From: Halarcobacter anaerophilus
Lineage (GTDB): Bacteria > Campylobacterota > Campylobacteria > Campylobacterales > Arcobacteraceae
DNA length: 64,000 nt
Direction of reading: 5' to 3'
Assembly (NCBI RefSeq): GCF_006459125.1
Contig: NZ_CP041070.1
Coordinates: forward strand, 1-64,000
The position numbers and the translations under genes were made by a program. The stretch's first letter is position 1; every line of letters begins with the position of its first letter. Shown one piece after another: positions 1-64,000 of the stretch. The notes under the pieces are model-generated. The model did not search any database. It had not been told where the DNA came from and saw only the letters and a program-made list of their open reading frames with translations.

Positions 1-1308
1 ATGACAAGTAAAGAGTTTTTAACTATTATAAAAAAAGAAGCTAATCCAACAGATTATAAAAGATATCTAAAACAGTTAAACTACAAAAAAATAACTTCTG
101 ACGAAAAACTAGCGGTATTTGAAGTTCCCAACAGATATTTGGCATCTTGGATAAAAAGTAAATATAAACCTTTAATACAGCACTGTTTCGAGATTTACGA
201 CGGAACAAAACCTCATATCGAGATAAAAATAACAGGTGAAAAAAAGAGCAAAAAAGAGATTATCTCCGAAAAAGCTAAAAATGAAGCTACGGAAAGTACT
301 ATTTTAAATCCTTCATATACTTTTGATTCTTTTGTAGTAGGAAGTTCCAACCAGATGGCTTATAACGCTTCTTTGGCAGTTTCCGAAAAACCGGGAGTTC
401 AATATAATCCACTATTTATTTACGGTGGTACGGGACTTGGGAAAACCCACCTTTTACAAGCAATAGGTAATGATGCTATTGAAAAAGGCAAAACCGTAAT
501 ATATGTAACAATTGAACAGTTTATGAATGATTTTACCTTCTCTATTAAAAATAAAAATATGGAACATTTTAGAGGTAAATATAGAAAATGTGATGTTTTA
601 CTTATTGATGATATCCAGTTTTTAAGCGGTAAAGAGCAGACTCAAGAGGAGTTTTTTCACACCTTTAACGAACTTCATAATGCAAAAAAACAGATAGTTA
701 TGACAAGTGACAGACTGCCTTCACAAATTGCAGGATTGGTAGATAGATTAAAATCTCGATTTGAATGGGGATTAACAGCAGACATACAAATGCCCGGACT
801 TGAAACAAAAATTGCTATTATTGAGAAAAAAAGTGAATTAAACGGTATTAATCTAAGCAGAGAAATCGTAAACTATATCGCAACAAACTTAGATAACTCT
901 ATTAGAGAAATAGAGGGCGTTTTGATTAAGTTAAATGCCAGTGCATCACTGCTTAACCAAGAGATTAATTTAGAACTTGCCCAAAGTCTTTTAAAAGAGC
1001 AAATAAGAGAGAAAAAAGAGAATATTAAATTACCCGATATTATTTCACTTGTTGCAAATGAGCTTAATATCAAACCAAGTGATATTAAATCGAAAAAAAG
1101 AACGGCAACGGTTGCAAATGCCAGAAGGGTTGTAATTTATCTTGCAAGAGAGTTAACACACAACTCAATGCCTGATATTGCTAAGTTTTTAGGTATGAAA
1201 GATCATAGTTCTATTTCAAAAAATATTCAAAAAACGAATAAATTGATTGAAACAGATGAGAACTTCAAATTGATCATTCAAAATTTGAAAAATAAAATCA
1301 TTCATTAA
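1..1308 (+). CDS. dnaA: Chromosomal replication initiator protein DnaA
   Basis: DnaA binds DnaA boxes at the origin, melts the DNA and loads the helicase; it also acts as a transcription factor. The 435 residues show the usual order: N-terminal interaction domain (about 1-85), variable linker, AAA+ ATPase with Walker A GGTGLGKT at 142-149 and Walker B VLLIDDIQFL near 200, and a C-terminal DNA-binding domain ending in the family signature with DHSSISKN at 401-408. The length is normal for Campylobacterota. The ATG is base 1 of the window, so its promoter and ribosome site lie outside. The next gene is dnaN, after a 165-base gap that holds DnaA boxes. Confidence 0.98.
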   Translation: MTSKEFLTIIKKEANPTDYKRYLKQLNYKKITSDEKLAVFEVPNRYLASWIKSKYKPLIQHCFEIYDGTKPHIEIKITGEKKSKKEIISEKAKNEATESTILNPSYTFDSFVVGSSNQMAYNASLAVSEKPGVQYNPLFIYGGTGLGKTHLLQAIGNDAIEKGKTVIYVTIEQFMNDFTFSIKNKNMEHFRGKYRKCDVLLIDDIQFLSGKEQTQEEFFHTFNELHNAKKQIVMTSDRLPSQIAGLVDRLKSRFEWGLTADIQMPGLETKIAIIEKKSELNGINLSREIVNYIATNLDNSIREIEGVLIKLNASASLLNQEINLELAQSLLKEQIREKKENIKLPDIISLVANELNIKPSDIKSKKRTATVANARRVVIYLARELTHNSMPDIAKFLGMKDHSSISKNIQKTNKLIETDENFKLIIQNLKNKIIH

Positions 1309-1336
1309 GGGGCGGAAGAAAAAGTTTAAAGTTAAA

Positions 1337-1428
1337 GTGTGAAAAGGTGTGAACTGTTAAAGCTATTTATTCACATACACAAAGTTCGAATAAATAGGGT
1401 TTAGAATAAAGTTTTCATCTTTTCACAC
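1337..1428. other. Candidate replication origin: DnaA-box cluster between dnaA and dnaN
   Basis: Within 92 bases there are four 9-mers with the TTCAC core reported for DnaA boxes of Campylobacterota: TTTTCACAC on the minus strand (1337-1345), AGTTCACAC on the minus strand (1347-1355), TTATTCACA on the plus strand (1367-1375, a consensus box) and TTTTCACAC on the plus strand (1420-1428). Two boxes on each strand face one another. In Helicobacter and relatives an origin module with the unwinding element lies directly downstream of dnaA, so this is a good candidate. The region upstream of dnaA, which could hold a second module, is not in the window. The boxes could also serve in control of dnaN. 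Confidence 0.65.
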
Positions 1429-1473
1429 TAACTACTACTTCCACTATCTTAAATAATAAATAGGAGCTAATAA

Positions 1474-4884
<3,411 letters not shown>

Positions 4885-4885
<1 letters not shown>

Positions 4886-4908
4886 AAAAGAGGAGAAATC
4901 CTCTTTTT
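4885..4908 (+). terminator. Intrinsic terminator after gyrB
   Basis: A perfect 10-bp inverted repeat, AAAAAGAGGA (4885-4894) and TCCTCTTTTT (4899-4908), closes on a GAAA tetraloop and ends in a T run. It begins at the gyrB stop codon and separates gyrB from the next gene. Confidence 0.85.
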
Positions 4909-4948
4909 ACTCCTTTAAACTTATTTTCATATATAATTTGGAGATTTA

Positions 4949-5479
4949 ATGAGAAAAAGAAAATTATTATCTTATGAAGCTAAGATAATTTTGGGTCTAA
5001 TTTTTATTATTGCACTGATATTTTTGCCTTTCAATATTTCAGAAGATTTAATTTATTTAGAAACAAAAATAGAAAATTTTTATAACAAATATATCAATAT
5101 ATATCCTCTATGGGCACAATTATCGGTACTTTTTACTCCGTTTTTAATATATTTTCTAATTTATCAAATTAGAAAAAACAGATGCTCTTATAAAGAGGAT
5201 ATTATTTATGATATGAAGTGGAAATGGGAGTGGTCTAAAGATGAAATTGTAAATCTACAATGTTTTTGCCCCTATTGTGATACAGAACTTTATTATGATA
5301 CGACTAAATCAAATTATGATAATTTAGATATTAGTAAACTTGATTTTATCTGCGAAAATTGTAATAAAGTAATTGCTTCAATTCCAAACAGAGATGATGC
5401 CTTAAGAACTTCTAATAATATAAAAAAAGAGATAAAAAGAGTTATAAGAAAAAGAATCAATAAAAGAGTAGTAAAGTAG
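4949..5479 (+). CDS. Small membrane protein with a cytoplasmic zinc-ribbon-like domain
   Basis: I do not recognise a named family. The 176 residues show two hydrophobic segments (about 9-30 and 52-72) separated by a short acidic/aromatic loop, then a soluble part with two Cys-x2-Cys pairs: CPYC near 109-112 and CENC near 135-138, spaced as in a zinc ribbon. The C-terminus is very basic (RVIRKRINKRVVK). The ATG at 4949 has GGAG eight bases upstream. It lies alone between the gyrB terminator and a promoter for the rhodanese gene. The zinc-binding role is inferred from the Cys spacing only. Confidence 0.6.
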   Translation: MRKRKLLSYEAKIILGLIFIIALIFLPFNISEDLIYLETKIENFYNKYINIYPLWAQLSVLFTPFLIYFLIYQIRKNRCSYKEDIIYDMKWKWEWSKDEIVNLQCFCPYCDTELYYDTTKSNYDNLDISKLDFICENCNKVIASIPNRDDALRTSNNIKKEIKRVIRKRINKRVVK

Positions 5480-5515
5480 TCATATTTAATTTATTAATAT
5501 ATAAAATAATTATTG

Positions 5516-5521
5516 TATAAT
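5516..5521 (+). promoter_or_regulatory. Candidate -10 box for the rhodanese gene
   Basis: A perfect TATAAT lies 29 bases before the ATG at 5551, preceded by AT-rich DNA without a clear -35, as is common for sigma-70 promoters in this phylum. Confidence 0.45.
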
Positions 5522-5550
5522 TTTAAATAAACTTAAAAAAAGAGTCTCAA

Positions 5551-6438
5551 ATGAAAATTTTTAAGACAATTTTAATTCTAATATTCGTTTCTATAGGACT
5601 GTTTGGAGCTTCTACTTTAGATAATAAAGAAAAAAAAGTTCCTTCAATAGTTTCGATTGATTGGTTAAAAAATAATTTTGACAACCCAAATCTTTCCATA
5701 ATAGATTTAAGGCAGAAAGAGGATTATTTAAAAGGGCATATTAAAAATGCCGTAAATATTCCGGCTTTAAAATCTCTTTTTGATGAAAAATTTTTTATGC
5801 CCAAACTTGATTTTTTGAAAGAGTTATTCAGTAATGCGGGAATCGACGAAAATAGTTTGGTAGTAGCTTATGATAACGGAGATTTTATCTGGGCAGCAAG
5901 ATTTTATTGGATATTACAAACATTGGGACATGACAATGTAGGACTTTTAAAAGTCTCTTACGGTCCTTTGATAAAAAGAGAATTTTCTATTGCTACAGAT
6001 GATTATAAAGCTCTTAGAAAAGAGTTTATACCAAGAGTAGATGATGAAAAAATAGAGACAAAATTAAGTACTTATTTATCAATCGGCAATAAAACGATTA
6101 TTGACGGAAGAAAAAAATCCCATTATGAGGGCAAAGAGTCTTTGGCAAAAAGATTCGGTCATATACCAACAGCTCAAAATTATGCTTGTACTCAAAATTA
6201 TCAAGTTTCAAAAGACGGCAATGTTATGAGAGATTTAAAGGAGTTAAAAAAAGTTTATAAAGATATACCAAAAGACAAAGAGATTATTCTTTATTGTGAC
6301 GGAGGAGCTGAAGCTGCTTTAAACTATATTGTTTTAAAAGAGTTGGGATATAAGACTTCTGTTTACGACGGTTCTTGGTTAGAGTGGGGAAATGATTCTG
6401 AACTTCCGATTGTAAATCCTTCATTAAATAAAAAGTGA
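5551..6438 (+). CDS. Periplasmic thiosulfate sulfurtransferase (tandem rhodanese)
   Basis: This enzyme moves sulfane sulfur from thiosulfate or a similar donor to a thiophilic acceptor. The 295 residues begin with a signal peptide (hydrophobic 5-20, cleavage likely after GLFGA) and contain two rhodanese domains. The N-terminal one (about 30-145) has DLRQKEDYLKGHIKNAVNIP and no active-site Cys, as usual for the inactive half. The C-terminal one (about 160-285) has the active loop CDGGAEAA with Cys near 250 and the family end motif YDGSWLEWGND. The kinase gene starts seven bases downstream, so the two are probably cotranscribed. Confidence 0.88.
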   Translation: MKIFKTILILIFVSIGLFGASTLDNKEKKVPSIVSIDWLKNNFDNPNLSIIDLRQKEDYLKGHIKNAVNIPALKSLFDEKFFMPKLDFLKELFSNAGIDENSLVVAYDNGDFIWAARFYWILQTLGHDNVGLLKVSYGPLIKREFSIATDDYKALRKEFIPRVDDEKIETKLSTYLSIGNKTIIDGRKKSHYEGKESLAKRFGHIPTAQNYACTQNYQVSKDGNVMRDLKELKKVYKDIPKDKEIILYCDGGAEAALNYIVLKELGYKTSVYDGSWLEWGNDSELPIVNPSLNKK

Positions 6439-6444
6439 TAAAAG

Positions 6445-8247
6445 TTGAAATATAAAGGTTCTATAAGAAAAAGGCTTATTTCTATAATTATGTTAGTTAC
6501 TATTCTAACAGGTTCTATAGGATATACGGCTTTTGTATATTGGTATATGTCTAATCAGTATAATAATACTTTAAAACTCTCTAAATCTATAGGATTAGTC
6601 TTAAGCCAAGATATAGCAAAATTGGTTTTGTTAAATGATATCTCTGCAGCTTCCGATATTATTACAAAGTTAAAATCTTTTTCTGCTTTAAAATCAATGG
6701 TTTTATACAAACTAAACGGTGAACCTATTTTGCAATACAATAAAGCCGATAAAACTTTTAGCGTGGATAAACTTCCAGATGAAAAACATAGAGATTCCAT
6801 AATCAAAGGAAGAGATTTAAAGCTTTACGTAAAAGCAAATTATCAAAATACAAATTTAGGGCATATTCAGTTTAATTTTAAAATCGATACGGTTTATGAT
6901 GTAATAAAAAAAGATATAGAAGCTTTGCTTGTAATTCTTTTTATAATAGTTTTTTCTTCTTATCTTTTGGCAATATATTTTGCAAAAAAATTTACGAATC
7001 CTATTTTAAATCTTGTCTCTTTTTTGGAAAAAATATATTTTACGGAATCTCTTACAAACAGAATTAAAATTGAAGAGAACAATGAGTACGGGAAACTCTA
7101 TGATGAAGTAAATACTATGTTGGAACGTATTGAAAAATCTCATGATGAGTTAAAAATTGCGGCAGTAGCTTTTGAGACTCAAAGCGGAATGTTAATCACG
7201 GATAAAAATCAAAAAATTTTAAGAGTAAACAAAGCTTTTACAAAAATTACGGGTTATAGTATAGATGAAGTTGTAGGAAAAACTCCGTCGATATTAAAAT
7301 CAGGAATTCATAATGACAAGTTTTATCAAAATATGTACAGCTCTTTAGGCAAAAATCTTTTTTGGATAGGTGAAATAAATAACAGGCACAAAGACGGAAG
7401 TATAGTAAATGAGCTTTTAACGATACATGCAATTTTGGATAATAATGACCAAGTTATCTATTACGTAAGTTCATTTTTGGATATTACCGCTCAAAAAAAG
7501 GCAGAAAAAGAGTTAAAACAAAAAGAGAGTCTTTTAGTTCAACAATCAAAAATGGCGGCAATGGGCGAAATGTTGGAAAATATAGCCCATCAATGGAGAC
7601 AGCCTCTTTCTCTTATTTCAACTACATCTAGCGGACTTTTATTAAGAAAAAGTATGGATATTGAAATTCCTGAAGAAGAAGAGAAAAAAGATTTGGAAAA
7701 AATAGGTGATACCGTAAAATATCTTTCTGAAACAATAGATGATTTTAGAAACTATTTTAAACCAAACAAGAGTAAAAATTTATTTGATATCAAAGAGTGT
7801 TATGAAAAAGCCTTTAAACTTCTTCAACCCAAATTTAAAAGTTTGGATATAAAAGTAATTGAAAATCTTGAAAGTATCGAAATCCTAGGATTTGAAAATG
7901 AATTTATTCAAGTAATAATGAATCTTTTAAATAATGCAAAAGATGTATTGGAAGATAAAGGCGTAGAAAATAAATTGATTTTTATAGATATTTATAAACA
8001 AAACGATAAAGCTGTTTTTTCAATCAAAGACAACGGTCAGGGAATCAATAAAGATATTATAAATAGAGTTTTTGAGCCTTATTTTACTACAAAAGAGGAA
8101 AGTAACGGTACTGGTATCGGACTTTATATGTCCAAAGAGATGGTAGAAAAACATATGGAGGGTAAATTAAAAGTTAAAAATGAAACTTATACTTATGAAA
8201 ACAGTGAGTATAAGGGTGCTTGTTTTAAAGTCTATTTACCTTTATAA
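6445..8247 (+). CDS. PAS-containing membrane sensor histidine kinase
   Basis: A membrane-bound sensor kinase that would phosphorylate an unidentified response regulator; none is adjacent. The 600 residues have a transmembrane segment at about 12-32, a roughly 125-residue periplasmic sensor region, a second membrane segment near 165-182, a HAMP-like stretch, a PAS domain (about 235-350), then a HisKA domain with H382 in NIAHQWRQPL, the form typical of Campylobacterota. The ATPase domain has NLLNNAKDVL, DNGQGI and GTGIGLYMSKEM. The start is TTG at 6445, seven bases after the rhodanese stop. The pairing with the rhodanese suggests, without proving, a sulfur- or redox-linked signal. Confidence 0.88.
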   Translation: MKYKGSIRKRLISIIMLVTILTGSIGYTAFVYWYMSNQYNNTLKLSKSIGLVLSQDIAKLVLLNDISAASDIITKLKSFSALKSMVLYKLNGEPILQYNKADKTFSVDKLPDEKHRDSIIKGRDLKLYVKANYQNTNLGHIQFNFKIDTVYDVIKKDIEALLVILFIIVFSSYLLAIYFAKKFTNPILNLVSFLEKIYFTESLTNRIKIEENNEYGKLYDEVNTMLERIEKSHDELKIAAVAFETQSGMLITDKNQKILRVNKAFTKITGYSIDEVVGKTPSILKSGIHNDKFYQNMYSSLGKNLFWIGEINNRHKDGSIVNELLTIHAILDNNDQVIYYVSSFLDITAQKKAEKELKQKESLLVQQSKMAAMGEMLENIAHQWRQPLSLISTTSSGLLLRKSMDIEIPEEEEKKDLEKIGDTVKYLSETIDDFRNYFKPNKSKNLFDIKECYEKAFKLLQPKFKSLDIKVIENLESIEILGFENEFIQVIMNLLNNAKDVLEDKGVENKLIFIDIYKQNDKAVFSIKDNGQGINKDIINRVFEPYFTTKEESNGTGIGLYMSKEMVEKHMEGKLKVKNETYTYENSEYKGACFKVYLPL

Positions 8248-8303
8248 ATTTTTTAAATCTCTTACAATTTGTAATTAAATTAAAAAAATCCGTTTTTTTG
8301 TTT

Positions 8304-8309
8304 TATACT
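8304..8309 (+). promoter_or_regulatory. Candidate -10 box for the DUF3010 gene
   Basis: TATACT lies 25 bases before the ATG at 8335, following a T-rich stretch. It is the only promoter-like element in the 87-base gap after the kinase gene. Confidence 0.35.
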
Positions 8310-8334
8310 TCCACAAATATATAAAAGGAATTAA

Positions 8335-8730
8335 ATGAATATTTGTGGAATTGAACTTAAAAGTAATTATGCAGTTTTGGTTGTTTTAAAAGATAAAGAG
8401 TTCATAGATTTAAAAATAAAAAAAATTGTTTTGGGAGATGATGAAAAACAGGATAGTATAAGAACTTTCTGCAATGAATTTCTGCTTTTTTTAGAAAAGA
8501 ATGAAATAGAAAAAATTTATATAAAAAAAAGAGCAAAAAAAGGAACTTTTGCAGGGGGTGCGAATACTTTTAAAATTGAAGCTTTGATTCAGTTAAATCC
8601 AATTTGTGAAGTTAATCTTATCTCTGCACAAACAATAAGCTCTTTTGAAAAGAAAAATACCGTAACTTTTCCCGAAAATTTAAAAAAATATCAAGAACAG
8701 GCATATTTAACCCTTTTGAGTTCATTATAA
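8335..8730 (+). CDS. DUF3010 family protein
   Basis: The 131 residues match what I recall of the DUF3010 family: an N-terminal CGIELKSNYAVLVVL, a central KKRAKKGTFAGGANTFKIEA and a C-terminal region ending in a short helical tail. The fold is thought to be RNase H-like, which fits the beta-rich N-terminus, but no function is established to my knowledge. The ATG follows AAGGAATTAA. It is soluble, without signal peptide. The next gene has its own -10 box. Confidence 0.75.
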   Translation: MNICGIELKSNYAVLVVLKDKEFIDLKIKKIVLGDDEKQDSIRTFCNEFLLFLEKNEIEKIYIKKRAKKGTFAGGANTFKIEALIQLNPICEVNLISAQTISSFEKKNTVTFPENLKKYQEQAYLTLLSSL

Positions 8731-8732
8731 GA

Positions 8733-8738
8733 TATAAT
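8733..8738 (+). promoter_or_regulatory. Candidate -10 box for the VOC protein gene
   Basis: TATAAT sits directly after the upstream stop codon and 26 bases before the ATG at 8764, implying a short leader. Confidence 0.4.
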
Positions 8739-8763
8739 ATAAAAAAATATAAAAGGTTTTACA

Positions 8764-9156
8764 ATGTTTAAAATAAAAGCTATAGATCATTTAGTTTTGA
8801 CCGTAAAAGATATTGAAAAAACTGTAGAGTTTTATACCTCTGTTTTAGGCATGGAAAAAGAGATCTTCCAAGAGCACAGAGTTGCTCTAAAATTTGGACA
8901 TCAAAAAATAAATCTGCATCAATTAAATAGTGAATTTGAACCTAAAGCATTAAATGTAAAAGAGGGAAGTGCAGATTTATGTTTTGTTACGGATACAAGT
9001 ATAGTTGAGTTTAAAAAACATATAGAATCTTTTGGTATAGAGATAATTGAAGGTCCTGTTGAAAGAACAGGTGCAATAGGAAAGATTAATTCAATTTATA
9101 TAAGAGATCCCGACGGGAATCTAATTGAAGTTTCAAACTATATTTATAGTATTTAG
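8764..9156 (+). CDS. VOC family (glyoxalase/dioxygenase superfamily) protein
   Basis: A single vicinal-oxygen-chelate unit pair of 130 residues, with the family opening IDHLVLTVKDIEKTVEFY (about 6-23), a central FGHQKINLHQ and the C-terminal metal-ligand region YIRDPDGNLIEVSNY. The likely metal ligands are His8, His50 or 54 and the Glu in LIEVS. It resembles the GLOD5-like subgroup. The substrate cannot be told from sequence. AAAAGG precedes the ATG. It is followed by a hairpin shared with the convergent oxidoreductase gene. Confidence 0.85.
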   Translation: MFKIKAIDHLVLTVKDIEKTVEFYTSVLGMEKEIFQEHRVALKFGHQKINLHQLNSEFEPKALNVKEGSADLCFVTDTSIVEFKKHIESFGIEIIEGPVERTGAIGKINSIYIRDPDGNLIEVSNYIYSI

Positions 9157-9177
9157 CATACTTAAAAAAGTATGCTA
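9154..9177. terminator. Bidirectional terminator between convergent genes
   Basis: TAGCATAC (9154-9161) and GTATGCTA (9170-9177) form an 8-bp stem around an A/T loop. It overlaps both stop codons of the convergent VOC and oxidoreductase genes. Confidence 0.7.
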
Positions 9178-10023
9178 TTTAAATAGTTTGTAAATAGAGC
9201 AGAAATCCTCTTCTCCTTTACCCTCTTTTTTCATTTTTCCGAAAAGCTCTTTTGGAATAGCTGCTGTGTATAAAGGCTGATTCATACTGTAAGCTAAATC
9301 TTGCAGAGTATGCAGATCTTTGTAAATTGCACTATTTGAGAAATGGGCACTAAAATCTTCATCTATTAGTTTTTGAGTTTTTCCTTTTAAAACAAGGGAT
9401 TGACCTCCGCCTACTCCCAATATTTTAAGAAGTTCACTTTTATTTATATCACAAGCTTCACCTAAAGCCGTACACTCTGCAATAGTAGCCATAAATGAAC
9501 CTAAACAAAGATTGTTTATCAGTTTCATTTTAGAAGCTTTCCCTTTCTCTTTTAAATAAAAAATCTCTTTTCCTATTTTTTGTAAAAATGGTTTACAAAG
9601 CTCAAAAGTACTCTCTTTTCCCGAAGTTACTATTGTAAGTGCCCCTTGTAAAGCAGGAGGAACACTTCCGAAAATAGGAGATTCTAAATAATTACCCCCT
9701 TTTTTTTCGATTTTTTCGTGAAAAGTAAGAACTTTTTCATAATGATTTGTTGTTAAATCAATAATAGTTTTACCTTTTAAATCAGCACTTAAAATACCGT
9801 TTTGCATCTCAAATATATTTTCAACCGCAGCTGATTCAAAAAGACACATAAAAACCGTGTCACACTCTTCAACAAGCTCTTTTGGACTGTTTGCAATATC
9901 TAAACCCATATGTTCGACTTTTGATTTTGTTCTGTTATATATTTTTACTTCTTCTTTTTGGTCAAGAAGTCTTTTAACAATTGCACTACCTAAATTTCCA
10001 AGTCCTATGAAACCTATAGCCAT
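9175..10023 (-). CDS. NAD(P)-dependent beta-hydroxyacid dehydrogenase (3-hydroxyisobutyrate dehydrogenase family)
   Basis: A 282-residue enzyme of the family that includes 3-hydroxyisobutyrate dehydrogenase, tartronate semialdehyde reductase and glyoxylate/succinic-semialdehyde reductases. The Rossmann motif is GFIGLGNLGSAIV (4-16); the substrate loop is SPIFGSVPPALQGALTIVTSG; the catalytic lysine lies in KMKLINN near 165-171. The arginine after strand 2 (YNRTKSK) favours NADP. Glyoxylate or tartronate semialdehyde would fit the allantoin genes further along, but the 6-kb distance makes that a weak link. It is transcribed alone. Confidence 0.85.
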   Translation of the reverse strand: MAIGFIGLGNLGSAIVKRLLDQKEEVKIYNRTKSKVEHMGLDIANSPKELVEECDTVFMCLFESAAVENIFEMQNGILSADLKGKTIIDLTTNHYEKVLTFHEKIEKKGGNYLESPIFGSVPPALQGALTIVTSGKESTFELCKPFLQKIGKEIFYLKEKGKASKMKLINNLCLGSFMATIAECTALGEACDINKSELLKILGVGGGQSLVLKGKTQKLIDEDFSAHFSNSAIYKDLHTLQDLAYSMNQPLYTAAIPKELFGKMKKEGKGEEDFCSIYKLFK

Positions 10024-10137
10024 ATAAATCCTTTTCTTTTTTTCAAATTATAATAAAATCTATCATAAAAATAAGACTTCAAAAATAATAAATTTTGTTA
10101 ACATATAATTCTTATTTAAATAAAAATATTATTAATT

Positions 10138-10155
10138 ATATTCCAAAAGGAATAT
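10138..10155. repeat. Short palindrome upstream of the first LRV-like gene
   Basis: ATATTCC and GGAATAT (7 bp each) flank an AAAA spacer, 36 bases before the ATG at 10191. It could be an operator or part of the 5' leader. No matching copy was seen before the paralogue at 12157. Confidence 0.3.
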
Positions 10156-10190
10156 TATATGCATAATCTCTACAAAAATGGGAGTCTAAC

Positions 10191-10511
10191 ATGAGTATTA
10201 ATGAAAAATCAGTAAATCAACTTCTTCACTTAGCTTCTGTAAGTGATGATATAAAGACCCTTAGAGAATTGGCAAACTCCGAACATATGAATGTAAGAAG
10301 AGCTTTGGCAAAAAATAAAAATATAGATAAATCAATAGGAAACAAACTCCTTTTTGATCCGGTGTTAAACGTCTCTTATATGGCTTCGTTAAATCCAAAT
10401 ACCACTATAAAAAGAGAGTTTGAGGAAAGACTTTTAACAGCCTGTGTAAAGTGCAAAATTGATGAAAGAAAGCTTGATTGTCTGCATTGTCCTTTTAAAG
10501 AATCTAGATAA
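10191..10511 (+). CDS. Small leucine-rich-variant-like repeat protein with a C-terminal 4-Cys motif (copy 1)
   Basis: I do not know a named function. The 106 residues contain two helical units of about 24 residues, centred on MNVRRALAKNKNI and VLNVSYMASLNPNT, which look like leucine-rich-variant (LRV) repeats (D-x-x-VR-x-x-VA-x-NP pattern). The C-terminus has CVKC-x8-CLHC (near 85-99), a possible zinc or iron-sulfur site; the classical LRV protein also carries a cluster. A paralogue with the same LLxDPVLNVSYMASLNP core is encoded at 12157. The ATG follows GGGAG. Its stop overlaps the convergent LysE gene by eight bases. Confidence 0.6.
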   Translation: MSINEKSVNQLLHLASVSDDIKTLRELANSEHMNVRRALAKNKNIDKSIGNKLLFDPVLNVSYMASLNPNTTIKREFEERLLTACVKCKIDERKLDCLHCPFKESR

Positions 10512-11136
10512 GAGTTTCAAGGATAATTAAAAAACCTATTGTAAAAAGTATTACTCCGGAAATCTTTTCTATTAGATTGGAGTAGTTTTCTAAAAAGAGT
10601 TTGCTTTTTTTATTGGTAACTAAATAAACTACGAAAATATCCCAAAGAAGAACGGCAAAAAACATCCATAAAGCATAAAAACTTTGTACAAAAACAGGAG
10701 TAGTGCTTTTTATTGATATGGAAAACATAGTAAAATAAAAAATCGAGTTTTTTGGATTTAAAATGGCAGATAAAAAGCCCATACTAAAAAATTTGACAAG
10801 TGCTTTTCTTTTTTTGCTGATAGTTGTTTTTTTATTAAAAAGTTCTCTTTTTTTGCTTGTAATCAGTAAAAATCCGATATATAAAAGATATATAGAACCT
10901 AAAAGTTTAATTAGGGTAAAAATAGTTTGATTATCTTTTATAAGAGATATTCCAAACAAAGCCAGCAAAATATAAAAAAGATTTGCAAAAGCAATTCCAA
11001 CAGAAGTTAGAACTCCTTCATAACGTCCGTATTTACTAGAGTTTGAAAGAATAATAAAAAAATCTACACCGGGACTTAAAAGTGCTAAAAAATGCGCTAA
11101 CGCAAGGGTTAAAAAATCTGTAAAGTATATTTCCAT
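10504..11136 (-). CDS. LysE/RhtB family amino-acid exporter
   Basis: A 210-residue inner-membrane protein with about six hydrophobic segments and the family opening FLALLSPGVDFFIILSNS (PG and D/N positions conserved). The region ILNPKNSIFYFTMF near 125 is the second family signature. It would export an amino acid or a small metabolite. The AraC-type gene lies 27 bases upstream on the same strand, so this looks like a regulator-exporter pair. The substrate is unknown. Confidence 0.85.
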   Translation of the reverse strand: MEIYFTDFLTLALAHFLALLSPGVDFFIILSNSSKYGRYEGVLTSVGIAFANLFYILLALFGISLIKDNQTIFTLIKLLGSIYLLYIGFLLITSKKRELFNKKTTISKKRKALVKFFSMGFLSAILNPKNSIFYFTMFSISIKSTTPVFVQSFYALWMFFAVLLWDIFVVYLVTNKKSKLFLENYSNLIEKISGVILFTIGFLIILETLI

Positions 11137-11163
11137 AAAGCAATTATAGTTGCTTTGTAAAAA

Positions 11164-11979
11164 TTAATCTTGTACAAAATTGAGTTTATACTCTTTTGGA
11201 GTAGCAGCTACATATTTGCAAAAATTTCTATGAAAATGGCTTTGATCGGAAAACCCGCATTCTAAAGCAGTAAAGGTGATACTTTTTTGCTCTTTTAAGA
11301 GTTTTTTAGCTCTGTTTATTTTCATATTTAACAAATAAGCATGGGGAGTAATATTTTTTTGGGCTTTAAAAATTCTTATTATATAAAAAGGATTTAGATT
11401 AAACTCTTTTGACAACTCTTCTAAAGATATATTTTCAGTAGAGTTTTGCTCCAAATAGTCTGCAATTTTTTCAAAATCTTTATTTTCTTTTTTTTGTTCG
11501 CTCTCTTTCATATAAAGTTTAAATAGTTTTGTAAAAAATTGAATTAACTTCTGCTCTTTTTCTTTGTAAGAGATTTCACTGAAAAGAAGATTGCAGAGAT
11601 TTTTAAAATCCGTATATATCTCTTCATCATATAAAACATCCTCTTCAAAAGGTTTAAAGCCCTCTAAATCTTTGAAAATAGATTTTTGAATACCGTAACA
11701 CCAGTTTGGGTCTAAATAGAGCATATAATAGAGATTCGGCTCTTTTGTAACAGGATTACAAGAGTGAACCTCTTTAGGATTTACAATAGCAAGCATTCCT
11801 ACGTCAAACTCATATTTTTTTGTTTTATTTGAATAAATAGTTTTCCCTTTTAGATTCATTCCTATAGAAAAAGTATTATGAATATGATTTTTATAGTGTT
11901 TTGTATTATTTGAATATCTAAGTTCTACAAAAGGAAGATTTTTATCATTAAAGATTTTTGTAAATATTCTTTTTTTCAT
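11164..11979 (-). CDS. AraC family transcriptional regulator
   Basis: The 271 residues have an N-terminal cupin-like effector domain (about 20-150, with HNTFSIGMNLKG near 34 and NPKEVHSCNPV near 70) and a C-terminal double helix-turn-helix (about 170-265) with LSKEFNLNPFYIIRIFK, MKINRAKKLLKE and ALECGFSDQSHFHRNFCKY. Such regulators usually respond to a small ligand and act on the adjacent transporter, here the LysE exporter downstream. No clear ribosome site precedes the ATG. The 177-base upstream gap is shared with the divergent paralogue gene. Confidence 0.88.
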   Translation of the reverse strand: MKKRIFTKIFNDKNLPFVELRYSNNTKHYKNHIHNTFSIGMNLKGKTIYSNKTKKYEFDVGMLAIVNPKEVHSCNPVTKEPNLYYMLYLDPNWCYGIQKSIFKDLEGFKPFEEDVLYDEEIYTDFKNLCNLLFSEISYKEKEQKLIQFFTKLFKLYMKESEQKKENKDFEKIADYLEQNSTENISLEELSKEFNLNPFYIIRIFKAQKNITPHAYLLNMKINRAKKLLKEQKSITFTALECGFSDQSHFHRNFCKYVAATPKEYKLNFVQD

Positions 11980-12071
11980 ATAAAATTATACAAAATAAAA
12001 GTAATCTTTTTTATAAATTAAAGATATTCCTCTATATAATTAATTGTTTTAATTAAGTTTATTTTATGAAA

Positions 12072-12089
12072 TGTCTCAAAATTGTCTCA
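12072..12089 (+). repeat. 11-bp-spaced direct repeat TGTCTCA in a divergent promoter region
   Basis: TGTCTCA occurs at 12072-12078 and 12083-12089, one helical turn apart, between the divergent AraC gene and the gene at 12157. Two in-phase copies would suit an AraC-type dimer. Confidence 0.35.
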
Positions 12090-12156
12090 TATTTTAATAA
12101 ATTCATAAGTTATTATAAAATAGAATTTAATATAACTAAACTTCAGAGGTATTAAA

Positions 12157-12462
12157 ATGAGTGCAGCAGATAGTTTAATTGAACAACTTAATAGAGCTTT
12201 TGAGTCAGATAATATAGATGAATTAAGAAGCTTGCATGAATCACCTGATATGAATATAAGAAGAGCAGTTGCAAAAAACTCCAATATTGATTCTGATATT
12301 GCAAATGACTTATTATATGATCCTGTTTTAAATGTAAGTTATATGGCTTCTTTAAATCCTAAATGTACTATTAGTAGAAATTTTTGTAACGTAAAACTTA
12401 CAAAATGTGTAGTATGCAAAAAAGACGAAAGAAATCTTGATTGTCTTGAGTGTAACAAATAA
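12157..12462 (+). CDS. Small leucine-rich-variant-like repeat protein with a C-terminal 4-Cys motif (copy 2)
   Basis: A 101-residue paralogue of the protein at 10191. It shares MNIRRAVAKNSNI, the near-identical LLYDPVLNVSYMASLNP and a C-terminal CVVC-x8-CLEC, with an extra Cys at CTIS and one in NFCN. The spacing of the four final cysteines is identical in both copies, which argues that they bind a metal or cluster. The function is unknown. The start ATG at 12157 follows AGAGG. Together the two copies bracket the AraC/LysE pair, as if that pair had been inserted between duplicated genes or the copies had been placed by rearrangement. Confidence 0.6.
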   Translation: MSAADSLIEQLNRAFESDNIDELRSLHESPDMNIRRAVAKNSNIDSDIANDLLYDPVLNVSYMASLNPKCTISRNFCNVKLTKCVVCKKDERNLDCLECNK

Positions 12463-12486
12463 AAGCTATCTTTTTTGATAGCTTTT
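12461..12486. terminator. Bidirectional terminator between convergent genes
   Basis: AAAAGCTATC (12461-12470) and GATAGCTTTT (12477-12486) form a perfect 10-bp stem with a T6 loop, with A and T tracts on both sides. It serves the LRV-like gene on the plus strand and the FAD oxidoreductase gene on the minus strand. Confidence 0.85.
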
Positions 12487-13513
12487 ATTCTTTAAATTGG
12501 GGATGATTTTTAAAAAATTCATCAACTTTTTGGGTATAAGAGTACAATTTACCGCTTCTTCTAAGATATGAGTTTACTATATGGTAACCATGGTTTAAAG
12601 CAGCGGCAATAGAACCTCCCGTATTAAAAGCAATATCTCCTGCTACATACATTCCCGGAATATTGGTTCTATAGTGTTCATCATAAATAGGTTTTCCTTT
12701 TTCATCCAATTTTATACCGACTTTTTTAAGAAAATCAACAGGTGCAGTCCCGCCTATTGCGTAAATTACTCTGTCGTAAATCGTATAATAACCGTCATCG
12801 AAATTTACTTTTACTTTTCCGTGTTCATTTTCTAAAGAGATAATATCCGTATTTAGTCTTAATCTTAACTTTTCTTGACCGTTGTATTGATAAAGGATAT
12901 CTTCGTTTGCCGGATTTAATCTGCTAAATTCAGCTTTTCTATAAACCAAAGTTACGGTATTTCCTTCATCTGCTAATTCATATGCATATTCAGCGGCAGA
13001 ATTACCTCCTCCTACGACTAAAATTTTTTCTCCGTGGGAACAGTCGTCAAGATTGAAGTTTACAAACTCTTTTATTGAAGGGGGAATTTTATATGAAGGT
13101 TTATTGGGTTTTCCCATTTTCCCAATAGTAATTACCACCGCTTTTGCTTTAAAACTTTTTGTTGCAGTGGTTACTAAAAAAATATTTTCTTTTTCATTTT
13201 TAACGATATTTTCAACTTCCTCGTTAAAAGCCGTATCGATTTTTTCTTCATCAAGAAGCCTGTCAAAGAAATTTAAAGTAGTCTCTTTTGTTCCGTCCAT
13301 AAAAGGAATATTCCCTTCTATATTTATAGTTTGACCTTTCCAATCTTTATCAACTTTTTTATTTGCTTTATAAAATTTTCTAATAGTACTTGAGTGGTTA
13401 TCCGCTTTATCAATCAGAAGAATATTTTCTATACCGTGAACAGCTGCTTCGACAGCCGTACCAATCCCACCTGGTCCTCCTCCTACTATTAAAATATCAT
13501 AAACGGTCTTCAT
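12485..13513 (-). CDS. NAD(P)/FAD-dependent oxidoreductase of the thioredoxin-reductase-like (YpdA/Bdr-type) group
   Basis: The protein has the FAD dinucleotide motif VGGGPGGIGTAVEAA at its N-terminus, a second nucleotide motif VGGGNSAAEYAYELA near 165-179 for NAD(P)H, and the C-terminal FAD motif GMYVAGDIAFNTGGSIAAALNHG. No redox-active CxxC is present, so it is not a thioredoxin reductase; it resembles YpdA-type disulfide reductases or ferredoxin-NADP reductases. The reading frame is open to a TTG at 13528, but the ATG at 13513 has AGGAG seven bases upstream and is chosen. The gene is transcribed alone from the divergent gap before queF. Confidence 0.82.
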   Translation of the reverse strand: MKTVYDILIVGGGPGGIGTAVEAAVHGIENILLIDKADNHSSTIRKFYKANKKVDKDWKGQTINIEGNIPFMDGTKETTLNFFDRLLDEEKIDTAFNEEVENIVKNEKENIFLVTTATKSFKAKAVVITIGKMGKPNKPSYKIPPSIKEFVNFNLDDCSHGEKILVVGGGNSAAEYAYELADEGNTVTLVYRKAEFSRLNPANEDILYQYNGQEKLRLRLNTDIISLENEHGKVKVNFDDGYYTIYDRVIYAIGGTAPVDFLKKVGIKLDEKGKPIYDEHYRTNIPGMYVAGDIAFNTGGSIAAALNHGYHIVNSYLRRSGKLYSYTQKVDEFFKNHPQFKE

Positions 13514-13685
13514 GGGAAGTCTCCTCAAAATTAAATTTATAATTAAAGTATATATAATTAAATCTTATACCTAATTTGCTTTTATTATAATACTCTTTTC
13601 ATATAAAATTTATATAATAAAACCTGTAAGTATATTTTGGATAAAATATTACTTTTAATGAAATAGATAATAAGGACTTATAATA

Positions 13686-14063
13686 ATGAAATATGGTGAA
13701 AAAGAGATTGTTGAATTTGATATTAACAATGAAGATAATTTTTGGCCAAATATAAATGAAAAAAATTACACTATAAATATTGAACTACCTGAATTTATGG
13801 CAAAATGTCCAAGAAGCGGTTACCCTGATTTTGCAACTATTAAATTAGAATATATCCCTGACAAATTAGTAATTGAATTAAAAGCTTTAAAACTTTATAT
13901 AAATAGTTTTATGTATAGAGAAGTTTCCCATGAAAATTCGGCAAATGAGATATTTGATACTCTGTACGGAAAATTAAAACCAAAATATATGAAAGTAATT
14001 GCAGATTTTAAACCTCGTGGAAATGTACATACCGTAATAGAGATCGACAGCGATAAAATGTAA
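13686..14063 (+). CDS. queF: NADPH-dependent 7-cyano-7-deazaguanine reductase QueF
   Basis: QueF reduces preQ0 to preQ1 in queuosine biosynthesis. The 125 residues fit the short, unimodular QueF type. Visible are the nucleophile C41 in AKCPRSGYPDFA, the Asp48 partner, the QueF signature ELKALKLYINSF (64-75) for NADPH binding and the SHEN motif with H82 and E83. The ATG follows AAGGA. I saw no preQ1 riboswitch in the 157-base leader. The HTH gene follows after ten bases. Confidence 0.93.
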   Translation: MKYGEKEIVEFDINNEDNFWPNINEKNYTINIELPEFMAKCPRSGYPDFATIKLEYIPDKLVIELKALKLYINSFMYREVSHENSANEIFDTLYGKLKPKYMKVIADFKPRGNVHTVIEIDSDKM

Positions 14064-14073
14064 GGATTAATCC

Positions 14074-14679
14074 TTGGAAAGATTGGTTACAACTTCACAA
14101 GCTGCTGAAATCCTTGGGCTGTCTTTACAAGGAGTACACTACAGAATAAGAAAAAACCAATTAAAATCTATTAAAAAATCAGGTAAAACCTATGTTTACA
14201 TAGATGAAAATTCTCAAACTCAAAGTGAACCCAAAGTTGAACTGAAACAGATGCCTTATACGGAAGTTGTAAAAGAGATTGTAAAAGCAAAAGATGAACA
14301 AATTGATCTTCTTAAAAAGTCTATTAAATGGATGAGAAAGCAATACGGTTCGGAAATATCAAGACTAGAAAAAAATCAGAAAAAAATAATAGGTGTTTTT
14401 AACAGGGAAATTGAACTTTTGCAAAGTGCCTTTAATGAAATGCGTTCAATCTACAAACCCCAAATTGAAAATATGCAAAAAGAGAAAAAAGAGGAGCAAA
14501 AAGAGAAATTTATCTCTCTTCAAGAGTTTACTTTGTACTTAAAAAGACATCAAAAAAGTAAAAAAGATATAAAACTTATAATATTAAAAGCTATTCAAAA
14601 AAGAGATAGAAGATTTATTTATAATAAAAAAGATAAAAAACTTTTGATTTTAAATGAAGATTTTTCAGATTTTATATAA
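14074..14679 (+). CDS. Helix-turn-helix coiled-coil protein (DUF3972-like)
   Basis: The 201 residues open with a MerR/excisionase-like helix-turn-helix (VTTSQAAEILGLSLQGVHYR, 4-23, then a wing KSGKTYVYID), followed by a long coiled coil (about 75-160, rich in K, E and Q) and a short basic C-terminal domain. This layout resembles the DUF3972 proteins found in Campylobacterota, whose role is unknown to me. The start is TTG at 14074, with AAGGA eight bases upstream; no ATG fits better. It is probably cotranscribed with queF. DNA binding is inferred from the HTH. Confidence 0.65.
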   Translation: MERLVTTSQAAEILGLSLQGVHYRIRKNQLKSIKKSGKTYVYIDENSQTQSEPKVELKQMPYTEVVKEIVKAKDEQIDLLKKSIKWMRKQYGSEISRLEKNQKKIIGVFNREIELLQSAFNEMRSIYKPQIENMQKEKKEEQKEKFISLQEFTLYLKRHQKSKKDIKLIILKAIQKRDRRFIYNKKDKKLLILNEDFSDFI

Positions 14680-14684
14680 AAAAA

Positions 14685-14701
14685 GAGTGCTGTTAGCACT
14701 C
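14685..14701 (-). terminator. Terminator of the SRP RNA gene
   Basis: On the minus strand GAGTGC-TAACA-GCACTC is followed by a T run (plus coordinates 14685-14701, A tract at 14678-14684). The first arm is shared with the 3' arm of the SRP RNA end helix, so the hairpin and the mature RNA fold exclude each other. It may also stop the plus-strand gene at 14679. Confidence 0.7.
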
Positions 14702-14802
14702 TTCTCCAGATACCCAATCACACCACAAAAAAAGGTGCCTTGCTGTGTTCCCACCCTGGGGCGTTGTCTTTAGATACGATTGAAAGGGTCTAAAGAAGAG
14801 CA
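14696..14802 (-). ncRNA. ffs: Signal recognition particle RNA, small bacterial type (4.5S)
   Basis: On the minus strand the core CAGGGTGGGAACACAGCA matches the SRP helix-8 pattern CAGG-nn-nGGAAn-nn-AGCA, with a GGAA tetraloop, as in the E. coli RNA. Flanking arms pair as expected: GCUCUUCU at the 5' end with AGAAGAGU at the 3' end, and ACCC...CAAUC with GAUUGGGU inside. The mature RNA would be about 107 nucleotides. It works with Ffh in cotranslational membrane targeting. The ends are estimated from the helix. A 12-bp hairpin lies directly upstream, see the separate entry. Confidence 0.88.
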
Positions 14803-14829
14803 TAAAAAGTACCTAAATACTCTTTATGC
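14800..14829 (-). other. Leader hairpin upstream of the SRP RNA
   Basis: On the minus strand GCATAAAGAGTA and TACTTTTTATGC pair over 12 bp (one G-U) around a 6-base loop. It lies between a candidate -10 box TACAAT (14847-14852, minus strand) and the mature SRP RNA, so it would sit in the 5' part of the precursor and could mark a processing site. Confidence 0.45.
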
Positions 14830-14887
14830 TTCTCTTTAAGGACACAATTGTATCTTAATAAAGCTTAAATTTTTTATAAAAAATTAA

Positions 14888-14915
14888 TTGACAATAATTT
14901 TTAAAAGAGTATAAT
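14888..14915 (+). promoter_or_regulatory. Sigma-70 promoter for the EamA transporter gene
   Basis: A perfect TTGACA (14888-14893) and a perfect TATAAT (14910-14915) are separated by 16 bases, 29 bases before the ATG at 14945. It is the best full-consensus promoter seen in the window. Confidence 0.8.
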
Positions 14916-14944
14916 TTCTCTCCATTTTTCAAGTGAGTAGTACA

Positions 14945-15847
14945 ATGCCCAAATTATCAAGCTTTATAGGTATATTTTTATTAGTTTTTGCAATGTTGAT
15001 CTGGGGAAGTTCTTTTGTTGCTTTGAAGTTTGCAATGAAAGATTTAGGTGAATATACGGTTATATTTTTTAGAATGTTAATAGCCTCTTTATGTTTTATA
15101 TATTTTATAAAAGATTTTTCCAAATATGAATTTACAAAAAAAGATAAAAAACTGATTTTGCTTTTAGCAATTTTTGAACCTTGTTTATATTTTATTTTTG
15201 AGGCAAAAGCTCTTTTATATACATCTGCTTCGCAAGCAGGAGTGATTACTTCTATGATGCCTCTTATTACGGCTTTTTTTGCAGGATATTTTCTAAAAGA
15301 GATTATTTCAAAACAGTTACTTTTCGGTTCTTTACTTGCTATGATGGGTGTAATTTGGTTAAGCGTAAATGCTTCTGCGTCAATAAGTGCCCCAGATCCG
15401 CTTTTAGGAAATTTTCTGGAATTTTGTGCAATGGTTTGCGGAACAGGATATACAATAGTTACGAGATATCTAGTGGATAAATTTTCACCATTGTTTATTA
15501 CTGCAATGCAGGCTTTTATAGGTGCTGTATTCTTTTTTCCTTTTTTTATTTATGAACTCAACGTAAAGGCTTTGAATTTTACTTTTGAGGGAGTTGCTTC
15601 TCTGTTTTATTTGGGTGTAGTCGTTACTTTATGCGGATACGGGCTTTATAATTTTGCACTTACAAAGATTGAAGCTTCAAAAGCTGCTATGTTTATAAAT
15701 CTAATACCTATTTTTACCCTTGGTTTGGCATTTTTATTTCTTGGCGAAAAGTTATCTTTTCAAGAGTTAATTGCCTGTGCGGTAATACTTTCGGGAGTAG
15801 TTTTTTCTCAAATAAAAATAAAAAGAAAAAAAAGAATTAAAATTTGA
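14945..15847 (+). CDS. EamA/DMT superfamily transporter
   Basis: An inner-membrane protein of about 300 residues with ten predicted hydrophobic segments in two EamA repeats. The first repeat shows MLIWGSSFVALKFAM and the second ends in the typical LIPIFTLGLAFLFLGEKLS. Members export or import metabolites such as amino acids; the substrate is not predictable. The frame is open to a GTG at 14933, but the ATG at 14945 is preferred by its distance to the promoter. The C-terminus is basic (KIKRKKRIKI). Its stop overlaps the next start by four bases. Confidence 0.82.
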   Translation: MPKLSSFIGIFLLVFAMLIWGSSFVALKFAMKDLGEYTVIFFRMLIASLCFIYFIKDFSKYEFTKKDKKLILLLAIFEPCLYFIFEAKALLYTSASQAGVITSMMPLITAFFAGYFLKEIISKQLLFGSLLAMMGVIWLSVNASASISAPDPLLGNFLEFCAMVCGTGYTIVTRYLVDKFSPLFITAMQAFIGAVFFFPFFIYELNVKALNFTFEGVASLFYLGVVVTLCGYGLYNFALTKIEASKAAMFINLIPIFTLGLAFLFLGEKLSFQELIACAVILSGVVFSQIKIKRKKRIKI

Positions 15848-16254
15848 TATATCTGGTTCTATTTTTTTCTGCTTTTGTTTCTGCCACGCTTTTCCCAATG
15901 GGAAGTGAGGCTTTGCTTATTTTTGATATAAATGAGGGATATAATCTTTATTTGATTCTTTTTTTTGCAACATTGGGAAATGTTTTGGGCTCTTTGCTTA
16001 ATTATTATCTGGGATTAAAAGGAGAAGAGTTTTTAGAAAAGAAAAGGCTTTTAAAAAGTGAAAAAACAGCTAAATATAAAAAGTTTTTTAATAAATACGG
16101 AGGTTTCTCCCTGCTTTTTTCCTGGGCTCCTATTATTGGAGACCCTATTACTTTTATAGCCGGAGTTTTAAAGTATGATTTTAAGAGATTTCTTTTTTTA
16201 GTTACTTTGGCAAAATTTGCACGATATCTGTTTTTGGCTTTGGTTGTTTTATAA
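15844..16254 (+). CDS. YqaA family small membrane protein (SNARE-associated/DedA-like)
   Basis: The 136 residues have three to four hydrophobic segments and the motif FPMGSEALLIF near the N-terminus, the glycine-rich GNVLGSLLNYYLG and the C-terminal FSWAPIIGDPITFIAGVL typical of YqaA/DedA-like proteins. These are linked to membrane or lipid transport homeostasis, but no precise role is known. The start is TTG at 15844 inside the upstream stop (TTGA overlap), pointing to translational coupling. The stop overlaps the end of the convergent ureG by six bases. Confidence 0.75.
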   Translation: MIYLVLFFSAFVSATLFPMGSEALLIFDINEGYNLYLILFFATLGNVLGSLLNYYLGLKGEEFLEKKRLLKSEKTAKYKKFFNKYGGFSLLFSWAPIIGDPITFIAGVLKYDFKRFLFLVTLAKFARYLFLALVVL

Positions 16255-16836
16255 TAAAGCTAAAATCCACTCTTTTAATTTTTTAAAACTCTCTTCATCT
16301 TTGTTTGTTAGAAAAATACTCGGTTTGTTTTTTCTATTGTTTTTTACATCTTCTTTAAAGCTCTCTAAATCTACATTTACATAAGGACAAAGGTCAATTT
16401 TATTTATAACTAAAAGATCTGAAAATAGAAGCCCTGCACCTTTTTTTCTTGGAATATCTGCACCTTGAGCCACATCAATCACATAAAAGTAGTAATCGAT
16501 TAATTCATAAGAGAACGTTGCACTTAGATTATCTCCTCCGCTTTCTACAAAAATAATATCGGGATTAAACTCTTTTTCTATCTCTTCCACGGCTTTTTGG
16601 TTCATTGAAATATCATCTCTAATAGCAGTATGAGGACAACCTCCCGTCTCTACTCCTATTATCTGTTTTTCATTTAGATTTAGTTTGCTTTTTAAATAGT
16701 TTGCATCTTCTGTTGTATATATATCGTTTGTTACAATACCTAAAGTATATTCCTCTTTTAACATATTTGTAAGTTTCTCAATAATAGAAGTTTTACCGCT
16801 TCCTACAGGTCCTGCAATTCCAATTTTAATACTCAT
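16249..16836 (-). CDS. ureG: Urease accessory GTPase UreG
   Basis: UreG is the GTPase that delivers nickel to apo-urease in the UreDFG complex. The 195 residues have the P-loop GPVGSGKTS (9-17), the nickel-binding CPH motif in GCPHTAIRDD near 67-76, ESGGDNLSATFS near 97-108 and the guanine-specificity motif NKIDL near 144. The length is typical. It is the last gene of the minus-strand cluster ureAB-C-E-F-G, 12 bases after ureF. Confidence 0.95.
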   Translation of the reverse strand: MSIKIGIAGPVGSGKTSIIEKLTNMLKEEYTLGIVTNDIYTTEDANYLKSKLNLNEKQIIGVETGGCPHTAIRDDISMNQKAVEEIEKEFNPDIIFVESGGDNLSATFSYELIDYYFYVIDVAQGADIPRKKGAGLLFSDLLVINKIDLCPYVNVDLESFKEDVKNNRKNKPSIFLTNKDEESFKKLKEWILALL

Positions 16837-16848
16837 ATAAATAATCCT

Positions 16849-17550
16849 TTATGTTGTAAACATTTTCGGTTCTAAATTTAAATGTGAGAAAATAACCTCT
16901 TCAAACAAAGGGTTAAAATTACTTACATTTTTAGAACAGTTTTTTATTTTTTCTTCCAAAATATCATCAAAACCAAATAAAATTTGCTGTATTTGGGAAG
17001 GTTTTATTCTTGATATTTTTAGACTTGCACTTGCAATATTTATCAAAGTTTTTTTGCACCATAAAAGCAAAAAAGTCTCTTTGTCCAAGCCTAATTCAAA
17101 AGCGTAGGCACTTAAAATAAAAAGTTCATTTCCGAAACTTTTTTCACTTTTCACTTTTTTAAAATACTCTTGTACTGTTTTGTTTTTTATCTCAAAATCA
17201 ATATGTTTTAAATAGTTCTCCCCTAAATCTTTTGAGGCTTTTGCATATTCAAAACTAAGCATTGATGAAAATTTTTTATCCTCTTTTATTAGAAGGTTCA
17301 GTTTATCTTCTTCTAAAAGTTTGAAAACCTTTTTTACAATAGCAAATTCCATTTTCTGATATTGATCGTAAATAAGATTGTTTAAAAAACTTTCCAAACT
17401 TTTTTTGTCGTTTATAAAACCCAAAACAACATGAGGTTCAAGTCCGAAAGAGTGAACAAAAGCTCCTGAGGGGAATATCCCGTCAAGAAGCTGAATAAAT
17501 CTGCTTAAAGCTTTTGTAGGTGTATTAGTGGCTATGGTGTGCTTTTCCAT
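16849..17550 (-). CDS. ureF: Urease accessory protein UreF
   Basis: UreF links UreD and UreG in the nickel-insertion complex and is mostly helical. The 233 residues carry the conserved N-terminal LLDGIFPSGAFVHSFGLE (22-39). The rest is weakly conserved, as usual for UreF. The ATG at 17550 lies inside ureE and the two frames overlap by 26 bases, which suggests translational coupling. Confidence 0.92.
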   Translation of the reverse strand: MEKHTIATNTPTKALSRFIQLLDGIFPSGAFVHSFGLEPHVVLGFINDKKSLESFLNNLIYDQYQKMEFAIVKKVFKLLEEDKLNLLIKEDKKFSSMLSFEYAKASKDLGENYLKHIDFEIKNKTVQEYFKKVKSEKSFGNELFILSAYAFELGLDKETFLLLWCKKTLINIASASLKISRIKPSQIQQILFGFDDILEEKIKNCSKNVSNFNPLFEEVIFSHLNLEPKMFTT

Positions 17551-17959
17551 TTGGTCTGAAAATAGCCTTTGTTTTTTCTACTTTTACCCCTTCAATAGCC
17601 TCACAAGCTTTTATAATATCTGCTGTTGAGATATCGTCTAAAATAGTTATTTTAAAATCTTCTATACAAATAGGCTGATGTCTGTTTCCTATTTCATAAG
17701 CAATTCTTGCAAAGGTAATATGATCGCTAAATTTTAGAATATAAATACTGTCTTGGGATTTTGAAACTTTGATTTTATATCCGTCTTCACACTCTAAAAT
17801 ATCGTTTTCATGAAGGTGAGTATATTTTGTTTTTATTATAAATTCAACACCGTTTTTCGTAATAGCACAAAGATTGGGCTTTTGCATATCAAACCAATCC
17901 AAAAGTACACTATCGTCCGAGTCTATATCTCTTTTTATCTCAATTACTTTTTTAATCAC
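17525..17959 (-). CDS. ureE: Urease accessory nickel metallochaperone UreE
   Basis: UreE binds nickel and passes it to UreG. The 144 residues have the peptide-binding N-terminal domain (about 1-70) and the metal-binding C-terminal domain with GNRHQPICIED near 91-101, which holds the dimer-interface His. The C-terminus is short and ends in AHHSH, a modest His tail compared with the long poly-His of Klebsiella UreE. It starts ten bases after ureC. Confidence 0.92.
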   Translation of the reverse strand: MIKKVIEIKRDIDSDDSVLLDWFDMQKPNLCAITKNGVEFIIKTKYTHLHENDILECEDGYKIKVSKSQDSIYILKFSDHITFARIAYEIGNRHQPICIEDFKITILDDISTADIIKACEAIEGVKVEKTKAIFRPNGKAHHSH

Positions 17960-17968
17960 TTCTTATCC

Positions 17969-19672
17969 TTAAAATAGAAAATATTTTTTAGTCATTGGAA
18001 GCTCTTTTTGAAAAGAGGATTCTATGATTTTTCCGTCCACTTTTACATCATAAGTTTCAGGATCAACTTCTATTTTTCCAATAAAGTTATTTAGTTTCAT
18101 ATCTTTTTTCCCGATATTTCTTGTATTTTTAACGGGAAGCATAACTTTTTTGGTATCCATTTTCTCTTCAATTCCTGCTTTTATTGCTGCATTTGATACA
18201 AAAATTGCACTTGTATTTGAAGCTGCTTTTCCTAAACTTCCAAACATAGGTCTGTACATATTTGGTTCAGGGGTTGGAATAGAAGCATTTGAATCGCCCA
18301 TCATAGCCAAAGCTATAAATCCGCCTTTTAAAATGATTTCAGGTTTAACTCCGAAAAATGCCGGTGTCCAAAGAACTAAATCCGCCATTTTCCCAACTTC
18401 AACACTTCCTATATGTTCACTGATTCCAGAAGCAATAGCAGGGTTTATAGTATATTTTGCAATATATCTTTTGATTCTGTTATTATCGCTTAAAGAATCA
18501 TCCTCTTCTAAGGCTCCTCTTTGTTTTTTCATAGAGTCTGCTACTTGCCAAGTTCTGATTACGACTTCTCCTACTCTACCCATAGCTTGAGAATCGCTGC
18601 TGGTCATTGAGATGGCTCCTATGTCGTGTAAAACATCTTCTGCTGCAATAGTTTTCCCTCTGATTCTGGATTCTGCAAAACTTACATCTTCCGGAATTTT
18701 AGGGCTTAAATGGTGACAAACCATAAGCATATCAAGATGTTCTTCTATGGTATTTTTTGTATAAGGTAAGGTTGGATTTGTAGAAGAGGGTAAAATATTT
18801 TCTAATCCCGCAACTTTCATAATATCAGGGGCATGACCGCCTCCTGCACCTTCACTGTGGAAAGTATGAATTGTTCTTCCTGCAAAAGCATTAACTGTGC
18901 TATCTACAAAACCTGATTCATTTAAAGTATCCGTATGGATTGCAACTTGAACATCAAAATCATCTGCAACTTTTAGGCAAGTATCGATAGCATTTGGAGT
19001 TGTTCCCCAGTCTTCATGCAGTTTTAAACCCATAGCTCCTGCTTCAATTTGAACTTTAAGGGCTTCATAACTTGAGCTGTTCCCTTTCCCCATAAAACCG
19101 AAGTTTAAAGGTAAATCATCAACTGCTTCAATCATTTTTTGAATATTAAATTCTCCGGGAGTACAAGTTGTGGCATTTGTTCCCGTATTTGGTCCTGTAC
19201 CTCCTCCTAACATAGTGGTTACTCCGGAACTTAAAGCTTCATCAATTTGTCCCGGAGAAATAAAGTGAATATGTGAATCAATTCCGCCTGCTGTTATGAT
19301 TTTTCCTTCAGCTGAAAGAATTTCCGTATTTGCTCCTATTTCTAAACCTTTTGTAATTCCATCGCAGTTTAGCGGATTTCCGCTTTTCCCAATAGCTGAG
19401 ATTTTTCCTTCTTTTATACCGATATCAGCTTTGTAAATACCTGTATAGTCAATAATCACGGCATTTGTAATAATCAAATCGGCGGTATCTACGGCATTTG
19501 GAGACTGGCTCATCCCGTCTCTTACTGTCTTTCCTCCTCCAAATTTTGATTCTTCACCGTAAATTGTATAATCTTTCTCAATTTTGGCTATCAAGCTTGT
19601 ATCTGCTAATCTAAATCTATCGCCTGTTGTGGGTCCATACATTGAAGCGTATTTTTCTTTTGAGATTTTCAT
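17969..19672 (-). CDS. ureC: Urease catalytic subunit alpha (UreC; Helicobacter UreB equivalent)
   Basis: The catalytic subunit hydrolyses urea to ammonia and carbamate with two nickel ions. All key residues are visible in the 567-residue protein: H134 and H136 (SHIHF), the carbamylated K217 (GLKLHEDWG), H246 (AIHTDTLNE), H272, D360 ([10 protein letters not shown]) and the flap C319-H320 (MVCHHLS). Each is two below the H. pylori number, so the alignment is gap-free in these regions. It should be active. Its ATG overlaps the ureAB stop by four bases. Confidence 0.97.
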
Positions 19673-20352
19673 ACTCTACTCCCTAAAAATTTTTCAAGAT
19701 TTTCTATAGCTTTTTCTTTTGTTTCTTTTTTATCTAGGTAACCATTTACAAGAGCATTAAATCCTGCAATATATCTTTGACCTCTAAAAGGAACAACTTC
19801 AACCTTTTTTTTACTTCCGGGTTCAAATCTAACAGAGGTTCCGGCAGGGATATTTAATCTTTGACCGTAAGCTTTTTGTCTGTCAAATTCTAAAAAGGCA
19901 TTTGTTTCAAAAAAGTGGTAGTGAGAACCAACTTGTATTGGTCTGTCACCGATGTTTTCAACTTCTATTGCCGTAACTTCCGAACCTTCATTTAATTCAA
20001 TTTCTCCCTCATCAATAAAATATTCTCCCGGAGTTATTTCCGATTTTATTTCAGGGATTGGATTATGAACCGTAACAAGTTTTGTTCCGTCATCAAAAGT
20101 TGCTTCTGTTTGAACCATATGCATCATAGAAGCAACACCTGGCATAACATCATCGGCTTTTAGCACTTTTGTAGCTTCAACCATAAGTTGAGCAACACTT
20201 TTACCCTCTCTGGCACCTTCTAATATAAATGCACTGATAATGGCAACAGCTTCAGGGTAATTTAGTTTTAAACCCTTCTCTTTTCGCTCTTGCGCTAATT
20301 TTGAAGCTGTGTAAATAAGCAGTTTCTCTTGTTCACGGTTTGTCAAAAACAT
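19669..20352 (-). CDS. ureA: Fused urease subunit gamma/beta (UreA-UreB fusion; Helicobacter UreA type)
   Basis: The N-terminal ~100 residues are the gamma subunit ([32 protein letters not shown]) and the rest is the beta subunit ([61 protein letters not shown]). This fusion is the arrangement known from Helicobacter. At about 227 residues it is shorter than H. pylori UreA at the C-terminus, the part involved there in dodecamer assembly. The ATG at 20352 has GAGGAGG six bases upstream and is chosen over the TTG one codon earlier. Confidence 0.95.
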
Positions 20353-20403
20353 CAAATGCCTCCTCTATTTTTCTCTGATAGTTTATCTAAAAACAATTGG
20401 TTT

Positions 20404-20409
20404 ATTATA
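20404..20409 (-). promoter_or_regulatory. Candidate -10 box for the urease operon
   Basis: On the minus strand TATAAT lies 51 bases before the ureAB ATG, inside the 82-base gap after the malate synthase gene. Read-through from the upstream NCS1-glcB transcript is equally possible. Confidence 0.35.
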
Positions 20410-20434
20410 TTTACATTTGTATAATATTTATTCA

Positions 20435-22606
20435 TTATTTACAAATACTATCTTTAAATTCTCTTCTGTATTGGTGTAAGATTGGTTCCGTATATCCTGA
20501 GGGTTGAGTTTTTCCTTTAAATATCAAATCACAAGCTGCTTTAAAAGCAAAACCGTCGTATGCAGGTGCTATTGGGATATAGTTTGGATCTTTTTCATTT
20601 TGTTTATCAACAACTTTTGCCATCTGTTCTAAAGAGTTCATAACCTCTTCTTTTGTACAAATACCGTGTTCTAACCAGTTTGCCAAATGTTGTGAAGAGA
20701 TTCTAAGTGTTGCTCTATCTTCCATAAGTGCGATATTGTTTATATCAGGAACTTTTGAACAACCGATACCCTCATCAATCCATCTAACAACATATCCCAA
20801 AATCCCTTGGGCATTGTTATCAAGTTCATTTTTTATTTGCTCTTTTGATAACTCTTCTTTTAATAAAGGTATTGTAAGAAGTTCTTCTAAACTTGCTCTT
20901 CTTTTTCCTTTTAAATCGTTTTGAACCTCAAAAACATCTACTTGATGATAATGTATTGAGTGTAAAACAGCCGCAGTAGGAGATGGAACCCACGCTGTAT
21001 TGGCTCCTGATTTCGGGTGTGAAATTTTTTCAGTCATCATTTTTGCCATCTCATCAGGCATTGCCCACATCCCTTTTCCTATTTGAGCTTTTCCTTGCAA
21101 ACCACACTCTAAACCAATATCTACATTCCAGTTTTCATAAGCTTTTATCCAAGGCTCTTGTTTCATTTTTGTTTTTGCAGTCATTGCTCCTGCTAACATT
21201 GAAGTATGAATCTCGTCCCCTGTTCTATCCAAAAATCCGGTATTTATAAATACTACTCTATCTTTAGCCTCTTTTATACACTCTTTTAAGTTTACAGATG
21301 TTCTTCTTTCTTCATCCATAATCCCTATTTTAAGAGTGTTTAGAGGTAAGTTTAAAGCTTTTTCAACCAAAGCAAACATTCTAACTGCAAAAGCGACTTC
21401 TTGTGGTCCGTGCATTTTTGGTTTTACTATATAAAGAGATTTTGTTCGGCTGTTTCTTTTTTGATTTTTATTTGTCAAATCGGGAATTGCAGCCAAAGTC
21501 GTAATCATACAATCCATAATCCCCTCAAAAATTTCTTCATCATTTTTATCTAAAATCGCAGGATTTGTCATAAGATGCCCTACATTTCTTATAAAAAGAA
21601 GACTTCTTCCGTGAAGGATTAGTTCTTTGTTATCTAAGGTTTTAAAAACTTTATCTTTATTTAGTTTTCTTGTAAGACTTTTACCGTTTTTAATGAAACT
21701 CTCTTCTAAAGTGCCTTTCATAAGACCAAACCAGTTTCTATAAACTTCAACTTTGTCTTGGGCATCAACTGCTGCAATAGAGTCTTCACAATCCATAATA
21801 GTGGTAACTGCTGCTTCAACTGTTACATCTTTTATCCCAGCAAGATCAAGTTTTCCTATAAAACTGTTTTTATCAAACTCAATTATCACATGAAGATTAT
21901 TGTTTTTTAAAACAAGGGAAGTCGGATTCTCTTTTTCTCCTGCAAAAGCCAATGCTTTGTTTTTTTCTTTTAAAGAAACAAGCTCTTTGTTTTTAAGTTC
22001 AACTTGAAGCTTATTATCTACTATTTTATAAGCAATGGCATCTTTATGGGAACCTTCTGTAAGAGGTGCAAGGCAATCCAAATGCTCTTTTGCAAAGTTT
22101 ACAACCTTTTCTCCTCTTTTTTTATTGTACTCTTTTGTAATTGCCAACTCGCCTTCTTTTGAAAAAATATCACTTCCGTAAAGAGCATCATATAAACTTC
22201 CCCATCTTGCATTAGCCGCATTTAAAGCAAATCTTGCATTTTTAACGGGAACTACTAATTGAGGACCGGCTTGAAGCGCTATCTCTTCATCCACATTTTG
22301 TGTTGTTACTTTAAAATCTTCGCAAGGCTCTTGTAAGTAACCAATCTCTTTTAAAAAGTTTTTGTATTCTATAAGATTTTCTATGCTGTATCTGTTTCGT
22401 TTGTGCCAATTATCAATTGCATTTTGAAGTTCTTCTCTTTTTTCTAAAAGTGCTTTGTTTGTAGGAGTTAACTCTTCAATAATTTTCTCAAAGCTGCTCC
22501 AAAAATCTTCTTTTTTTATCTGGGTTGTGGGTAAAATCTCTTCGTTTATTAAATTATAAAGTGATTCATCGATTTTTAAATTGCCATTTAAAATTTTGTT
22601 TCTCAT
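20435..22606 (-). CDS. glcB: Malate synthase G
   Basis: It condenses glyoxylate with acetyl-CoA to malate. At 723 residues it has the length of the single-chain G isoform. Motifs include FIRNVGHLM (active-site Arg), GIMDEERRTSVNL and FINTGFLDRTGDEIHTSM around the glyoxylate/magnesium site. No isocitrate lyase is in the window, so its likely glyoxylate source here is ureidoglycolate cleavage by the lyase encoded at 24246. It lies 13 bases after the NCS1 symporter gene and upstream of urease on the same strand, so the two products of ureide breakdown are handled together. Confidence 0.95.
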   Translation of the reverse strand: MRNKILNGNLKIDESLYNLINEEILPTTQIKKEDFWSSFEKIIEELTPTNKALLEKREELQNAIDNWHKRNRYSIENLIEYKNFLKEIGYLQEPCEDFKVTTQNVDEEIALQAGPQLVVPVKNARFALNAANARWGSLYDALYGSDIFSKEGELAITKEYNKKRGEKVVNFAKEHLDCLAPLTEGSHKDAIAYKIVDNKLQVELKNKELVSLKEKNKALAFAGEKENPTSLVLKNNNLHVIIEFDKNSFIGKLDLAGIKDVTVEAAVTTIMDCEDSIAAVDAQDKVEVYRNWFGLMKGTLEESFIKNGKSLTRKLNKDKVFKTLDNKELILHGRSLLFIRNVGHLMTNPAILDKNDEEIFEGIMDCMITTLAAIPDLTNKNQKRNSRTKSLYIVKPKMHGPQEVAFAVRMFALVEKALNLPLNTLKIGIMDEERRTSVNLKECIKEAKDRVVFINTGFLDRTGDEIHTSMLAGAMTAKTKMKQEPWIKAYENWNVDIGLECGLQGKAQIGKGMWAMPDEMAKMMTEKISHPKSGANTAWVPSPTAAVLHSIHYHQVDVFEVQNDLKGKRRASLEELLTIPLLKEELSKEQIKNELDNNAQGILGYVVRWIDEGIGCSKVPDINNIALMEDRATLRISSQHLANWLEHGICTKEEVMNSLEQMAKVVDKQNEKDPNYIPIAPAYDGFAFKAACDLIFKGKTQPSGYTEPILHQYRREFKDSICK

Positions 22607-22619
22607 TTTTCCTCTTTTC

Positions 22620-24044
22620 TTAGTTAAAAGCTAAATTTCTATTTGTCTGATATTTTGATAAAGATAAATATATAAAACCACCGAGAACTGCTCCTATAAT
22701 CCAACCGTAACCGTTTAGGCTGCTTAAAGAGTCAACCCATACGGTACAAATAGAAAAAAGGGCACCTATTACAAAGGCAACCATAGTATTTGTATTCCAA
22801 CCGTTTTTATAAAAATAGATACTCTCTTGGGTCTCGTCATATAAAGAGTTCATATCTAAGTCTTGTTTTTTTATAAAGAAATAATCAACTATTAAAATAC
22901 CGTATAAGGGTGCCAATGTTGCTCCTAAAGTATTTACGATAGGACTTATTCCTACTTGACTTATGAAACTAACCCAAAATCCTCCGATTATTAAAGCAAA
23001 AGCGGATGTTATCATTCCTGATTTTTTAAATGAGAGTTTTTTTGGCGCTAAATTTGATATACCGTTAACTGCAGGAATAAAGTTAGCAACTAAGTTAATA
23101 CCGACTGTTGCAGTGAAAAATGTAATTGCAGCTACTAAACTTAATATTGTACTGTCTGCTTTTTCAACTATATCCATTGGATTTGTAAGTTTTTCTCCGA
23201 AAACAACAACGGAACCGGCGGTTATTAAAAGAGCTAAGGCTGAAAAGAAAATCATATTTAAAGGCAATCCAACCAAGTTTCCTAGAACCATTGATTTTTT
23301 GTTTTTTGCATATCTTGAAAAATCGCTAAAATTTATCATTACTGCGGCAAAGTAAGCAATCATAGTCCCTACAATTGCAAAAAAACCGTTTATTTCAGAA
23401 TCAAAAGTAGAACTTTTATTAGAGAAAATATTATTTGCAGCGCTAAAAAGTTCACCTTTTGATTCGCTCCACAATACAATTAGAAGACCTATCATAATAA
23501 GATATACAAAGGGTGCTGCAAAATTTAAAAATTTTGATACCCAGTTCATTCCCTTTGAGAAAATCACCATTTGCAGTATCCAAACAACAAAAAATGAGAA
23601 CCAGCCTACCATATCTAAGCCTAAAACAGTAGTTTTTAATTCAATACCTGTTGAAGCAACTATTAATAGATGTAAAGCAGTAGAGGCAAAATAGGTTTGA
23701 ACTCCAAACCAAAAAACTGCAACAACAGCTCTTATAATAGCAGATAATTTAGCCCCGTGTATTCCCATACTTGATCTTGCTAGTACAGGATAAGGAATCC
23801 CATAATCAACTCCCGCTTTTCCCGATATATTTACTAAAAATGTTACTATTAGTCCTGCTACAATTAAAGCAGAGAATGCCGTCCATCCAGTAACTTGATA
23901 ACTTATAAATAAAGAAGCAACTAATGTATAGCCAAATAGACTTTGAATATCATTTGCCCATATATTTGAAACTTCAAACCATTTCCAATTTTTTTCACTC
24001 TCTTTTGTGGGTGATAAAGAGTCTTTATTAACATCTCTTACCAT
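22620..24044 (-). CDS. NCS1 family nucleobase/allantoin:cation symporter
   Basis: A 474-residue inner-membrane transporter with about twelve hydrophobic segments. Family features are WANDIQSLFGYTLVASL near 30-46, the GIPYPVLARSSMGIHGAK loop near 82-99 and FSDFSRYAKNKKSM near 240. NCS1 members import uracil, cytosine, hydantoin, purines or allantoin. The neighbours (malate synthase, urease and allantoin-degradation genes) favour allantoin or a related ureide, but the sequence does not decide. On the minus strand a TATAAAAT box lies at 24091-24098, some 50 bases before the ATG. Confidence 0.88.
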   Translation of the reverse strand: MVRDVNKDSLSPTKESEKNWKWFEVSNIWANDIQSLFGYTLVASLFISYQVTGWTAFSALIVAGLIVTFLVNISGKAGVDYGIPYPVLARSSMGIHGAKLSAIIRAVVAVFWFGVQTYFASTALHLLIVASTGIELKTTVLGLDMVGWFSFFVVWILQMVIFSKGMNWVSKFLNFAAPFVYLIMIGLLIVLWSESKGELFSAANNIFSNKSSTFDSEINGFFAIVGTMIAYFAAVMINFSDFSRYAKNKKSMVLGNLVGLPLNMIFFSALALLITAGSVVVFGEKLTNPMDIVEKADSTILSLVAAITFFTATVGINLVANFIPAVNGISNLAPKKLSFKKSGMITSAFALIIGGFWVSFISQVGISPIVNTLGATLAPLYGILIVDYFFIKKQDLDMNSLYDETQESIYFYKNGWNTNTMVAFVIGALFSICTVWVDSLSSLNGYGWIIGAVLGGFIYLSLSKYQTNRNLAFN

Positions 24045-24190
24045 AATTTTTCCTATTTAATTGTTCTAATTTTTTTTCACCACAAAAAAGATTTTATAAG
24101 TTAACTAGTTTGCAATGAAATTACTGAGGTTTTTATTCATCTTTATTCTTCTTTTTAATATTTCTTTTTTTATAATCACAATGCCAGTCG

Positions 24191-24233
24191 TGACTTTTTT
24201 ATGAAAATATTAAATATGGAAGTAAAAAAGTCA
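24191..24233. repeat. 11-bp inverted repeat after the ureidoglycolate lyase gene
   Basis: TGACTTTTTTA (24191-24201) and TAAAAAAGTCA (24223-24233) form a perfect inverted repeat with a 21-base loop, just beyond the end of the catabolic operon. It may terminate or protect that transcript, although a T run after the second arm is lacking in either direction. Confidence 0.4.
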
Positions 24234-24245
24234 TACTAATCAAAC

Positions 24246-24785
24246 TTATTGCTGCTTACCATTTTCTATCCTTTTATCTAATAATATTTTTGTATCTTTA
24301 ATTTTAAACTCAATGCACTCTGTTATTTTGTTTTTGATTTGATTACAATCTGTTCTGTCTATAACTATAAACTGATCTTTATCTTCCAGACTGATTAATG
24401 GAAAATGCCAAATTCCTCTATTGTAATGAACTCCTTGATTTCCGTTTGTAATAAAAGCTTCAATTGTTGATAAATCAGGCTCTTCTTTACCCAAAGCAAC
24501 AACTGCCATAAAAGGTTTAAAACTTCTAGGCATGAAAGTTTGTGAAAAGAAAGGATGTTTTTCCAACATATCTATTTTTAAAGGGAACTCTCTTTTTTTT
24601 GCTACATAGATATGAAGAGTTGCTTTGCCGTTTTTTTCATTTGAATCCATAGTGCATAATTCAAAATATTTTTGTGCATAACCATTATTGATGGTTTTAG
24701 AATCATTGTTTTCAATGCTTACCACCTCTCCAAATTTTTTGAAAGCCTCTTTTGTAAGAGTTTGGGGTTTTAATAAAAGCTGCAT
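24246..24785 (-). CDS. allA: Ureidoglycolate lyase, copy 1
   Basis: The enzyme splits ureidoglycolate into glyoxylate and urea. The 179 residues match the AllA family: LTKEAFKKFGEVVSIEN near the N-terminus, LEKHPFFSQTFMPR near 76-89, the metal-binding GVHYNRGIWHFPLISLEDKD near 119-138, and a final DRTDC. It follows the allantoicase gene after one base and is the last gene of gntR-puuE-alc-allA. A second copy is encoded at 36613. Confidence 0.93.
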   Translation of the reverse strand: MQLLLKPQTLTKEAFKKFGEVVSIENNDSKTINNGYAQKYFELCTMDSNEKNGKATLHIYVAKKREFPLKIDMLEKHPFFSQTFMPRSFKPFMAVVALGKEEPDLSTIEAFITNGNQGVHYNRGIWHFPLISLEDKDQFIVIDRTDCNQIKNKITECIEFKIKDTKILLDKRIENGKQQ

Positions 24786-24786
24786 T

Positions 24787-25779
24787 TTAAGCCTTTACCT
24801 CTTTTATAAATTTTCCAAAAAGTTTAAGTCTTGAGATTCCTCCATCAGGGAAAATATTTACTCTTATATGGGTAACAGGTTTTTTATGGAGTAAAAAACT
24901 GTTGTCAAAAGAGTGTTTTTTATGCATCTCAAGTTTTTGTTTACTTATTAACTCTTCCCAAAACATACTTTGGGTAATTACTGAATTATCTGTTGTATTT
25001 TCCAAATAAGCGCTGCAAATAGAAAAAGAATCGGCAAAATTCCCTTTAAAAAAGTTTGTATCAACCATAATATTATCGATAATAGCAGGTTTTGCCAATT
25101 CTATGATTCCCCAGTCAAATCCCGGTTCTCTTCTTCTTCTAGTTTCCCAGCCGTCACCCATATTGATAGCATCTTCATCTTTTAAAATATTTCTTAAAGG
25201 AGCAAAAAATTCATTATTTGTATAAACTGCTCTTGCTCCGTTTTTCATTGAAGCTATATTTATATTTTCTTTTTCATAAAGTTTTTCATCAAAACAAATC
25301 TCTCCAAAAGCTTTAAATCTAGCAATTCCGCCATCTGGATAGATATCAACTTTTAAATGTGTTATTTCACTAATATCTTTTGAAGAAAAGTTTTGTTTTT
25401 TATCTCCTTCTAAATCACTTTGTTCAAGAAGTTCAAGCCACTTGAAACTATCTATTTGGTTTATGAAACTTTTATCATCAATCTCTTTTGCATTACATCC
25501 TTTAATTGAAATAGCTAAAGGATAATTCCCTCTAAAGTGGGAAGTATCAATTAAAAAAGAGTTGATTTTAGAGATATTCCCAAGCTTGATAATACAAAAA
25601 TCATTTCCTCCGTCTCTTCTTCTTCTCGTTTCCCAGCCATCCATCCAGTGACCGTTTTCATCATATTTATCCTCAAAGATTGCTTCACTTTCTTGAAGCA
25701 TTCTACTGGCTTTTGCAAAGAATTCATCTGTCGTAAAAATTATTTTACTTCCAAGTTCACAGCTTGCTACGTTTATCAT
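24787..25779 (-). CDS. alc: Allantoicase
   Basis: It hydrolyses allantoate to ureidoglycolate and urea. The 330 residues consist of the two homologous jelly-roll halves typical of the family. Each half has the signature GWETRRRR (near 49 and 204) followed by a D-x-x-x-I-x-LG/A stretch, and ends with an HxxVxIxPDGGI(A/S)R segment (VDIYPDGGIARFKAFG and VNIFPDGGISRLKLFG). The ATG overlaps the puuE stop by four bases. A 3' remnant of another allantoicase gene occurs near 37.14 kb. Confidence 0.95.
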   Translation of the reverse strand: MINVASCELGSKIIFTTDEFFAKASRMLQESEAIFEDKYDENGHWMDGWETRRRRDGGNDFCIIKLGNISKINSFLIDTSHFRGNYPLAISIKGCNAKEIDDKSFINQIDSFKWLELLEQSDLEGDKKQNFSSKDISEITHLKVDIYPDGGIARFKAFGEICFDEKLYEKENINIASMKNGARAVYTNNEFFAPLRNILKDEDAINMGDGWETRRRREPGFDWGIIELAKPAIIDNIMVDTNFFKGNFADSFSICSAYLENTTDNSVITQSMFWEELISKQKLEMHKKHSFDNSFLLHKKPVTHIRVNIFPDGGISRLKLFGKFIKEVKA

Positions 25780-26702
25780 TTTGTTCCTTTGCTTGAAAAA
25801 TTTTTAATCCAGTGATTTGCAATATCTAGTCTTGAACAAAACCACACGTCATCAAAACTTCTTACATATTCCAAGAATTTTCTCATTGCCATAATTCTTC
25901 CGGGTTTCCCTGTTATTCTGCAGTGCATTCCAATAGACATCATTTTAGGAGATTTTGCTCCTTCTAGATAAAGAGCATCAAAGCTGTCTTTTAAGTAAGT
26001 AAAGAATTCATCTCCGCTGTTGAATCCATGGGGCATAAATCTCATATCATTTACATCCATAGTATATGGAATAACTAGATGTTCTTTTGTAGTTATTTCA
26101 GGGGCAAAATATGGCAAATCATCATTATAAGCATCGCTGTCATATAAAAATCCTCCTTCTTGGACTACAAGTTTTCTAGTGTTTTCACTGTCTCTTCCTG
26201 TGTACCACCCCAAAGGTCGTTTCCCTAACATTTTTTCTAAGATTTCAATACTTTTATATAAATGGTCTCTTTCTATTGATTCTTCAATTTTTTGATAATT
26301 CAGCCATCTATAACCGTGAGAGCAAATGTCATAATCATTTTTTGCCAAATATTCCGCAACTTTGGGATTTCTTGCTATTGCCATTGCAACTGCAAAAATA
26401 GTTACGGGAATTTGAAAATCTTTAAAAAGTTCCAAAATTCTCCAAACACCTACTCTTGAGCCGTATTCGTACAGTGATTCAATTGATTTATGTCTTTGTC
26501 CGACAAAGGCTTCGGGATTTACCATATCTGATAAAAAAACTTCTGAGGCTTTGTCTCCGTGAAGAATACAGTTTTCCGCACCCTCTTCGTAATTTAATAC
26601 AAATTGAAGTGCTACTTTAGCGCCGTTTGGCCATTTGGGATTAATAGGTTCATTTGCATAACCTATCATATCCCTTGGGTAGTTATTAATTAATTTATTC
26701 AT
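25776..26702 (-). CDS. puuE: Allantoinase, PuuE (polysaccharide-deacetylase-like) type
   Basis: It opens the allantoin ring to give allantoate. It belongs to the metal-independent PuuE type, unrelated to the amidohydrolase AllB. Seen are YPRDMIGYANEPINPKWPNG at the N-terminus, ICSHGYRWLNYQ near 145, RPLGWYTGRDSENTR near 180 and IGMHCRITGKPGR near 270. The TTG at 26714 would also be in frame, but the ATG at 26702 starts one base after the gntR stop and is preferred. It is cotranscribed with alc and allA. Confidence 0.92.
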   Translation of the reverse strand: MNKLINNYPRDMIGYANEPINPKWPNGAKVALQFVLNYEEGAENCILHGDKASEVFLSDMVNPEAFVGQRHKSIESLYEYGSRVGVWRILELFKDFQIPVTIFAVAMAIARNPKVAEYLAKNDYDICSHGYRWLNYQKIEESIERDHLYKSIEILEKMLGKRPLGWYTGRDSENTRKLVVQEGGFLYDSDAYNDDLPYFAPEITTKEHLVIPYTMDVNDMRFMPHGFNSGDEFFTYLKDSFDALYLEGAKSPKMMSIGMHCRITGKPGRIMAMRKFLEYVRSFDDVWFCSRLDIANHWIKNFSSKGTK

Positions 26703-26703
26703 T

Positions 26704-27387
26704 TTAATTTCCAAATATAAATTTATTTTTTTTTGATGGTGTAATACCGAAATTTAATGCTTCTACGCAATGAACAAGATGCTGATCCATAATACTTTTT
26801 GCATAAGTTATATCGTTACTTTTAATGGCATCAATTAACACTCTGTGTTCATCATAAGAACAAAAAGAGGTCTCACTGTCATCGTAAATAAGTCCTGCAA
26901 GAATACTTAAAGGAATAAGAGGCTTTAAAGCGTTGATTAAAAAATCATTTTCACTTAAAATTGCCAAATTTAAATGGAAATCACATGATGTTTTTACATA
27001 TTCCCCGTTTCTAAGGGAAACTTTTAAATACTCTTCATTTTCAACTTTTTCATTTAATATAGATAAATCCAACTCTTTTTTTGAATGTTTTTGGGTAACT
27101 ATTTCTACAATACCTGCTTCAATAACTTTTCTTGCTGTGTAGATATCTTTTGCATTCTCTTCTGTTAGCCAGACTACATGAAATCCTTGATTTTTTTTAT
27201 ATGTTAAAATACCCATAGTTTGAAGTTTACTAAAAGCTTTTCTTACTACATCTCTACTTGCATTTAACTCTTTTGCCAATACGCTTTCTGATAATTTAAT
27301 TCCCGGATGTAGTTTTTTAGTAAAAATTGCATCAAAGATGAAGTTTACTATTTTGTCTTCTAATGTAAAAATATCATTTACTTCCAT
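26704..27387 (-). CDS. GntR/FCD family transcriptional regulator of ureide catabolism
   Basis: A winged helix-turn-helix (about residues 8-75, with SESVLAKELNASRDVVRKAFSKL and a wing KKNQGFHV) is followed by an FCD effector domain (about 85-215) with DFHLNLAILSENDFLINAL and DEHRVLIDAIKSND holding the usual metal-binding Asp/His residues. The open frame extends to 27444, but the ATG at 27387 has GAGAGG six bases upstream, while the longer form would begin inside the operator. It heads the operon with puuE, alc and allA. The effector is probably an intermediate such as allantoin or allantoate (inference). Confidence 0.88.
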   Translation of the reverse strand: MEVNDIFTLEDKIVNFIFDAIFTKKLHPGIKLSESVLAKELNASRDVVRKAFSKLQTMGILTYKKNQGFHVVWLTEENAKDIYTARKVIEAGIVEIVTQKHSKKELDLSILNEKVENEEYLKVSLRNGEYVKTSCDFHLNLAILSENDFLINALKPLIPLSILAGLIYDDSETSFCSYDEHRVLIDAIKSNDITYAKSIMDQHLVHCVEALNFGITPSKKNKFIFGN

Positions 27388-27420
27388 TGTTTCCTCTCTT
27401 GTTGTAATGAATTTTATCAG

Positions 27421-27445
27421 ATTGTCTACAATCATTGTAGACAAT
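27421..27445. promoter_or_regulatory. Perfect 25-bp palindromic operator before the gntR-puuE-alc-allA operon
   Basis: ATTGTCTACAAT (27421-27432), C, ATTGTAGACAAT (27434-27445) is a perfect inverted repeat. Each arm is itself near-palindromic (ATTGT-nn-ACAAT), like operators of FCD-type GntR proteins (TTGTnnACAA). It lies 34 bases upstream of the regulator's ATG, just before a candidate -10 TAAAAT on the minus strand. The same 12-mer recurs at 33504-33541. Confidence 0.8.
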
Positions 27446-27564
27446 CTTTGTATATTAAATATACATTTTCTGATTTTTTATTCAATTTATATTATGTATA
27501 TATGGTTTTTATTATATTATATTTTTAATTCTATTACTTATTTAAGGCTTTTTTATAAAAAAGT

Positions 27565-28176
27565 CTAGCTGTAAAGAGTTTGGGATAATAACCAAAAAGA
27601 GACGGCTATTAACATTCCACCGAATATTTTACTTTGAATTTTTACTGCATAATTTGATGCAAATTTTTTAGCCATCCACGAACCGCCGTACACCCATGTC
27701 ATATGTGTAAAGAGATTTAACAGTAAAAGAGTAAGACTAAGAGTTAAAACTTCATAAACAATAGATTGATTTTTATCTAAAAATTGAGAATACATTGTCA
27801 AAACTATTGATATTCCTTTTATATTAAGTGTTTGGGAAATAAGACCGTCTATAAAGTTTAAATTAGTAGAAGAGTTTTTTTGTTTTATCTCTTTTTTACT
27901 CAAAAATTTATATCCCAGCCAAAAAATATAAATAACTCCTAATAGTTGAATTGAAAAAAATATTCTTGGATAATTTATTAAAATAACGGCAAGTCCGAAC
28001 CCTGCAAGGAGTGAATATGAGGTATAAACTAAATTTAGTCCTAATACAAAAGGAATGGATTTTTTAAATCCGTTTGAAGCTCCGCATATTGCACATAAAA
28101 CATTGCCCGGTCCGGCACTAAATACTAGAGGAAAAATTACACTTAACCATAATAAAAATTCTGAGAAAGAATCCAT
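27565..28176 (-). CDS. LysE family exporter in the ureide cluster
   Basis: A 203-residue membrane protein with about six hydrophobic segments and the LysE opening FPLVFSAGPGNVLCAICGA near 15-33. It resembles the exporter at 10504 only at family level. It is the last gene of the livJ-H-M-G-F-racemase-lysE string, nine bases after the racemase gene. It could export an amino acid made in excess during ureide use or a by-product; the substrate is unknown. Confidence 0.8.
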   Translation of the reverse strand: MDSFSEFLLWLSVIFPLVFSAGPGNVLCAICGASNGFKKSIPFVLGLNLVYTSYSLLAGFGLAVILINYPRIFFSIQLLGVIYIFWLGYKFLSKKEIKQKNSSTNLNFIDGLISQTLNIKGISIVLTMYSQFLDKNQSIVYEVLTLSLTLLLLNLFTHMTWVYGGSWMAKKFASNYAVKIQSKIFGGMLIAVSFWLLSQTLYS

Positions 28177-28185
28177 CTTTTAAGC

Positions 28186-28884
28186 CTATTTTACAATAGG
28201 ATAAGAATAGGCATTTATTTTACTTGTTTTTAGTTTTGCGCCGACAAGAGATTCTGCCATTTTAAGGGCACATAAAACTCCATCAACAACAGGAATATTG
28301 CATTTTTGCGATAACTCAATTGTTAAATCAGCCATTCCTGCACATCCTAAAATAATTGCTTCACAATTATCCTCTTCTACAGCTTTTAAAATCTCTTTTT
28401 CAATCTTTTGTTTTGCATTGCAAGTTCCGTCTTCCAAAGATAAAACAGGGATATTAGCTGCTCTTACTTTTCTGCAAAATTTTGACATTCCGTATTTGTG
28501 TGATAACTCTTCAATTATTGGAACTGAACGATTAAGAGTGGTAACTACCGAAAAACTTGAAGCTAAAATAGTTGTCATATGCATCGCTGCTTCGCAAATT
28601 CCGATTACAGGACCTTCTGCCAATTCTCTTGCAGCTTCAAGTCCCGGATCATCAAAGCAGGCAATTACATAAGCATCTGCTCCCCAATCTTTAGCTTTTT
28701 TTATCTCTTCCATAAGTCCTGCTAAACTTTTAACTTCATCATAATGCCCTTCAATACTTTTGGGAGAATTTTCAGGATTTGAAGCCCAGATTTCCGTGTC
28801 ATTGTTTTTAAACTTTAGTGCTACTTCTTTGCATTTTTGTGTCATTGATTCCGTAGAGTTTGGATTTATTATTGCTAATTTCAT
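28186..28884 (-). CDS. Asp/Glu/hydantoin racemase family protein, probable allantoin racemase
   Basis: The 232 residues belong to the cofactor-independent racemase family, with INPNSTESMT at the N-terminus and the two catalytic cysteines in IACFDDPGLEAARE (near 80) and ILGCAGMADL (near 180). Family members racemise hydantoins, and the HpxA type racemises allantoin so that one enantiomer can be used. Allantoinase, allantoicase and ureidoglycolate lyase next door make allantoin the best candidate. The start shares one base with the upstream livF-type stop. Confidence 0.82.
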   Translation of the reverse strand: MKLAIINPNSTESMTQKCKEVALKFKNNDTEIWASNPENSPKSIEGHYDEVKSLAGLMEEIKKAKDWGADAYVIACFDDPGLEAARELAEGPVIGICEAAMHMTTILASSFSVVTTLNRSVPIIEELSHKYGMSKFCRKVRAANIPVLSLEDGTCNAKQKIEKEILKAVEEDNCEAIILGCAGMADLTIELSQKCNIPVVDGVLCALKMAESLVGAKLKTSKINAYSYPIVK

Positions 28885-29603
28885 TAGTGACTTCCTCCTA
28901 AATATAGTTCAATGATTCTTTCATCATGTATTAAATCTTTTGAATTTCCGCTTAATAAAACTTCTCCTAATTGCATTGCATAGGCTCTTTGAGAAACTTT
29001 TAAAGCCATTCTTGAATTTTGTTCAACCAAAATAACAGAGACTTTATCTTCCTTATTGATTTGTACAATTGATCTTGCAATATCTTGAACCAGTTTTGGA
29101 GCAATTCCAAGACTTGGTTCATCCATTAAAAGAACTTTCGGTCTTGACATAAGAGCTCTTCCTATTACCATCATTTGTTGTTCTCCACCGCTCATAGTGC
29201 TGGCTTGTTGTTTAAATCTCTCTTTTAATCTTGGAAATTTTGTTAAAACTTTTTCTAAATCTTCTGCAATACCATCTTTGTCTTTTCTTGTAAAAGCACC
29301 CATTAGAAGGTTGTCCTTTACAGTCATATAAGGAAATACTCTTCTTCCTTCAGGAGTCATTGCAATTCCTTTTTCTACAATTTTTGAAGGAGATTGTCCA
29401 TTTAACTTTTCTCCTTCAAAAAGTATTTCTCCTGAATTTATATTTTTAAGTCCCGTAATAGCTTTTAAAATAGAAGATTTTCCAGCTCCGTTTGCACCGA
29501 TTAAAGTTATAGTTTCTCCCTCTTCTAAACTTAAAGAGACACTTTTTACAGCTCTTACTTGATCATAATATACATCTATGTTTTTACACTCTAATAAAGC
29601 CAT
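28884..29603 (-). CDS. Branched-chain-type (HAAT) ABC transporter ATP-binding protein, LivF-like
   Basis: A 239-residue ATPase with Walker A GANGAGKSS near 38, signature TMSGGEQQMM near 136, Walker B VLLMDEPSLGIAP near 157 and the LivF-type end region. It energises the importer encoded by the five genes from 33441 downwards. The substrate is probably a ureide or hydantoin rather than a branched-chain amino acid, judging from the operon. Confidence 0.88.
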   Translation of the reverse strand: MALLECKNIDVYYDQVRAVKSVSLSLEEGETITLIGANGAGKSSILKAITGLKNINSGEILFEGEKLNGQSPSKIVEKGIAMTPEGRRVFPYMTVKDNLLMGAFTRKDKDGIAEDLEKVLTKFPRLKERFKQQASTMSGGEQQMMVIGRALMSRPKVLLMDEPSLGIAPKLVQDIARSIVQINKEDKVSVILVEQNSRMALKVSQRAYAMQLGEVLLSGNSKDLIHDERIIELYLGGSH

Positions 29604-29604
29604 A

Positions 29605-30387
29605 TTAAATTCCTAATTCTTCATCTTCTACACCTAAGTAAGCTTCGATTACTTTAGGATTTTTTTGAATATCAGCAGGTTTTCCTTCTGCTATTTTTTC
29701 ACCAAAACTAATAACAACGATTCTGTCTGAAATTTCCATAACGGCAGGCATATCATGTTCAACTAAAAGAACGGTTACTCCTGACTTTTTAATTTGTTTA
29801 ACCATATTCATACATTTTTTTGTTTCATCATGATTCATTCCTGCAAAGGGTTCATCCAATAATAAGATTTTTGGTTTACATGCAAGAGCATTTGCAATTC
29901 CTAAACCTCTTAAAAGTCCGTGAGGTAGATTGCTTGCCAATTCATCTTTTACTTCATTTAATCCTAAAAAATCAATAATTTCATCAGCAGACTTACCAAA
30001 CCTTTTATTATCCTCTTTTGCAAGTTTAGTATTAAAGAAAAATCCTAAAAGGTTTGACTTTGCTTGTAACTGATGAGCAATTATAATATTATCTCTTACT
30101 GACATATTTTTAAAAACAGTAGTTTCCTGGAAAGTTCTTACAACACCTTTTCTTGCTGTTATATGGGGTTTTAAACCTGAAATTTTTTCTCTATTGAAAA
30201 GAACTGCTCCTGAAGTAGGTTTTAAAAATGAAGAGATTAATTTAAACATCGTTGATTTACCTGCTCCGTTTGGACCGATAACCGATAAAATTTCATTTTC
30301 ATAAACTTCAAAAGAGATATCGTTTATGGCAACTAAAGAGCCGAACTTTTTAGTTACATTATTTACTTGAAGAATTATTTTTTTCAT
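29605..30387 (-). CDS. Branched-chain-type (HAAT) ABC transporter ATP-binding protein, LivG-like
   Basis: A 260-residue ATPase: Walker A GPNGAGKST near 38, a LivG-type insertion (VVRTFQETTVFKNMSVRDNI), LPHGLLRGLGIANAL in place of the classical LSGG signature, and Walker B ILLLDEPFAGMNHDE. Substitution of the LSGGxQ serine-glycine core (here LPHGLLR) is a divergence worth noting; LivG relatives often have LPYGxQR at this point. One base separates it from the livF-like gene. Confidence 0.88.
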   Translation of the reverse strand: MKKIILQVNNVTKKFGSLVAINDISFEVYENEILSVIGPNGAGKSTMFKLISSFLKPTSGAVLFNREKISGLKPHITARKGVVRTFQETTVFKNMSVRDNIIIAHQLQAKSNLLGFFFNTKLAKEDNKRFGKSADEIIDFLGLNEVKDELASNLPHGLLRGLGIANALACKPKILLLDEPFAGMNHDETKKCMNMVKQIKKSGVTVLLVEHDMPAVMEISDRIVVISFGEKIAEGKPADIQKNPKVIEAYLGVEDEELGI

Positions 30388-31349
30388 TTTTTAAACCTTA
30401 AACTTAGAAGACCGTTTGGTAAAAACAGCATAAGAAGTATCATAATACTTGAATAAATCAATAATTGATACTCTTTAAATATGAAAAGAATATCCCAGCT
30501 AAAATATAAAACAAATGCCCCTAAGATAGGACCGAAAACATAAGCTAAACCTCCAAGAAAAGTGTAAAGCATATAATTAATCGAATCTGCAACTTGAAAT
30601 GTAGTCGGATATACAGATTGAGTCAGATTAATAAAAATTGCTCCTCCTACTCCTGCAAAAAATGAAGCAATGGCATATGAAATTACTCTTAAATATGAAA
30701 TATTTACACCAAAAGATGAAGCTAATTCTTCATTTTGTTGTAAAGATTTAAGAAGTATTCCCATTCTTGAATGTACAAGTCTGTAAAGAATTGCGAAAGT
30801 TACAATCATAGCAATTACAGAAAGATAATAAAATCCTATTTTACTGTTTTGTAAGTTTGCAAAATCAGGAATTATAGTAATTCCAAAAATACTTAATTCT
30901 CCGGGAAGTGGGATATTTGTAATTCCTCTTGGTCCGTTTGTAACAGGAACAAGTGCAATTGCAAGTAATCTTACTACTTCTGTAAGAGTTAGAGTAATCA
31001 TTGAAAAATAGACTCCTCTTAGTCTTAGAATCGGTAGACCGATTAAAATACTAAATAAAGAAGCTAAAATTCCTGCTAAAAACAGTGCCAGCCAAAAAGA
31101 TAAATTTAATTGGGTGATTAAAACTGCGGCACAATATGCTCCTATTAGAGCATAAGCGCCTTGTCCCATATTAATTCTACCTATATAAAAAGTCAACCAA
31201 ACTCCTGCACTAATCATTGCTAAAATGGCAACAGAAGTAATACCGTAAAGAAAATCATTTCTTTGTGTATATATCAAAACGGCAGGAATGATAACCAATA
31301 AAAAAATCAGTGCTATTAAGACTCTTGTAATAAATTGTTTATTTTTCAT
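30384..31349 (-). CDS. Branched-chain-type ABC transporter permease, LivM-like
   Basis: The 321 residues form about ten hydrophobic segments with the LivM features TFYIGRINMGQGAYALIGAY near 54-73 and GLPILRLRGVYFSMITLT near 104-121. Together with the LivH-like protein it forms the membrane channel. It overlaps the livG-like gene by four bases. Confidence 0.88.
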   Translation of the reverse strand: MKNKQFITRVLIALIFLLVIIPAVLIYTQRNDFLYGITSVAILAMISAGVWLTFYIGRINMGQGAYALIGAYCAAVLITQLNLSFWLALFLAGILASLFSILIGLPILRLRGVYFSMITLTLTEVVRLLAIALVPVTNGPRGITNIPLPGELSIFGITIIPDFANLQNSKIGFYYLSVIAMIVTFAILYRLVHSRMGILLKSLQQNEELASSFGVNISYLRVISYAIASFFAGVGGAIFINLTQSVYPTTFQVADSINYMLYTFLGGLAYVFGPILGAFVLYFSWDILFIFKEYQLLIYSSIMILLMLFLPNGLLSLRFKK

Positions 31350-31352
31350 AAA

Positions 31353-32225
31353 TCACCCCCAAGGTTTTCCCATTAGTCCCTGAGGACGTAAAGTAAGGAA
31401 TATCATTAAACATACAAAAATTGTTAAATAAGTAATATCTCCAGGCAGATAATAAAGTCCCAAAGCTTCAACAATACCTAAAATAAAACCGCCTAAAATA
31501 GCTCCTGAGATCACTCCTGCTCCACCAATCATAATCATAGTAAAAGCTTGAACGGAAATTCCCCCGCCAATTCCTGAATTTACTCCTGTTATGGTTACAA
31601 GAAGACTTCCTGCTACTCCTGCTAACATGGCTCCCATGGCAAAACCGATTAGACTATATTTATCTAAATCAACACCCATAAGTTGTGCGGCAGTTTTGTC
31701 TTGTGCTAAGGCTCTCATTGCACGTCCCGGTTTTGAATATTGCATAAAAAGAATAAATGCCGTAATCATTACTACGGCTATAATTCCAATAGCAATTCTA
31801 TTGTAAGGAATAATAATATCTATTCCATATGCATCTCCGAAAAATACTCCGTCAACAATTGAAGGAACACTTCTTTGTTTTTCTCCAAACACAATTAAAA
31901 TCAAAGCGTCAAGAAAAAATGCAGTCCCTGCAGCAAGGAGCATTGAACTCTCTTCTCTAAGGGACTTTTTTATAACCGGATTAAATAGATATTTTTCGAA
32001 TATTGCACCTATTAGTGCTAATGTTAATCCTGAAGCAATAACAGCTACAATAAAAGGAAGTCCTAATTTTCCATAAACATAATAAGTAACAAAAGCACCT
32101 AAAACATACATTTGTCCATGGGCAAAATTAAGAATATTCATAAGTGAAAAGATTAGTGTTAAACCTAATGCTATTAATGCGTATTGCGCACCTGTAATTA
32201 AACCATTGAGTAGTATTTGTTCCAT
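31353..32225 (-). CDS. Branched-chain-type ABC transporter permease, LivH-like
   Basis: The 290 residues have about eight hydrophobic segments, the opening LINGLITGAQYALIALGLTL-like motif (here NGLITGAQYALIALG), MNILNFAHGQMYVLGAF near 29-45 and the coupling region GRAMRALAQDKTAAQLMGVD near 167-186. It lies 47 bases after the binding-protein gene, with a weak hairpin between them. Confidence 0.9.
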   Translation of the reverse strand: MEQILLNGLITGAQYALIALGLTLIFSLMNILNFAHGQMYVLGAFVTYYVYGKLGLPFIVAVIASGLTLALIGAIFEKYLFNPVIKKSLREESSMLLAAGTAFFLDALILIVFGEKQRSVPSIVDGVFFGDAYGIDIIIPYNRIAIGIIAVVMITAFILFMQYSKPGRAMRALAQDKTAAQLMGVDLDKYSLIGFAMGAMLAGVAGSLLVTITGVNSGIGGGISVQAFTMIMIGGAGVISGAILGGFILGIVEALGLYYLPGDITYLTIFVCLMIFLTLRPQGLMGKPWG

Positions 32226-32246
32226 ATATTTTCCTCTTTAATAAAA

Positions 32247-32268
32247 AAGATACCCAAAAGGGCATCTT
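32247..32268 (-). terminator. Intercistronic hairpin between binding protein and permease genes
   Basis: On the minus strand AAGATGCCC-TTTT-GGGTATCTT, with a single G-T mismatch pair and a following T run, lies between the binding-protein stop and the livH-like start. It probably acts as a partial terminator or mRNA stabiliser, raising binding-protein expression over that of the membrane parts. Confidence 0.55.
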
Positions 32269-32271
32269 TAC

Positions 32272-33441
32272 TTAGTCTGCAGAACCTACAAAAAGTGTTT
32301 TAAACTCACCGTTTTCATAAACTTTTGGAGTAAGAGGCACACCTAATTGTCTGTTTTGACCAAATGTAGTTTTTCCTACAAATTTTAATTTTGCGTCTTT
32401 ATCTTTAAAGAAAAGATTTGGAGCCGACCAGTTTGAGTCAACAGTTTTTAAGAATTCATCTGCATTGTTAATAGCTTTTGGATTAGATTTTAAAACTGCT
32501 AAAATATACTCTAAAGCAAATACTTTTGTATTTGATTCATCATTATATTCGCCGTATTTTTTTGTATAATACTCAACCCATTTTTCCATTTTTTCAGATT
32601 GAATTGAAGCATCTGCTCCACCTTGACAGATAAATCCGTTTGCAGCATCTCCTGCTCCCTCTTTTAAAATACTTGCATCAAGTGCAGTTCCAGCTGCCAT
32701 ATATCCTTTGAAACCAAGCTCTCTTGCTGTTTTAATAATTAACGGTGCAGTAGCCGGAGAAACCCCTGATAATACCAAAAGGTCAGGTTTTTTCTTAATA
32801 ATTGGAGTGATTACGGAATAGAAATCTCTTGTATCCGCTTTATAAGTTGCTTTAGCTTCCAAAATTTTTAATCCTAAATCTTCTGCTATTTTAATACCGT
32901 TGTCTCTTTGGTTAAGAGGATCTGCTGCATTTGCCGCAATAAAAGAAATAGTTTTTACCCCTTTGTTTTCTTTTAACCATTTGTATACAGACGGTTCCCA
33001 TTGATATGATGCAATCATCCCGAATATTGCATAATTTGCGGGTTTTACATATAAACTTTTATCAAAAGCATATGGGAAATATACAATTTTGTTTTTTTCT
33101 GCAATAGGTTTTACTGCAATAGCTTGGGCATCATCATTTGGTCCAACAACGTATTTAATACCCTCTTGAGCCATTTTTTCCATACCGGCAACTGCTATTT
33201 TAGGATCGAAAGCATCATCAAAAGGGACAATTTCAACTTTATATTTTTTTCCTGCTATTTCAACTCCGCCTTTGGCATTGTAAATATCAGCTGAAGTTTC
33301 CATTGATCTTACATTTGAAGTACCCCATGCGGCGTTTGCCCCTGAAAGAGTACCTACAAATCCAATTTTTATACTATCTTGAGCAAAAAGAGTAGTAGTC
33401 AGTAAACTAGTTACTAATCCAACTTTAAGAAATTTTTTCAT
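32272..33441 (-). CDS. Periplasmic substrate-binding protein of the Liv-type importer
   Basis: The 389 residues start with a signal peptide (hydrophobic 7-19, cleavage after LFAQ) and show the type I periplasmic fold of the LivJ/Peripla_BP_6 family: IKIGFVGTLSGANAAWGTSN, VVGPNDDAQAIAVKPIAE and LLVLSGVSPATAPLIIKTAR. The ligand is unknown; the operon also encodes a racemase, and shared operators tie it to the allantoin genes, so allantoin, allantoate or a hydantoin is likely. It is the first gene of its operon. Confidence 0.88.
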   Translation of the reverse strand: MKKFLKVGLVTSLLTTTLFAQDSIKIGFVGTLSGANAAWGTSNVRSMETSADIYNAKGGVEIAGKKYKVEIVPFDDAFDPKIAVAGMEKMAQEGIKYVVGPNDDAQAIAVKPIAEKNKIVYFPYAFDKSLYVKPANYAIFGMIASYQWEPSVYKWLKENKGVKTISFIAANAADPLNQRDNGIKIAEDLGLKILEAKATYKADTRDFYSVITPIIKKKPDLLVLSGVSPATAPLIIKTARELGFKGYMAAGTALDASILKEGAGDAANGFICQGGADASIQSEKMEKWVEYYTKKYGEYNDESNTKVFALEYILAVLKSNPKAINNADEFLKTVDSNWSAPNLFFKDKDAKLKFVGKTTFGQNRQLGVPLTPKVYENGEFKTLFVGSAD

Positions 33442-33503
33442 AATTTTATCTCCTTAATTTATGTAATATTTATCATTGATAAATTCTAAAACTATGTTAA
33501 CAA

Positions 33504-33541
33504 ATTGTCTACAATAATTGTCTACAATAATTGTCTACAAA
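33504..33541 (-). promoter_or_regulatory. Three tandem GntR operator half-palindromes before the Liv-type operon
   Basis: ATTGTCTACAAT occurs at 33504-33515 and 33517-33528 and as ATTGTCTACAAA at 33530-33541: three direct copies with a 13-bp period and single-base spacers. The 12-mer is identical to the arm of the palindrome at 27421. The array is about 63-100 bases before the binding-protein ATG and just upstream of a TAGAAT-like -10 on the minus strand, so it likely controls this promoter through the GntR protein. Confidence 0.8.
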
Positions 33542-33610
33542 ATATACAATATTAAAAAATATAAGAAATTTATTTTTCAAATTATTATTCTCGAAATATT
33601 TATTAAATAG

Positions 33611-33718
33611 AGTTATTTTATGAATAATGGTTCACTTTGGGAAATAGGTGAAAGTAAAGAGGTATTTTCAAATCCTCAAACCAAAGAGTTACAAAACTTT
33701 TTATCTTCGTTTTTATAA
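33611..33718 (+). pseudogene. Remnant: C-terminal end of a polar amino-acid ABC transporter ATPase (GlnQ type)
   Basis: The frame reads FMNNGSLWEIGESKEVFSNP followed by QTKELQNFLSSFL and a stop. This is the typical C-terminal tail of GlnQ/HisP-type ATPases (FMD-x-G-x-I-x-E-x-G-x-P-x-E-x-F-x-x-P-x-x-x-R-x-x-x-FL). An in-frame stop lies just upstream (33608-33610) and no Walker or signature motif exists before it, so the rest of the gene has been lost. An ATG at 33620 would allow a 32-residue peptide, but without function as an ATPase. Confidence 0.65.
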
Positions 33719-33739
33719 TAGCCATTTAAAATGGCTATT
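33717..33739 (+). terminator. Hairpin terminator after the GlnQ-type remnant
   Basis: AATAGCCAT and ATGGCTATT pair around a short TTTAAA loop directly at the remnant's stop codon, followed by a T-rich stretch. It is probably the retained terminator of the lost gene. Confidence 0.6.
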
Positions 33740-33861
33740 ATCTTCTTTTATTTCTTCATCTAAGTAGCCATTTAGTTGTAAAGATATAGAATATTTCACA
33801 ACTTTTTTAAAAAATCTTTTTAAGTTTAAAATAAATAACAAATCATTCTAAGGAATTCATT

Positions 33862-34821
33862 ATGAGATTAAGTTCAATTTTTAAAAGTGCTCTTATGTCA
33901 ACACTTTTAGTATCTTCTGCTTTACAAGCTAAACCTGTTTATGTTGCGACTACTGCAATTGTAGAACATCCGGCACTAGATGCCGTAAGAGATGGAATCA
34001 AACAAGCATTAAATGATAACGGTTATAGTGGAGATAATCTTAAGTTTACTTATGAGAGTGCTCAAGGAAAACCTGATATTGCTTCACAAATTGCTAGAAA
34101 AATGGTAGGTGAAAATCCTGATATTATTGTTGCAATTGCAACTCCGTCAGCTCAAGCAGCGGTTACGGCTACAAAAACAATTCCAGTTGTATTCTCAGCC
34201 GTAACAGATCCATTAGCTGCAAAACTTGTTCCAACTTTAGAACAACCTGGAGGGAATGTTACAGGTCTATCTGATATGGCTAATATTAAAGAACATTTTA
34301 CTTTAATTAAAGAGTTTGTACCTAATCTTAAAGTGCTTGGTATTCCATACAATCCAGGTGAAGCAAATGCAGTTTCAATGCTTGAAAGTGCTAAAGTTGT
34401 AGCAGAAAAAATGGGTATTAAAATTGTAGAAGCAGCAGCTCCTAAATCATCTGATGTAATGATTGCAGCTAAACAATTAGTGGGTAAAGCAGATGCAATT
34501 TATTGTCCAATTGATAATACTATTATTTCAGCAGTTGAATCGGTTATAAAAGTTGGTATTGATGCACAGGTTCCAGTTTTTGCAGGTGATACAAGTACAG
34601 TTGAAAGAGGAGCGATTGCTGCTGTTGGTTATAACTATTTTGATTTGGGTCGTCAAACAGGAGATATTGTAGTAAGAATTTTAAAAGGTGAAAAACCAGG
34701 TTCAATTGATGTGAAAATGGCAAAAGGAACAGATTTGTATGTTAACCCGAAAATGGCTAAAAAAATGGGTATAGAAGTTCCAAAAGAAGTGCTTGAAAAA
34801 GCTACTAAAATTGTTAAATAG
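33862..34821 (+). CDS. ABC transporter substrate-binding protein (PF04392, TrpX-like family)
   Basis: The 319 residues have a signal peptide (hydrophobic 10-20, cleavage after ALQAK) and the ABC_sub_bind layout: DAVRDGIKQALNDNGY near 40, PDIASQIARKMVGENPDIIVAIATPSAQA near 75, IPVVFSAVTDPLAAKLV near 105 and a late VGYNYFDLGRQTGDIVVRIL. In Gram-positive bacteria relatives are placed in tryptophan uptake; in proteobacteria the ligand is usually unknown. The ATG follows AAGGAA. It heads a three-gene importer operon. Confidence 0.85.
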   Translation: MRLSSIFKSALMSTLLVSSALQAKPVYVATTAIVEHPALDAVRDGIKQALNDNGYSGDNLKFTYESAQGKPDIASQIARKMVGENPDIIVAIATPSAQAAVTATKTIPVVFSAVTDPLAAKLVPTLEQPGGNVTGLSDMANIKEHFTLIKEFVPNLKVLGIPYNPGEANAVSMLESAKVVAEKMGIKIVEAAAPKSSDVMIAAKQLVGKADAIYCPIDNTIISAVESVIKVGIDAQVPVFAGDTSTVERGAIAAVGYNYFDLGRQTGDIVVRILKGEKPGSIDVKMAKGTDLYVNPKMAKKMGIEVPKEVLEKATKIVK

Positions 34822-34836
34822 TTAAAAGTTGTTGAT

Positions 34837-35739
34837 TTGTCACTATATGCTTTTTTAGGAACACTAGAAATAGGGTTTATTTACGGTTTAGTTGCTATGG
34901 GAGTTTATCTTACTTTTCGTATTTTAGATTTTCCCGATTTAACTGTTGATGGAAGTTTCACGCTAGGAGCAGCTACAACGGCTGCTCTAATAGTTTCAGG
35001 AGTAAATCCTTATTTATCAACTCTATTAGGTACACTTGCCGCAGCAAGTGCCGGTATTGTTACAGCTTGGTTAAATTTGCGTTTTAATATTCTTCATCTG
35101 CTTGCAAGTATTCTTACAATGACAGCTTTATATACAATAAATCTTCGTGTAATGGGAAAACCAAACCTTTCTTTAATCATGGAGCCTACGGTTTTAACTC
35201 CCTTTGAGGATTTAGGAATTCCTGCCATGTATTTAAAAGTTATATTCGTAGCTATTTGTGCAGTTATTGGAGGCTTGTTATTGTCATGGTTTTTATATAC
35301 TCAATACGGTTTAGCAATGAGAGCAGTTGGTTCTAATAAAAGAATGGCTCAAGCAAACGGTATTGTTGTAAAAGAGAAAGTCTATGTGGGGCTAGCTTTA
35401 TCAAACGGTTTAGTAGGACTTGCCGGAGCTTTATTTGCACAAACAAGTGGATTTGCTGATTCAACAATGGGGATTGGAACTATTGTTGTAGGACTTGCTG
35501 CTGTTATTATAGGTGAATCAATATTTGGAACAAAATCTATGTTAGTAGTTGTATTAAGTTGTATTTTGGGGTCAATTCTTTATAGAATTGCAGTTTCAAT
35601 GGCACTTAATGCAGACTTCTTAGGTTTCCAAGCCTCTGATTTAAATCTACTTACGGCTGTACTTGTTACCTTGTCATTAATATTCCCGAAATTAAGAAGT
35701 GAATATAAAGCGAAAAAAGCAAAAAGGAAAAAAGTATGA
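34837..35739 (+). CDS. ABC transporter permease (TrpY-like)
   Basis: The 300 residues form eight or nine hydrophobic segments with the family opening TLEIGFIYGLVAMGVYLTFR and DFPDLTVDGSFTLGAA (near 25-50) and a late AQTSGFADSTMGIGTIVVGLAAVIIGE region. The start is TTG at 34837, 15 bases after the binding-protein stop; no ATG is near. The C-terminus is lysine-rich and overlaps the ATPase start by four bases. Confidence 0.85.
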   Translation: MSLYAFLGTLEIGFIYGLVAMGVYLTFRILDFPDLTVDGSFTLGAATTAALIVSGVNPYLSTLLGTLAAASAGIVTAWLNLRFNILHLLASILTMTALYTINLRVMGKPNLSLIMEPTVLTPFEDLGIPAMYLKVIFVAICAVIGGLLLSWFLYTQYGLAMRAVGSNKRMAQANGIVVKEKVYVGLALSNGLVGLAGALFAQTSGFADSTMGIGTIVVGLAAVIIGESIFGTKSMLVVVLSCILGSILYRIAVSMALNADFLGFQASDLNLLTAVLVTLSLIFPKLRSEYKAKKAKRKKV

Positions 35740-36539
35740 TTTGTTGTAAGGATTTACATGTTACTTTTAATCACGGCTTGGCAACTGAGAAATTAGCTTT
35801 AAGAGGCGTAGATTTAACAATACCAACCGGTCAATTCGTAACTGTAATTGGCTCAAACGGTGCAGGAAAATCAACCCTACTTAACACGATTGCAGGGGAT
35901 ATTGAAGCAACACATGGGCAGATATTTTTTGATGACAGAGATGTAACAGCATTACCTGCAACAGGTCGAACAAAAGATATAGCAAGAGTATTTCAAGACC
36001 CATTAGCTGGAACTTGCGGTAATTTAACCGTTGAAGAGAATATGGCTTTAGCTTACGGTAGAGGTAAAAGAGGAACTCTCTCTTTTGCACTAAATAGTAA
36101 ACTTAGAAAACTTTTTCAAGAGCAATTAAGTAGACTTAATTTAGGGTTAGAAGATAGATTAACTTCTCAAATGGGACTTCTATCAGGAGGTCAGCGACAA
36201 TCAGTTAGTCTTTTAATGTCTGCTTTACAACCAAGCAGTATTTTACTTTTGGATGAACATACAGCGGCACTGGACCCAAAAACAGCAGCACTTATTATGG
36301 ATATTACTTCACAAATTGTTGAAGAGAAATCATTAACGGTAATGATGGTAACACACTCTATGAGACAAGCTTTAGACCATGGAAGCCGAACTATTATGTT
36401 ACACGAAGGAAAAATTATCTTTGATTTAGAAGGTAAAGAAAGATCTGATTATGAGGTGAAAGATCTACTTAACTTATTTGCCCTTGCAAGAAAAGACGGC
36501 GAAGAGTTAGATGATGATAAATTATTATTAGACAGTTAA
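35736..36539 (+). CDS. ABC transporter ATP-binding protein (TrpZ-like)
   Basis: The 267 residues have Walker A GSNGAGKST near 38-46, signature LLSGGQRQSVSLLMSAL near 149-165 and Walker B ILLLDEHTAALDP near 171. The DEHTAALDP version, with His after Glu, is characteristic of this uptake family. It completes the importer encoded from 33862. A convergent terminator follows its stop. Confidence 0.88.
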   Translation: MICCKDLHVTFNHGLATEKLALRGVDLTIPTGQFVTVIGSNGAGKSTLLNTIAGDIEATHGQIFFDDRDVTALPATGRTKDIARVFQDPLAGTCGNLTVEENMALAYGRGKRGTLSFALNSKLRKLFQEQLSRLNLGLEDRLTSQMGLLSGGQRQSVSLLMSALQPSSILLLDEHTAALDPKTAALIMDITSQIVEEKSLTVMMVTHSMRQALDHGSRTIMLHEGKIIFDLEGKERSDYEVKDLLNLFALARKDGEELDDDKLLLDS

Positions 36540-36559
36540 CATAGTTTATTAACTATGTT
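36538..36559. terminator. Hairpin between convergent genes
   Basis: AACATAGTT (36538-36546), loop TATT, AACTATGTT (36551-36559): a perfect 9-bp stem starting at the stop codon of the ABC ATPase gene. It is followed by ACTGTTTTCC rather than a long T run. Confidence 0.6.
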
Positions 36560-36612
36560 ACTGTTTTCCTAGATTAAACTCTTTTTTGAATCTATTTATT
36601 TCTGTATAAAAA

Positions 36613-37131
36613 TTATTTTCTTACTAAATAAATTTCTTCATCTTTCATATTAAATTCTATTTGTTCTACTATTAATTTTTCATCTTTAATTATCTCGGCT
36701 CTATCTAAAACGAAAAATTCTTCTTTATCTTTTATACAAATTAACGGAAAATGCCAAACTCCTTTATTATAGTGTACACCTTGATCTCCATTTGTTTCAA
36801 AAATTTCAAGTGTTGATAAATCCGGTTCTCTCCCTCCTAGTGCTACTACACAATAAAAAGGTTCTTTGCTTCTTGGAAGAAAAGTCTGAGAAAATAAAGG
36901 ATGTTTTTCTAACATATCAATCTGTAAAGGGAACTCTCTTTTATTTCCTATATAAATATGTAAAGTAGTAATTCCGCCTTTTTCATTTGTATCCATATTA
37001 CAAATTTCATAAAACTTTTTAGCAGAGCCCCTATTTATCATCATAGAGTCTCTACCCTCTTTTTCTATTACTTCGCCAAACTTTTTAAAGGCTTCACTTG
37101 TTAGTGGTTTTGGTTTTATTTCCATTCTCAT
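36613..37131 (-). CDS. allA: Ureidoglycolate lyase, copy 2
   Basis: A 172-residue paralogue of the lyase at 24246, with LTSEAFKKFGEVIEKEGRD, IDMLEKHPLFSQTFLPR and GVHYNKGVWHFPLICIKDKEE; all the family motifs are retained, so it should be active. The ATG at 37131 or the one two codons on (37125) could be used. It stands alone: the gene before it, on the same strand, is only a decayed 3' end of allantoicase. It may be an older or transferred copy of the alc-allA pair. Confidence 0.9.
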   Translation of the reverse strand: MRMEIKPKPLTSEAFKKFGEVIEKEGRDSMMINRGSAKKFYEICNMDTNEKGGITTLHIYIGNKREFPLQIDMLEKHPLFSQTFLPRSKEPFYCVVALGGREPDLSTLEIFETNGDQGVHYNKGVWHFPLICIKDKEEFFVLDRAEIIKDEKLIVEQIEFNMKDEEIYLVRK

Positions 37132-37515
37132 ATTTATACCCTTAACTCATCTTTTCTTATAAATTTTCCATACATTTTAATCTTAGATTCTACTATCTTG
37201 ATGTTGTTGCTATTTATATTTTATGTACTGAATAATTCAAAGTAATTGCTTTATTCAAAGCTTAATAACCGATATATTATCATAAATACAATTACAATTA
37301 GAATATTTTTACAGTTTTTAGCTATATATAAATTTTAAACAGGTGCTGTATATAATATATTCATTACCTATGTACAGTTATTGATAAAAAATATCTTTAC
37401 AAAAATCTTTTCAAGGTATAAAATACCCTTAGAAAACATATTGGCTCTTATATCACAAGAGTATGTCATTAGGTGGATTTGTACAGAATCTAAATTATGA
37501 AAATGAAGGAAAAAC
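37132..37515. other. 384-base gap before the TRAP operon
   Basis: Besides the allantoicase remnant at its left end, this AT-rich stretch contains the leader of the TRAP operon with AAGGA before the ATG at 37516, and a small inverted repeat CTCTT-ATATCAC-AAGAG (37445-37461) that could be an operator. No copy of the ATTGTCTACAAT motif and no RNA gene were seen. Confidence 0.5.
37136..37186 (-). pseudogene. Remnant: 3' end of a second allantoicase gene
   Basis: On the minus strand, directly before the second lyase gene, the frame reads IVESKIKMYGKFIRKDELRV then stop. This matches the last residues of the allantoicase encoded at 24787 (ISRLKLFGKFIKEVKA) in position and pattern. The same alc-allA gene order makes the match convincing. 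The preceding sequence shows no further allantoicase similarity, in particular no GWETRRRR repeat, so most of the gene has been deleted. Confidence 0.6.
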
Positions 37516-38613
37516 ATGACTAACGAAAGAAGAAACTTTATTAAAAAAACAGGTTTGGCAGGCCTTGGTGCAGCTATTGCCGTTCCCTCTATTGCAAGTG
37601 CCGATTCTAAAAAAACATTTAGATGGAAGATGACTAACTGCTACGGTGCAGGCGCTCCGTTCTATTCAACGGGACCTGGAAGTGCTAGTTATTTTTGTAA
37701 AAGAATAGAAGAGTTATCAAACGGTAGATTAAGAATTAAACACTACCCTGCAGGTGAACTTATTCCTGCTATGGAAGGTTTTGATGCAGTGTCAAAAGGT
37801 ACTATTCAAATGAACTGGGGTAACTCTTTTTTCTGGGCAGGTAAGACTTTTGCGGCACAATATTTTACGGCAGTACCTTTTGGAATGAACTTTCAAGGAA
37901 CTAATGCTTGGCTTCAATTCGGTGGCGGTCAAGAGTTATGGGATGAAGTTTATAAACCTTTTAACGTAATAGGTCTTGCAGCAGGAAATACAGGTGTTCA
38001 GATGACAGGATGGTTTAAAAAAGAGATTAAATCCGTTGAGGATTTAAACGGTCTTAGAATGAGAGTTCCTGGACTTGCAGGAAAGGTTTTAGAGCAACTT
38101 GGCGTTAGTGTAAAACTTCTTCCGGGCGGTGAGATTTTTCCTGCACTTGAAAGAGGTGTAATTGATGCAGCTGAATTTGTAGGTCCTTTTCAAGATAGAA
38201 GAATGGGATTTCAAAAAGCGGCAAAATACTACTATACTACAGGATGGGGAGAACCGAGTAATACAAGTGAATGTCTTATTAATAAAGATGCGTGGGAATC
38301 TTTACCTAAAGATTTACAAGCAATAGTAAAAGCTGTTGCAGCAGAGTGTAACCTTATGGGGCTGTCATGGTCAGAAGCAAATAACTCTGAAGCTTTGGAA
38401 GATTTAGTTAAAAACCAAGGAGTAATGGCAAAAACTCTGCCTGATTCAGTTATTGAAAAACTAAGAGATGTGACATTTGCTACATATGATAAATTAACAG
38501 CAAAAGATCCATTAGTAAAAAAAGTTCACGAAAGTTACTTTGCTTTTAAAGCAATGCATGATGATTGGCAAAATAAAAGTGAAGAAGTAGTGATGACTAA
38601 GTTGTCATCATGA
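37516..38613 (+). CDS. TRAP transporter substrate-binding protein, TakP-like, with Tat signal
   Basis: A periplasmic solute-binding protein of 365 residues. The N-terminus NERRNFIKKTGLAGLGAA is a Tat-type signal (RRNFIKK) with cleavage after IASA. The core shows GGEIFPALERGVIDAAEFVGP near 213-233 and YYYTTGWGEPSNTSE near 244, the region that in TakP-type proteins contacts a 2-oxo acid carboxylate. The ligand is therefore probably a 2-oxo acid or an analogue such as oxamate (inference). It is the first gene of a five-gene operon. Confidence 0.87.
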   Translation: MTNERRNFIKKTGLAGLGAAIAVPSIASADSKKTFRWKMTNCYGAGAPFYSTGPGSASYFCKRIEELSNGRLRIKHYPAGELIPAMEGFDAVSKGTIQMNWGNSFFWAGKTFAAQYFTAVPFGMNFQGTNAWLQFGGGQELWDEVYKPFNVIGLAAGNTGVQMTGWFKKEIKSVEDLNGLRMRVPGLAGKVLEQLGVSVKLLPGGEIFPALERGVIDAAEFVGPFQDRRMGFQKAAKYYYTTGWGEPSNTSECLINKDAWESLPKDLQAIVKAVAAECNLMGLSWSEANNSEALEDLVKNQGVMAKTLPDSVIEKLRDVTFATYDKLTAKDPLVKKVHESYFAFKAMHDDWQNKSEEVVMTKLSS

Positions 38614-39113
38614 TTTTAAATATTTCAAATAGACTTGATGCGTTCATAGAACGCATTGGTCAAATAAGTTCTTGGTTTATTTTTATTTTGGTTTTGCAAG
38701 TTTCGGCAGATGTACTTTTTAGATACTTTTTTCATATAAGTTCAATAGCCGAGCAAGAGTTACAATGGCATATTTTGGCAATAATTGCAATGATTGGTTC
38801 TGCTTATACATTTCAACAAGGTGAACATGTAAGAGTCGATCTCTTTTATGCCCACTATAGTGAAAAAGTAAAACAGTGGATGGATATTATCATCCCTGTT
38901 TTTATAATCATACCTTATTCACTTTTTATAATATATTTATCAAGCGAGTATGTAATGCAGTCTTATATAACAGGGGAAGTCTCTCCGGATCCTGGAGGTT
39001 TACCTTATAGATATTTAGTTAAATCCTTAATACCGATTGGATTTACACTTATTTTAATTCAAGGGTTGGCAGTTTTATTAAAAGCTGTATCTAAAATAAA
39101 AGGGGAAAAATAA
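38610..39113 (+). CDS. TRAP transporter small permease (DctQ-like)
   Basis: The 167 residues have four hydrophobic segments and the DctQ features SADVLFRYFFHISSIAEQEL near 31-50 and GSAYTFQQGEHVRVDLFY near 67-84. It forms the membrane part together with the large permease. The ATG overlaps the binding-protein stop by four bases. Confidence 0.88.
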   Translation: MILNISNRLDAFIERIGQISSWFIFILVLQVSADVLFRYFFHISSIAEQELQWHILAIIAMIGSAYTFQQGEHVRVDLFYAHYSEKVKQWMDIIIPVFIIIPYSLFIIYLSSEYVMQSYITGEVSPDPGGLPYRYLVKSLIPIGFTLILIQGLAVLLKAVSKIKGEK

Positions 39114-39116
39114 TCA

Positions 39117-40442
39117 ATGGATCCACAAATACTGGCAATCATGATGGTTGTATCCCTTTTTGCACTTATATTAGTAGGAGTTCCTGTTGCCTTTGCAATT
39201 GCAGGGGCAGGTCTGTTTTTTGGAGTTATGGGTGTAGATTTAAATCTATTTAATCTTTTGCCTTCAAGAATCTTTGGTGTACTTACAAATTATACTTTAT
39301 TGGCTATACCGCTTTTTGTTTTTATGGGTATTTTATTGGAAAAATCCCGTTTAGCGGAAAAAATGCTTGATGTTTTAGGTCTATTATCAGGTAAAAAACC
39401 AGGCGGTATGGCTATTGCTATTATTGTAGTGGGTATTTTAATGGGTGCTTCAACAGGTATTGTAGGAGCTACGGTTGTAACCTTAACTATGATTGCCTTA
39501 CCTACATTATTAAAAAGAAATTATAGTCATAGCGTTTCTTGCGGTACTATTTGTGCTTCGGGAACATTAGGACAGATTCTACCTCCTAGTTTGGTTTTAA
39601 TTTTACTTGCAGATATTAGCGGTGAAGCCATAGGTCCTTTATTTGCCGCTGCATTAGTTCCGGGACTGTTACTTGCTGTTTGTTATATTTTATATATTAT
39701 ACTTTTAAGTAAATTTGCACCCCATCATGTACCGCCGATAGATGAAGAGGAGAGATCTTTATACTCAAAAAAAGAGTTATGGATAGAGTTTTTTAAATCT
39801 GTTGCACCGCCTTTTTTACTGATTTTCGCAGTATTAGGTTCAATAATAGGCGGACTTGCAGCTCCGACTGAAGCTGCATCAATGGGAGCAATCGGTGCTT
39901 TGGTAATAGTTTTTTTAAGTAAAAGATTAAGTTTAGAGATTTTAAAAGATACTTTATATGAAACTATGAAAGTTACGGGAATGATTATGTTTGTTCTTAT
40001 AGCTTCTCAAGTTTTTGGCTTAAGTTTTAGGGGGCTAGAAGGGGATTATCTAGTTGAAGATTTATTTGCTGCAATACCTGGAGGAATGTGGGGTGCAATT
40101 TTATTTATGATGCTTGTTTTATTTGTTTTGGGATTTTTCTTAGAATGGATAGAGATATCATATATCGTACTTCCTCTCGTATTACCGATTTTTCATGCAC
40201 TAGATATAAATATGATTTGGCTTGGAATTTTAGTTGCACTAAATCTTCAATCCTCCTTTTTGACCCCTCCTTTTGGTTGGTCACTGTTTTTCTTAAAAGG
40301 TGTAGCTCCAAAAGAGATTAAGACGATGGATATTTATAAAGGGGTACTACCGTTTATTGTGATTCAAATAATAGTAATTGCACTTGTAATGGTATTCCCG
40401 CAAATAGCACTTTGGTTACCCAAAGCAATAGGATGGATGTAA
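39117..40442 (+). CDS. TRAP transporter large permease (DctM-like)
   Basis: The 441 residues give about twelve hydrophobic segments. Family features are AIPLFVFMGILLEKS near 62-76, GILMGASTGIVGATVVTL near 106, ASGTLGQILPPSLVLILLAD near 146 and the late SFLTPPFGWSLFFLKG near 386. It is the cation-coupled transport subunit. Three bases separate it from the small permease gene and one base from the next gene. Confidence 0.9.
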   Translation: MDPQILAIMMVVSLFALILVGVPVAFAIAGAGLFFGVMGVDLNLFNLLPSRIFGVLTNYTLLAIPLFVFMGILLEKSRLAEKMLDVLGLLSGKKPGGMAIAIIVVGILMGASTGIVGATVVTLTMIALPTLLKRNYSHSVSCGTICASGTLGQILPPSLVLILLADISGEAIGPLFAAALVPGLLLAVCYILYIILLSKFAPHHVPPIDEEERSLYSKKELWIEFFKSVAPPFLLIFAVLGSIIGGLAAPTEAASMGAIGALVIVFLSKRLSLEILKDTLYETMKVTGMIMFVLIASQVFGLSFRGLEGDYLVEDLFAAIPGGMWGAILFMMLVLFVLGFFLEWIEISYIVLPLVLPIFHALDINMIWLGILVALNLQSSFLTPPFGWSLFFLKGVAPKEIKTMDIYKGVLPFIVIQIIVIALVMVFPQIALWLPKAIGWM

Positions 40443-40443
40443 T

Positions 40444-42039
40444 ATGAATACTTTACCTTTAACGCAAGTTTCAGAAAATGTAATGGTGGTTTCTCCTCAC
40501 CATAAGGCCAGTGATGCCGGTCTTGAAATATTAAAACAAGGAGGGAATGCCCTTGAAGCAACAATCGCCGTAGCTTCATCTTTGGCAGTGCATTATCCTC
40601 ATATGACGGGAATAGGAGGAGATGCTTTTTGGTTGGTTTATGACCCTAAAGAGGGAGTCAGTTTTATAGAATCAGCAGGTTATTCCGGATTTGAGGTTAA
40701 TATAGAAAAATACAAAGGTTTAGAAAATATACCTTTTAGGGGAAAATTAGCTGCTAATACGGCTGCCGGTGCTGTTAGTGCTTGGCATTTAGCTTTTGAA
40801 AAAAGTAAAAATGAGTGGAAAGGGAAACTAAAACCTTCCCAGCTTGTACAAGAAGCCGTATTTTCAAGTTTAAATGGAATAACAGTTACAAAATCTTTAG
40901 AGCAGACCTTAGAAGAGAAAAAAGAAGAACTAAGTGTGGACAAAGAGTTTGCCCAAATTTATTATTCAAATGCTAAAACTCCTAAAAGCGGGGAAACTTT
41001 GATTCAAGAAAAACTAGGGAATACTCTAAAAAGACTTGGAGAAAACGGTTTTGATGATTTTTACAGAGGTGAAGTTGCAAAAGATATTGCAGACGATTTC
41101 TCAAAAAAAGAGGGCTTACTAAATATAAAAGATTTGCAAGAGCACAAAGCTTCATGGCAAACGCCTTTAAAAATGAAAACTTCAAAAGCAAATTTATATA
41201 ATGCTTCTGCTCCAACACAAGGAGTTGCATCTCTTATGATTTTGGGACTTTTTGACAGATGGTGTGAAAAACTTCCAAAAAAAGACTCTTCAAATCATAT
41301 TCATCTTCTGGTTGAGGCTACTAAAATAGCTTTTAGACACAGGAATAAAATGGATACAAGTGTAAGTGCACAAGAGCTTCAAAAATGGCTTGAACCTGAA
41401 TATCTGGATAAATTAAGTTTGGAAATTGATTTGGAAAAAGCAATTCCTTGGGGTGAAAATGCACAAGCGGGAGATACTACTTGGTTTGCAGTTTCTGATT
41501 CTGAGGGAAGAGTCGTAAGTGCTATTCAAAGTATTTATCATGAGTTTGGAAGCGGCTTTACTTTGCCAAAAACAGGAATAGTCTGGCAGAATAGAGGATG
41601 CAGTTTTTCTTTGGAACCTTCTCATATTCAAGCTTTAAAACCTAGAAAAAAACCTTTTCATACTTTAAATCCTGCCATTGCTCTTTTTGATGATGGAAGA
41701 GTTATGGCTTACGGAACTATGGGTGGAGACGGACAACCTCAAACCCAAGCAGCAGTTTTTTCCAGATATGCTTATTATGAAGAGGATTTGCAAACTTGTA
41801 TAAATAATCCAAGATGGCTTTTAGGAAGAACTTGGGGTAATTCATCACAAAGCTTAAAAATAGAAGCAAGATTTAATGAAAGTATAAAAGATGAATTAAT
41901 AAAAAAAGGTCATGATGTTGAGATTTTAGGAGCTTTAGATTCGGCAGTCGGACATGCCGGTGCTTTAGTTTTATACCCTTCAAAAAAAATAGAGGGTGCT
42001 TATGATCCAAGAAGTGATGGAAAAGCTTCAAGCTTTTAA
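40444..42039 (+). CDS. Gamma-glutamyltransferase-fold Ntn-hydrolase, candidate oxamate amidohydrolase (HpxW-like)
   Basis: The 531 residues follow the gamma-glutamyltransferase fold: PHHKASDAGLEILKQGGNALEA near 18-39, MTGIGGDAFWLVYD near 58-71, the self-cleavage site before T345 in GDTTWFAVSD and a late GTMGGDGQPQTQAAVFSRY. There is no signal peptide, so it is cytoplasmic, unlike true periplasmic GGT. HpxW-type oxamate amidohydrolases of purine catabolism have this fold and length. The ureide genes nearby and the TakP-like TRAP importer in the same operon support that reading. A different amidase or glutathione-type substrate is possible. Confidence 0.75.
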   Translation: MNTLPLTQVSENVMVVSPHHKASDAGLEILKQGGNALEATIAVASSLAVHYPHMTGIGGDAFWLVYDPKEGVSFIESAGYSGFEVNIEKYKGLENIPFRGKLAANTAAGAVSAWHLAFEKSKNEWKGKLKPSQLVQEAVFSSLNGITVTKSLEQTLEEKKEELSVDKEFAQIYYSNAKTPKSGETLIQEKLGNTLKRLGENGFDDFYRGEVAKDIADDFSKKEGLLNIKDLQEHKASWQTPLKMKTSKANLYNASAPTQGVASLMILGLFDRWCEKLPKKDSSNHIHLLVEATKIAFRHRNKMDTSVSAQELQKWLEPEYLDKLSLEIDLEKAIPWGENAQAGDTTWFAVSDSEGRVVSAIQSIYHEFGSGFTLPKTGIVWQNRGCSFSLEPSHIQALKPRKKPFHTLNPAIALFDDGRVMAYGTMGGDGQPQTQAAVFSRYAYYEEDLQTCINNPRWLLGRTWGNSSQSLKIEARFNESIKDELIKKGHDVEILGALDSAVGHAGALVLYPSKKIEGAYDPRSDGKASSF

Positions 42040-42056
42040 AAAAGGAAAAATTATAT

Positions 42057-42863
42057 ATGAATGAGTTATTAGTTTTAGTGCCGATTTTACTTGTAAGTGG
42101 AGTCGTTGCAGGTTTACTTGCAGGTTTACTCGGTATTGGCGGAGGAATTGTAATAGTACCTATGCTTTACCATATTTTTATATACATGAAAATAGATATC
42201 TCTATTGCAATGCCTTTAGCCATAGGAACCTCTTTATCTACGATAGTCGTAACTTCGATAATCTCTGCAAGATCTCACCATAAAAAAGGCGGGATAGACT
42301 GGGATTTATCAAAAAGATGGATACCTTTTGTTATTCTAGGTGTATTTATAGGAGCTTTTTCATCAAAATTTATTGATGGAAATAGTTTAAAATTTATGTT
42401 TGGTATTTTACTTCTTGTTGTATCTTTAAATATGATAATAAGTAGTTTTAAAAGCCTTGTTATAGCAAAATCTCTTCCCGGAAAAGTGGGACAATCAATT
42501 TTTGCAACTTTGCTTGGGTGGTTTTCATCTTTGCTTGGAATAGGTGGAGGAACCTTAATGGTTCCTTTGCTTTCACTCTTTTCTTTTCCCATTCACAAAG
42601 CTGTTAGTACAGCTTCGCTTTTCGGACTTATTATAAGTATCCCCGCAACAGCAGGATATATAATAGTCGGTTGGAATGTAGAAAATCTTCCTTTTGCCTC
42701 AACGGGTTATATAAACTGGATTGCTTTTATTATTTTAGTTCCGATGACAATGTTTTTTGCTCCTTACGGGGTAAAACTTGCTTATAAACTAAATGTAAAG
42801 CAGCTAAAACTTGCTTTTGCAATCTTTTTAGCTTGTGTGGGATTAAAGATGATTCTTGTATAG
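42057..42863 (+). CDS. TauE/SafE family membrane transporter
   Basis: The 268 residues have about eight hydrophobic segments and two copies of the family motif: GLLAGLLGIGGGIVIVPML near 20-38 and LGWFSSLLGIGGGTLMVPLL near 153-172. Family members are proposed to export sulfite, sulfoacetate or other organic anions. As the last gene of the TRAP-hydrolase operon it may release an acid product such as oxalate (inference only). Confidence 0.83.
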   Translation: MNELLVLVPILLVSGVVAGLLAGLLGIGGGIVIVPMLYHIFIYMKIDISIAMPLAIGTSLSTIVVTSIISARSHHKKGGIDWDLSKRWIPFVILGVFIGAFSSKFIDGNSLKFMFGILLLVVSLNMIISSFKSLVIAKSLPGKVGQSIFATLLGWFSSLLGIGGGTLMVPLLSLFSFPIHKAVSTASLFGLIISIPATAGYIIVGWNVENLPFASTGYINWIAFIILVPMTMFFAPYGVKLAYKLNVKQLKLAFAIFLACVGLKMILV

Positions 42864-42882
42864 AATTATTTTAAATCTATAA

Positions 42883-42911
42883 GTAGGCTTTGCATAAGAT
42901 GTAAAGCCTAC
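42883..42911. terminator. Hairpin between convergent operons
   Basis: GTAGGCTTT (42883-42891) and AAAGCCTAC (42903-42911) form a perfect 9-bp stem in the 63-base gap between the plus-strand TauE-type gene and minus-strand ureD. It probably ends both transcripts. Confidence 0.7.
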
Positions 42912-42926
42912 GTAATTGGAAATAGA

Positions 42927-43676
42927 TTATTGTTTTCCTAAATTAAAACTGTTTTTATTTAAATTTTTTCTGTAGATTTTCCAGATGTTTTTTTGCTGTT
43001 TTTTTAAATCAGCCATATTTTTTGAACTAATAGAACCTATTATCAGTTTTTTTGATTTTGAGAAGGTAAAAGATTGGAAATTCTCTTTGTGCAGGGTTTT
43101 TAAAAAAGTTTCATTATCTTTTGTTTTTATATAGATTTTTAGATAGATATAGTTTTGGTTTTGATGTCTTTTTATATAATCTTTTAGCTCTTTTCCATAA
43201 ACTTCAAAGTTTTCCAAATATTCAAGTTGATTTTCACAATAAAATTTATTTCTAGTTAGCATTGAGTCAAAATCAAAATGCTCAAAACTTCTTCCCTGAG
43301 TTAGAATATCGCTAAAAAAGAAGGTCGAATTTTTATCTGCATTTATACGCAAAAACTGAAGCAGTTTTGAATCTTTGAAAAGAATCAACTCATCATTCAA
43401 AAATTCACAGTTTGAGTTTTTTAAATTTATATTTATATAGTTTATTCCAAACTCTTTTTTAGAGGGATAGACTTTTGTTGCCGATTCTGTTGCAAAAATT
43501 GCATTTGAATCTTCAAGTTTTATATTGGTTTTTATTCTGTCATTTGGGAAAATTCCTTCCCCGATACTAAGAAGTTTTATATAGTTTTCTTCTTTGTTAA
43601 AGTAGTAGTATCTAGTTGGAAGGCTTAATTTGTTTAGTGAAAAAATCTCTTCTTTAAAGTTTAGTGATATGCTCAT
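42927..43676 (-). CDS. ureD: Urease accessory protein UreD
   Basis: UreD is the scaffold of the UreDFG nickel-insertion complex. The 249 residues are divergent but show the family landmarks: IGEGIFPNDRIKTNIKLED near 38-56, ATESATKVYPSK near 62-73 (the diagnostic SATKVY), a later ELILFKDSKLLQF and DILTQGRSFEHFDF near 122. It is needed for urease activation and is absent from the ureAB-C-E-F-G cluster at 16-20 kb. It begins directly at the urtE stop codon (TAAATG), making it the sixth gene of the urt operon. Confidence 0.88.
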   Translation of the reverse strand: MSISLNFKEEIFSLNKLSLPTRYYYFNKEENYIKLLSIGEGIFPNDRIKTNIKLEDSNAIFATESATKVYPSKKEFGINYININLKNSNCEFLNDELILFKDSKLLQFLRINADKNSTFFFSDILTQGRSFEHFDFDSMLTRNKFYCENQLEYLENFEVYGKELKDYIKRHQNQNYIYLKIYIKTKDNETFLKTLHKENFQSFTFSKSKKLIIGSISSKNMADLKKQQKNIWKIYRKNLNKNSFNLGKQ

Positions 43677-44372
43677 TTATACCGATAAATACTGTTCTAC
43701 TATTTCATCACTTAGATTGTCAATTTCTCCTTTGGCAACCACGCTTCCTCTATCTAAAAGATAAAAGTCATCTCCGTGTTTTCTTGCAAAGGGAAGTTTT
43801 TGCTCGACTAGTATAACAGTTATCTTCTCCTCTTTTGTAAGATAATCTATTACCCCTCCGATTTGTTGTACGATATTTGGTTGAATACCTTCACTTGGTT
43901 CATCAAGAATTAGAAGTTTTGGTTCCAAACATAAAGCTCTTCCTATGGCTAATTGTTGTTGTTGACCACCTGAAAGGTCACCGCCTTTTCTTTTCAACAT
44001 ATCTTTTAAAACGGGAAATAGTTCGTATATTTTATCAGGAACTTGCTTTAAGCCGTTTCTATTTCCAAGTAGTCCAATTTCTAAATTCTCTTTTACGCTT
44101 AGTTGAGAAAATATCTCTCTTCCTTGGGGAACATAACCTATTCCAAGACCTGCTCTTTTTTCACTTCCTAAACGGCTTATATCTTTTTCTTCATAAATTA
44201 TTTGACCGCTTTTAACGGGAAGCAGACCCATAATTGCTTTTGCCAAAGTTGTTTTCCCAACTCCGTTTCTTCCCATAAGACAAGTACATTTTGCAGGTTC
44301 AATCTCAATATTCAAATCCCATAGGGTATGGCTTTGTCCATAAAATTGGTTTAGATTCTTAATATTTATCAT
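43677..44372 (-). CDS. urtE: Urea ABC transporter ATP-binding protein UrtE
   Basis: The 231-residue ATPase has the UrtE opening NLNQFYGQSHTLWDLNIEIE, Walker A GRNGVGKTT near 34, signature DLSGGQQQQLAIGRAL near 133 and Walker B LLILDEPSEGIQPNIV near 154. The SEGIQP run after Walker B is characteristic of UrtE. It follows urtD by one base and ends directly at the ureD ATG. Confidence 0.93.
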   Translation of the reverse strand: MINIKNLNQFYGQSHTLWDLNIEIEPAKCTCLMGRNGVGKTTLAKAIMGLLPVKSGQIIYEEKDISRLGSEKRAGLGIGYVPQGREIFSQLSVKENLEIGLLGNRNGLKQVPDKIYELFPVLKDMLKRKGGDLSGGQQQQLAIGRALCLEPKLLILDEPSEGIQPNIVQQIGGVIDYLTKEEKITVILVEQKLPFARKHGDDFYLLDRGSVVAKGEIDNLSDEIVEQYLSV

Positions 44373-44373
44373 T

Positions 44374-45162
44374 TTATTCCCCTAAATATACTTTTCTTAC
44401 TTTTTCATTATTTTGAACATCTTTCATAGAACCCTCTGCTAAAACAGAACCCTCATGAAGTACGGTAACCTTTTTTGCAATACTTCTAATAAACTCCATA
44501 TCGTGTTCAACAACTACTACAGAGTGTCTTTTTGAAAGATCTGTTAAAATCTCACCTGTTTTTTCAACTTCTCCGGGAGTCATTCCTGCTACTGGTTCAT
44601 CTACTAAAAGAAGTTTTGGGCTTTGCATTAAAAGCATTCCTATTTCTAGCCACTGTTTTTGACCGTGAGATAGAATAGAAGCTTTGTTATGATAATGCTC
44701 TTTTAATCCAATTAGTTCCATTGTCTGCTCAATCTTATTTTTTTGCTCTCCGCTTAATTTTGCAAACAGAGTTTTAAAAAATCTTTTATCATCTTTCATA
44801 GCAAGTTCAAGGTTTTCAAATATGGTATGTCCTTCAAAAACTGTGGGTTTTTGAAATTTTCTTCCGATACCAATCTCGGCAATTGTCGGTTCATCCATTT
44901 CTAAAAGATTTGCCGCTTGTCCGAAAATAACGTCCCCTTTATCAGGTTTTGTTTTTCCCGTAATTACATCCATCATAGTTGATTTTCCGGCCCCGTTTGC
45001 TCCAATAATACATCTAAGCTCTTCATACTCAATAGATAAAGAAAGAGAGTTTAAAGCTTTAAAGCCGTCAAAACTAACCGTAACATCATCTAAATAAAGG
45101 ATTCTATCACCCTTTTTTAGTTCTCCTACATTTTGTTCTTGATTTTGTTTAAGCAGTAACAT
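44374..45162 (-). CDS. urtD: Urea ABC transporter ATP-binding protein UrtD
   Basis: The 262-residue ATPase has DVTVSFDGFKALNSLSLSIE near 26-45, Walker A GANGAGKST near 55, the UrtD-type GRKFQKPTVFEGHTIFENLE near 102 and Walker B LLLVDEPVAGMTPGE near 182. The signature is ILSHGQKQWLEIGMLL, the form usual in UrtD. The frame overlaps urtC by 14 bases. Confidence 0.93.
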   Translation of the reverse strand: MLLLKQNQEQNVGELKKGDRILYLDDVTVSFDGFKALNSLSLSIEYEELRCIIGANGAGKSTMMDVITGKTKPDKGDVIFGQAANLLEMDEPTIAEIGIGRKFQKPTVFEGHTIFENLELAMKDDKRFFKTLFAKLSGEQKNKIEQTMELIGLKEHYHNKASILSHGQKQWLEIGMLLMQSPKLLLVDEPVAGMTPGEVEKTGEILTDLSKRHSVVVVEHDMEFIRSIAKKVTVLHEGSVLAEGSMKDVQNNEKVRKVYLGE

Positions 45163-46279
45163 TTTGAAGTTCTCCTTTATCTTTTTTCAAATTAAGTTTA
45201 GAAAGAAGTCCTACAACTCCTTTTGGTAAAAATAGAGTAACCACTACAAAAAGTCCGCCTAAAGCATATAACCAAACCTCAGGTAATGCAGAAGTAAAGT
45301 AGGTACTTGCATAATTTACGATAAAAGCTCCTACTATTGCTCCGTATAAAGTTCCACGCCCACCGATTGCTACCCAGATTACTAGTTCAATAGAAAACAG
45401 GGGTGAAAAAACATTTGGATTTATAATTCCAACTTGAGGAACATATAAAGCTCCTGCAACTCCTGCCATAGCCGCACTTACTATAAAAATAAATAGTTTG
45501 TATTGTTCAACTTTGTATCCTATAAATCTTGTTCTGCTTTCTGCGTCCCTGATAGCTATACAAACCCTTCCTAATCTTGAGTTCATAATAAATCTTGCAA
45601 TCAAATACCCTGCAAAAAGTGCTAGAAATGAGATAATAAGAAGTGCTATTCTTGTGCTATCTGCTGATAAATCAAAACCTAAAATATCTTTAAAATCAGT
45701 AAGTCCGTTGTTTCCTCCAAAGCCCATATCATTTCTAAAAAATGCAAGCATAAGAGCATAAGTCATAGCTTGAGTAATAATTGATAAATAAACACCCGTA
45801 ACTCTTGATCTAAATGCCAAATATCCAAATACAAAAGCTAAAATACCTGGAATTAACATAATCATTATAAGTGTAAAAATAGGATTATCAAAACCATACC
45901 AAAACCATGGTAACTCTTTTAGATTCATAAATACCATAAAATCAGGTAAGTCTGGATTTCCGTAAACTCCTCTGTCTCCTATTTGTCTCATTAGGTACAT
46001 TCCCATAGCATAACCGCCAAGGGCAAAAAATGCTCCGTGACCAAGACTAAGTATTCCAATATATCCCCATACCAAATCAAGAGCAAGAGCAAGCAGTGCA
46101 AAAGCTAAATACTTACCAAGAAGTGTTACTGTATAAGTTGATATATAAAATAGAGAATCTTGAGGTAAAACAAGGTTTGCAAAAGCTGTATATAATACAA
46201 CTACAGCCAATACTCCTAATACTATTTTACCGCCTTTGTCATTTTGTAAAATTTGTAAAATTATCGGTTTTCTCTTCAT
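45149..46279 (-). CDS. urtC: Urea ABC transporter permease UrtC
   Basis: A membrane permease with about ten hydrophobic segments and the UrtC-specific GYIGILSLGHGAFFALGGYAMG-like loop (ILSLGHGAFFALGGYAMGMY) followed by a long insert FMVFMNLKELPWFWYGFDN-type stretch near 125-150. The frame is open to 46303 inside urtB, but the ATG at 46279 has a GGTGG ribosome site and starts after the urtB stop, so it is preferred. Confidence 0.92.
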   Translation of the reverse strand: MKRKPIILQILQNDKGGKIVLGVLAVVVLYTAFANLVLPQDSLFYISTYTVTLLGKYLAFALLALALDLVWGYIGILSLGHGAFFALGGYAMGMYLMRQIGDRGVYGNPDLPDFMVFMNLKELPWFWYGFDNPIFTLIMIMLIPGILAFVFGYLAFRSRVTGVYLSIITQAMTYALMLAFFRNDMGFGGNNGLTDFKDILGFDLSADSTRIALLIISFLALFAGYLIARFIMNSRLGRVCIAIRDAESRTRFIGYKVEQYKLFIFIVSAAMAGVAGALYVPQVGIINPNVFSPLFSIELVIWVAIGGRGTLYGAIVGAFIVNYASTYFTSALPEVWLYALGGLFVVVTLFLPKGVVGLLSKLNLKKDKGELQNVTA

Positions 46280-46289
46280 CTTTTCCACC

Positions 46290-47891
46290 TTAATCTTGAG
46301 CATCTCGACCTTTTTGAGGGAAAAGCCCTCTAGGTCTTTTTTGAATAAACAGAATTATAAATACAAGTATAAGAACTTTTGCTAGAACTGCTCCTGCAAC
46401 AGGTTCTATAAATTTGTTGATTTCACCAAGGGTAATTGCTCCAATTAGTGTTCCCCATAAGTTACCGACTCCACCAAATACAACAACCATAAAACTATCT
46501 ACAATATAAGCTTGTCCAAGATTTGGTCCTACATTTGTAAGTTGAGATAGAGCAACTCCGGCAATCCCTGCAATACCGGAACCTATACCAAAAGTCATGG
46601 CATCTATAAAAGAGGTTTTAATACCCATTGCCTGAGCCATTTGTCTGTTTTGTGTAACTGCTCTAACTTTTAGTCCTAAAGAGGTTTTATTTAGAACAAG
46701 CAAGATTCCAATAAAAACTAAAATAGCGAAAACAATTATGTATAATCTGTTGTATGTAAGTGATAAAGCACTGTTTATCTCCCAAGTTCCACTCATCCAA
46801 GAGGGAGTTTTCACCTCTTGATTTAGTGGAGAGTAGATTGTTCTAACTAATTGTTGTAAAATCAAACTAATTCCGAATGTTGCAAGAAGAGTTTCCAACG
46901 GTCTTCCGTATAAATGTCTAATCACAAGTCTTTCTATAATAATTCCCACAAGACCGCTTACTATAAATGCAACTGGAATTGCTATTAAAATCGAGTATTC
47001 AATTAGGCTTGGCATAACTTGTTGCAGAGTATAAGTAGTATATGCTCCAATCATCATCATTTCACCGTGAGCCATATTGATTACTTTCATAACCCCAAAA
47101 GTAATTGCAAGTCCTATTGCTGCAAGAAGCAGAACAGAGCCTAGACTTAAACCAAAAAATGCTTTTTCTACAACTGAGTAGTAAGATCTAATTGTTTGAA
47201 TAGAATTAAGAGAAGAGTTTGCACTTTTTACAAGCTCTTTTGAACTGTTTTTATTGTTTATTATCTCTTTTAGAGTGATTATTGTTTGATTTGAAAGGTG
47301 ATCTCCAAGTTTTTTTACGGCATCTAACTGTTCTTTGGCAGTACCGTATTTTGCTATTAAAATAGTATTTGCCTCTTCTAAAATCTCTTTTACATCACTG
47401 TTTTTTTCTTTTGTTAAAGCTTTAGAGATAAGTTCTTTATCCTCTTTATCCAAGTTTTTTAAAATATTTTTAGCTGAAAGCAATCTTTTTTTTACATCTT
47501 TTGAGAATAGATTCATTTGAGCTAAATTGCTTTTAATAATACTTCTTAATTTATTGTTTGTTTTTACTTTTTTAAAATCTCTTCTGTTTTGAGGTTTTAA
47601 CTCTTTATTATCAAAAAAGCTTTTTGTAAAGTAAGTGCTGCCCTCTTTTTTCTCCAAGATTACAAACTCTCCTGAATCTTTTTTATAGTATAAATCTCCA
47701 TCTTTCATTTTTGTTAGAAGAAGGTTTGTTCTCTCATCTTCACTATATTTTTGAACTAGCTGCTCTACAACTTCTTGTTTAGCTTTTAAGCTGTTTGTTT
47801 TTAATTCTTCAACGTCTTGTTCAAAATTTGCAAAGAGTGAAGTGAAAAAAAATAAATTAAGAAAGACTATTTTTAGTAGATTATATTTCAT
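46290..47891 (-). CDS. urtB: Urea ABC transporter permease UrtB with N-terminal periplasmic domain
   Basis: The 533 residues comprise a signal/anchor segment (5-22), a charged, helical periplasmic region (about 23-240), and then the LivH-like permease with MKVINMAHGEMMMIGAYTTY near 267-286, GRPLETLLATFGISLILQQL near 328 and KVRAVTQNRQMAQAMGIKT near 408. Such an N-terminal extension is common in UrtB of urease-bearing bacteria; its role is not known to me. It is separated from urtA by a strong hairpin. Confidence 0.92.
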   Translation of the reverse strand: MKYNLLKIVFLNLFFFTSLFANFEQDVEELKTNSLKAKQEVVEQLVQKYSEDERTNLLLTKMKDGDLYYKKDSGEFVILEKKEGSTYFTKSFFDNKELKPQNRRDFKKVKTNNKLRSIIKSNLAQMNLFSKDVKKRLLSAKNILKNLDKEDKELISKALTKEKNSDVKEILEEANTILIAKYGTAKEQLDAVKKLGDHLSNQTIITLKEIINNKNSSKELVKSANSSLNSIQTIRSYYSVVEKAFFGLSLGSVLLLAAIGLAITFGVMKVINMAHGEMMMIGAYTTYTLQQVMPSLIEYSILIAIPVAFIVSGLVGIIIERLVIRHLYGRPLETLLATFGISLILQQLVRTIYSPLNQEVKTPSWMSGTWEINSALSLTYNRLYIIVFAILVFIGILLVLNKTSLGLKVRAVTQNRQMAQAMGIKTSFIDAMTFGIGSGIAGIAGVALSQLTNVGPNLGQAYIVDSFMVVVFGGVGNLWGTLIGAITLGEINKFIEPVAGAVLAKVLILVFIILFIQKRPRGLFPQKGRDAQD

Positions 47892-47910
47892 AAATAATAC
47901 CTTTTGTAAG

Positions 47911-47947
47911 AAGAAGAGGAATTAGTAGGAGATAAATTCCTCTTCTT
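47911..47947 (-). terminator. Strong intercistronic hairpin between urtA and urtB
   Basis: AAGAAGAGGAATT (47911-47923) and AATTCCTCTTCTT (47935-47947) form a perfect 13-bp stem with an 11-base loop. In minus-strand sense it follows the urtA stop and is not followed by a long T run, so it looks like a partial terminator or 3'-end stabiliser that keeps UrtA abundant. Confidence 0.6.
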
Positions 47948-47954
47948 TTGTTTT

Positions 47955-49235
47955 TTAGTAGTTTTGTCCTGAACATTTTTTAGTAACTGTATTATAGTTA
48001 CCGCAGTTAATTGGAGCTGTCCAGTCAGATATTACATCTTTTGATGCAGGCAAAAAGTCTGACCATGCATCACCGTCAACCTCTTTTTCTGTTTGCCATA
48101 CTGTTTCAAATTGACCGTCTTCTTGGATTTCACCGATTAAAACAGGTTTTGTTAAGTGGTGGTTTTTAAGCATTTTTGCAGTTCCGCCTGTTAAGTTAGG
48201 AACTTCAAGACCGATTATTGCTTTACTAACTTTATCTACATCTGTAGTTCCAGCTTTTTCAACAGCTTTTACCCAAAGGTTGAAACCTATATATGTAGCT
48301 TCCATAGGGTCGTTTGTAACTCTTTTATCATCTTTGATAAATTTATGCCAGTTTGATATAAACTCTTCATTTTCAGGAGTATCAACACTTTCAAAATAGT
48401 TCCATGCAGCCAAATGTCCAACTAAAGGTTTAGTATCTATACCTGAAAGTTCTTCTTCTCCAACCGAGAATGCAACTACAGGGATATTTTCTGCACTAAT
48501 ACCTTGATTTCCTAACTCTTTGTAAAATGGAACATTTGCGTCTCCGTTGATTGTAGATACAACAGCTGTTTTTTTACCCGCAGATCCGAATTTTTTAATT
48601 TCACTTACTATACTTTGCCAGTCAGAGTGTCCAAACGGAGTGTAGTTAATCATAATATCTTCTGCTTTAACACCTTTAGCTTTTAAGTAAGCTTCTAAGA
48701 TTTTGTTTGTAGTTCTAGGATAAACATAGTCAGTTCCCGCTAAAACCCATCTTTTTACACCGATTTCATTCATTAGATAATCAACTGCAGGAATTGCTTG
48801 TTGGTTTGGCGCAGCACCTGTATAAAATACATTTTTAGATGACTCTTCACCTTCATATTGAACAGGATAAAATAAAAGTCCGTTTAACTCTTCAACAACA
48901 GGAAGAACAGATTTTCTTGATACTGATGTCCAACAACCAAATGTTACGTCAACTTTATCTTTTGTAAGTAATCCCCTCATCTTTTCGGCAAATAAAGGCC
49001 AGTTTGAAGCAGGGTCAACAACAACAGGTTCAAGTTTTTTACCTAAAACTCCACCTTTTTTGTTTTGCTCGTCAATAAGCATTAAAACAGTATCTTTAAG
49101 TGTAGTTTCAGAGATTGCCATTGTTCCTGAAAGAGAGTGTAAAACACCGACTTTGATTGTATCCGCAGCCTGAGCTAAAGTAGTCATAGCAACTATTGCA
49201 GCAATCGATAGAGATTTTGCAAACATCTTCTTCAT
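47955..49235 (-). CDS. urtA: Urea ABC transporter substrate-binding protein UrtA
   Basis: The periplasmic urea receptor, 426 residues. It begins with a signal peptide (about 1-23, ending TLAQA) and shows KVGVLHSLSGTMAISETTLKD-type opening (VLHSLSGTMAISETTLKDTV), VDPASNWPLFAEKMRGLL near 72 and FGCWTSVSRKSVLPVVEE near 99, all typical of UrtA. The related amide receptor FmdD cannot be fully excluded, but the urtBCDE-ureD context settles urea. AGGAG precedes the ATG. Confidence 0.93.
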   Translation of the reverse strand: MKKMFAKSLSIAAIVAMTTLAQAADTIKVGVLHSLSGTMAISETTLKDTVLMLIDEQNKKGGVLGKKLEPVVVDPASNWPLFAEKMRGLLTKDKVDVTFGCWTSVSRKSVLPVVEELNGLLFYPVQYEGEESSKNVFYTGAAPNQQAIPAVDYLMNEIGVKRWVLAGTDYVYPRTTNKILEAYLKAKGVKAEDIMINYTPFGHSDWQSIVSEIKKFGSAGKKTAVVSTINGDANVPFYKELGNQGISAENIPVVAFSVGEEELSGIDTKPLVGHLAAWNYFESVDTPENEEFISNWHKFIKDDKRVTNDPMEATYIGFNLWVKAVEKAGTTDVDKVSKAIIGLEVPNLTGGTAKMLKNHHLTKPVLIGEIQEDGQFETVWQTEKEVDGDAWSDFLPASKDVISDWTAPINCGNYNTVTKKCSGQNY

Positions 49236-49282
49236 ATTTACTCCTTTTGATTTAAATATCAGATTTGATATTCTTTGGAAGA

Positions 49283-49313
49283 AGTATAAAAAAGTAGTGT
49301 TGTTTTAGTGTTG
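49283..49313 (-). promoter_or_regulatory. urtA promoter with an 11-bp-spaced direct repeat
   Basis: On the minus strand a TATACT -10 box (49283-49288) is preceded by two copies of CAACACTA (49306-49313 and 49295-49302), 11 bases apart, which cover roughly the -24 to -35 region. This would suit a regulator dimer bound on one face of the DNA. The GntR motif is absent here, so urea uptake seems to be controlled separately from the ureide genes. Confidence 0.5.
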
Positions 49314-49449
49314 CTTTTTTTTAGGATAAAAAAATTTTATGTATAAAAATTAAACATGAAATAAGCTTTATAAAATAATCAAATCATATATTATCTATAT
49401 TTAAATTATTTTTATGTAATATAAGCAAAATTTTTTTGGGACTAAAAGA

Positions 49450-52400
49450 ATGGGTAATGAATATAATGTAATAGAAGAAGCAGTAATAACTTGTGCGTGT
49501 GGAGGGAAAGTAACTCTAACTTCAACCGTACCGAATCTAAAAATTGCAGGTAAAAAACCTTTATACCTAAAAGATATATTAGGAGCCCCTGTTTCTTGTC
49601 CCAGAAGTATAAATCCTTGTACCAAAGTAGCTAGTATCTCAACAGCAGGAACAGAAGTAAATGTATCTGCAACAGGTTTAACCTATCTTCTAAGAACAGA
49701 TGGATTTAAAACAGATAAAGGAAGAGCAGTAATTTTGAAGAATCCTGGACAGGGAACTTCAAAAATTTCATCTATTCCAAGCTTAGAAAATCAAGACGTT
49801 GTTGCAGAAGAAAAAGCTTTAAAAGAAGAAAATATTAAAATAGAAGAAGAGGTAAAAACAAAATATGAGCTTTATCTTTTAAGAAAATCAGGAGAGGTAT
49901 ATAAACCAATACGCCCATCAAGAGCCTTTAGAAAAGCAGATGAAACCTATGTGAATAATCAAAAAGAGAGTGATTTTGATAATATCTATTCCCATACTCT
50001 AGCCTTTGTATATTTAGTAAAAAATAATGAGTATATAGAATACAAAATTTATAACAGCGGTGGAGTAAATGCTGAAAGAGTAAAAGATATATATTATCAT
50101 GATACAAAAAATGAAGTTTTAAGAAAATTTATCCCTTTAGAAGAGGATACAAGCTATAAAGTTTATTATAGTAATTTCCAATTAAAAAGTTTAACTGATA
50201 TACAAAAACTTCCAAAATTAGAAATAAATCCAAAAACATTAGGTAAAAAAAATGGGATCTATATAAAAGATATTGATAGTATAGATAAGAATGAAATTGA
50301 ACAAAAACTCCTAAATGCCCAAACTCCAAAAAATGGAGAAAAAGATTCAAATATAATAGTAGGCTTTTTAGAAGATATTATAGGAGAGATTGAAGATTTA
50401 TATGAAGAGTATTATACAAACTATAAGTTAGCCTTTAGTCATAATAAAAAAATCTTTGATGATATAAAAGAGAAAAATTCATATGCTTATACCATTGCTA
50501 ATATAGTAGATTATTTTTATGTTTCCTCTAGTGAAAGTAAAGAGTATAGAGATAACCTCTCAATTTTAAAAAATTGCTATAGTAAATTTGTAGAAATGAT
50601 TTTTTTTGAGAAGAGACTTTATAACTATGTACTTGATTTAAAAGACATAGAAAATATTGTTCATAAAGATACCAATAAAAAAGCTTTTTCCTTTTATAAA
50701 ATGTTAGAAAATTATAAGAAAAACTTTTTCTCTTTTACATACCTTTTCCCTTCTAAAAGGGATACCGTTGGTAACTCAGCATTTAGATATACAAATGAGT
50801 ATATTCGTAGTATTCCCTATATGAAAAATAGATCAACACATAGCAAGTTTATAATGTACCAAAATCTTTTTTATCATGTAGACCAAAATCAAGATACTAA
50901 ACCTCTGATGAAATTTACAGGTAATGATGATTATACTTTGGTAAAAAAAGATGCTAAACAAGTTTTAGCTCATATAGTATTTTGTTTGTTCTTTTTAGAT
51001 GATTTTGAAGAGGATTTAAAAAATCTTATAGATTATTCTAAAGTAATACAAATAAGAGATGAGTTTTTAATAGCATACAGAAAAATAACACCTTTACCAA
51101 AAATTGGAAAAAGTAATATCTCAAATATAAACGAGTTAATAGAAAAGCAAGAGTTTTATAATCAAACAGTTTTAAAACAAAATGCTGCACAACAAGAGAA
51201 TAAAAACTTTATACAAAAACTCTTTTCAAGTAGTGAAAAGAATAATAGTTTTTTAGAAGATTATAAGCAATTGGATAATCATCATATTATGAAATCCTTC
51301 GATTACTTTTATAAAGTAAGTTTTAAAAGCAATCTACTATACACACCTAATGATATTCAATACTATCAAGAACAAGCCGTTACTTCTCCTAAAAATATAT
51401 TAAAAACTATTAAAACAAAGTTTCAAAAAGGAGACTTAGAAGAGTTACTTCTAAAATATCAAAGTTGTAGTATAGATAAATTTGAATATGTTGTAGGTAG
51501 TATGAATATTATCTATTCTCTTTGTTCTACAAAGATAGATTTAGATGAAGAGATAGAAGTAAACGGGATATTTGCAAGTGAAGATATTCAGTACCTTTTA
51601 ACTTTTACCGATGATATAGTAGATAAAAGAATAAAATTAGAAGATGCGGACAAAGAGCTTCTTTTAGGGGAATATCAAATTTCAGAATATTTTGATGAAT
51701 ATCTTATTAAACAACTTTTAAATGAATTACTTTTTTTAAAATCAAATGATACTGCTAAAGCTAAAGCACAAAGTTTTTTTAATAAATATCAAAATTTAGC
51801 AAAAAAAGCTATGAGTGAAGAAAATGAGAAGATAGAACCTTTGGATTTAGATAAAGATATAAAAAAATTAGAGAAAGAGTTTTATTCTGGTTTAAAATTT
51901 ATCTCTGGAGTAACAGACCAGATTGATAAAAGTTTGGATAAGTTTTTGGAAAATATTAATCAATACAGTGAATATGGAGATAAATTAATATCAAAATCAA
52001 GAGCTTTACAATTAGGCTTAGCTTTTAAAGGCTACTCTTCTATGATGGCAATTGCCTCAATGAAAGAGTATATTTATGATAATACAAACAAAGATATAAA
52101 ATCAACAATAGGCTTTGTAAATGATTTTGCAGGATTAAATAGTGCTTTAATAGGAATAATGCAAAACAAAGAGTTTGGCAATATAGCACAAACTTTTTTA
52201 GATAAAATATATAAAAATCAAGCTAATAAAAATATAATAAAAAATCTTGCAAACAATGAATTTCTTGCTGGTGCAGGAAAATCCTTTGCTAAAGTATCAG
52301 CATATGCTGTGATAATCATTAATGCATTAGATGCTATAAAATATAAAAAAAATGAAGACTATGATGCTTTAACGGCAACAGTTGGAATGGTAACTTTAAA

Positions 52401-53223
52401 TATTGTAGCTTTATTTGTAACTAGCGGTACTCCTCTTGTTGTATTTGTATCCTTAAGTTCGATTGCTTATGCAATAGTTATGTTAAAGCTTGAAGATAGT
52501 GCTTTTGAAAGTTATTTGAAAAGATCATTGTTTTATAAAGATAATATATATTTAAAAAGTAAAGATAAAAAAATAAATGGGTTCCCAGCAAAATATCTTT
52601 TAGAAACAACAAATAGAAAAGAAGAACTAGAATCAATAAATAGTGAAGGTTTTACAAGTGCTAAAAAGATAATTGATTTTATAGGAGAAAACTATGAAAC
52701 AAATGAACTATACTTTGATACAGCATTAAAAAATGAATTAAGCTTTTTAAAATCTTCTTTATATGGATATAAATTAGATAAAGAGAGAATAAAAAGTTAT
52801 CAAAAAGTAAAAACAGTAAATGGTTATGAGATTAATTTCTATGTTTATGAAGGATTAAAGATTCCAAAAATCATTGCAGATGATAAAGAATTTAAACTTT
52901 TCTTTTCTCCTTATAAAGATGAATATTTGGAAATAAATAAAACAGTATTAATTGATAATAATGGTGTATTTAATTTTTTCCCAGAAGAGAATTCTTATTT
53001 TCTTTTAAATAGTTTTACAAATAAAATAAAAAGAGAGAATCATAGCTCATATATAATAGTTACAAGCTCATTAATAGATTTAAAATATAAAGTAGAATTT
53101 AAAGATCTAAATAAAATAGCAACTTCAAATATAGTACCAAAAATGGATTGTGCAATAGAAATAGCATCTTTGGAGCAAATAAGCTTTGAACCAAATGATG
53201 AACAATTAATAAAAAGGAAATAA
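49450..53223 (+). CDS. Large PAAR-like protein with VasX-like features, candidate type VI secretion effector
   Basis: A 1257-residue protein. Residues 1-105 look like a PAAR-like tip domain: ITCACGGKVTLTS, IAGKKPLYLKDILGAPVSCP, NPCTKVASISTAGTEVNVSA and a final PGQGTS. The middle is long and mostly helical; FLEDIIGEIEDLYEEYY near 307 resembles the (D)DP-x-G-x-x-x-DL stretch of VasX-type effectors. Near 945-1015 an amphipathic helix and paired hydrophobic segments (SAYAVIIINALDAIKYKKNE, DYDALTATVGMVTLNIVALF) precede LEDSAFESYLKRS, the arrangement seen in pore-forming effectors. No vgrG or other secretion gene is in the window. GGGA lies before the ATG. Effector function is inferred. Confidence 0.6.
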   Translation: MGNEYNVIEEAVITCACGGKVTLTSTVPNLKIAGKKPLYLKDILGAPVSCPRSINPCTKVASISTAGTEVNVSATGLTYLLRTDGFKTDKGRAVILKNPGQGTSKISSIPSLENQDVVAEEKALKEENIKIEEEVKTKYELYLLRKSGEVYKPIRPSRAFRKADETYVNNQKESDFDNIYSHTLAFVYLVKNNEYIEYKIYNSGGVNAERVKDIYYHDTKNEVLRKFIPLEEDTSYKVYYSNFQLKSLTDIQKLPKLEINPKTLGKKNGIYIKDIDSIDKNEIEQKLLNAQTPKNGEKDSNIIVGFLEDIIGEIEDLYEEYYTNYKLAFSHNKKIFDDIKEKNSYAYTIANIVDYFYVSSSESKEYRDNLSILKNCYSKFVEMIFFEKRLYNYVLDLKDIENIVHKDTNKKAFSFYKMLENYKKNFFSFTYLFPSKRDTVGNSAFRYTNEYIRSIPYMKNRSTHSKFIMYQNLFYHVDQNQDTKPLMKFTGNDDYTLVKKDAKQVLAHIVFCLFFLDDFEEDLKNLIDYSKVIQIRDEFLIAYRKITPLPKIGKSNISNINELIEKQEFYNQTVLKQNAAQQENKNFIQKLFSSSEKNNSFLEDYKQLDNHHIMKSFDYFYKVSFKSNLLYTPNDIQYYQEQAVTSPKNILKTIKTKFQKGDLEELLLKYQSCSIDKFEYVVGSMNIIYSLCSTKIDLDEEIEVNGIFASEDIQYLLTFTDDIVDKRIKLEDADKELLLGEYQISEYFDEYLIKQLLNELLFLKSNDTAKAKAQSFFNKYQNLAKKAMSEENEKIEPLDLDKDIKKLEKEFYSGLKFISGVTDQIDKSLDKFLENINQYSEYGDKLISKSRALQLGLAFKGYSSMMAIASMKEYIYDNTNKDIKSTIGFVNDFAGLNSALIGIMQNKEFGNIAQTFLDKIYKNQANKNIIKNLANNEFLAGAGKSFAKVSAYAVIIINALDAIKYKKNEDYDALTATVGMVTLNIVALFVTSGTPLVVFVSLSSIAYAIVMLKLEDSAFESYLKRSLFYKDNIYLKSKDKKINGFPAKYLLETTNRKEELESINSEGFTSAKKIIDFIGENYETNELYFDTALKNELSFLKSSLYGYKLDKERIKSYQKVKTVNGYEINFYVYEGLKIPKIIADDKEFKLFFSPYKDEYLEINKTVLIDNNGVFNFFPEENSYFLLNSFTNKIKRENHSSYIIVTSSLIDLKYKVEFKDLNKIATSNIVPKMDCAIEIASLEQISFEPNDEQLIKRK

Positions 53224-53227
53224 TTAA

Positions 53228-54040
53228 ATGATAAAAATAATAGTTAAGCTACTAATAATAGGAATAATAAGTATAAGTTTTATAGCTTGTGAAGATAAAA
53301 AAATAGAAGAAAAAGAAGTTAAATTTACTCCAAAGTTACTTATGCCTGAAGTTAAAGAAGAATATATAAATAAATATTTTAAATTGAGTCAATTATATAA
53401 TGCCAAAGACGACCCAATCCCAGCAATGAAAATAGGATATGCCTATTCAGAAAAGTTGCATGATTATGAGAAAGCCTTAGAATGGTACAAATATGCTGAT
53501 TCTATGATTCCTTTAGGTGAAAATTCTTATTTTGCTTGTTATGCTTTACAACAATTAAAAAGATATGATGAAGCTATATCTTGGTGCCAAAAAGCTATTG
53601 ATTTAAAATGGGATGAAGCTTTATTTAGAATGGGGAAAGTATTAGAACTTAAAAAAGAATTTAATCAAGCAATAGAGTTTTATAAACAATCATTTGAAAA
53701 AAACAAAGATAAAGTAGCAGCAAATAATTTAGGACTTATTTATTCTTTAGAATTAAAGAAATATGATGAAGCAGAACAATGGTTTAGAAAATCAATTCAA
53801 GAAGGGTATGAATTAGCTTATAAAAACTTTGCAATTTTTTATCATAATAGCTTTAATGATGATATAAAAGCTTCAGCTTATGCAATAGCAGTAATAGATA
53901 CAAAATACACAAAATCATCAGTATTAAAACTACTCCAAAATGAAATGAAAATCCCAAATGAAACCATAAAAAAAGGATACGAACTTCAATTAACTTCAGA
54001 TGAATTTCCTATTAAATATAAAGGTGAATTAGGATTGTAA
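53228..54040 (+). CDS. TPR/Sel1-like repeat lipoprotein, candidate immunity protein
   Basis: The 270 residues begin with a lipoprotein signal (hydrophobic 8-19, lipobox FIAC with C21), then four or so helical repeats of 34-36 residues: YEKALEWYKYADSMIPLG, YDEAISWCQKAIDLKW, FNQAIEFYKQSFEKNK and YDEAEQWFRKSIQEGYELA, which are TPR/Sel1-type. It starts four bases after the large PAAR-like gene, so they are cotranscribed and probably coupled. A membrane-attached periplasmic binder encoded right after an effector is a usual setting for an immunity or accessory protein, but this is inference. Confidence 0.65.
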   Translation: MIKIIVKLLIIGIISISFIACEDKKIEEKEVKFTPKLLMPEVKEEYINKYFKLSQLYNAKDDPIPAMKIGYAYSEKLHDYEKALEWYKYADSMIPLGENSYFACYALQQLKRYDEAISWCQKAIDLKWDEALFRMGKVLELKKEFNQAIEFYKQSFEKNKDKVAANNLGLIYSLELKKYDEAEQWFRKSIQEGYELAYKNFAIFYHNSFNDDIKASAYAIAVIDTKYTKSSVLKLLQNEMKIPNETIKKGYELQLTSDEFPIKYKGELGL

Positions 54041-54041
54041 A

Positions 54042-54200
54042 ATGAATAAAACTATTGCTATTTTAATTGTACTTATTGTTTTTTTGGGTGGAAGATATAT
54101 TATTCAAAAACAACATGAACAAGATAGAGAACAAAGTATGAGAGGAGCAGTTTTAGATGCACAAAATCCAAATTCCCCCTTTTATATTGGAGATAAGTAA
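54042..54200 (+). CDS. Short single-span membrane peptide
   Basis: A 52-residue frame starts one base after the lipoprotein stop. It has one hydrophobic segment (about 4-21, TIAILIVLIVFLGG) followed by a charged tail (QKQHEQDREQSMRGAVLDAQ) ending in SPFYIGDK. Its tight spacing suggests that it is a third gene of the PAAR-lipoprotein operon. I do not recognise it; a bitopic immunity or chaperone-like peptide is possible. No good ribosome site of its own is seen. Confidence 0.5.
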   Translation: MNKTIAILIVLIVFLGGRYIIQKQHEQDREQSMRGAVLDAQNPNSPFYIGDK

Positions 54201-54227
54201 ACTAGGTATTATTGCTTTAGATAATTT

Positions 54228-56855
54228 CTAAAATTTTGAACAAATATTTACAATTTCATTAAATTGGAATTTTTTTACTAAATCCTCTATAAACTCTTTT
54301 GTATAGGGGTCTACTTTTTGTTTATTTAAAATTTCAAGTATAGAGTTTCCGTCTAGTTTAATTGCAAAGTCATAAATCTTTCTTGCAAGATTTTTATTTA
54401 GAATTATCTCTTTTCTTGTTTTTTCTTTAACTTTCTCATACTCAAACTCAAGGTTTAAAAATTTATTTAAAGTTTGGGCTATATCTTTTTCTTCAAAGGG
54501 TTTAGGCAGGAAATCATCTACTTTATTGTTTAAAGCTTTTTGTCTGTCATCTTCAAAAACATTGGCTGAGATGGCAATTATAGGTATATTTTTTGTTTTT
54601 TCATCTTTTTTTAATATTTTAGTTGTTTCCAAGCCGTTTAAATTGGGCATTAAAATATCCATAAAGATTAAATCAAATTTTTTATTTTTACAAAGTTCAA
54701 GCACTTCAAGTCCGTCTTTTGCTTCATCTGTTGTTAGATTATATGAATGTAGAAGCTGAATCAGTAAATCTCTGTTCTCTTTCGTATCATCGGCAACTAA
54801 AATATTAAACTCTTTTTGCTCTTTTACTTTTATAATTTTATTCGAAAAGTTCTCTTTTTCTTCTACTTTATCTAATTTTCCCACCTCGATATCAAAACTA
54901 AAACAGCTTCCCTCGTTCTCTTTGCTTTGCAAGATAATTGAGCCGTTCATTTTTTGTATCAACTCTTTTGTAATAGCAAGACCTAGTCCCGTTCCTTGGT
55001 GTTTGTGTTTATTCTCTTCTATTTGTTCAAAGGGTTTAAAGATTTTCTTTTGTTCTTCTTTATTCATACCTATTCCGCTATCTTTTACTTTTATAAGAAG
55101 TTTTGGGGATTTATAATCTACTCTTACTTCAATAAACCCTTCATAGGTAAATTTATGGGCATTTCCAATAATATTGATTAGGATTTGTCTTAACCTTTTT
55201 TCATCACATTTTATATATTTGGGAACCTCTTTTGTTATATGTAAAGAAAATTTTAGATTTTTATCTTCACATCTTGAAGTAAATATAGTTTTAAGATCAT
55301 CTAAAAGAGTATAAAGGTTAAACTCTATTGGTGTTATTTGTATTTTTCCTGCTTCAATTTTTGCAAATTCCAGAATTTCATTTATAAGTGAGAGAAGATG
55401 CTGACCGCTTTTATATATCGTATCAAGGTTCTGTTTCTCTGTTTGGTTATAAGAGTTTGATTTTTTAAGCAGAGTTGCAAAGCCCAAAATAGCATTTAAC
55501 GGAGTTCTTAATTCATGGGACATATTTGTTAAAAACATAGATTTAGATCTGTTTGCTTTTTGGGCTTCCATAGTTGCTCTTTTTAGTTGATTCTCATGCT
55601 CTTTTCTTTTTGTTATATCTGAAAAAACAACAACTGAACCTTCTAAAACCGTAGAGTTATTACTGTAAATGGGTGTACTAACATAATCAATAGGAAACTC
55701 TTCCCCCTCCTTTGAGATAAAACTCTGCTCCTCTTTTGAAATAAGCATTAAGCGCTCTTTTTGTTGAGCTGTTTTTCCAAAAAGATGTCTACCTATAGTT
55801 TTATTTATATATTGTCCTATTAACTCTTTTGAACTATAGCCTAAAATTTTTGAAGCAGTCGGATTTGCAAAAATAAATCTTCCTTTTGCATCAAGTCCGA
55901 ATATTCCTTCACCTGCCAAATCAAGAAGTCTTTTATTCTGTTTTTGTGATTCCATCAGTTTTATTGCATTATCTTTAAAGACTTCAACTGCTCCTATCAT
56001 CTCACTTACTTCATCCATAAAGACTTTTTGAGGTAAATCTATATTCATATCGTTTTTTGCCAGTTTTAACATCCCTTTATTTAACATTTGCACAGGATGT
56101 ATTATTCTATAAAGAATGATAAAAAAGAAAGAAAATACAAATAGAATAATCAAAAACAGAACAGCCAAAGAGAGATAAGTTTCCATTCTTTTTACGGTTT
56201 CATGGGCTTCATTTACTTTTGCCTGGGTTCTTGTTTCAAAAGCTTTATAAAATTCGTTTAAAGGTTTCATAATGGCAATTTTTGCTTTATGATACTGCTC
56301 TCCGTGCATAATTTGTCTGGCTAAAGCAAAATCAGGCTCTTTTTTTATAGTATAGTTTCCGTTTCTATCTTGAAAAATTCCTTTAATAGCGTTCATTGCT
56401 TTTGTTTCAAGGTAGGTTAAATCATCCGATTCTTTTTGGGATTTATATAAAAGTTCAAGCTCCTCTTCGGGAAATCCTGCTTCTTTCATCAAAGTTCTTA
56501 GGGCAACTTTTTGTCCGTCTAAGAGAGGTTTTGCCCCGTCTAAAGTATAGAAATCCCAGAATATTCTATTATAGTGTTTGGGTCTTGGTTTAAGACCGTT
56601 TCTTATATCCAAAACAGTATGAAACTGCTCCTTAAACATCTCTTTACCCGTTATTACATGGGTTCTTGCCATTCTTGTCAAATCATCACTGCTTTGTCTT
56701 AATTCATCTGCAAGAATCAAAGACCGATGCTGCATTTTATAGGCATTTTCAAGCTGTTTAATGGCATCTTGGTATTCACTTAAAATAAATACGACGCTAA
56801 GCAAAGCGGCACTGTTTATAAGTAGTAAAATAATAAATAGTTGTTTAAGTTTCAT
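54228..56855 (-). CDS. Hybrid sensor histidine kinase with PAS and receiver domains
   Basis: The 875 residues have a transmembrane segment at 7-27, a periplasmic helical sensor region (about 28-220), a second segment near 222-246, a HAMP-like stretch, a PAS domain (about 300-415, with GIFGLDAKGRFIFANPTASK), a HisKA domain with H447 in MSHELRTPLNAILG, an ATPase domain (INIIGNAHKF, DSGIGM, GTGLGLAITKELI) and a receiver with ILVADDTKENRDLL and FMDILMPNLNG. A short C-terminal helical part follows, without an Hpt histidine I can point to. It is divergent from the receiver-kinase gene at 56927. Confidence 0.9.
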   Translation of the reverse strand: MKLKQLFIILLLINSAALLSVVFILSEYQDAIKQLENAYKMQHRSLILADELRQSSDDLTRMARTHVITGKEMFKEQFHTVLDIRNGLKPRPKHYNRIFWDFYTLDGAKPLLDGQKVALRTLMKEAGFPEEELELLYKSQKESDDLTYLETKAMNAIKGIFQDRNGNYTIKKEPDFALARQIMHGEQYHKAKIAIMKPLNEFYKAFETRTQAKVNEAHETVKRMETYLSLAVLFLIILFVFSFFFIILYRIIHPVQMLNKGMLKLAKNDMNIDLPQKVFMDEVSEMIGAVEVFKDNAIKLMESQKQNKRLLDLAGEGIFGLDAKGRFIFANPTASKILGYSSKELIGQYINKTIGRHLFGKTAQQKERLMLISKEEQSFISKEGEEFPIDYVSTPIYSNNSTVLEGSVVVFSDITKRKEHENQLKRATMEAQKANRSKSMFLTNMSHELRTPLNAILGFATLLKKSNSYNQTEKQNLDTIYKSGQHLLSLINEILEFAKIEAGKIQITPIEFNLYTLLDDLKTIFTSRCEDKNLKFSLHITKEVPKYIKCDEKRLRQILINIIGNAHKFTYEGFIEVRVDYKSPKLLIKVKDSGIGMNKEEQKKIFKPFEQIEENKHKHQGTGLGLAITKELIQKMNGSIILQSKENEGSCFSFDIEVGKLDKVEEKENFSNKIIKVKEQKEFNILVADDTKENRDLLIQLLHSYNLTTDEAKDGLEVLELCKNKKFDLIFMDILMPNLNGLETTKILKKDEKTKNIPIIAISANVFEDDRQKALNNKVDDFLPKPFEEKDIAQTLNKFLNLEFEYEKVKEKTRKEIILNKNLARKIYDFAIKLDGNSILEILNKQKVDPYTKEFIEDLVKKFQFNEIVNICSKF

Positions 56856-56926
56856 ACAGGTTGTCTATTTTCTTTCTCTTTTTTTAAGTTATAATAACTA
56901 AAAAGCGGGTTTTAGAAGATAATAAA

Positions 56927-57985
56927 ATGAATAAAAAATATACTATACTTGTAGTTGACGACAAATTGGAAAACCTTCAATATCTTGATAAAATTTTAAA
57001 AGATGAAGATTATGATATAAGAGCTACACCTGATGCTATGATGGCATTGGAAGCTTCAAAATTAAATAAACCAGATCTTATTTTACTTGATATAAAGATG
57101 CCTAATATTGACGGTTATGAACTTTGTTCAATGATAAAAAAAGAGGAAAACTTAAAAGATATCCCGATTATTTTTATTTCCGCTTTAGACAATGTAGAGG
57201 ACAAGGTAAAAGCTTTTGAAGAGGGTGGAGTCGATTATATAACAAAACCTTTTGAACCAAAAGAGATTAAAGCCAGAGTAAAAACCCAGCTTCAAATCCA
57301 TAAAAGCAAACTTATGATTGAAAGACTTTATGAACAGCAGGATTTGTTTGTAAAAAAGATTATGCATGAGATGAATACTCCTGTTTCAATAATCTCTTTA
57401 AATAGTGAACTTTTGGAAAAAAAATATGGGATTTTAAAAGAGATAGATGCTATTAAAGCCTCTACTAAAACACTCTCTTCTATTTACGGAGATCTCTCTT
57501 ATAAAATTAAAAAACATACAAGAGAGTATAAAATATCACAAATAAATCTTTTGAATTTCGTAAGTTCAAGAGTTCTTTTCTTTGATGAACTTGCAAATAT
57601 CAAAGATATAAATATAAATATTGAGTGTAGTGAGGATTTTGATGTTTTTATAAACAGATATGAACTAGAACGGCTAATCGACAACACTTTAAGCAATGCA
57701 ATTAAATACAGTAAAGAATCAGGTGAAATAAATATCTATTTTGGAAAAGAAAACAAGAATTATCTTCTTGTCATCGAGGATTTTGGGATAGGTATTGAAA
57801 AGAGTGATCTTGTTTTTGAAGCTTATTATCAACAATCAAATAAAAAACTAGGTTTAGGTTTAGGTTTAAATATAGTAAAAGAGATTTGTGATAAATATAA
57901 GATAAAAATAGAAGTCAAAAGTGAAAAGAACAGAGGTACGAAGTTTATTTTTAATATAGATTCAATAGTGAAGAAAGAGATATGA
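56927..57985 (+). CDS. Receiver-histidine kinase hybrid (N-terminal REC, C-terminal kinase)
   Basis: The 352 residues have a soluble inverted layout: a receiver domain first (about 5-120, ILVVDDKLENLQYL and LLDIKMPNIDGYEL, with TKPFEPKEIKARV at the end), then a HisKA-like helix with H147 in MHEMNTPVSIIS and an ATPase domain with IDNTLSNAIKYS, IEDFGIGIEKSD and GLGLGLNIVKEI. No membrane segment is present, so the input is probably a phosphoryl group from another kinase, perhaps the divergent hybrid. It overlaps the next regulator by four bases. Confidence 0.88.
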   Translation: MNKKYTILVVDDKLENLQYLDKILKDEDYDIRATPDAMMALEASKLNKPDLILLDIKMPNIDGYELCSMIKKEENLKDIPIIFISALDNVEDKVKAFEEGGVDYITKPFEPKEIKARVKTQLQIHKSKLMIERLYEQQDLFVKKIMHEMNTPVSIISLNSELLEKKYGILKEIDAIKASTKTLSSIYGDLSYKIKKHTREYKISQINLLNFVSSRVLFFDELANIKDININIECSEDFDVFINRYELERLIDNTLSNAIKYSKESGEINIYFGKENKNYLLVIEDFGIGIEKSDLVFEAYYQQSNKKLGLGLGLNIVKEICDKYKIKIEVKSEKNRGTKFIFNIDSIVKKEI

Positions 57986-58656
57986 AAATATTTTTATTAG
58001 AAGATGATTTTTCATTAAACAGACTTATTTGCAACGCTTTAGAACAGAAAGGTTTTTTTGTTACAAGTGTAGATGACGGATATGATGCCATGACGCATAT
58101 TTTAAACAATAAATATGATTTGTATATTCTGGATATAAATGTGCCCGGTTTTTCAGGGCATGAGGTTTTAGAAGAGATTAGGAAAATAAACAAGAGTCTT
58201 CCTGTTATAATCGTAAGTGCCCAACTTGATATGGATAATATTTCAAAAGCGTATGATTTGGGTTGTAATGATTATTTAAAAAAACCTTTTGAACTTGAAG
58301 AGCTGCTTTTACATATAAAGTATCATATAAAAACCCTTTATAAAAATGATATAGATAAAGATATTATTGATCTAGGATACGGCTTTAGTTTTGATTTAAA
58401 AGATCAAACTCTATATAAACATGAACATGAGATAATTTTAACCCAAAAAGAGAAACTTCTTCTTACTTTGTTTATTCATAATCTTGATAAAACGGTCAGC
58501 TCTGAAATGATACATGAATATGTCTGGGATAATAAAGAGATGGAAGCCGTTAGTATGAGAAGTATGATTCATAAACTGCAGAAAAAACTAAAAAGCGGAA
58601 TGATCGTAAATATAAGAGGCGTAGGTTATAAACTTATGAAAAAAGAGTTTACTTAA
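57982..58656 (+). CDS. OmpR/PhoB-type response regulator
   Basis: The 224 residues carry a receiver domain (FLLEDDFSLNRLI at 4-16; phospho-Asp in YILDINVPGFSG near 52; KKPFELEELL near 101) and a winged-helix output domain (about 130-222) with LTQKEKLLLTLFIHN, SMRSMIHKLQKKL and a final NIRGVGYKLMKK. It is the DNA-binding output of the pair that starts at 56927, with which it overlaps by four bases. Target genes are unknown. Confidence 0.93.
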   Translation: MKIFLLEDDFSLNRLICNALEQKGFFVTSVDDGYDAMTHILNNKYDLYILDINVPGFSGHEVLEEIRKINKSLPVIIVSAQLDMDNISKAYDLGCNDYLKKPFELEELLLHIKYHIKTLYKNDIDKDIIDLGYGFSFDLKDQTLYKHEHEIILTQKEKLLLTLFIHNLDKTVSSEMIHEYVWDNKEMEAVSMRSMIHKLQKKLKSGMIVNIRGVGYKLMKKEFT

Positions 58657-58690
58657 ATTCTTGTAAAAAATAAAGAGTTTTTATGTTAGA

Positions 58691-59758
58691 ATGACTCTCT
58701 TGACAAAGAATGATTACTTACTTAATATTTTTAATTATAAACTATATAAATATATAAATAAAACCTATATACGGTTTATAGACGACTTAATAGAAGAAAA
58801 TGATTTAAAAAAATTTAATATAAAAACATCGTTTTTGGATAATTATAGAAGAAGTAGATTCTATAATGAAGTTTTTCTTATAACAAGCAGCGGAAATATA
58901 GAGTTTTTGCATAAACAAAATCTTATAAAGTTTGTTTATTGTGACAAATGTGAGATTAATTCTCTTCTAAATATAAATATTAAAAATCAAAAAACCTATG
59001 AACTTATAAAAGTTTTAGAAATACTTCAAAAAAAGTTTTTTATAACAAACAATATAAGTGATATTAAATATATCCAGCATAGTGATATTTTAAATATGCA
59101 TAAAAAAGTATTTAATACTTTTTTGTCTAAACCTATAATTAGTCTGATTTTAAATAATACTGCATATAGAGACAGAGATAACAATATTCATAAGTTATCC
59201 TATCTTACTCCCAAAAAATATTTTTTAAACTATATAAGAATAAAACGCATATTAAGTAAATATCCTCTTGCCACGGATGAATTAATAAAAAAAGAGTTGA
59301 AAACAGAGTTTGATATAGATATTTCAACGGTTCAAGTCTTTAAAATAAGAAAAAAATATTTTATTCCAAGTAGGACTCAAAGAGTTCATGAAAATAATTA
59401 TGAGAGTTTTGAATACTATTTCAGCAGACCAAAATTGCTGATTAATGAAAATTTATTAAAATATAAAAACAGTGAAGCTGTTTATGAATTAATCAGTACT
59501 TCAAAAATAAATTATACCTACAAAGAGAGCTATACTGTATATATTGGATCAACAAAAAATCTTTATAAAAGACTTAACGAATATATAAACAGTAAAGGTC
59601 ATACCCCTAAACTAAGAGCTTATATAAAATCCAACCTTATCTACTTTCGAGCCGTAGAAACAAAAAATTATAAAGGGCTTGAAACCACCCTGCTAAATAA
59701 GTTTATAGACTCTTTTGGCGAACTACCTCTTCTTAATAGCAATAACTCAAAAAAATAA
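58691..59758 (+). CDS. GIY-YIG nuclease-like protein with a sigma-54-like helix-turn-helix
   Basis: The 355 residues do not match any single family I know. Residues about 181-232 resemble the RpoN-box region of sigma-54: IRIKRILSKYPLATDELIKK, then IDISTVQVFKIRKKYFIPSR with the T-V-x-x-x-R and P-S-R-x-x-R pattern; 126-180 could match part of the core-binding/HTH region. Residues 263-350 form a GIY-YIG domain: AVY (263-265), YIG (284-286), R294 in YKRLNEYI, the putative catalytic E331 in GLETTLLNKF and a final GELPLLN. There is a Cys pair CDKC at 84-87. The N-terminal 120 residues are unknown. Confidence 0.6.
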   Translation: MTLLTKNDYLLNIFNYKLYKYINKTYIRFIDDLIEENDLKKFNIKTSFLDNYRRSRFYNEVFLITSSGNIEFLHKQNLIKFVYCDKCEINSLLNINIKNQKTYELIKVLEILQKKFFITNNISDIKYIQHSDILNMHKKVFNTFLSKPIISLILNNTAYRDRDNNIHKLSYLTPKKYFLNYIRIKRILSKYPLATDELIKKELKTEFDIDISTVQVFKIRKKYFIPSRTQRVHENNYESFEYYFSRPKLLINENLLKYKNSEAVYELISTSKINYTYKESYTVYIGSTKNLYKRLNEYINSKGHTPKLRAYIKSNLIYFRAVETKNYKGLETTLLNKFIDSFGELPLLNSNNSKK

Positions 59759-59778
59759 TTTCTTAACCTTAATGAAAA

Positions 59779-59798
59779 GATAAGATAAGATAAGATAA
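59779..59798 (+). repeat. Pentanucleotide tandem repeat (GATAA)4 before the chemoreceptor gene
   Basis: Four exact copies of GATAA lie 33 bases before the ATG at 59831, where a promoter is expected. Copy-number change by slippage could alter promoter spacing and expression. Confidence 0.6.
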
Positions 59799-59830
59799 TC
59801 GGTTATAAATAATTAACAGGAGTATAAAAA

Positions 59831-61711
59831 ATGACCAATAATATTTCAACAAAAGCTAAGCTTATGTCATTTCCGTTAATGTTTTTAGTAATAATTATCA
59901 TTTCTATTGTTACTTTTAGTTACTATCACAATTTATCAGAAAAAAGGAATAGTGCAGCTTTTAAAACTGAATTATTTATACAAGATCTGCTGCGAATACG
60001 AATTCTTGCAAATCAATTTCTAATGAATCCTAGTGAAAACAGATCAAAAAAAACGATAAAAAGTTTGGAACAATTAAATAATAAAATAATAAATTTTAAA
60101 AAGAGTTTAAGTCATAAAGAAAACAGAAATCTTTGTGATGAGATACTAAAAGCCTCAACGCAGTATTTAAAAGATTTTAAAAAACTTTCAAAAGAGGAGT
60201 TTTTAAATAACAACTCTTTGGCAAAAAACAATAAAGAGTATCTTTTTTTGATAAAACAGATGGTTGACTCTTCTAACAAATTAGAAGAGTTAATGCTTAA
60301 AATAAATAAAAGTGCAACATTATTGAAAAATGAATCTATAGAGACTATGGAAGAGGTATTAATCTCTATGGCAGCGGTTTTTATAATTTTGTTTTCTATT
60401 TTGTCTGTTTTTATTTTAAAACAGATTATCTCATCTTTGGATGATTTTAAAGAGGGCTTGGAGAGTTTCTTCAAATATTTAAATAGAGAAGCCAAACAAA
60501 GCAAACTTTTAGATGATAAAAGAAAAGATGAATTCGGTGTTATGGCAAAAATGGTTAATAGCAATATCTTAACAACGGAAAAATCTATTCAGGAAGACAG
60601 AGATGTTATTCAAAAAGTTATTGATGTCTTATCTGAACTTGAAAAAGGTGATTTATATCAAAGAGTAAAAACAAAATCATCAAATCCCGCTTTACAAAAA
60701 CTAATATCTTTGTTAAATGAAATGAGTGAAAATTTAGAATCAAATGTTGACAGAGTTTTAAACATATTAGATGAGTATTCAAATTATAAATATAGAAACA
60801 AAGTTCAAACAAACAACTTAAAAGAGCATCTTTTAAGATTGGCAACAGGAGTTAATACTTTGGGTGATTCTATTACCCAGATGCTTATTGACAATGAGTC
60901 AAACGGTATTGTTTTAGGAAAAAGTTCAGACGTACTTATCCAAAATGTTGATGTTCTAAACAGAAATTCAAATGAAGCCGCAGCAGCTTTGGAAGAGACC
61001 GCAGCAGCTTTAGAAGAGATTACGGGAAATATTGTCAGCAATACGCAAAACGTAGTCAAAATGTCCGACTATGCAAAACAGTTGAGTAACTCTGCAAATG
61101 AGGGACAAAACTTAGCTTCAAAAACTACTTCTTCTATGGATGAGATAAATGATAAAGTGAACTCAATAAATGAAGCTATTGCAGTAATCGATCAAATTGC
61201 ATTTCAAACAAATATTCTTTCACTTAACGCAGCAGTCGAGGCGGCAACGGCAGGTGATGCAGGTAAAGGTTTTGCGGTAGTTGCACAAGAGGTTAGAAAT
61301 CTTGCTTCAAAATCGGCAGAAGCTGCCAAAAGAATAAAAGATTTAGTAGAAGATGCAACGCTAAGGGCAAATGAGGGTAAAAAAATAGCAGATGATATGA
61401 TTGAAGGTTATGAAGGATTAAATGAAAATATAAAAAATACCTTGGAAATTATATCTGATGTTGAAATGGCAAGCAAAGAACAATCCACAGGAATAGAACA
61501 GATAAATGATGCGGTAACCTCTTTAGATCAACAAACCCAGGAAAATGCCCAAATTGCTACACAAACCCATGAGATCTCTATGGAAACGGACAAAATAGCA
61601 AAACTGATTATTACAAGCGTAAATGAGAAAGATTTTATAAATCCAAGCAAAAAAGATGAGTTTAAAAATAAAAAAGAAGACTCAGCTTATTTAGAAAAAA
61701 TCGTATTGTAG
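59831..61711 (+). CDS. Methyl-accepting chemotaxis protein
   Basis: A 626-residue chemoreceptor. A transmembrane segment (about 12-32) and a second one (about 178-196) enclose a 145-residue helical periplasmic sensor, likely a four-helix bundle. HAMP-like linkers follow, and the C-terminal signalling domain has the conserved hairpin tip [19 protein letters not shown] and [20 protein letters not shown] near 460-505. It ends without a CheR-docking pentapeptide. Slippage-prone DNA precedes it. The GGDEF-EAL gene starts 15 to 21 bases downstream. Confidence 0.93.
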
Positions 61712-61726
61712 TTTGGAAATAAGAGT

Positions 61727-63778
61727 TTGAAAATGGTACAAGAGTATAAACAAGGGAAAAAAGAGATAAACTCTTTTAATTTTATTATTGATGAAATGGA
61801 TGCTTTGGTATATGTTATTGATATACAAAGTTATAAAATCTTATATAGTAACAAAAAATGTGAGGACGAATTTGGTGATGTTGTAGGAAAAACTTGTTAT
61901 AAGGCTTTGCAAAAAAATAGAGATAAACCTTGTATTGAGTGCCCTTTAAGTGACGAAAATAACAGAGTTTTGGGAAAAAGTTTAAAATGGGAGCATAAAA
62001 ATACACTAAATGGGAAAACATATCTGTTTAGTGACAAAATTGTAAGAGACAATATTACAGGCGGATTAAGTAAAGTACAAGTGGGGATAGATATCTCAAA
62101 ACAAAAAATATTAGAAGAGGAGATACTTAGACAACAGAGTAAAACTTTAGAGACTTTTGAAGAACTTTTTAACTCTACTATTGAGGGATTGATAATTTAT
62201 GATAGAGATAAAAAGTGTATAAGAGTCAATAATGTGGCTCCTAAATTGCTTGGATATAGTGCCGAAGAGATGATAGGAATGGATGCCCTTGATTTTATAG
62301 AAGAGTCTTCTTGCCCTCTTGTAAGCACTGTTATCGAAAAAGATGAACAAGAGCCTTATGAAGTCTTTATGGTAAAAAAAAGCGGAGACTCTTTTCCTGC
62401 TCTTATCAGAGGTAAAAATATATTATTAAATGATGAAAAAATTAGAGTCTCTGCAATAATAGACATAACACAAATAAAAGAGAAAGAGGCAGAGGTCTCA
62501 AGACTGGCATATTTTGATGCTTTAACTTCTTTACCTAATAGAGTTTTATTTAAAGACAGAGTAAATTTATTGATTTCCAAAAGTGCAAGATATAAAACTT
62601 TCGGAGCTTTTCTTTTTATTGATTTGGATTATTTTAAAACGGTAAATGATACAAAAGGGCATGATATAGGGGATAAAATTTTAATTGAATGCTCTAAAAG
62701 ATTGAAAAAAATTATCAGAAGTTCAGACTCTTTGGCAAGGTTTGGAGGGGATGAGTTTATTTTATTGATAGATACTCAAAAGATGAATAGATTTGATGCC
62801 ATTGACAGTATAAAAACGGTTGCAAATAAAATACTTAAAATAATCAGAAAACCTTTTATAATTGAAGATAGTCAATATCAGTTGAGTGCAAGTATAGGCA
62901 TATCTATTTTTAATGATGAAACCTCTTTTGAAGAGCTTTTAAGAAAAGCAGACGGTGCTATGTATTATGCAAAAGAGAAAGGACGGGACAATTTTAGTTT
63001 TTTTGATCCTTTATTGCAAAAAAGTTTGGATAGAAAAGCTATTGTTTTAGATAGATTAAGAGAAGCAATAGCTTTAAACAAAATAGAAATAGCTTATCAA
63101 AAACAAGTCGGCTTAAACAAAGAAGTAATAGGTGTAGAAGCTTTAGCTAGGTGGAATGATGAGAAACTGGGGTTTGTGAGTCCTGCAGAATTTATCCCTA
63201 TAGCTGAAGAGGGAGGATTGATTATTACTTTTGGATATTTTTTAATTGAAGAGGTTGTAAAAGTTTTAAAAGAGTGGGAAGACGATGAAATAAAGTCTAA
63301 ATGGAGAGTCTCTATAAACGTAAGTTTAAGTCAATTTGAAAAAGATGATTTTGAATTTTTTTTAGAAGATATAATCTATAAATATAAAGTAAATGCGAAC
63401 CTTATACGGTTGGAAATTACTGAAAGTCTGCTTCTTAAAAACAGCAATAAAGCAGTTAGAAAAATAGATTTTTTAAAAGATCTGGGACTTACAATCTCTA
63501 TTGATGATTTTGGAACAGGTTATTCCTCTTTGGCATATTTAAAAAAGCTCTCTATAGATGAACTTAAAATTGATAAATCATTTATTGACGATATAGTTAC
63601 GAATGAGAGTGATGAAGCTATAGTAACGGCTATTTTAGGTATTGGGAATAAATTCGGTTTTGATGTTATTGCCGAGGGGGTTGAAACAGAAGAGATGCAT
63701 GAAAAACTTTTAAAATTGGGATGTAAATATTTTCAAGGATATCTTTTCTTTAAACCAATGAGTAAAGAAAAGTTATAA
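61727..63778 (+). CDS. PAS-PAS-GGDEF-EAL cyclic-di-GMP signalling protein
   Basis: The 683-residue cytoplasmic protein has a first PAS domain with a Cys-rich loop (CYKALQKNRDKPCIECPL near 62-79, typical of a redox- or metal-sensitive PAS subtype), a second PAS domain (about 140-255), a GGDEF domain with intact RFGGDEF near 342-348 and an RSSD inhibitory site just before it, and an EAL domain with intact motifs: EALARW, EITESLL, DDFGTGYSSLAYL, KIDKSFI and EGVETEE. Both cyclase and phosphodiesterase activities look possible. The start is TTG at 61727 or ATG at 61733. It is probably cotranscribed with the chemoreceptor. Confidence 0.92.
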   Translation: MKMVQEYKQGKKEINSFNFIIDEMDALVYVIDIQSYKILYSNKKCEDEFGDVVGKTCYKALQKNRDKPCIECPLSDENNRVLGKSLKWEHKNTLNGKTYLFSDKIVRDNITGGLSKVQVGIDISKQKILEEEILRQQSKTLETFEELFNSTIEGLIIYDRDKKCIRVNNVAPKLLGYSAEEMIGMDALDFIEESSCPLVSTVIEKDEQEPYEVFMVKKSGDSFPALIRGKNILLNDEKIRVSAIIDITQIKEKEAEVSRLAYFDALTSLPNRVLFKDRVNLLISKSARYKTFGAFLFIDLDYFKTVNDTKGHDIGDKILIECSKRLKKIIRSSDSLARFGGDEFILLIDTQKMNRFDAIDSIKTVANKILKIIRKPFIIEDSQYQLSASIGISIFNDETSFEELLRKADGAMYYAKEKGRDNFSFFDPLLQKSLDRKAIVLDRLREAIALNKIEIAYQKQVGLNKEVIGVEALARWNDEKLGFVSPAEFIPIAEEGGLIITFGYFLIEEVVKVLKEWEDDEIKSKWRVSINVSLSQFEKDDFEFFLEDIIYKYKVNANLIRLEITESLLLKNSNKAVRKIDFLKDLGLTISIDDFGTGYSSLAYLKKLSIDELKIDKSFIDDIVTNESDEAIVTAILGIGNKFGFDVIAEGVETEEMHEKLLKLGCKYFQGYLFFKPMSKEKL

Positions 63779-63779
63779 A

Positions 63780-63802
63780 AAGGCTTCTTTTTAAGAGGCC
63801 TT
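63780..63802. terminator. Bidirectional terminator between convergent genes
   Basis: AAGGCTTCTT (63780-63789) and AAGAGGCCTT (63793-63802) form a 10-bp stem with one G-T pair and a T-rich tail on the plus strand. It starts right after the GGDEF-EAL stop codon. Confidence 0.8.
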
Positions 63803-63807
63803 TTTTA

Positions 63808-64000
63808 TTAAAACTCTTGAACGTTTGCAGCTTCTTCTCTATCAGCCATTGGAATATCTGCAATAAATTTTTGTTCTTTAACGCTTGGTAGCATTAAACC
63901 TTTTTTCTTGTGTACTCTAATTTTATAAATACCTTCTTCATTTCTTTGTTCATAGTAGTCGTTGAATTCAGCAGTATAAGGCATATCCCAAACAATTGCA
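63808..64000 (-). CDS. 3' end of an unrecognised gene (partial)
   Basis: An open frame runs from the window's right edge to a TAA stop at 63808-63810. Its 63 visible C-terminal residues include VWDMPYTAEFNDYYEQRNEE, IYKIRVHKKKGLMLPSVKEQ and the end ADREEAANVQEF. The codon use and the convergent terminator at the stop support a real gene. I do not recognise the product; the piece is soluble and charged. The start lies outside the window. Confidence 0.65.
   Translation of the reverse strand, partial: AIVWDMPYTAEFNDYYEQRNEEGIYKIRVHKKKGLMLPSVKEQKFIADIPMADREEAANVQEF

Follow-up and report, generated by a model that had tools for sequence, protein, structure and literature searches.

What is the function of a protein that joins, in a single chain, the DNA-binding part of a sigma factor and a nuclease? 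This question is raised by a gene in the window analysed here, a stretch of 64,000 nucleotides at the start of contig NZ_CP041070.1 of Halarcobacter anaerophilus (Table 1). Judged from its sequence, the protein probably belongs to an undescribed family of nucleases that are targeted and probably mobile.

Table 1. Features around the nuclease gene, with positions counted along the window.
Feature	Position	Strand	Remarks
Gene for sigma-54-DBD/GIY-YIG nuclease	58691..59758	+	355 aa; start ATG 58691 or TTG 58700
Predicted sigma-54 DNA-binding domain (DBD), complete, with HTH and RpoN-box region	58970..59386	+	residues 94–232
GIY-YIG nuclease domain	59477..59740	+	residues 263–350; five presumed catalytic positions invariant
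Element left of the array	59763..59776	+	TT-N10-AA in the window; abuts the array
Tandem array AAGAT x 4.4	59777..59798	+	adjoins the nuclease gene
Chemoreceptor (MCP) gene	59831..61711	+	begins some 35 bp after the array
PAS-GGDEF-EAL gene	61727..63778	+	after the MCP gene

In the Pfam scan of the window protein (P0001) at E ≤ 10, GIY-YIG and T5orf172 were the only matches, the former (PF01541) with 27.9 bits over a cut-off of 22.6 at residues 278–337, and no HUH/Y1 transposase was found. Every one of the 15 Arcobacteraceae sequences and of the 16 sequences in a wider alignment, P0001 being counted in both, keeps Tyr265, Tyr284, Arg294, Glu331 and Asn349, which correspond to the catalytic residues of I-TevI and UvrC. 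A first-pass annotation had assigned residues 263–350 to GIY-YIG with Arg and Glu in place, and this assignment holds, the site being disrupted in none of the 16 proteins. The nuclease site thus appears intact, and the protein would be expected to cleave DNA. The homologues within the genus align from TTG 58700, pointing to it as an alternative start. The CDKC pair near residue 84, left unexplained at first, is there but not conserved (Cys84 is kept in 1 and Cys87 in 4 of the 15 aligned Arcobacteraceae homologues), and a zinc-binding role was rejected on this ground.

The DNA-binding part was recognised through relatives of the protein. P0001 alone gave no match to PF04552 at E ≤ 10; the model recognised 8 of 15 sequences in the first alignment when E was allowed up to 1 (best 2.8e-6), and 13 of 16 in the wide alignment with a limit of 0.1 (best 5e-13). 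The homologue from genome G088 exceeded the cut-off (26.9 against 22.8 bits, model positions 8–157 of 160), and those from G112 and G068 exceeded it together with neighbouring pieces in the search of 104 genomes. When the 15 Arcobacteraceae homologues were aligned by hhalign with 30 RpoN loci, some of them near-identical, the probability was 89.3 with E 2.1e-6, while one reversed and five column-shuffled controls gave at most 0.5. The hhalign match covers the DBD only, and in it residues 94–232 are collinear with residues 291–429 of the genome's own RpoN. Searched against PDB, the profile of the 15 homologues ranked RpoN first at E 0.063, and a profile built on ten family members of other phyla, in which row L118 has hand-chosen coordinates, matched RpoN at E 1.3e-15 over residues 81–227, that is, the whole DBD, with RpoN making up the top 23 of the 26 sequences listed. 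Antibody chains, matched when P0001 alone was run by phmmer against PDB, had E of 0.34 and worse and were discarded as chance. The activator-interacting and core-binding domains of sigma-54 were not found by Pfam in P0001 or among the families listed for its relatives. Because the alignment with RpoN is collinear over residues 94–232, the whole sigma-54 DBD appears to be present. The RpoN likeness noticed earlier at residues 181–232 is therefore real, but its extent was taken too small; the proposed fusion to GIY-YIG is upheld by the profile searches, which confirm it as a real and larger one.

Two structure models are consistent with both halves, namely one with mean pLDDT 70.9 (N-terminus and residues 42–97 unreliable) that aligned to UvrC (Z 10.1, 89 aligned, 2.2 Å) and to sigma-54 8red_M (VIA; Z 8.2, 127 aligned, 2.7 Å), and one with mean pLDDT 70.8 that aligned to 5ui5_V (Z 9.6, 139 aligned, 3.6 Å) and whose first 23 structure-match rows were sigma-54, though Z values of such size can arise by chance alone and the sequence evidence carries the fold claim. 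Since the best Foldseek matches, UvrC at 5.2e-3 and SigN at 5.8e-3, did not reach E ≤ 0.001, our statements on the fold lean first on the sequence profiles.

Homologues with the same architecture occur in Arcobacteraceae and in several other phyla. Within the family, 15 genes were found in 14 of 104 genomes, one of them on a plasmid of Arcobacter cloacae (G065) and one on a contig of Aliarcobacter vitoriensis, and the copy in G112 is broken near its start. A scan of genome contigs yielded 14 loci, 13 of which lie outside Arcobacteraceae, all in MAGs, from Desulfofervidaceae, Chloroflexota, Bacteroidetes, Stahlbacteria, Desulfobacteraceae, Neomarinimicrobiota and unnamed bacteria. In a Campylobacterota sample, in which at most five candidates per genome were scored, 76 of 397 genomes had a match, mostly RpoN or other GIY-YIG proteins, and the full-length nucleases among the candidates listed were all in the window's family. 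The dN/dS values were 0.11–0.28 in six chosen Arcobacteraceae pairs and 0.19–0.47 in four other pairs. Neither a phage collection, searched with P0001 at the settings used, nor viral contigs, searched with P0001 and the wide profile in scans that begin from short peptide patterns, gave a match, and a phage or viral origin was rejected at these settings. A restriction-modification or defence nuclease was also rejected: PADLOC on three proteins gave nothing beyond weak matches to DruM (E 0.0065, 43 residues) and UzuA (E 0.054), and no methylase was found among the window neighbours by reading.

The unit of nuclease gene, array and MCP gene is also present in G002, G007 and G010, and a gene of the PAS-GGDEF-EAL BLAST cluster accompanies these three components there and on the A. 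cloacae plasmid. The position after a two-component regulator, which had been thought to fit the proposed functions, seems incidental: it is found in 3 of the 4 genus members carrying the gene, while in G010 the nuclease gene follows an ORF read as fumarase.

In Arcobacteraceae the array co-occurs with the gene. All 14 carrier genomes contain the exact 20-mer (AAGAT)4 and none of the 90 non-carriers does, and the reversed pattern, used as control, is absent from all 104 genomes; were the genomes independent of one another, which is not the case, such agreement would arise by chance at about 1e-17. An exact array adjoins 12 of the 15 nuclease genes. Beside the first copy in G072 the array has one mismatch, and beside the genes of G062 and G071 there is none. 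Thirteen of the carriers have 1–4 arrays each, and G070 has 12 with one nuclease gene; several unlinked arrays of G070 share 40–120 bp of left flank and mostly no right flank. This genome also shows a tandem duplication of 4195 bp that comprises chemoreceptor genes with arrays (L182, 9325–17780). In G088, a perfect array stands by a decayed gene copy, with the intact copy elsewhere. When up to two mismatches are allowed, 28 matches appear in 19 of the 90 non-carriers, slightly above the 17 reversed-control matches in non-carriers. An array with a single mismatch exists among them only in G004 and G022. In G004, which has no nuclease gene, the degenerate array lies at an MCP gene orthologous to that of the window (52%), and the neighbour is read as fumarase, the same as in the carrier G010; this may reflect loss of the gene.

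The carriers hold 34 arrays, 32 with four units and two with five, and every one precedes a sensory operon in the sense of that operon. By our reading of motifs and translations, supplemented by Pfam for examples, 30 are MCP operons (some preceded by an ORF of 58–71 aa or by a small PAS gene, and three truncated where the contig stops), three are response-regulator-GGDEF operons and one is a histidine kinase operon. The first ORF begins 11–47 bp after the array in 25 cases and 94–380 bp after it in nine, ORFs under 70 aa having been sought at 11 of the 34. An ORF of 58–71 aa lies between array and MCP gene at L101, L102, L099, L182, L191 and L192, and the one tested had no Pfam match.

It is known that sigma-54 promoters have the form GG-N10-GC, in which the RpoN box reads the -24 element and the HTH the -12 element. 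The motif beside the repeats (GG-N10-G, or RG-N10-GC in other phyla) has this same -24/-12 spacing. The Arcobacteraceae carriers outside the window's genus have 28 distinct sites. All 28 have G at -14 and 27 have it at -13; TAAT occupies -7 to -4 in 27–28 and G occupies -2 in 27, and GG-N10-G is complete in 26. Within the genus, TT replaces GG at all four sites, and Arg214 is missing in exactly the four corresponding proteins and present in the other aligned ones. Overall, Arg213-Arg214 goes with GG, Arg214 alone with RG, and neither with TT. The title of structure 2o8k states an RpoN -24 contact, and the correlation seen here between box and site is relevant to the reading of -24 by RpoN.

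In other phyla the gene was found in another context. At ten loci one PAS domain is split over two ORFs, with the gene or pieces of it in between; the second part of the domain begins with M...ELILQFD.ARIFFA(E)n..VVSL.DITERK or close to that. The DNA there reads RG-N10-GCA followed by pure (GAA)6-12, and the gene stop lies 51–60 bp from RG at 10 of 10 loci; the encoded protein and common descent constrain this distance as well as part of the RG-N10-GC motif. The inserts, whose ends were delimited by hand, are 1341–1603 bp long and have a lower GC content than their flanks at 9 of 10 loci (L089 only slightly lower; the exception is L079). They are 63–95% identical in DNA, and homology mostly stops near their ends; L080 and L082, whose flanks are shared too, are near-copies and not independent, and L085 and L088 share more on the left. 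Decayed copies were also seen. Genome G479 has, on a contig different from that of its occupied PAS gene, an uninterrupted PAS gene of the same subtype (L181) with GG-N10-GCA(GAA)8. The insert boundaries and this unsplit homologue support the view that the gene is a mobile insert in these PAS genes. G480 has a split PAS without the nuclease gene. At L176 (600–800) the halves of a split PAS adjoin with no nuclease gene between them, which is likely a scar that keeps the split. The sequence TTGCA(GAA)5G occurs at 17 sites in 11 of the 13 other-phyla genomes, 15 of them on a contig holding the gene. L078 has TTGGCAC...(GAA)11 in the next gene. At L077 an (AAGC)n array lies upstream of the gene, opposite to the usual side, at the contig end; AAGC arrays were found only at this contig end of G468, in 1 of 15 genomes. 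Further pure (GAA)n tracts lie in other PAS domains near the nuclease gene (L083 6487, L085 720, L088 3841 and 7729, L078 9029), most of them at a second PAS position (IFA(E)n) as poly-Glu loops.

In the I-TevI scheme of homing, insertion of the gene separates the binding site from the cut site. We consider, with a probability of roughly 0.55, that the protein is a homing-type, I-TevI-like site-specific endonuclease which uses a borrowed sigma-54 DBD to hold a -24/-12-like site and cuts upstream of it. The DBD would bind the GG-N10-G or RG-N10-GC motif as RpoN binds -24/-12, with the HTH on the -12 side and the RpoN box on the -24 side. Since the order along the chain is HTH, RpoN box and nuclease, the C-terminal nuclease would come to lie on the -24 side, where it could reach upstream and cut. 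The gene itself is found on the GG/-24 side in all 13 array-linked Arcobacteraceae genes, in the G088 pseudogene and at the ten PAS loci, L077 being the exception. Its insertion would part binding site from cut site and so protect the occupied allele, as in I-TevI, and repair of the break from the occupied copy would spread the gene between sensory genes. The identity of the two domains, the invariance of the catalytic residues, the dN/dS values, the co-occurrence of gene and array, the near-constant motif, the presence of Arg214 wherever G is kept at -24, the inserts in PAS genes with their narrow range of distances to the motif, the unsplit PAS homologue, and the decayed and plasmid copies all argue for this explanation.

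Several observations speak against homing. The arrays beside the gene remain intact, and one genome holds 12 with a single gene; the genes of G062 and G071 lack an adjoining array, the first array of G072 is mismatched, and that of L077 lies on the other side. A naive target is unseen in Arcobacteraceae, because none of the 90 non-carriers has an exact array, the uninterrupted PAS gene with its site being known from a carrier, G479. For the same reason a regulatory or a RAYT-like role is a serious rival within the window's family. The location of the arrays fits promoters, as for operators, and the Arcobacteraceae protein might be mainly a regulator that binds the arrays in sensory promoters and represses or activates, the nuclease activity being dispensable or conditional. 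Besides the constant position and sense of the arrays before MCP, histidine kinase or response-regulator-GGDEF operons, their short distance from the first ORF, their nearly fixed number of units and their confinement to gene-carrying genomes would suit such a role, and I-TevI is described as both nuclease and repressor (PMC10448857). However, none of the 16 aligned sequences departs from the catalytic residues, the arrays of other phyla lie inside coding sequence where the gene is an insert, and the window array is not in the promoter of the nuclease's own gene, so that we regard this role as doubtful. In RAYT/REP systems, a nuclease gene coding for an HUH/Y1 transposase is accompanied by dispersed cognate extragenic palindromes. 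Here, too, one nuclease gene co-occurs with several short dispersed cognate elements, but the enzyme fold is unrelated and the elements, located at sensory genes, are tandem arrays accompanied by a sigma-54-like motif. A nuclease that acts in trans to seed, copy or maintain the arrays as short non-autonomous elements would agree with the perfect co-occurrence, the shared left flanks in G070, the degenerate array at the orthologous MCP gene of G004, which lacks the gene, and the perfect array by the decayed copy in G088. It seems unlikely, as the shared flanks may stem from MCP duplication (a tandem one is present in that genome), one G070 pair also agrees in 72% of the 40 bp directly to the right, all carriers other than G070 have only few arrays, and the array at the first G072 copy is imperfect. 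More tentatively than homing, one may think of a nuclease-plus-array system, in which the sigma-54-derived DBD would aim the GIY-YIG domain at -24/-12-like motifs abutting AAG-core microsatellites and the nuclease would spread, copy or keep the arrays. In that case (AAG)n, (AAGC)n and (AAGAT)4 would be placed in promoters and coding sequence of sensory genes, chemoreceptors and PAS sensors would be rewired or diversified in several phyla, and in some elements the GIY-YIG part would be reached only by a frameshift at a poly-A run.

The first-pass annotation had guessed at a nuclease directed to -24/-12-like promoter sites. The geometry of this guess stands, since GG-N10-G has it and the DBD is homologous to that of RpoN, but the host's own sigma-54 promoters are not a probable target, because 8 of the 14 carriers show no RpoN DBD. 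The partner sites, moreover, carry arrays found in carriers only, and in the window the RpoN box of the protein lacks Arg-Arg and the site lacks GG; we regard cleavage at host promoters as very improbable. A full-length RpoN DBD was counted in 6 of 14 carriers against 26 of 90 non-carriers, leaving out a partial match in G101 and including among the 26 one with a stop and one cut short, and a link between the nuclease gene and the presence of RpoN was accordingly rejected. Such a domain was found in just 32 of the 104 Arcobacteraceae genomes. It could also be argued that P0001 is an ordinary protein of the GIY-YIG type whose HTH is a generic one and that the arrays are unrelated microsatellites, given that AT-rich genomes abound in repeats, that P0001 alone is silent against PF04552 and that the 15-sequence profile reaches RpoN only at E 0.063. 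Such a coincidence is hardly credible in view of the wider family, whose top profile match is RpoN over the whole DBD, and of the exact arrays in all carriers and in neither the other genomes nor the reversed control.

A homing-type endonuclease of the proposed kind resembles the I-TevI type in the linkage of GIY-YIG to a separate DNA-binding part, the invasion of other genes, the patchy spread with decay, and the position of the nuclease next to its likely site. It differs in that its DBD is N-terminal and of sigma-54 type, whereas that of I-TevI is a C-terminal Zn finger/HTH (PMC1564403), and in having as partner an AAG-core tandem array, in being chromosomal and associated with sensory genes, and in the lack of a phage or viral match at the settings used. 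Compared with RpoN (PF04552), it is collinear over the whole DBD and its partner DNA has -24/-12-like spacing, but it is fused to a nuclease, residues of its RpoN box are changed, and no activator or core-binding domain was found. The LuxR-type wHTH-GIY-YIG protein of Symbiobacterium (PMC1564403) likewise carries the DBD of a transcription factor ahead of GIY-YIG; the DBD is another one, and an array partner is not mentioned in the passage on it. The words sigma and RpoN are absent from the main text of that GIY-YIG survey. In agreement with the earlier remark that no protein with this combination is described, a sigma-54 DBD on a nuclease is apparently undescribed among the literature matches listed, in which subscription journals are thinly covered, so that absence is unproven; the same matches apparently include no nuclease gene found together with short tandem arrays beside sensory genes. 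If the proposal is true, the -24/-12 reader of RpoN would have moved from transcription to DNA targeting, partly in bacteria without RpoN, a new homing-type nuclease with a directly testable site would be at hand, and microsatellites of bacterial sensory genes would be tied to a dedicated enzyme.

Two further observations were made. In three elements (L085 at about 2060–2113, L087 at about 3510–3553 and L088 at about 5150–5194), the DBD and the GIY-YIG part lie in different frames, joined at a linker run of 8–9 A by a -1 shift and both otherwise open, and the nuclease part shows a dN/dS of 0.23 between L087 and L088. This frame break may reflect programmed frameshifting as in IS elements, decay, or an assembly error. 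In the window itself, an ORF of 1257 aa (49450–53223) begins with what we presume to be a PAAR-like or secretion-linked protein.
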